A DNA stretch of 21,665 bases. Source: a virus. The DNA is taken from positions 1 through 21,665 of IMG/VR virus record IMGVR_UViG_3300042349_000503. One strand, given 5' to 3'. Under the pieces are notes generated by a model, which ran no database searches, was not told the origin of the DNA, and saw only the letters and a list, made by a program, of their open reading frames with translations. The position numbers and the translations under genes are program-made. This document shows, one piece after another, positions 1-21,665 of the stretch. Each line of letters starts with the position of its first letter. Positions within the stretch are counted from its first letter, which is position 1.

Positions 1-451
1 CAAGTGAGGCTACATCTTGGCCGTCCTGCTGCTCCAAAAATTCCGGAGTCCAGTCTACAAATCCTATTGTCAGGTCACTGTCAGAGCTGGCCACCTTCGC
101 ACGCCACTCCACCGTATTGGCTGCTGTAGGGTATACATCCCAGTGCTCCTGTATCGCAGGGTTAAGCAGCATGGCCACGCAGAAGTATTCCATTGCCTCC
201 ATGCTTGTGCCTGCTATCTCTGTGAAGTTCTCGCCATTCAGCGCAGTGCCTACCGCCACACAGCTCATTTCGATATTGAACCCCATGAAGCTGATGTTCA
301 TCTGATTTCCCTCGGTAGGCAATGCAGTAAAGCGCAGTCTCCAGCGCTCGCGCCCGCCTCCGGTGTAAAAGCTGTTACACTTCACCCGCACACGCAGCGG
401 GTCTCTGGTCAGCTGTAGCTCGGGTGCCGGACCCAGCTCATATATGTTCAT
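1..451 (-). CDS. Hypothetical virion-associated protein, 3' end cut by window edge
   Basis: Reading from an ATG at 451 gives 150 open codons with no stop before the left edge, so the C-terminus is missing. The protein begins MNIYELGPAPELQLTRDPLR and looks like a soluble, beta-rich protein with no membrane segment or catalytic motif that I recognise. Its start overlaps the stop of the preceding gene as ATGA (448-451), a sign of translational coupling. It is the second gene after the tape measure gene, where distal tail or baseplate components are usually found, so a tail-tip role is plausible. That role rests on position alone. Confidence 0.7.
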   Translation of the reverse strand, partial: MNIYELGPAPELQLTRDPLRVRVKCNSFYTGGGRERWRLRFTALPTEGNQMNISFMGFNIEMSCVAVGTALNGENFTEIAGTSMEAMEYFCVAMLLNPAIQEHWDVYPTAANTVEWRAKVASSDSDLTIGFVDWTPEFLEQQDGQDVASL

Positions 452-936
452 AGCCATTGGTCAGCGTTGTAAGTAATGTAATCGTATCCCACCAGCTCCA
501 GCCCCAGCACACAGCTCACGAAGTTGGGCAGCTTGCTTTCCATGTGCTCATACATCCAGCCGCTGGCATCCACGTTGCGCAGCAGTATCGGGCACAGCTT
601 CATCTCACTGTCATGCAGTATCCGGGCTATTATCTCTTTCATGATACGCTCGGCTTTATCGCTCGCTTCCAGCCTCTCTTCATTGCTGTTCAGCTTGCCG
701 GCCTGCACATGCACCACCAGCGCCATGCGCTTGCGGTCGCGGTATTCCTGCGCCTCTTTTACCAGGCTGCCTATGGGACTCTCCACCGTTACGCACACTT
801 CTTCCATGGTATTGAAGTCCTGTACCAGGCTTTCATGGTGGTAGAAGAAGTATCGCGGCCGCATCTCCGTGTGGCCTATCTCGCGGTGCTCCTCGGCTAT
901 CCGCTTCAGGTAGTCATGTAGTTCCTTCAGTTGCAT
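448..936 (-). CDS. Hypothetical protein, probable tail-tip or baseplate component
   Basis: This is a 162-residue protein starting MQLKELHDYLKRIAEEHREI. The N-terminus is a charged helix, followed by mixed alpha/beta sequence and a C-terminus ending ITYNADQWL. No signal peptide or membrane segment is visible. Its ATG lies 3 bases after the tape measure stop, and it overlaps the next gene by 4 bases, so it is clearly part of the tail operon. I do not recognise the family. In long-tailed phages the genes just after the tape measure usually encode distal tail or baseplate proteins, and that is the only basis for the suggested role. Confidence 0.75.
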   Translation of the reverse strand: MQLKELHDYLKRIAEEHREIGHTEMRPRYFFYHHESLVQDFNTMEEVCVTVESPIGSLVKEAQEYRDRKRMALVVHVQAGKLNSNEERLEASDKAERIMKEIIARILHDSEMKLCPILLRNVDASGWMYEHMESKLPNFVSCVLGLELVGYDYITYNADQWL

Positions 937-939
937 CCG

Positions 940-3504
940 TTATGCTACGTTAGCCAGTTTCTCCACCCGCGCTCTGCGGTCTGTCGCTTCATCCAAGTCA
1001 CGCAGGGGCAGCTTTACAGTCAGCTCCTTCTGCCACTCCTCTTGCTTGCTCAGGTATTCAGCCAGCAGCGCAGCGGTGGCGCTGTCAGCACCGGCCATGG
1101 CTGTCATGCCTTGGGTCACCATCCCGCCATTCTCCATCCGCACATTGTCTGTGGCGCCTTGGGTATTCAGGTAGCGCATCTTCCCGCTGTTTATCGCTTC
1201 CAGCAGCGGCAGTGTGGCGGCATTCACCTCGCGCTTGCGTATCACATACTCACCACCCTCTACCTCTATGGGTACTCCTCCGGCTGAGTGACTTGGCCCA
1301 TCCACGTATCCGCCAGTAGCATACTTCTGTGAGGCTATCACAGCCACCTGTGCCAATGTGCTGGCTATGATTCCCGGTATCACTGCCGGTGACAGCACAC
1401 CTGTCTGCGCGGTAGCCTTAGTCACTGCCAGCGCACCGTTGATCAGCGCTGTGGCAATGTCCAGTTTCTTCTTATCCTCAAATGCCTTGCGCTGTATCTG
1501 CTCTTTCTTCTTCTCAAACTCCTGCTCGCTGATCAGTCCCTGCTCCTTCTGTGCCTCCAAAGCGGCAATCTCTCGGCTCGCCCGCTGGTTTATGCTGTTG
1601 GTGAAAATCTGATTGATCGCACCCGCAGCCATCTGCGCTATCTCTATCCGCGCCTCCGCCATTTCATTGGCTGCCGCATAGTCGCCTTCTATTTCCTGCT
1701 GCCGGGCATCAGCACGCATGGCAGCTTCAGTAGCCAGCTCCTGCTCTACCCCGCGCGTCATCAATCCGGGATCCGCCGTACCACCCAAATCCACGCCCGT
1801 CCCATCATTCGCTGCTATCGGCCCCACACCTGCATCCGCCGCAGCCTGCTGACTTGCGGCAAAATCCGCTTGGCGCTGTGCTTCTGCTTTGCGCTCAGCA
1901 GCCGCAGCTTCACGCTCCGCAAGCTGAGTTTGCTTCAGCTTCTCCTCATTCAGACGCTCCTGATCTATACTCCGCTGTACAGCCGCATCGGCTTCCTTTC
2001 GAATGCGTGTGGCAGTCAGGTCATTCAGGACCTTCTCTATCATCACTATCTCCAGCTGTGCCTGAGCATAGGCGTCGGTACCACCTTTTAATTGCTTCAG
2101 AGCCTCTTTGCGCGTTTCCAGCTCACTCTTTACTGTCGCCTCATCAGTCCCTATCCCGGCCACAGTTTCCGCAGCCGCCTGGTTAATAGCTTCCACGCGG
2201 TCCATCATCAGCCGCTGTTGCGCACTCAGATTGCTTTCCAGCATCCGGTATACTTGGGTAAATGCCTGACTCATTCTGGCAGCACCACGCTCCACTATTC
2301 CAAAGAATGAATCTACACCCTCGGCCAGAAACTTTATGGTTTTAGTCAGGAATCCCGCATCACTTGTGGCTGACACCCATCGCGCTCCCAGCTTTGCCAG
2401 CGCACCGTCCATATTGTCCTGCTGGATAGCTGCTGCCTCTGTCGCCCCCTCAAATCCTCGGATGTCTGTAGTCAACTCACCAAGTCTGTCCCGGTAGGTG
2501 ATCAGCGTCTGCGCTGCCACCACGTTCTCCGTGCCAAATTGCTTAGTCAGTCCTGTGATGTCGCTCACCTGTGGAGCAAGATTTTCGAGCGCCTTCTGCA
2601 GGTTGAATGGACCATCCACCGCAGTATTCCAGCTTTCCTGCAGCTTGATCAGGATGTTCCTGGTATTGGTACCCACAGTCTCCGCACTGTTGCTGTACTT
2701 CTCACCCAGCAGTTCTATCACGGCAGCCTGTTCCGCAAGGTCCACATTGGCGGCCGCAGCAGTACCGCCCACCTTCTGCATCGCAGCACTCAGGAATGGC
2801 ACCTCCTTCGCACCCAGCTGGCTTGCACCTACCAGCATTTCCACCACGCGAGCGGTCTCACTGGTGGCTATGCCATTGGTGTTCATGATGGTGGTCAGGT
2901 CGCTGATGGTGGTGTTCACGTCCCCGCGAGTGACCTTGCTCAGCAGCAGCGCCTGTTCCGTAAATGCAGTAAGCGCTCCCGCATTGGCCATCAATTCAGG
3001 CCGGGCAGATGCCGCTTCTGCAAATGCATCGGCTATGGCTTTTGGAGCTGTACTGTAGGCCTTTCCAAGCTCAAGAGCCTGATCCTTCAAAAAGCTCAAA
3101 TCCTGCCCGGAAATACCAGTACGTGCGCTCAGGTTGCTCAGCGCTGTTTCAAACTCCCGTGTGTTTTGAATTACGCTGCGCACTCCCACTCCCAAGGCAG
3201 TCACAGCAGACACTGCCAATCCGGCCGGACTGATCACCGCGCCGAGCATGCCCTTCACACCTTGAGTAGCTTGAGCCAGTATGCTTGTTTCCTTCGCCGT
3301 GGTACGCATCACACCCGCATGTTGCTGGTAGATAGCGTTTACCCTTTTCAGTTCCGCAGCCTTGGCGTTATACTCCGCGGTACCCACAGTCATGCCACGC
3401 AGCTCATTCTTCACCTTGCGCATCTCGTTGCCGATGCTCCGCAGGGTGAAGTCCACTTCCTTCCCGTTGATCCAGATGGTTATTCTCCTGTTGTCATTCG
3501 CCAT
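940..3504 (-). CDS. Phage tail tape measure protein (TP901-like)
   Basis: This 854-residue protein sets tail length and helps genome ejection in long-tailed phages. The N-terminus (about 1-70) is charged and helical. A hydrophobic Gly/Ala-rich stretch follows at about 83-112 (GMLGAVISPAGLAVSAVTAL). Residues 115-330 resemble the conserved TP901 tape measure core (FETALSNLSARTG, later FLSAAMQKVGGTAAAANVD). Long Ala/Glu/Gln-rich helices come next, then a typical C-terminal signature with GGYVDGPSHSAGGVPIEVE followed by GGEYVIRKREV. At the commonly used 0.15 nm per residue, the tail would be roughly 130 nm. The ATG at 3504 lies 8 bases after the -7-like box of its own promoter element. A large plus-strand ORF opposite it is a shadow. 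Confidence 0.93.
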   Translation of the reverse strand: MANDNRRITIWINGKEVDFTLRSIGNEMRKVKNELRGMTVGTAEYNAKAAELKRVNAIYQQHAGVMRTTAKETSILAQATQGVKGMLGAVISPAGLAVSAVTALGVGVRSVIQNTREFETALSNLSARTGISGQDLSFLKDQALELGKAYSTAPKAIADAFAEAASARPELMANAGALTAFTEQALLLSKVTRGDVNTTISDLTTIMNTNGIATSETARVVEMLVGASQLGAKEVPFLSAAMQKVGGTAAAANVDLAEQAAVIELLGEKYSNSAETVGTNTRNILIKLQESWNTAVDGPFNLQKALENLAPQVSDITGLTKQFGTENVVAAQTLITYRDRLGELTTDIRGFEGATEAAAIQQDNMDGALAKLGARWVSATSDAGFLTKTIKFLAEGVDSFFGIVERGAARMSQAFTQVYRMLESNLSAQQRLMMDRVEAINQAAAETVAGIGTDEATVKSELETRKEALKQLKGGTDAYAQAQLEIVMIEKVLNDLTATRIRKEADAAVQRSIDQERLNEEKLKQTQLAEREAAAAERKAEAQRQADFAASQQAAADAGVGPIAANDGTGVDLGGTADPGLMTRGVEQELATEAAMRADARQQEIEGDYAAANEMAEARIEIAQMAAGAINQIFTNSINQRASREIAALEAQKEQGLISEQEFEKKKEQIQRKAFEDKKKLDIATALINGALAVTKATAQTGVLSPAVIPGIIASTLAQVAVIASQKYATGGYVDGPSHSAGGVPIEVEGGEYVIRKREVNAATLPLLEAINSGKMRYLNTQGATDNVRMENGGMVTQGMTAMAGADSATAALLAEYLSKQEEWQKELTVKLPLRDLDEATDRRARVEKLANVA

Positions 3505-3511
3505 GGTGAAG

Positions 3512-3547
3512 CGAATTTGTAACCATCACCACCCCTGCGAAAGGACA
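3512..3547 (-). promoter_or_regulatory. Putative late promoter of the tape measure operon (copy 5 of the shared element)
   Basis: Read on the minus strand, TGTCCTTTCG is followed by exactly 20 bases and then AATTCG. The 8 bases ending at 3512 read CAAATTCG, a weak match to the Bacteroidota -7 box TAnnTTTG and the poorest of the five copies. The TTTC of the first box falls near -33 if the -7 box ends at about -4. The start codon at 3504 begins 8 bases after the box. The element directly abuts the U-tract of the terminator at 3550-3579. Confidence 0.6.
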
Positions 3548-3549
3548 AC

Positions 3550-3579
3550 AAAAAAGCCCGAGCACATGGCCTCGGGCTT
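3550..3579 (-). terminator. Intrinsic terminator after the portal-lysis operon
   Basis: A perfect 9-bp stem (AAGCCCGAG pairing with CTCGGGCTT) encloses an 8-base loop. On the minus strand it is followed by a run of T that leads straight into the tape measure promoter element. It lies about 21 bases past the stop of the upstream gene, a typical intrinsic terminator position. Confidence 0.85.
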
Positions 3580-3600
3580 CACTATTATTCAGGTATTCTG

Positions 3601-3918
3601 CTACTCAATTCTCGGACGTTCCACCTTGGCTCCCCATGGTGCGCTAATGTTCACCTGAGCAGTCAGCCCGGCAAGAACCAGAGCGCCACCCATGGCCACA
3701 ATGATCGGTCCCGGTCTGGTGTCACCCATTACCGGACGGCCAGCAGAAAAGGTATCCCACATCGCACCAGCTATCATCACCCCAGCACCGGCAAAAAACG
3801 GACCGGGTGAAATGGTCTGTGAATGGGATTGAGATTGGTCTCTTGATTCTGGTCTAACTTGGGATATCAAGTTCAAACAGCTTAGCAAGAGCATTGTTAT
3901 TGTTACCAGCGTCTTCAT
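3601..3918 (-). CDS. Small secreted or lipoprotein-like membrane protein, unknown function
   Basis: This 105-residue protein begins MKTLVTITMLLLSCLNLISQ, a short hydrophobic signal. The LLSC ending at Cys14 could be a weak lipobox. Two further Gly/Ala-rich hydrophobic stretches lie at about 40-57 and 70-88, so it may be inserted in a membrane. The ATG lies inside the preceding gene (65-bp overlap, different frame), but the signal-like N-terminus favours this start. It is the last gene before a strong terminator. A Sec signal in a virion operon is unusual and suggests an envelope-acting role such as lysis or superinfection exclusion; that is inference only. Confidence 0.65.
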   Translation of the reverse strand: MKTLVTITMLLLSCLNLISQVRPESRDQSQSHSQTISPGPFFAGAGVMIAGAMWDTFSAGRPVMGDTRPGPIIVAMGGALVLAGLTAQVNISAPWGAKVERPRIE

Positions 3919-4108
3919 TCATTCGAATTGTAAACTCAAATCTCGGCCCCTTTGAAGGTCCATACAAGTCTATCTCCTTCCACTCTTCATGATCGAGGTA
4001 ATATACCTTTTTGATACCACCGGCTTGTGGAGGATCTGCCTGCATTTTTATTCGAGTTAATTTCCGGCCAATATACCAATTTCCCGCCATCAGGAAAATG
4101 GTATTCAC
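3854..4108 (-). CDS. Hypothetical small protein in tail region
   Basis: An 84-residue reading frame starts at a GTG that overlaps the stop of the preceding gene as GTGA (4105-4108). An ATG at 4090 is an alternative start. The sequence is basic near the N-terminus (GRKLTRIKMQ) and then soluble and acidic (YYLDHEEWKEIDLYG). No membrane segment or known motif is seen. Its 3' end overlaps the next gene by 65 bp. Position between a probable tail assembly protein and the tape measure gene would suit a tail chaperone component, but I found no slippery heptamer supporting a frameshift fusion. Confidence 0.55.
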   Translation of the reverse strand: MNTIFLMAGNWYIGRKLTRIKMQADPPQAGGIKKVYYLDHEEWKEIDLYGPSKGPRFEFTIRMNEDAGNNNNALAKLFELDIPS

Positions 4109-4944
4109 TTCTTCTTCCTCGCCGCCCGCTCGCGCTCTATGCGCTCCTCCTCCATCATGCTCAGGTAGGTGAGCACATTGTGCAGCCCCTCCTTCCGGGT
4201 GTGGCGCATGTCGCCAAATTTGCTTCCCGCCAGCGCTATTGTAAGCCTGCGCATCTGGTCCGGCCGCGGTGTGCCGCCTTTACCACCGGCAAACACTTTC
4301 GGGTAAATGTCCATCACATACTCCCGCATCCCCGCATAGTTCATCAGGCAGTGGGTGAGTTTGTCACGCCGCACCATTCGGGCAAGGTGCATATTGAGCC
4401 GGGCAAACCATGGCATCCAGTAGCCCATGGGTGAATAAAGTACGGCATACAGGGAGCGCTCCTTCTTCAGCTTGGCCTTCTCATCGGCTCCCTGCGCCGC
4501 CTCGCCCCATCCACGCAAGGCTTCTTCTGCCAGTGCATACTGCTCCCACTTCAGGTCAACCAGCGCAGCCTTCGGCCCGCGCCACATTCCTACCCTCGGC
4601 ATGTACGTCTTGGCATGGCCCTGCCCCATCACACACCACTTAATCTCCATTACCGCCATCGCGCATGCATCGGGTGTCAGGTAAATGGCAATCTTTTCAG
4701 GCCATCCGGTGAGCTCCTTTATCGCATTCAGCACGGGGGTGTAGTGCGCTATCTCAATGCCGGTGATCACCTCGCGCTCATAGTAGATCAGTGCGCCCGG
4801 TGCGCTGCGCTCTATCTCACGCTTCACGCGCACATTGCCGCGTATCTGCAGCACCGCCCGCCATTGCTTTACGGTCAGGCTCTCCCAGTCATCTGGCAGC
4901 ACAGCAGTGTGCTCTTTGCCATCTATGTGCAGACTGAGCTTCAC
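4105..4944 (-). CDS. Probable tail assembly protein (chaperone-like), unknown family
   Basis: I place the start at the GTG at 4944, which overlaps the upstream TGA as GTGA, giving 279 residues beginning MKLSLHIDGKEHTAVLPDDW. The frame is open upstream to an ATG at 5007, but that would add a Cys-rich leader inside the preceding gene. The N-terminal ESLTVKQWRAVLQI pattern resembles how tail assembly chaperones and related proteins of Bacteroidota phages begin. The middle is helical with many Trp and Met, and the C-terminus is very charged (EEERIERERAARKKK). Position two genes before the tape measure gene supports a tail assembly role; the exact family is not recognised. Confidence 0.6.
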   Translation of the reverse strand: MKLSLHIDGKEHTAVLPDDWESLTVKQWRAVLQIRGNVRVKREIERSAPGALIYYEREVITGIEIAHYTPVLNAIKELTGWPEKIAIYLTPDACAMAVMEIKWCVMGQGHAKTYMPRVGMWRGPKAALVDLKWEQYALAEEALRGWGEAAQGADEKAKLKKERSLYAVLYSPMGYWMPWFARLNMHLARMVRRDKLTHCLMNYAGMREYVMDIYPKVFAGGKGGTPRPDQMRRLTIALAGSKFGDMRHTRKEGLHNVLTYLSMMEEERIERERAARKKK

Positions 4945-5399
4945 CGCAGTCCCGTCACAGTTGCAACCACAAGTATCACCGCTTCTGTCAGAGCTATCCC
5001 GCGCCACGTATTGCGCCTGCCCTTCATCTTCTCATACTTGCTGTACCACTTGTCCGCCTCCTGCTTCTTCTCAGTATGCAGAGCTTTGTACTGCTCCATC
5101 TGTCCGGTCGTGTTACGTACATCAGCCTCCAGCTGCGCTATCTGGGTATTTTTCTGGTCCACCGCCCCCTGAAGTGCTTCCACCTTCTCGGTGAGCTTTT
5201 CTACTTGTTTACTCAGCTCATAGTTCTGTACTATCAGGTGATCTTTAATGACCAGCTTTTCGCCAATCTTCTCAGTCTGCGGCCGCGTGAATCCGGCTAC
5301 GGTATCATTCTTGAATTGTATCCACTTTGGCCAGTCCGTTTGTGATGAACTCGAGAAGGCCATAATCATCAAGCTGGCGAATGCGAGCAATGTCTTCAT
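4941..5399 (-). CDS. Spanin-like lysis protein: signal peptide, coiled coil, C-terminal membrane segment
   Basis: This 152-residue protein has an N-terminal signal-like stretch (MKTLLAFASLMIMAFSSSSQ), a long heptad-rich coiled coil at about 58-125 and a C-terminal hydrophobic segment at about 134-150 (GIALTEAVILVVATVTG). That order resembles a unimolecular spanin, which bridges outer and inner membranes to fuse them at lysis. There is no Cys anywhere, so the usual outer-membrane lipobox is missing. The gene starts 95 bp inside the preceding spanin-like gene, in another frame, as in Rz/Rz1 pairs. A lysis role is inferred from topology and context. Confidence 0.6.
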   Translation of the reverse strand: MKTLLAFASLMIMAFSSSSQTDWPKWIQFKNDTVAGFTRPQTEKIGEKLVIKDHLIVQNYELSKQVEKLTEKVEALQGAVDQKNTQIAQLEADVRNTTGQMEQYKALHTEKKQEADKWYSKYEKMKGRRNTWRGIALTEAVILVVATVTGLR

Positions 5400-5700
5400 T
5401 TTTCTTCTGGGTGTTTTGTTTCATTCTCTGTTTACTGTCGGATATGCTCTGATCGGCTGCCGCCACTATGCGCATCAGACTGTCCACAGCCAGTTCACTT
5501 TTTGCGCGGGCCTTTCGGCTTGCATCAAGCTCCATCTGCAATGCCTCCGGCAGCGTGCGGATATCCTCCAGCTCCTGCTGCAGCCGCTCCGTGCGGTTAC
5601 TCTCGCGGATGTAAAGCAAGGTCATCACAAAGAGCGCAAGCATCAGCCCGGCACCTACCGCCACCAGCGCCACACTCAATCCTTTTTTCACTTGTGCCAT
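5305..5700 (-). CDS. Rz-like inner-membrane spanin candidate
   Basis: From the ATG at 5700 this is 131 residues; a GTG at 5745 would add 15 more and overlap the endolysin further. A single membrane anchor lies at about 8-30 (SVALVAVGAGLMLALFVMTL), followed by a charged, heptad-containing periplasmic domain ending in LDDYGLLEFITN and a short tail. N-in anchor plus periplasmic coiled coil is the topology of i-spanins such as Rz. It directly follows the endolysin gene with a 13-bp overlap and itself overlaps the next spanin-like gene, so the three likely form one lysis cassette. Confidence 0.65.
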   Translation of the reverse strand: MAQVKKGLSVALVAVGAGLMLALFVMTLLYIRESNRTERLQQELEDIRTLPEALQMELDASRKARAKSELAVDSLMRIVAAADQSISDSKQRMKQNTQKKNEDIARIRQLDDYGLLEFITNGLAKVDTIQE

Positions 5701-6254
5701 CTGCTTACTTTGTAAATGGTTCGTTTCATCCGCTTCTTCCGCCACACACCGTCACCCTCTCTGCTTCCTTCTCCGTTGGTGTTTCCTTCAATGGTGATCA
5801 CATAATCCTCACCCCAGTCCTCCACTATCCCTGTATGGCCTATGCGGCCAAGGTTTTGGTAGTACAGAGAGAACACATCACCCGGTTGCGGGTGCTTGTC
5901 CATTCTCCCGCGGTTATATACCAGGTTATGCCTGGGTGTACTGGTAGGGCTCCACGCCGTCACCGTATGCTCCACACCACACCGGTTCAGTACATACGCC
6001 ACAAAAGCCGCGCACCATGGGTTACCCGGTGCCATATTCACCGCACACAGGTATTCATTCACCCTTTGGCCGCGGTTACGGCCAAGGTCTTCAGTCACTC
6101 CTATTTCCTTCCGGGCTGTCTCTACTATGCAATGGCCATAGTCACGAGTACGCACCCAAACAGAAGCACTGCATAGATGCCCAAGAAGAAGTAAGGTGAT
6201 GACCATCGCGCATCCGCGCTTTCGCCATCCAGTTGATCGGTATATTGCTTCCAT
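5688..6254 (-). CDS. CHAP/NlpC-P60-type endolysin with N-terminal signal or anchor
   Basis: This 188-residue cell-wall hydrolase cleaves peptidoglycan at the end of infection. The catalytic pattern is clear: Cys81 in PWCAAFVAYVL, His140 in IGHTGIV and an IEGN motif at 155-158 completing the Cys-His-polar triad. Residues 10-31 form a signal-like segment (basic RKR then LLLLGHLC), so it may be exported by Sec or tethered as a signal-anchor endolysin. The ATG at 6254 keeps the basic n-region; an ATG at 6206 would drop it. The start overlaps the upstream membrane protein gene by 130 bp, consistent with a compact lysis block. Confidence 0.85.
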   Translation of the reverse strand: MEAIYRSTGWRKRGCAMVITLLLLGHLCSASVWVRTRDYGHCIVETARKEIGVTEDLGRNRGQRVNEYLCAVNMAPGNPWCAAFVAYVLNRCGVEHTVTAWSPTSTPRHNLVYNRGRMDKHPQPGDVFSLYYQNLGRIGHTGIVEDWGEDYVITIEGNTNGEGSREGDGVWRKKRMKRTIYKVSRWHK

Positions 6255-6511
6255 AGCTGTGGAAAGTTGAATTTGATTGCGGCAAATACGGCCTCTGAAA
6301 AAATCATGACGAACGTCACTGACAGCAGCACCAGCTGCCAGATGCCATCATCAATGCGCACGCTGGTCGGGTCAATCCAAAGCAGCACACGCGGCAGCGC
6401 AAACCATGCAGCAAAGGCCACAATAAGCGCCCAGCTGCCCGGCCAGTATTTCAGAATGCGCTTCACATACTGCAGCGCATTCTCCTCATTGCCCTTCTTT
6501 CTTCCTGCCAT
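6125..6511 (-). CDS. Three-helix membrane protein, holin candidate
   Basis: The 128-residue protein has a basic N-terminus (MAGRKKGNEE) and three predicted membrane helices at about 26-45, 57-79 and 106-127. Holins, which permeabilise the inner membrane and time lysis, often have this size and topology. It lies just upstream of, and overlaps, the endolysin gene, which is the classic holin position. No Pfam family is recognised from the sequence, so the assignment depends on topology and context. Confidence 0.6.
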   Translation of the reverse strand: MAGRKKGNEENALQYVKRILKYWPGSWALIVAFAAWFALPRVLLWIDPTSVRIDDGIWQLVLLSVTFVMIFSEAVFAAIKFNFPQLWKQYTDQLDGESADARWSSPYFFLGIYAVLLFGCVLVTMAIA

Positions 6512-6710
6512 CGCGAATCTTCTGTTTTATTTCGAGAATTACCTTGTATGAATTCAGTAGTGTGTAGATGATGACTACGATACCGCCGCAAAGGCTCACA
6601 GTTTTTACAATCCTGTCATCACTTACAATGGCCGCCCAAAAAGCGAGCACCGCTACCATGTCAATCGCAATCACCCGCTCAATAGTCTCCCGCACCTGAT
6701 CTGTCATCAT
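6486..6710 (-). CDS. Small two-helix membrane protein, holin or antiholin candidate
   Basis: This 74-residue protein has two hydrophobic segments at about 12-30 and 35-55 and a basic C-terminus (KQKIRDGRKKEGQ). Size, two-helix hairpin and charged tail fit class II holins. Its start forms ATGA with the stop of the upstream gene, and it overlaps the next membrane protein gene by 26 bp. Two membrane proteins in a row before an endolysin often act as a holin pair or a holin and its inhibitor; which is which cannot be told from sequence. Confidence 0.6.
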   Translation of the reverse strand: MMTDQVRETIERVIAIDMVAVLAFWAAIVSDDRIVKTVSLCGGIVVIIYTLLNSYKVILEIKQKIRDGRKKEGQ

Positions 6711-7708
6711 AATCCCGTGTAGTACCCTTTTTTCTGTTCGTCCGGCATAATTGGTGGCACATCGGCAGTGCCTATCTCATCGCTCCCCTCATATCCTTCA
6801 AAATCATCGGCATTGGTCTTCAGGTAGCTGGCCAGCTCCTCCCACAGCCGCTGCGCATGCTGCTTATGCTGCAGTACCAGCCGGTGCTCCGGACCTTCGG
6901 CAAGGTTCGTAGTCTGCCGCGGCTCATTGCTGTTGCGCTCAAATCGCTGGTAGGTACCGCGCTCATCCACCACAATGCTCAGTGGCACCACGCATTCGGT
7001 GAACGTCTGGCACGCCACCGCCCGCTGAATGTATTTCAGCAGCTTCTCCTCCGGCTCGGTGAGCTCTCCGTCATGGTACCGGGCTGAAAACCCAATGTAG
7101 TACTCCAGTCCAAGCACCTTACTCAGTGTCATGCGCTGCACACTGAGCATATAGTCGCGCATCAGCTCCAGCACATGCCATCCCACACGCACACCAATCA
7201 GTCCGGCATTGAATTGTTTGGGTGTAAATACCAGTGATTCCCGCCGCTCTGCCCGCTCATCGCTGTCTGCGTAGTCGGTGAACTCATCCAGATTGCTCTC
7301 CAGGTATTCAGTCAGCTGGTCAATGCCGATCTGCATGCTCAGGTGAAGCTGATTCTTCAGCTCCTCTATCCTGCTCATGCTCGCCACCGCTTTATTCTCG
7401 GCTGAATTCACGGTAAATCCACCGGCAGACACACCCACATTGAGCACAGCAATACTGTGGATGAAAGCAGCGTGCGCAAGCACGTACTGGCAATGCTTCA
7501 CCAGCTGCGCCATCGGCTCGCTGAGCGCTTCATCTTCGCTCAAAGCCTCCAGCATAGCATCCAGTGTATCCTTTCCTACAATGCGCTGGATAGTGCTCAC
7601 CTGCTCCTGCTTAATCATCGGCCGCAGGCCATCAAAATTCAGCGCAAGTGGAGTAGTCAGGTGATTGCTCACCTCCCGCATATCCTGGAGTAGTAGTTCC
7701 CGTGCCAT
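6707..7708 (-). CDS. Head-tail connector-like protein (DUF6712-like), function unproven
   Basis: This 333-residue, mostly helical protein begins MARELLLQDMREVSNHLTTP. Phages of Bacteroidota often carry a protein of this kind beside the portal gene, and I tentatively relate it to DUF6712 from memory. A tail of low complexity and acidic character (NADDFEGYEGSDEIG) precedes the C-terminus. Its ATG overlaps the portal stop by one base (TAATG), so the two are translationally coupled. The position suggests an adaptor joining the capsid vertex and the tail. No catalytic motif is seen. Confidence 0.6.
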   Translation of the reverse strand: MARELLLQDMREVSNHLTTPLALNFDGLRPMIKQEQVSTIQRIVGKDTLDAMLEALSEDEALSEPMAQLVKHCQYVLAHAAFIHSIAVLNVGVSAGGFTVNSAENKAVASMSRIEELKNQLHLSMQIGIDQLTEYLESNLDEFTDYADSDERAERRESLVFTPKQFNAGLIGVRVGWHVLELMRDYMLSVQRMTLSKVLGLEYYIGFSARYHDGELTEPEEKLLKYIQRAVACQTFTECVVPLSIVVDERGTYQRFERNSNEPRQTTNLAEGPEHRLVLQHKQHAQRLWEELASYLKTNADDFEGYEGSDEIGTADVPPIMPDEQKKGYYTGL

Positions 7709-9063
7709 TATTCTGCAGCTGGTAATTCGCCTTTCGGCTTGGTTGCTTCACTTCCCTTGTCCAGTGTAGTGATCAGGCTGTTGCGCATCTTAAAAATCAG
7801 CCCACTTGGCCACTTATTGATGCGCTTCACCAAGCTCATCACACTCAGCAGTTCCTCCTGGCGGAAATGGCTCAGCGCCACCCGCTGATTGAATGCCACA
7901 CGGTTCGCGCTGCCGCTTCCCGCGCCCATTTTGCTGCCCGGGGCATTGCCGATCAGCTCCGGGTGAATGCCCAAGGCACTCAGCATGTGGTCAGAGCTCT
8001 CATTGCTCTCCTTCATCCAGTGCCCATCACCCACAATATTCTTCAGCTCATTGATCTTGACCAGACTCACCAGATTTTCATACCCCACCTTGCTTTCCAG
8101 AAACTCGGAGAAGTAGGTAGCGCCCTGCTTATCGGTACCCTGCAGGAACTTTACAATGTTATCTACCTCCTCGCTCTTCTTGTTCTTCTTCTCCTCATCA
8201 GTCAAGCGATTCCACGTATCCCGCCCGTACCGTGCAAGCCAGTATTCCGGATGAAATTCAATGTGGTACTTGATACCAAACTGATTCTTCATCCAAAAGA
8301 GCTTGCTTTCAGCAATCGCTTTGCTCAGGTCATACCATCCGGCTTCCACAGAAGCCATCCAGTCCGGCCGGTTGTAATACTGACGGCCCAAATCAGGCAC
8401 CCGCAGTATCATCCCGAAGCTCTTTGTATTTCTGAGCTTATCAATCGCGTCATTGTCAATGTACAGAGGAGCAATCTTCAGCTTACTGGTTCCTTCTTCT
8501 TTGTAGTCGCCCGTTCCAAAGTCCGCATTCAGGTGCACCTGTGGAATATTTCCCTGCGCATCGCGCCGCTCCATGCGTATCCACTGCGCGCGGGTAAGCT
8601 CCGTAGTAAGTCGGGCAATCTTCGTTTTGTCCTTACTCCACACCAGCTGCGGCACAGCAAAACCAAAGGTCTCCATGTCAATCAGCGCACACATCAGCTG
8701 CATGTGAATGCGGTTAGTCTCCAGCCACTCATCCACTTCCGGGATCGCCTCTGGAGAAAACCATTCATTCTCTCCCTCCACCTTGCGATATCCGTACACA
8801 ATTCCACCGGCATACTGCAATCCCGCATTGAATCGGATACCCGGCATGATCACAGTGCTCTGCTCGGCCAATTCGGCCATTGTCTTCAGCTCATTGTCAC
8901 CTGCGCCGTTCAGTATGTAATCCTTGGTGCTGCTGTGCTCCTCTTTCCTGCTGTTATGGCTGACCAAAGCCGAGCGCCCAAGGCTTACAGGCAACTTATC
9001 CTCGCCCAGAAACACACTGGTGCTCAGTCCCGGCCACTCAAATGTTACTATCTCCTCAGCCAT
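7708..9063 (-). CDS. Phage portal protein
   Basis: This 451-residue protein forms the dodecameric ring at one capsid vertex through which DNA is packaged and ejected. The diagnostic part is residues 357-400: SSDHMLSALGIHPELIGNAP followed by a Gly/Ser/Ala stretch and a helix ending in ALSHFRQEELL. This matches the conserved stem and crown region of portals, in which a candidate 'LGI.P.L.G' motif precedes a long helix. Earlier parts contain several Trp-rich segments (about 235-280). It follows a small gene with an 8-bp overlap. The length is normal for a portal. Confidence 0.8.
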   Translation of the reverse strand: MAEEIVTFEWPGLSTSVFLGEDKLPVSLGRSALVSHNSRKEEHSSTKDYILNGAGDNELKTMAELAEQSTVIMPGIRFNAGLQYAGGIVYGYRKVEGENEWFSPEAIPEVDEWLETNRIHMQLMCALIDMETFGFAVPQLVWSKDKTKIARLTTELTRAQWIRMERRDAQGNIPQVHLNADFGTGDYKEEGTSKLKIAPLYIDNDAIDKLRNTKSFGMILRVPDLGRQYYNRPDWMASVEAGWYDLSKAIAESKLFWMKNQFGIKYHIEFHPEYWLARYGRDTWNRLTDEEKKNKKSEEVDNIVKFLQGTDKQGATYFSEFLESKVGYENLVSLVKINELKNIVGDGHWMKESNESSDHMLSALGIHPELIGNAPGSKMGAGSGSANRVAFNQRVALSHFRQEELLSVMSLVKRINKWPSGLIFKMRNSLITTLDKGSEATKPKGELPAAE

Positions 9064-9319
9064 TTATGAAAATGTCGTTTACTCGCATTATCAATCTCAC
9101 ATGCAGTGTGGTCGGTCGGGGCTCCTTCGCTGGTTGAACAGTGATGGTGCCGTGCTCCATCTTATCATGGCTCTGTCCGGTCACCCTGCATCGCTCCAGC
9201 CTCTTTAGCTCTCCACCTGTGCGCCGCTTTACATCGCAAGTCACAAACTCAATGCTGCATGCTTTCCTACCATCAGGCACACAGCTGTTTATCTCGCGCA
9301 GTGCTGCGGACAAATCCAT
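9056..9319 (-). CDS. Hypothetical small basic protein, first gene of portal operon
   Basis: This 87-residue protein starts MDLSAALREINSCVPDGRKA and has three Cys (residues 13, 21, 28) plus a basic middle (VKRRTGGELKRLERCRV). No membrane segment or familiar motif is present. The ATG at 9319 begins 4 bases after the -7-like box of the promoter element at 9324-9359, and the 3' end overlaps the portal gene by 8 bp. Function is unknown; a head assembly role is possible from position. Confidence 0.65.
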   Translation of the reverse strand: MDLSAALREINSCVPDGRKACSIEFVTCDVKRRTGGELKRLERCRVTGQSHDKMEHGTITVQPAKEPRPTTLHVRLIMRVNDIFING

Positions 9320-9323
9320 GCGC

Positions 9324-9359
9324 CAAAAATCTATCTACCCCCTTCCCCGCGAAAGGACA
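9324..9359 (-). promoter_or_regulatory. Putative late promoter of the portal-lysis operon (copy 4 of the shared element)
   Basis: On the minus strand, TGTCCTTTCG is followed by exactly 20 bases and then TTTTTG; the 8-base box reads GATTTTTG. The start codon at 9319 follows after only 4 bases, implying a leaderless or nearly leaderless message. The first box lies inside an 8-bp inverted repeat (9348-9374), which may be an operator. Confidence 0.7.
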
Positions 9360-9546
9360 GCGATTTTTCGCGGTTTTTTCCCGCCTGAAACGCTGTGACT
9401 ATCAGTGATATACAGGCATTTACCGCCGCGCGTTTCCGTCTGACCATTTTCAGCATCACGATTAACCACGCCGTGCCCTGTCGGGACGGCCACTGCCAGA
9501 CAGCCGATGGGAAGGATATATGAGAGAAGGTTGGTGATTTCGAGGC
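9331..9546 (-). other. Gap after large terminase: open frame continuing past its stop
   Basis: Past the terminase TAA (9547-9549) the same frame stays open for 71 codons to a TAG at 9331-9333. It contains an internal ATG at 9456 that would give a 41-residue basic, partly hydrophobic peptide. No ribosome binding site or homology is recognised. A 42-codon GTG frame also exists on the plus strand. Either could be chance. A hairpin with a GC-rich stem (about 9466-9490) also lies here, without a clear U-tract. Confidence 0.25.
9348..9374. repeat. Inverted repeat overlapping the portal promoter
   Basis: Arms CCGCGAAA and TTTCGCGG (8 bp, perfect) flank an 11-base spacer. On the plus strand six T follow, so it reads like an intrinsic terminator for rightward transcription, though no plus-strand gene precedes it. 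On the minus strand it covers the -33 side of the promoter and could act as an operator. Confidence 0.55.
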
Positions 9547-11187
9547 TTACAGATCGAAGCGATCAGCGAGCGAACCATAGATCAGGATGTCTCCTGCATC
9601 GGAGTAGTGAGTAGCGCGCTCGTAGGCTCCTGTGTACTTGGCCTTTCGCTCATTGCGTTTGTCTTTCTCGTATCCTTTGCTGGTTCGTCTCACAGCTGCG
9701 AGCATGCAGCTGTTCGCCCAAAACTCTGCATTGATACGATTGTAGAGGAAACTCACTCTGTCGTTACGAAGCACTTTGTTCCATAGTTCGAACCTTGCTT
9801 GATAGCTTGGTGTGTGACCTATGTAGCGCATGTCCACATTCCAGCTTCCACCTTGCTTATCCCTCAGCAGCTCCTCTACTTCCTCGAAGTAATTGTATGG
9901 AGTAGATGCATTCGAGAACTTAGCTGTGTGGTCATAGTAGAATCTTACATACTTGTCTCTGTGGTATCGGTAGTAGTGCTTGAACTTCAGTATCAGGTCA
10001 CGTAACATCATCGGGTGACGCACGTGTAGAGCATTGACCAGTCTGTACACATTGCCATTGCCTTGACCAATTACAATACAGTTGAACTGCGCATTGTAGT
10101 CAACTGATATCTCCAGCGGCATATCAGGATCCACATCTGCATCCTGCCTGCTGTCGGTGTCTGATCCATAACTCAAGTCATTACCCAGGCTATCCAGAAA
10201 CCCGTTATCAAATCCATCATAGCCATGGATGTGCTCCTTCAGCAAAGGATAGAACCCATTGACCACATTGCGCTTCCTTTGATTCAGCAGACTGGTGGCA
10301 TACTCCTCCGGACTCATCTCATCCATGGAGTTTATGAAGTAGTCTGCCCCCAGTATGTCCAGATTCTCCAAACTGCTGGCCTCTTGAAAATAGAATAGCG
10401 GCTTCTCCTTCTTGGTAAGGTCACCACATCGGATGCGATGGAGCGCCCGGCTGCATAAGCTCACCACCTCTCTGGCGTTCTTATGCTGTGACTTTCTGGA
10501 TTCATCGCGCAGGATAGCCATCTTCTCAGCTCTTTCCTGCTCCAGCATGACAACCTGTGCTACACGCTCCTGCATTTCTTTGGTGTAGCGGTTATCCCCT
10601 TCTTCAATCAGCCATTGAGCAGCATCACTCACCGGCATGTCGGTGGTCAGCAGTGTGCTCTGGTAACTGGATGCAGAGCCAAACACATGATTCATCCCGC
10701 GCAGGATGGGTATAACCTCGCTCTTGTGACTCTCTCGCTTCAGGTACTTGGCCTCATCACCAAACACAGCGCAAGCGGATATCCCGTTTGCGGATCCCGG
10801 ACGGTCATGGGACACCAGTACAATGCCAGCACCGGTCTTCAGGTGAATGAAGTATTCCGGCTTCAGTGGTGTAATGAATGGCCGGTCCCACTTCCATGCA
10901 TCCGGAGCATAACGGCCAAAGAAGTAATCCCGGCCATTCACCCACCCCCACTTCTCCATTCCGGAGAAGATGGCTGGCAATGTCCTGGTAAGGTGCTGCT
11001 GGTAGGTAGCGGCTTCACCTACAATGAGCCCGCGCGGCATTTCAGTGGCCCAGCGGATGATGCGTGGAGCGATGATGCCCTCACTTTTTCCGGTACCGCG
11101 GCCCGCGATTGTAATCTCATGCTTTGCTGCGATCAGGTAGCTGCGGGCCTGAACCGGGTTCAAATACAGATCAGGCTTCTGATTCAT
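9547..11187 (-). CDS. terL: Terminase large subunit
   Basis: This 546-residue protein is the DNA packaging motor and nuclease. The ATPase half shows Walker A at 28-35 (AGRGTGKS) and Walker B ending in the acidic pair Asp144-Glu145 (SACAVFGDEA). The C-terminal RNase H-like nuclease shows Asp363 (ISVDYNAQFN), Asp419 (YYDHTAKF) and the final Asp530/Asp533 pair (THYSDAGD), so all expected catalytic acidic residues are present. Length and domain order are normal. It overlaps the upstream gene by 17 bp, which supports that gene being the small subunit. Confidence 0.95.
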   Translation of the reverse strand: MNQKPDLYLNPVQARSYLIAAKHEITIAGRGTGKSEGIIAPRIIRWATEMPRGLIVGEAATYQQHLTRTLPAIFSGMEKWGWVNGRDYFFGRYAPDAWKWDRPFITPLKPEYFIHLKTGAGIVLVSHDRPGSANGISACAVFGDEAKYLKRESHKSEVIPILRGMNHVFGSASSYQSTLLTTDMPVSDAAQWLIEEGDNRYTKEMQERVAQVVMLEQERAEKMAILRDESRKSQHKNAREVVSLCSRALHRIRCGDLTKKEKPLFYFQEASSLENLDILGADYFINSMDEMSPEEYATSLLNQRKRNVVNGFYPLLKEHIHGYDGFDNGFLDSLGNDLSYGSDTDSRQDADVDPDMPLEISVDYNAQFNCIVIGQGNGNVYRLVNALHVRHPMMLRDLILKFKHYYRYHRDKYVRFYYDHTAKFSNASTPYNYFEEVEELLRDKQGGSWNVDMRYIGHTPSYQARFELWNKVLRNDRVSFLYNRINAEFWANSCMLAAVRRTSKGYEKDKRNERKAKYTGAYERATHYSDAGDILIYGSLADRFDL

Positions 11188-11779
11188 CGCTTTCTGCTTC
11201 AGTGTATGTGGTGTCTACAGCTCGCTCTTCCCACATGCGCAGGAGGGTGCTGGCACTCACAGAACTCTTTGGTATACCAAGCTCCTCTGCATTGAATGTC
11301 GGGATAATTACATCAGGCACTTCGCCACCAGGGAATTTTGGTTCTTCCTTATTCGTGCCCATCAGCTCATGGAACTTGGCTTCCATACTGAAGTACTTCT
11401 CGAGATCGCGCATGCCTACCGACGCCTTTAGCCTGCCTGTTTTTTCGCCGAGATCATCTACCTCCATCAGGTCTTCGTAGGCCATGTGAAGGAGACGTTG
11501 CATGCGCCCGAGTGATATTGACTTCCAGTATTCCTTCTCGCTGGCCACCGTGCTGCCAAAGAGCTGCTGAGCCAAGCCCATAAATCGGTATGCGGCAGCT
11601 GCTTTGATATTGAACTTCTCGCAGATCAGCCGCTTTGAATCCGGACTGATCCCATACTGCCGGATGATGTCATCAGCAAATGAGATCATCTCAAATCGCT
11701 CTTTGTAGTATGGCGGTAATTCGTCCACTTTTCCCTTCATCAGGGCATTTCCGATCACTTCAATATCATCTGTGAGCAT
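11171..11779 (-). CDS. terS: Probable terminase small subunit
   Basis: This 202-residue protein lies directly upstream of and overlaps the large terminase gene, the standard place for the DNA-recognising small subunit. Residues 44-72 (ISPDSKRLICEKFNI, then AAAAYRFMGLA) look like a helix-turn-helix. A helical oligomerisation region follows (about 80-140), and the C-terminus is acidic (TEAESDESEA), as in many small terminases that contact the motor with their tail. Sequence of this subunit is poorly conserved, so the call is based on position, size and the helix-turn-helix. Confidence 0.65.
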   Translation of the reverse strand: MLTDDIEVIGNALMKGKVDELPPYYKERFEMISFADDIIRQYGISPDSKRLICEKFNIKAAAAYRFMGLAQQLFGSTVASEKEYWKSISLGRMQRLLHMAYEDLMEVDDLGEKTGRLKASVGMRDLEKYFSMEAKFHELMGTNKEEPKFPGGEVPDVIIPTFNAEELGIPKSSVSASTLLRMWEERAVDTTYTEAESDESEA

Positions 11780-12413
11780 TGGTTACCTCCTCAATTTTCC
11801 TCAGAATCCTCCGGTAGTGTTCGGCCACTGAGCTCTGAGATGTTTGGTTTGTTTTTCTCTGGAAATACTGTATTGCCTTCGGCTGCTCTTTCAGCAGCTC
11901 GATCAGTTCATTCTCATCTGGCTTCTTGGGTGATGTGCCGGGCAGATACTCTTTGTGCGCACGCCAGTAGTCAATGCGCTCATAGGCTCGCCGGGTGAAT
12001 GCATAGAGGTTCAGCTGTTCGAATGCCAGCTCTTTGGCTATGGCTTTGTTCGGCCGTTTACGATATGCACCGGCCCCGGTGTAGAATTGCTCGCGGATGC
12101 GCCCATGAAGGGCATCCATCCTGCGATATGCAGCCTTTACTTCTTCAGCCAGCTCTTTGAGGTCATCGGGCAATGCAGCACCACCGGTGTGGTCCATTCT
12201 GCGTACATGCTGCACTTCAGGCACTTCTTCTTTGCCTTCGAAGTACACCTTCAATGCATCGCGCAGGATGCGATTGGTTACGGAGTTATTCCCGGACTTG
12301 ATGACAGCCACACTGCTGCACTTATATCCGGCTTTGATGCACTGCTCGAGCAGTTCCACTCCATTGGAGTAGGTGGAATTAGCCAGCCATTGCTGATATT
12401 GTCTGTGGAGCAT
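11766..12413 (-). CDS. Hypothetical protein, first gene of packaging operon
   Basis: From the ATG at 12413 this is 215 residues beginning MLHRQYQQWLANSTYSNGVE. A TTG at 12419 is in frame but lies within the -7-like box of the promoter. The N-terminal part (VELLEQCIKAGYKCSSVAVI, then NSVTNRILRDAL) could be a small DNA-binding fold, and the rest is highly helical and basic. It overlaps the small terminase gene by 14 bp. It may help packaging or genome-end recognition, but no family is recognised. Confidence 0.65.
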   Translation of the reverse strand: MLHRQYQQWLANSTYSNGVELLEQCIKAGYKCSSVAVIKSGNNSVTNRILRDALKVYFEGKEEVPEVQHVRRMDHTGGAALPDDLKELAEEVKAAYRRMDALHGRIREQFYTGAGAYRKRPNKAIAKELAFEQLNLYAFTRRAYERIDYWRAHKEYLPGTSPKKPDENELIELLKEQPKAIQYFQRKTNQTSQSSVAEHYRRILRKIEEVTNAHR

Positions 12414-12416
12414 GTT

Positions 12417-12452
12417 CAAAATTCAATCCTCCCATTGGTTCCGGACAGGACA
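12417..12452 (-). promoter_or_regulatory. Putative late promoter of the packaging operon (copy 3 of the shared element)
   Basis: On the minus strand TGTCCTGTCC, two bases off the consensus, is followed by exactly 20 bases and then ATTTTG; the 8-base box reads GAATTTTG. The ATG at 12413 follows after 3 bases. The element abuts the eight-T tract of the terminator at 12452-12482, sharing one base with it. Confidence 0.65.
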
Positions 12453-12482
12453 AAAAAAAGAGAGCGGTCGCCCGCCCTCTTT
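12452..12482 (-). terminator. Intrinsic terminator after the capsid operon
   Basis: On the minus strand AGAGGGCGG pairs with CCGCTCTCT (one G-U pair, extendable by A-U pairs) around a GCGA tetraloop, a stable GNRA loop, followed by eight T. It lies about 17 bases after the stop of the gene at 12500. Confidence 0.88.
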
Positions 12483-12499
12483 CATTGCTTTTTGGTCAA

Positions 12500-12796
12500 T
12501 CACTGTTTCTTGAGGACCGCGGGAAACTTCTTGTCTGCCGCGAGCTTGCGAACACGGAATGCATCCAGTGCATCCATGTCAAACACGTCTCCCCTGCGCA
12601 GGAATCGCTGCCCTGTGGGGTGAACCTGCTCATACACTTCTTCGGTATCACCGATGCGGTATTCACGCAGGCCATCAGGCTTGTAGGTAATGGTTACCCG
12701 GTCTGGACGGTGAGAATGGATGATCACAGGCTCCTTGGTAGAAGCCTGTGACTCATTCGCGGATTGGTCCGCGGCATTTTTTCTCTTACCGCTCAT
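12500..12796 (-). CDS. Hypothetical small protein at the end of the capsid operon
   Basis: This 98-residue protein has a Ser/Gln/Ala-rich, basic N-terminus (MSGKRKNAADQSANESQAST) likely to be disordered, then a compact region with IIHSHRPDRVTITY and a charged C-terminus rich in Lys. No membrane segment is present. It starts 1 base after the stop of the probable tail tube gene and ends just before a strong terminator. The function is unknown. Confidence 0.65.
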   Translation of the reverse strand: MSGKRKNAADQSANESQASTKEPVIIHSHRPDRVTITYKPDGLREYRIGDTEEVYEQVHPTGQRFLRRGDVFDMDALDAFRVRKLAADKKFPAVLKKQ

Positions 12797-12797
12797 A

Positions 12798-13325
12798 TTA
12801 CGGAGTAGGCAGGGTTACCTCACCCTCGTAGTAGTAAAGGGTGTCCTGATTGCAGCTGATTGGAATCTCCCATCCCATCACTTCAGAGCCATCAGCCACA
12901 CCGGAAGCCCATGTAGCACCGCCCTCAATGGTGGCGCCCTTACACTTGGTTCCCAGCTGGTAGTAGGCGCCTGACTGGCATGGATTCTTCTGGATGAGCA
13001 GGATCATTTCCGGATCATCCTTGATCATAGCTGCCACTGTCTTCTCATCACCGGGGATGATCAGGTTCAGTGTGAGCTTACCTGTCTTGCTGAAGCGGTC
13101 GCCCTGACCTTCAAACGCAAGATTGGTCCGGTCATCATTCATGAATGCCTCACGCCATCCCTGACCTGATGCAAACACGTGGTCATCGGCAATGGTCACC
13201 TTCTGTGCCTGAGTAGTGGGTGACGCCGGTGGCTCAGCAATGGTGGTGAATGTGCTTTTCAGCGCATAAAGCACCTTGGTAAGTCCGGGCTTAGTTGAAC
13301 TTTTTGTTGCGATGTTCAGATCCAT
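12798..13325 (-). CDS. Probable major tail tube protein
   Basis: This 175-residue protein has beta-rich sequence with a region of conserved-looking Gly and aromatic residues (GATWASGVADGSEVMGWEIP, then TLYYYEGEV). Size, beta content and position two genes after the major capsid gene fit a tail tube subunit of a long-tailed phage. No other tail tube candidate is visible between the capsid and tape measure genes, which adds some support. It could instead be a capsid decoration protein. Confidence 0.5.
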   Translation of the reverse strand: MDLNIATKSSTKPGLTKVLYALKSTFTTIAEPPASPTTQAQKVTIADDHVFASGQGWREAFMNDDRTNLAFEGQGDRFSKTGKLTLNLIIPGDEKTVAAMIKDDPEMILLIQKNPCQSGAYYQLGTKCKGATIEGGATWASGVADGSEVMGWEIPISCNQDTLYYYEGEVTLPTP

Positions 13326-13326
13326 C

Positions 13327-13761
13327 TTACTTCACGAATTTCAGGTTGGTAGCTCCGATTTTCACGAGATGAGCCATCAGCTCCTCGTTCTTGGCACAAT
13401 CCTCCGGTGTGTACTCCACGCGCTCGCCGTCAATGACGGTTGCGCCACCGCGCACAATGCGGTAAGTCTTTCCGGCATGCTTTACCTCCACACCATTCTT
13501 TTCAGTAGGCTTGGTGGTCTCGCTTTTTTCCAGAGCCTTGCTCAGCTCCTCAGCGCTGGCTACCAGCTCTGCATTGGCTGCTTCGAGCTCTGCAATGCGC
13601 TCATTGGCTGCCTTCAGCTGCTCCGCTGCCTCACCTTCGCTCTTCGGAGCAGTGAGGAGCGCATGCAGATTCTGCAGCTCTTCCATTTTCATCCCTCTGG
13701 TGGCTTTCACACCAGGGATGTTCAGGCCATTAATGGCCTCAATCAGTTGCTTCTCGTTCAT
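13327..13761 (-). CDS. Hypothetical coiled-coil protein after major capsid gene
   Basis: This 144-residue protein has an N-terminal helix-rich domain (MNEKQLIEAINGLNIPGVKA, which resembles a small SAP or HeH-like fold), a coiled coil at about 45-80 (AEQLKAANERIAELEAANAE) and a compact C-terminal domain with a TYRIVRGG core. HeH-like domains with this layout often occur beside capsid genes in phages of Bacteroidota. It stands one base from the next gene and is separated from the capsid gene by a strong hairpin. Confidence 0.65.
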   Translation of the reverse strand: MNEKQLIEAINGLNIPGVKATRGMKMEELQNLHALLTAPKSEGEAAEQLKAANERIAELEAANAELVASAEELSKALEKSETTKPTEKNGVEVKHAGKTYRIVRGGATVIDGERVEYTPEDCAKNEELMAHLVKIGATNLKFVK

Positions 13762-13774
13762 GGGTTATGAGATT

Positions 13775-13803
13775 AGCCCGGTGAGCGATTAACTCACCGG
13801 GCT
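13775..13803 (-). terminator. Hairpin after the major capsid gene, possible partial terminator
   Basis: An 11-bp perfect stem (AGCCCGGTGAG pairing with CTCACCGGGCT) with a 7-base loop lies between the capsid stop at 13812 and the next start at 13761. The minus-strand 3' flank has only a weak T-rich tail, so it may be a leaky terminator or an mRNA 3'-end stabiliser that favours capsid expression. Confidence 0.6.
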
Positions 13804-13811
13804 TATTGATT

Positions 13812-14774
13812 TTACGGGATGATGTTGCTGGTGAGCCAGATGAAACGGCCGTCTGCAATACCGTAGCCGCGCCAGTGGTCGGTCCACACCTTCACCTTGC
13901 GATCTACTGATTCCATCTCAACCAGCGAAGTCGGACGCTTCATACCGAGGATCAGGTTACCCTTCGGAGCGATGAACACTCCATTCTCGCCGCTCATTGC
14001 GGAGAAACCGGCTACTTTGATATTCGGGAAGTTGGCCAGACGCATCAGGTCAGACTCCTGCAGGTAGTTCGCATTGTACGCCTCGCGCATGCCCTTCTTG
14101 TAACGCACAGCAAAAGCATGGCTCATGTGTACGCCCAGCTCCAGACGAGCGCGCAGGTCAGCCGGAATAGCTTCTACCAGTCCTTCTACCCATGCAACAA
14201 AGTCGCCCGGATCAGTCGGGATGGTACCGGTAGTCAGGATGTTTCCTGCCGGAATCTTGCCCGCATCCTCATTGTCAATGAGGACTTTCTTGAAACCGTC
14301 GAAGGCAGCTGAAGCAGCTCCTGCAGTGCCTGCGGTAGGCGCTGTGTAGTCTGCTTTGTAGGCATTGTCGTCAATGTCCTGAATCATCTGCGCCATCAGC
14401 ACCCTCTCCACATACCAGCGGCTGATTGGCCACTCTTTGCGGTCGAGGTTGTTTGATGCCAGGAAACCGATGTACGTCGCCTCGATGTCATCAGGGTAGA
14501 TTTCATCGTCTCCCTTTACATTGAAGAGGTTGATCGGCAACGTGGTGAACGTAGCAGCTCCCTTGGGCGTAAACGCCTTCTGGAAAGCCTGCAATACAGC
14601 ATCCGAGGACACAATCACCTTGCGGATCACAGTGTCTTCAGTGGTTACCATGGTAAACGCCTGATCGAACTCGGCGCCACGGTACAGGTTCATCTGCAAG
14701 TCCTTCAGGCCCTGCGATCCCTTCTGGTAGTACGCGCCGTAATCAGCTACAAGCGCAGTGGTAGTTAATGACAT
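13812..14774 (-). CDS. Major capsid protein (HK97-like)
   Basis: This 320-residue protein is the main shell subunit. The sequence shows the mixed, Gly-containing pattern of HK97-fold capsid proteins: an N-terminal arm, a central domain with PISRWYVERVLMAQMIQDID, and a C-terminal region with KVKVWTDHWRGYGIADGRFI, typical of the terminal beta strands. It lies 12 bases downstream of the protease-scaffold gene, the standard protease-then-capsid order, and is followed by a strong hairpin. There is no N-terminal scaffold domain, consistent with scaffold being supplied by the upstream fusion. Confidence 0.85.
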   Translation of the reverse strand: MSLTTTALVADYGAYYQKGSQGLKDLQMNLYRGAEFDQAFTMVTTEDTVIRKVIVSSDAVLQAFQKAFTPKGAATFTTLPINLFNVKGDDEIYPDDIEATYIGFLASNNLDRKEWPISRWYVERVLMAQMIQDIDDNAYKADYTAPTAGTAGAASAAFDGFKKVLIDNEDAGKIPAGNILTTGTIPTDPGDFVAWVEGLVEAIPADLRARLELGVHMSHAFAVRYKKGMREAYNANYLQESDLMRLANFPNIKVAGFSAMSGENGVFIAPKGNLILGMKRPTSLVEMESVDRKVKVWTDHWRGYGIADGRFIWLTSNIIP

Positions 14775-14786
14775 CTGACTTTATTG

Positions 14787-16175
14787 TTAATTGATTTTTG
14801 AATCCACACCTTTATAGAAGTTCTCCAGCTCCGGATTGCCCGCAGTTTTGCCAGCTGCTGATTCCGCTTCTGTTTCGGTAGTCGTTACCTCTGCCTCACC
14901 CGGAGCGCCACCGAGATCTGCCACTTGTGATTCCAGCTCGGTGATGCGTGCATCGCGAGTGGAAATAGTGCTCTGCGCCTCAGTCAGCTCAGCACGAAGC
15001 TGAGTGATGCCGGCAGTAATGCCTTCAGCGGTCGCTTCTTCAGCTCCCGCATCAGTGGCAATGGCCTGCAGCGTATCGGCATGGGTCTGGGAAGCAGAGC
15101 GCAGTGCATTCAACTCCTCCACAGACAGAATCACCGCGCCCTGCACACCCATTTCTTTCAAATAGGCATTTGCTTCCGCAACAGCCTCAGTTGATGGCGT
15201 GCCTTCTCCGGCAAGCGCCTTGATTTTTTTCGGTTCGAACATTTCAGTGGTATTGAATTGGCCACTTGTGCGGCCGGATTTTGCTTCTTTGTCGTCTGCC
15301 AGCTCCATTGCGCGGCTCACAGTATCTTCCCATGACTTCAGGCCATCAATCAGGCCCATCTCCAGCGCCTCATCAGCCATGAAGAGCTTGCCGGTGAATA
15401 CTGCCTCCTTCACACCCGGACGGTTCTGCTTCACCGTATTGATGAACACATCATTGAACGGGTCCAGATCATTCTGGAGCAAATACTCAGTGCTGGATTT
15501 TTCGGCAAAAGCATCGCGGTAGCCTTTATTCTTCTCCGTGCTCTTGGTGGCATACACCTGCACTACATCAGTTTCATAGAAGTTCGCGATGAACTTCTCA
15601 TAGTTCACCATGGTGATGTATGTACCAATGCTGCCAATCTGGTCAGTGGAGAAAGTAGCGTAGAGCTCATCGGCATTGCTGGCAATCCAGTAAGCGGCAC
15701 TGGCTGTCATCCCGTTTCCGAGATACGCCACTACCGGCTTCTTTTTACGCGCTTCCTGAATGGCAGCGCTCGGCGCCTGCACAGCGTCCGCCGATCCGCC
15801 TGGTGAGTCCAAGTCAAGAATGATCGCACCTACAGATGGGTCATTCGCAGCCTGAAGGATCTGTGAAGTTTTCGACTCAGTGCCTTCAGGTCCGCATTCT
15901 TCATTGTACTTGATGATAGGATCCTTGAATTCTATCACAGCCACCACGGCTTCTTTTCTCTTTGACTTGCTGTGATCAGAGTATGACTTACGTTCTCCTG
16001 ATTCGGGAATCACATAGAAGTTAAGATGGTCAGGAGTTTTTTCCACTCCATCATCCTTCTCAAAAGAAGCACGCCCGGTAAGCAGCGCATGAGCCAGTGG
16101 CAAATAGCCAGCAGCGGCACCCGGCTCCATCAGCCATTTGCCGCCCATCAAGTTCTTTGCAATGTTCCTGCTCAC
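14787..16175 (-). CDS. Capsid maturation protease (S49, ClpP/SppA-like) fused to scaffold-like C-terminus
   Basis: The 462-residue protein begins at GTG 16175; an ATG at 16148 is an alternative. Residues 75-300 form an S49 peptidase: IILDLDSPGG at 118-127 lines the active site, the nucleophile is Ser159 in GMTASAAYW and the general base is probably Lys211 in YATKSTEKNKG. Residues 310-462 are acidic, helical and contain a coiled coil (LRAELTEAQSTISTRDARIT), like an internal scaffold that the protease removes after shell assembly. It is immediately upstream of the major capsid gene and has its own promoter element. Confidence 0.88.
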   Translation of the reverse strand: MSRNIAKNLMGGKWLMEPGAAAGYLPLAHALLTGRASFEKDDGVEKTPDHLNFYVIPESGERKSYSDHSKSKRKEAVVAVIEFKDPIIKYNEECGPEGTESKTSQILQAANDPSVGAIILDLDSPGGSADAVQAPSAAIQEARKKKPVVAYLGNGMTASAAYWIASNADELYATFSTDQIGSIGTYITMVNYEKFIANFYETDVVQVYATKSTEKNKGYRDAFAEKSSTEYLLQNDLDPFNDVFINTVKQNRPGVKEAVFTGKLFMADEALEMGLIDGLKSWEDTVSRAMELADDKEAKSGRTSGQFNTTEMFEPKKIKALAGEGTPSTEAVAEANAYLKEMGVQGAVILSVEELNALRSASQTHADTLQAIATDAGAEEATAEGITAGITQLRAELTEAQSTISTRDARITELESQVADLGGAPGEAEVTTTETEAESAAGKTAGNPELENFYKGVDSKIN

Positions 16176-16195
16176 TCCTCTTCCCGTTTGTAGGG

Positions 16196-16231
16196 CAAAA
16201 GTTCCCCTACTACTGCGGGTGCGAAAGGACA
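16196..16231 (-). promoter_or_regulatory. Putative late promoter of the capsid operon (copy 2 of the shared element)
   Basis: On the minus strand TGTCCTTTCG is followed by exactly 20 bases and then CTTTTG; the 8-base box reads AACTTTTG. It begins 2 bases after the stop of the upstream gene. Unlike the other copies the start codon (GTG 16175) lies 20 bases beyond the box, with a purine-rich GGGAAGAGGA in between, so this message probably has a short leader. Confidence 0.7.
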
Positions 16232-16233
16232 GG

Positions 16234-17295
16234 TTAATCCGTAGTCACTGTCCAGCCTTTAGATATCAGGCTTGTCTTAGCGGCATTGCCCGTGGCGCTT
16301 GGCGGATTCGATGGGATATTCAGGTTCAACAGACACGTTCCATTGAGCTCTCCGTTATCATCCAGATTTACCAGAATCGAGTCAATATTGCTCTGCGGCA
16401 TTCCACTACCCTGCATTCTTACAAGTTTAACAGTACTGTAGATAGCTCCACAACTGTCAAATTGTGGCTGGTATTCAAACCTGATCTTGTGCCCGAGTTC
16501 ACCTACAGAGGTGATGTTCAATGTGCAGTTTTCATACGTGCCGTACACGGCAGCCTCAATATCTATGATAGGCTCTGAATTCGGACTGATGATGCTAACA
16601 GTATATTCCCCAGCGGCTGAGTATTGGTGGAATACATCACCGTCAGTAGTGATCACCTCAGTATTGCCATCCCCCCAATCTATTGTCACATTCGGCTGGC
16701 CCATCAAGCCAATAGCAAAGCCTACCGCATTGCTGTGACCGTTACCAGTAAAGGTGCTGTTGAACTTCATCACTGTGGTCGGTGGTGGTGGTGGGTATAG
16801 GTCAGTATTCCCAAACTTATACTCCACCACAGGATGACTGTCAGTGTACAGAATCACCACTTCATACTCATTCCGATCCGCTCTGGACTGCTTGTTATTG
16901 CGGAGCACCGGCCGCAAAAAAGCGCCTCTGCCATTGCGCCCTCCGATGATCTTTAACCGGTGATTCTGATCGCGGAATTTCACATGCCAGGGAAGCCGGC
17001 TGATAAGGTCTAGTGTGTCCACATTCGTGTGCTTATCACTGGCCACCAGAAAGCGCAGTTCACACTGCTTCATGATGGCGCCATTCTGCAATACCTCTCG
17101 CTCCTCAAAGCGGGCAGTGTCAGGCACATAGAATAGCTTCTCCCACAGGTAACCCTCGGCAGGCACTACTTCCTCTTCGAATGCTGCCTTTTTGATGTCC
17201 GGAAATGCGTGCACTCCGCGAGCATCCAGCAGCTCCACGAAGTCATCACACATTCCCCCGAAGGACTTACCTACATATTGTTCGATCAGTGTCAT
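16234..17295 (-). CDS. Chimeric virion protein: unknown N-terminal domain, proline linker, PKD and BspA-like C-terminus
   Basis: This 353-residue protein has three parts. Residues 1-162 are an unrecognised compact domain (core SRLPWHVKFRDQNHRL then IIGGRNGRGAFLRP). A linker YPPPPPTT lies at 167-174. Residues 203-236 (VTIDWGDGN, then HQYSAAGEYTVSI) form a PKD-type beta-sandwich, and about 255-353 resemble the C-terminal repeat of BspA-like surface proteins, ending SKGWTVTTD. PKD and BspA-like domains bind glycans or proteins at cell surfaces in Bacteroidota, so the exposed end may contact the host. The N-terminal domain probably docks to the virion. Confidence 0.65.
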   Translation of the reverse strand: MTLIEQYVGKSFGGMCDDFVELLDARGVHAFPDIKKAAFEEEVVPAEGYLWEKLFYVPDTARFEEREVLQNGAIMKQCELRFLVASDKHTNVDTLDLISRLPWHVKFRDQNHRLKIIGGRNGRGAFLRPVLRNNKQSRADRNEYEVVILYTDSHPVVEYKFGNTDLYPPPPPTTVMKFNSTFTGNGHSNAVGFAIGLMGQPNVTIDWGDGNTEVITTDGDVFHQYSAAGEYTVSIISPNSEPIIDIEAAVYGTYENCTLNITSVGELGHKIRFEYQPQFDSCGAIYSTVKLVRMQGSGMPQSNIDSILVNLDDNGELNGTCLLNLNIPSNPPSATGNAAKTSLISKGWTVTTD

Positions 17296-17310
17296 TAGTC
17301 AGTTTTTCGT

Positions 17311-17372
17311 CGGACAAATCCGCACAGAATTTTCTTTCTCTTCTTCCTTTTTTCACCGGACAAATCCGCACA
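17311..17372. repeat. Pair of 16-bp direct repeats upstream of the PKD gene
   Basis: CGGACAAATCCGCACA occurs at 17311-17326 and 17357-17372, 46 bp apart. Each copy contains a short inverted repeat CGGA-CAAA-TCCG. The pair occupies the gap between two genes, just upstream of the PKD protein start, so it may be an operator. Confidence 0.6.
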
Positions 17373-17378
17373 AACTAT

Positions 17379-17840
17379 TTATGCCGATGCATATCCACGC
17401 CTTGCCCTCTGGTTCATCTTATATGCCCGGTCATAGCTGTACTCCGATTCTTCGAATGAATACCTCACAAGTACCGAATGAATGGCATCCTGAATCTGCA
17501 GCCCCATGTCCATGTACATATCCACCTGCATGTTTATCTCCCGCTCAATCATGCTTGAGATAAATGAATTGATTAGACTCATCTTTTCATCCGGAATGTG
17601 CAATGCCCCGCGCATGTCATGGCGCCTGGTATCCTGTGGCTGGCTCGGATGCTCTACCAGCAGTTCATTCAATCCATCCGGGCATTTAACTACGCCGGAA
17701 GCGTGAGGTTCGCAGCAAATCAGGATCAGCTGCTTTAGCTCCCTTGAAAATTTACATTTCCGATCATTCTCATTCTCAAAATAAAAGCGCACATACTTCT
17801 CGCAGTGTGGCTCTAAGTGAAGTGTAATCGTGGATTTCAT
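17379..17840 (-). CDS. Hypothetical 153-residue protein, unknown function
   Basis: The protein starts MKSTITLHLEPHCEKYVRFY and contains several Cys (KCKF, ICCEPH, VVKCP) and a long helical, Met-rich C-terminal half (MIEREINMQVDMYMDMGLQI). No membrane segment or catalytic pattern is evident. It is flanked by an AT-rich gap upstream (17841-17924) and by the direct-repeat gap downstream, and it interrupts a run of structural genes. It could be a regulator or an inserted accessory gene rather than a virion component. I do not recognise the family. Confidence 0.6.
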   Translation of the reverse strand: MKSTITLHLEPHCEKYVRFYFENENDRKCKFSRELKQLILICCEPHASGVVKCPDGLNELLVEHPSQPQDTRRHDMRGALHIPDEKMSLINSFISSMIEREINMQVDMYMDMGLQIQDAIHSVLVRYSFEESEYSYDRAYKMNQRARRGYASA

Positions 17841-17924
17841 AGAGGCTGTAATTTATTTTAAGTCTCTACGAATTGGTTGAGTAATTGTTATAATTTATCA
17901 ACTGGTTTGTTTTTTTTCAGTTAA
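17841..17924 (-). promoter_or_regulatory. AT-rich intergenic region upstream of the 153-residue gene
   Basis: This 84-bp stretch is much more AT-rich than its surroundings and contains runs of A and TTGATAAATTATAAC. It lacks the shared late promoter element. It may hold a different promoter for the 17379-17840 gene, but no clear TAnnTTTG box is present. Confidence 0.3.
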
Positions 17925-18221
17925 TCATCTCCATGTTCCGGATACATTCTCTTGAGGATTAGTCTGCTTCCAAACACCCCCGGCGTTTAGCCATGTGATG
18001 ACCTCTTTCCAAGTGCCGGCAACCTTAAACCACATTTGGTTGCCTGCACTCAGAGGGGCTTGGATGAAGCCAATCAGGGTGAATACGACATTGGTGGGTA
18101 GGGCCGTGACGTTCTTGGACACCACTACCTCCGCACTCACAAACCCCTGCACGGGGTTGGCCGTGCCGGTGTCGCGCACCAGAACGGCTTCACCACCGCC
18201 GAAGGTTAGTTGGTAACTCAT
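17925..18221 (-). CDS. Small tail-fibre-associated protein with W-K repeat motifs
   Basis: This 98-residue protein begins MSYQLTFGGGEAVLVRDTGT. Its C-terminal half carries three short motifs of the form G-x-W-(K/R): KVAGTWKEV, AGGVWKQ and SGTWR. Such motifs are frequent at the ends of phage tail fibre and tail spike proteins, where they make short beta repeats. The ATG overlaps the upstream fibre stop as ATGA, so the two are coupled. It may be a fibre tip, a fibre chaperone or an adhesin accessory. Confidence 0.6.
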   Translation of the reverse strand: MSYQLTFGGGEAVLVRDTGTANPVQGFVSAEVVVSKNVTALPTNVVFTLIGFIQAPLSAGNQMWFKVAGTWKEVITWLNAGGVWKQTNPQENVSGTWR

Positions 18222-20362
18222 GACACGATGATCTTTGCATATAAGTCAACCGAGCCAGGGAGCGATCCGGTTGGCACAAATCTCCTTCGCGTGCCTACTA
18301 CATTGCTGCCGAGGCCTGCCGCCCATGCCGAACCTGTCCAATACTCGAAAGCTCCATTGGTCGTGCCTGTCGATGCCTGAGTAAGCACAAGTGCATTCGT
18401 ATCAGCCCGGTAAATCTCAATCGTATGGATCGTGGGTGAGCCAGCGAAGAGTGCTGATTGAACCCATGCGAATGTGCCATTAGAGGTATTGAAGTCGGAG
18501 TAATTCCAACGGTACTGACTGGGTAGAGCGTCATCAGTTTCGTACACGAGAGCCAGCGCGAGCACGCGAGCTGGTAGCATAACGACCCCTGCTGTGCGGA
18601 ATTGAAACGCGAATTGAATTTCGCTTGGCGTGCCGAGTCCAGATAGGTCGCCATCTTGCGGAACGTCTGTCCATGAGCCTGAGTTATCGGATATGCCTGA
18701 GGTGCGTACCTGAATCCTGAACATATCCGGAGCAACGCCCATTGTGAGATCACCGAGATTCTGCACGTCATTGGCCAATACGCGGTATAACTTGGCAGGC
18801 GTCGAACCGAGGTTGATTGCAGGGCATATTACCCTGTTATTCACGTCGGCCTGGAAGTCCAAATCAGCTGCCAAAGGATATGCGCTGAAGGCATTCAAGT
18901 TAGCGGTAGCTGCTGTTGAATAAATCCAAAACATCCATCCATCTTCGACCCAAAGAAATGGAGAGTTTGTCGTCACGAAGTGAATCCAAACCGGGCTATC
19001 GCTGTCACGAAGCGAGCTAATCATTTGGGAAGTGGCTGAGCCTGAGCGCCTGTCAATCTGCACTGAGGTAGTATAGTAATCAGTAATGTAGATGGATTCA
19101 GCTGTGCTTGCTGTTCCGATAATAACCAGCTTGTCAAGTGATACAGATATGTCCAGCCCTGTTATTGATCCGAAAGATACATTTGTCTCTGTGCCACCCG
19201 GAGGCACTTCAATCATTGTATCGCTCACGAACGTAGTATTACCTGAAGTGATATTGGTAATTGCTACCCGGATTATTCGGGTAGTGGTGAACAGGTATAT
19301 GGATGGCACACCATTGCCTGCGCCATGATTGAGCGTACCCACCCGACCATTGTTGTTCTGCGACAAGGTTCCCGTCACTGATTGAGCGCCAGTGATCAAA
19401 ATATCAGTTCCGGTAAGCGTGAAGCCTCCCGATACAGGGGTGAGTGCTGCGCGGATATTGTAGCGGTATATCACCAGCGATGAGGCAGCGCCATTCGTGC
19501 AATATACGTACTGCTGCTGCCTGTTGTCGAGGTCGCCGAGAGCGCATCCGCCTATTGCTGTATTGGTAATTGTAGCCGCGTCACGCAGCCAATACACCGC
19601 CTTGACGCGATCAGTAGTACTGGCTGTTCCAATGTTTTGGGTTGGATTTTGAAAGTCGTTATATGATAACCCCTTAACCACGAATAATCCACCATTTGTC
19701 GCAGTGGCGTTGGTCGTGGCCTGAACGATCATCAAATCTTGAATGACGTAGGGAGTGCCTGAGTTTATTGCTCCAGCGGAAGTGTTGATGGTTATACTGG
19801 TATCACTTCCAATGGCAGTGATGTGATACCATGTGGTGATATCGTTGGGGTCAGTTGAACCAAATCCGATGCGACTTCCCACGCAAAGACGGTCGGTATT
19901 GAACGCTGTGCCCGATCCTGCTACGGCTGTTCCCGATACACCTACTGTGCCTTTAGTGTAATTATCGAGGACAGCACGAATGCCCCTGACCGTGTGAGCA
20001 GTGGCAGTGGGAAACCCGCAGTTAATTGCACCAACGAGGTTATAGGTGTTGGTTGATGGTACGAATGTCCAAAGCTGAACCCGTCGTGTCGTTGCTGCTG
20101 TAGCTCCGTCCGCACCGAACACCCAGTACAAGTCATCAGTAATCTTAATCGGGTGAAGCATGTGTGACGGAATTGCAAGTGAACTCTGGCCCATATTTGC
20201 AATTCCAACAGGAGCAGGACCGATAAACTTATCAGCCTGACCCGACCCGAGGTTAAACTGCCCTGTGTGTTTACCGCGATTGATCTTGGCTGGATCATAC
20301 GCGCCACCAAAGGCCACTTGTTCAAGTGAACCGTTGAATATCTGTTCTACAGCTGCTTTCAT
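18218..20362 (-). CDS. Large tail-fibre-like or surface-exposed structural protein
   Basis: This 714-residue protein is Ser/Thr/Gly/Ala-rich, low in Lys and Cys, and strongly beta-rich, like fibre or spike proteins that recognise host surfaces. Residues 138-210 (GTVGVSGTAVAGSGTAFNTD, then TTWYHITAIGSDTSITI) form a module seen in many phage fibre proteins. Repeated short blades (for example YWVFGADG, SIYLFTTTRI, IYITDYYTT) suggest a beta-propeller-like centre. It follows the collagen-like gene with two bases between and overlaps the next gene as ATGA. The receptor-binding role is inferred. Confidence 0.65.
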   Translation of the reverse strand: MKAAVEQIFNGSLEQVAFGGAYDPAKINRGKHTGQFNLGSGQADKFIGPAPVGIANMGQSSLAIPSHMLHPIKITDDLYWVFGADGATAATTRRVQLWTFVPSTNTYNLVGAINCGFPTATAHTVRGIRAVLDNYTKGTVGVSGTAVAGSGTAFNTDRLCVGSRIGFGSTDPNDITTWYHITAIGSDTSITINTSAGAINSGTPYVIQDLMIVQATTNATATNGGLFVVKGLSYNDFQNPTQNIGTASTTDRVKAVYWLRDAATITNTAIGGCALGDLDNRQQQYVYCTNGAASSLVIYRYNIRAALTPVSGGFTLTGTDILITGAQSVTGTLSQNNNGRVGTLNHGAGNGVPSIYLFTTTRIIRVAITNITSGNTTFVSDTMIEVPPGGTETNVSFGSITGLDISVSLDKLVIIGTASTAESIYITDYYTTSVQIDRRSGSATSQMISSLRDSDSPVWIHFVTTNSPFLWVEDGWMFWIYSTAATANLNAFSAYPLAADLDFQADVNNRVICPAINLGSTPAKLYRVLANDVQNLGDLTMGVAPDMFRIQVRTSGISDNSGSWTDVPQDGDLSGLGTPSEIQFAFQFRTAGVVMLPARVLALALVYETDDALPSQYRWNYSDFNTSNGTFAWVQSALFAGSPTIHTIEIYRADTNALVLTQASTGTTNGAFEYWTGSAWAAGLGSNVVGTRRRFVPTGSLPGSVDLYAKIIVS

Positions 20363-20364
20363 GA

Positions 20365-20967
20365 TTATGTGTATTGAAGGTAGATATCACCGTCATTACC
20401 GCCCGAGGGAGGCTCTGTGCCGGATGTTATGTTGCGTATCGTCGGCTTATTCCTAATGAACGAAGGATCGTTTTCGTCCGTCTCGTTCCAGTTCACCTGC
20501 TGCTGAAGTCCTGCTGGCCCCTCCGGACCAGCAGGACCTTCCGGGCCGGTTAATCCCTGCGGGCCTTGTGGACCAGTATCACCTTGTGGGCCTTGTGGGC
20601 CAGTCAGTCCCTGAGTTCCTGCCGGGCCTGCTGGCCCTGCTGGCCCTGCCGGGCCTTCCGGACCAGTCAGTCCCTGTGGGCCTTCAGGACCTTGCGGACC
20701 TTGTGGGCCTTGTGGGCCTTCTGGACCTTGTGGTCCGGCCGGACCTTGCAGGCCTTGTGGACCAGTCAGTCCCTGCGGTCCTGCCGGGCCTGCTGGCCCT
20801 GCTGGCCCTGCCGGGCCTTCCGGACCAGCGGGACCCTCAGGGCCTTGCGGGCCGGTCTCACCTTGAGGGCCGGGGGGTCCTTCATTCCCCGGTCCCGTAA
20901 CTGACGGACGTACAACAAAAAACTCTATGCCCGAACCTACTGTAATGGATACCCTTATCTCACTCAT
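20365..20967 (-). CDS. Collagen-like tail fibre protein
   Basis: This 200-residue protein contains 42 uninterrupted Gly-X-Y triplets from Gly30 to residue 155, rich in GPA, GPQ, GPE and GLT, which should form a collagen triple helix. The N-terminal 29 residues ([20 protein letters not shown]) probably attach it to the tail. After the helix, [18 protein letters not shown] is a motif common in fibre proteins of Bacteroidota phages, and the end ([12 protein letters not shown]) may trimerise or bind the next protein. Its ATG forms ATGA with the upstream stop. The repeat DNA includes a 162-bp offset duplication. Confidence 0.88.
20617..20828 (-). repeat. Direct repeat inside the collagen gene (50-bp identical arms)
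   Basis: A 50-bp stretch at 20617-20666 recurs identically at 20779-20828, an offset of 162 bp or 54 codons. It encodes [16 protein letters not shown] twice. Because the offset is a multiple of nine bases, the Gly-X-Y register is kept. It points to duplication within the fibre and possible length variation. Confidence 0.85.
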
Positions 20968-21338
20968 GCCGTAGTCAGTTTACTTGGGTAGAGATAAAAC
21001 ACATTTGGGTATTCCCCCATCCGGTGAGTCTGGTTTTCAGGGAAACCATTTATTTCTGACTTGATTTTGATCTGCAGGTTGTACTCCCCCTCTTCAGCTC
21101 CTTGAGTAGAGGACCGAGGTACCACCACTCGGATCTGTCCCTCCTCATTATCTATCACATCCAATTCAGAGTAACCGATAAGTTCTGGAAATGCAAACCG
21201 AGCGATTACCTTACCGCTCTTTCTGTGCACCACCGCCAGGGTAATGCTTTCTACACTGCTAATGACAATGGCTATCCCCGCACTGTTAAGTACAGTCAGC
21301 CTGATCGGTACATCCTCCCCTTTATAGCATCGTGTCAT
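20964..21338 (-). CDS. Hypothetical beta-rich tail or baseplate adaptor (first gene of late fibre operon)
   Basis: This 124-residue protein starts [20 protein letters not shown]. The alternating pattern ([20 protein letters not shown] then [15 protein letters not shown]) looks like an immunoglobulin-like sandwich similar to the N-terminal domain of upper-baseplate or fibre-anchoring proteins. No membrane segment is present. The ATG at 21338 begins 4 bases after the -7-like box of its promoter element, and the stop overlaps the collagen gene as ATGA. A role in anchoring the collagen-like fibre is plausible. Confidence 0.6.
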
Positions 21339-21342
21339 GGGC

Positions 21343-21378
21343 CAAAAATGTCCAGAGCATGATCAACTTGAAAGGACA
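21343..21378 (-). promoter_or_regulatory. Putative late promoter of the fibre operon (copy 1 of the shared element)
   Basis: On the minus strand TGTCCTTTCA is followed by exactly 20 bases and then TTTTTG; the 8-base box reads CATTTTTG. The ATG at 21338 follows after 4 bases, exactly as in the copy at 9324-9359, and the following GGC is shared too. Confidence 0.7.
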
Positions 21379-21442
21379 CCCCCCACCAGCACTATACTAT
21401 TGGAATTTCAGAGCCAAAAACACATTTTTAAAATTGCTCGGC

Positions 21443-21450
21443 CAAAAATA
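21443..21450 (-). promoter_or_regulatory. Perfect TAnnTTTG -7 box beside the iteron array
   Basis: On the minus strand TATTTTTG matches the Bacteroidota -7 consensus exactly. No TTTG is found at the expected -33 position; that place is taken by the AGACA-type repeats (TGTCTNC on the plus strand). This would fit a promoter controlled by a protein bound to the repeats. Confidence 0.45.
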
Positions 21451-21457
21451 TTTCGCA

Positions 21458-21589
21458 TGTCTTCCTGTCTTCTTGTCTGCTAGTTGTCTACCGCTGTCTC
21501 CGTCCTGTCTGCTAGTTGTCTACTGGATTCCTAAGACATTATTAATTGATTTTCATAGTAGTTATCTCAAATAAGAAGACAGGTAGACA
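21458..21589. repeat. Iteron-like array: seven direct and two inverted TGTCTNC copies
   Basis: TGTCTNC begins at 21458, 21466, 21474, 21485, 21495, 21506 and 21517 on the plus strand, with spacings of 8, 8, 11, 10, 11 and 11 bp. Two inverted copies begin at 21575 and 21583. Part of the array is an exact 18-bp direct repeat (TGTCTGCTAGTTGTCTAC at 21474 and 21506). Spacing near one helical turn is typical of operator or replication-origin iterons. Confidence 0.75.
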
Positions 21590-21665
21590 GAAAAAACGGA
21601 AAATCCTCACGCCGGAGAAAAATCGCATTTTTTATAAAAACGCAATCCGCTCACATTCAGTGCTT

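Follow-up and report, generated by a model that had tools for sequence, protein, structure and literature searches.

Gene content of the window and the TGTCTNC array

The stretch analysed here as a whole (hereafter, the window) is a 21,665-base IMG/VR fragment (IMGVR_UViG_3300042349_000503, positions 1–21,665) of viral origin. Its minus strand carries a late module, which includes a 124-aa ORF, a collagen-like gene, the gene of a 714-aa tail-fibre-like protein, the S49 head protease, a capsid candidate, the terminase large subunit (TerL), the portal, a DUF6712 protein, and a tape measure protein. The assignments of TerL and the portal are based on tblastn matches to Microcystis phage Mea-Yong924-1 and Polaribacter phage Leef_1. 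No DNA-level similarity of the window to phages was found, and the 124-aa ORF and the TerL ORF, each used as a single query, retrieved no relatives. The landmarks of the late side are as follows:

7708–9063 (−), portal protein, the query for finding relatives
9547–11187 (−), TerL, tblastn match to the TerL of Microcystis phage Mea-Yong924-1
14787–16175 (−), S49 head maturation protease, late-module landmark, 5.3 kb from the array
20964–21338 (−), 124-aa ORF, the first late-side gene after the array

The 714-aa tail-fibre-like protein (18218–20362, minus strand) is 63–73% identical across 16 contigs with widely differing backbones, and the G+C content of these contigs ranges from 0.32 to 0.68 among those measured. 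These wide differences therefore suggest that the fibre gene is a frequently exchanged module. The relatives found through it (L002–L018) contain neither D5_N nor a TGTCTNC array, and they have little in common beyond the fibre gene. The collagen-like gene (20365–20967, minus strand) consists of repeated GXX coding; in L008 and L017, similar repeats directly precede the fibre gene.

Beyond the late module, seven direct and two inverted copies of the word TGTCTNC are located within 132 bp (21458–21589). The plus-strand copies start at 21458, 21466, 21474, 21485, 21495, 21506, and 21517, the minus-strand copies lie at 21575 and 21583, and the full spacing series is 8, 8, 11, 10, 11, 11, 58, and 8 bp. 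An exact 18-bp repeat, TGTCTGCTAGTTGTCTAC, is found at 21474–21491 and again at 21506–21523; a search for it in viral contigs gave no match. Both the nine copies and the 18-bp repeat had been noted in a preceding sequence-only reading, and both were confirmed. The following elements can be distinguished in and around the array:

21332–21574 (+), 80-aa ORF with a GTG start, overlapping the array and opposing the nearby late genes
21458–21480 (+), outer iteron triplet TGTCTTC, TGTCTTC, TGTCTGC, 8 bp apart (7–10 bp in the matching outer groups of relatives)
21485–21523 (+), inner four iterons TGTCTAC, TGTCTCC, TGTCTGC, TGTCTAC, 10–11 bp apart (about 10 bp in the inner groups of relatives)
21524–21574 (no strand), AT-rich spacer of 51 bp, 76% A+T, candidate melting region
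21532–21538 (−), degenerate copy TGTCTTA, possible tenth site read from the sequence
21539–21551 (−), IHF-like site AATCAATTAATAA, one mismatch to WATCAANNNNTTR
21575–21589 (−), outer inverted iteron pair TGTCTTC and TGTCTAC, 8 bp apart

The same reading had described the copies as helically phased, free of genes, and adjacent to the first late promoter. Since the copies are 8 bp apart near the two ends but 10–11 bp apart in the middle, only the middle of the array is helically phased. The array is apparently non-coding, although the plus-strand 80-aa ORF, unsupported as a gene, overlaps it. The promoter was not established, the nearby sigma-70-like promoters being at chance level.

When the window was dinucleotide-shuffled 400 times, there were never more than 3 copies of TGTCTNC per 132 bp, and never more than 6 of any gapped 7-mer, versus 9 observed. 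The array received a score of -12.8 in an unbiased 7-mer cluster search, and the only equally strong repeat cluster elsewhere in the window is the collagen-like coding repeat at 20.5–20.8 kb. The expectation of a single dense TGTCTNC cluster holds within the 21,665 bases of the window, where the remaining 11 copies are scattered and each is single. Iteron-type origins are recognized by multiple short repeats at approximately helical spacing beyond chance, and the array has this composition. Nothing was found in favour of a chance or functionless low-complexity repeat, and the probability of this explanation is negligible, given the result of the shuffles and the geometry conserved in relatives with different words.

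Arrays in relatives of the phage

Each of the three complete relatives found with the portal has its own array, and the word is different in each. TGTCTNC is present in none of the portal relatives examined. A search for this word only finds nothing in them because their arrays use different words; every such array consists of its own 7-bp word and has the same design as the array of the window. The set was extended to 33 genomes, which were analysed by a word-independent 7-mer cluster search with a cut-off score of -10 or better; the scores of shuffled genomes never went past -9.1. Arrays were detected in 16 of the 18 portal relatives with a primase-helicase versus 2 of the 15 without it (Fisher p = 1.7e-5). 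One genome with a primase (G104) has no clear array, and one with an array (G076) has no detected primase-helicase. The strong array of the G076 contig (35511–35661, L250) has one orientation, the word CGTCCNG, and a score of -16.9. A Mu-type transposase (a DDE enzyme, as expected of a transposable phage) was considered as the reason for the absence of arrays in some relatives and rejected, as the rve domain was found in only 1 of the 33 relatives searched. A scan of genome contigs with the S49 protease gave two Mucilaginibacter MAG loci, both without an array.

The primase and the S49 protease were both located in 13 genomes, and in every one of them the array stands between the primase and the late module. 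The distance from the array to the S49 protease is 1.2–10 kb in relatives versus 5.3 kb in the window, and the array of the window is on the expected side of S49. The sequence-only reading was to be abandoned if related phages lacked the array at the same place; they have one there, between the primase and the late module, with a word that is not TGTCTNC. No primase-helicase gene lies in the window, since the contig stops 76 bp past the array, and the frames in these 76 bp are too short to reveal a primase C-terminus. The window's own initiator, probably of the primase-helicase class, would be expected beyond the contig end.

For an independent sample, the helicase halves of three primases served as queries and gave 80 loci, 64 of them non-redundant; this sample overlaps the portal sample in a few genomes (e.g., L341 is the same as G087). 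Arrays were found at 57 of the 64 non-redundant primase-helicase loci, always 3′ of the gene (57/57), with a median gene-to-array distance of 115 bp and with 39 arrays within 200 bp. At portal-flank loci, an array was found in 2 of 80 cases. The spacing of neighbouring repeats at the primase-helicase loci is 8–12 bp in 270 of 486 cases, and the array is A+T-richer than its own locus in 56 of 57. The geometry of the relatives' arrays corresponds to that of the window: outer groups with a period of 7–10 bp, an inner group with a period of about 10 bp, and a gap of 40–95 bp. The ends of the array are oppositely oriented in 52 of 56 relative arrays. One difference can be noted: only 11 bp separate the outer triplet from the inner iterons in the window, versus the usual 30–65 bp in relatives. 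Exact IHF-like sites were found in 29 of 70 relative arrays versus a mean of 2.6 (maximum 8) in shuffled arrays. GC skew has no consistent switch at the arrays and gives no support for an origin. Two primase loci (L311 and L339) have the word TTGTCTT, which is close to that of the window, and the cultured Flavobacterium phage laban6-1 has eight TCTCAAC words in an array located 62 bp 3′ of the primase gene.

A partition or centromere-like site of a plasmid-like prophage was considered as well, since such sites can consist of many short repeats. No ParA/ParB match was found among the window proteins searched, and the gene linked to the array in relatives encodes a primase-helicase, which makes a partition site very unlikely.

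Correspondence between the array word and the primase-helicase

The primase-helicase of the relatives is a zinc finger/TOPRIM primase fused to an SF3-type AAA+ helicase. A sequence search with the helicase half against PDB gave only ATP-loop matches; therefore, a fold comparison was used. The best PDB match of the model of the phage helicase half (mean pLDDT 90) is SCCmec Cch (5dgk). The other leading matches are an archaeal MCM, a subunit of a chelatase (AAA+), and, within the top five, SaPIbov1 Rep (8tch); PriRep1 and monkeypox E5 are lower matches.

Word similarity was compared with the similarity of four proteins. The Mantel r is 0.54 for the primase, 0.39 for the portal, 0.34 for TerL, and 0.30 for S49; on 10 common genomes, it reaches 0.71 for the primase. 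The partial r on these 10 shared genomes, calculated without a permutation test, is 0.59 for the primase given the portal and 0.02 for the portal given the primase. A natural swap can be seen in G090 and Leef_1, the portals of which are 69% identical, while the primases are 16% identical and the words differ. Judging by these sequence comparisons, the array word appears to follow the primase and not the portal, TerL, or the protease.

In the window, the array borders the late genes on their upstream side, and the arrays of Leef_1 and other relatives border the late side in the same way, as would be expected if a small phage regulator bound the array cooperatively and turned on the late operon reading away from it. 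However, no promoter above chance was found near the array, the arrays of the independent sample lie 3′ of the primase, usually at no more than 200 bp, the word tracks the primase and not late proteins, and arrays are lacking in most of those primase-less relatives whose late module is retained. A late switch is therefore unlikely, although a dual role of the array, as an origin and a late switch, is possible. As for the small cooperative regulator suggested earlier, cooperative binding to phased sites fits the data, but a large primase-helicase initiator is the likelier binding protein.

A packaging site (cos or pac) recognized by the small terminase was also considered, since short words repeated next to structural genes can be recognition sites for terminase. 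However, TerL is located 10 kb from the array in the window, TerL distance adds nothing to word similarity given the primase (partial r of -0.01 on the 10 shared genomes, without a permutation test), and eight primase-less relatives in which TerL and the portal were located have no strong array. A packaging site is thus highly improbable. For Leef_1, the predicted genome ends are of the cos 3′ type (PMC8776804).

Of the three options offered by the sequence-only reading, namely a late switch, a replication site, and a packaging site, the evidence favours replication, and the other two are less likely. We infer that, very probably, replication of the phage starts at the array of the window, which would be the core of an iteron-type origin. 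The primase-helicase would bind the TGTCTNC words via its own C-terminal domain, and the sites 10–11 bp apart would stack the protein on the same side of the helix. The AT-rich spacer may be bent by an IHF/HU-like protein, which would bring the end group, with its opposite orientation, into contact with the other iterons. Two helicase assemblies would then melt the spacer and prime DNA replication.

Comparison with known systems and with other viruses

Origins of iteron plasmids with theta-type Rep have phased iterons, an AT-rich region, and an IHF-type site. The arrays described here share all three; the difference is that the linked phage gene encodes its own primase and helicase.

In PICI/SaPI origins (SaPIbov1 Rep-ori and EcCICFT073 pri-rep-ori; PMC6092414), as with the arrays of the relatives, the origin is located immediately 3′ of the initiator gene, and the initiator helicase of the phages is predicted to be structurally similar. 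The primase and helicase are fused in these phages, and in PICIs they are sometimes fused too. Unlike PICIs, the phages are full-size and tailed and have portal, TerL, and tail genes of their own, their arrays are enriched in the IHF-like site, and the words vary widely over a fixed geometry. A PICI is a helper-dependent satellite, whereas the window encodes a portal, TerL, a head protease, and a tape measure protein. The putative origin would work like that of a PICI, but the element itself is not a PICI.

In SaPI Rep and SCCmec Cch2, the C-terminal domain binds iterons 3′ of the protein's own gene (PMC7581432). The SCCmec Cch/Cch2 system thus resembles the phage loci in its direct repeats 3′ of a helicase gene and in the binding of these repeats by a C-terminal domain, as predicted for the phages, and no PDB structure matches the modelled phage helicase half better than Cch. 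Unlike the phages, SCCmec is a cassette in the chromosome; its iterons are three short AAGTG words, and its polymerase-primase is separate. The alpha protein of phage P4 also combines a TOPRIM primase with a helicase, and its winged-helix domain binds origin repeats (PMC4234260); the comparison with P4 is based on this description.

There is about an even chance that the arrays represent a large, undescribed family of phage origins with a fixed geometry of outer repeat groups, a phased inner group, and AT-rich gaps containing IHF-like sites, and with a 7-bp word freely swapped together with the primase-helicase. In a limited literature search, such origins were not found described for this phage family. 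If the family exists, PICI-type origins would be a branch of a wider family of phage origins and not unique to satellites, and the word could be a specificity code that sets which of the phages, satellites, or plasmids are able to share or block an initiator. Because the word and the initiator vary as a pair, the recognition code can be tested by array swaps between cultured phages, e.g., Flavobacterium laban6-1 and Polaribacter Leef_1. A 7-mer array of this geometry just 3′ of a primase-helicase gene also provides a word-independent rule for finding origins in uncultured phages.

A pattern scan of viral contigs for TGTCTNC gave many matches, a subset of which are non-coding arrays with copies in both orientations. 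In six contigs (L042, L054, L096, L100, L102, and L129), a VapE/D5-type helicase gene has an array of the TGTCTNC type no more than about 15 bp from its 3′ end. By a fixed rule, DUF5906 was found in 8 of 18 records with mixed-orientation arrays versus 5 of 32 other records (p = 0.03). This enrichment of D5-type helicases among TGTCTNC arrays is modest; only when the records are regrouped post hoc, with TGTCTGC arrays of one orientation counted as well, does it become stronger (12 of 22 versus 1 of 28). Tandem TGTCTGC repeats were found in L051 (1360–1438), where they are non-coding and have a period of 12 bp, and also in L021, L025, and L045; a D5-type helicase, about 780 aa long, is encoded in these records. 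Possibly, the tandem arrays of these four records are one-sided origins.
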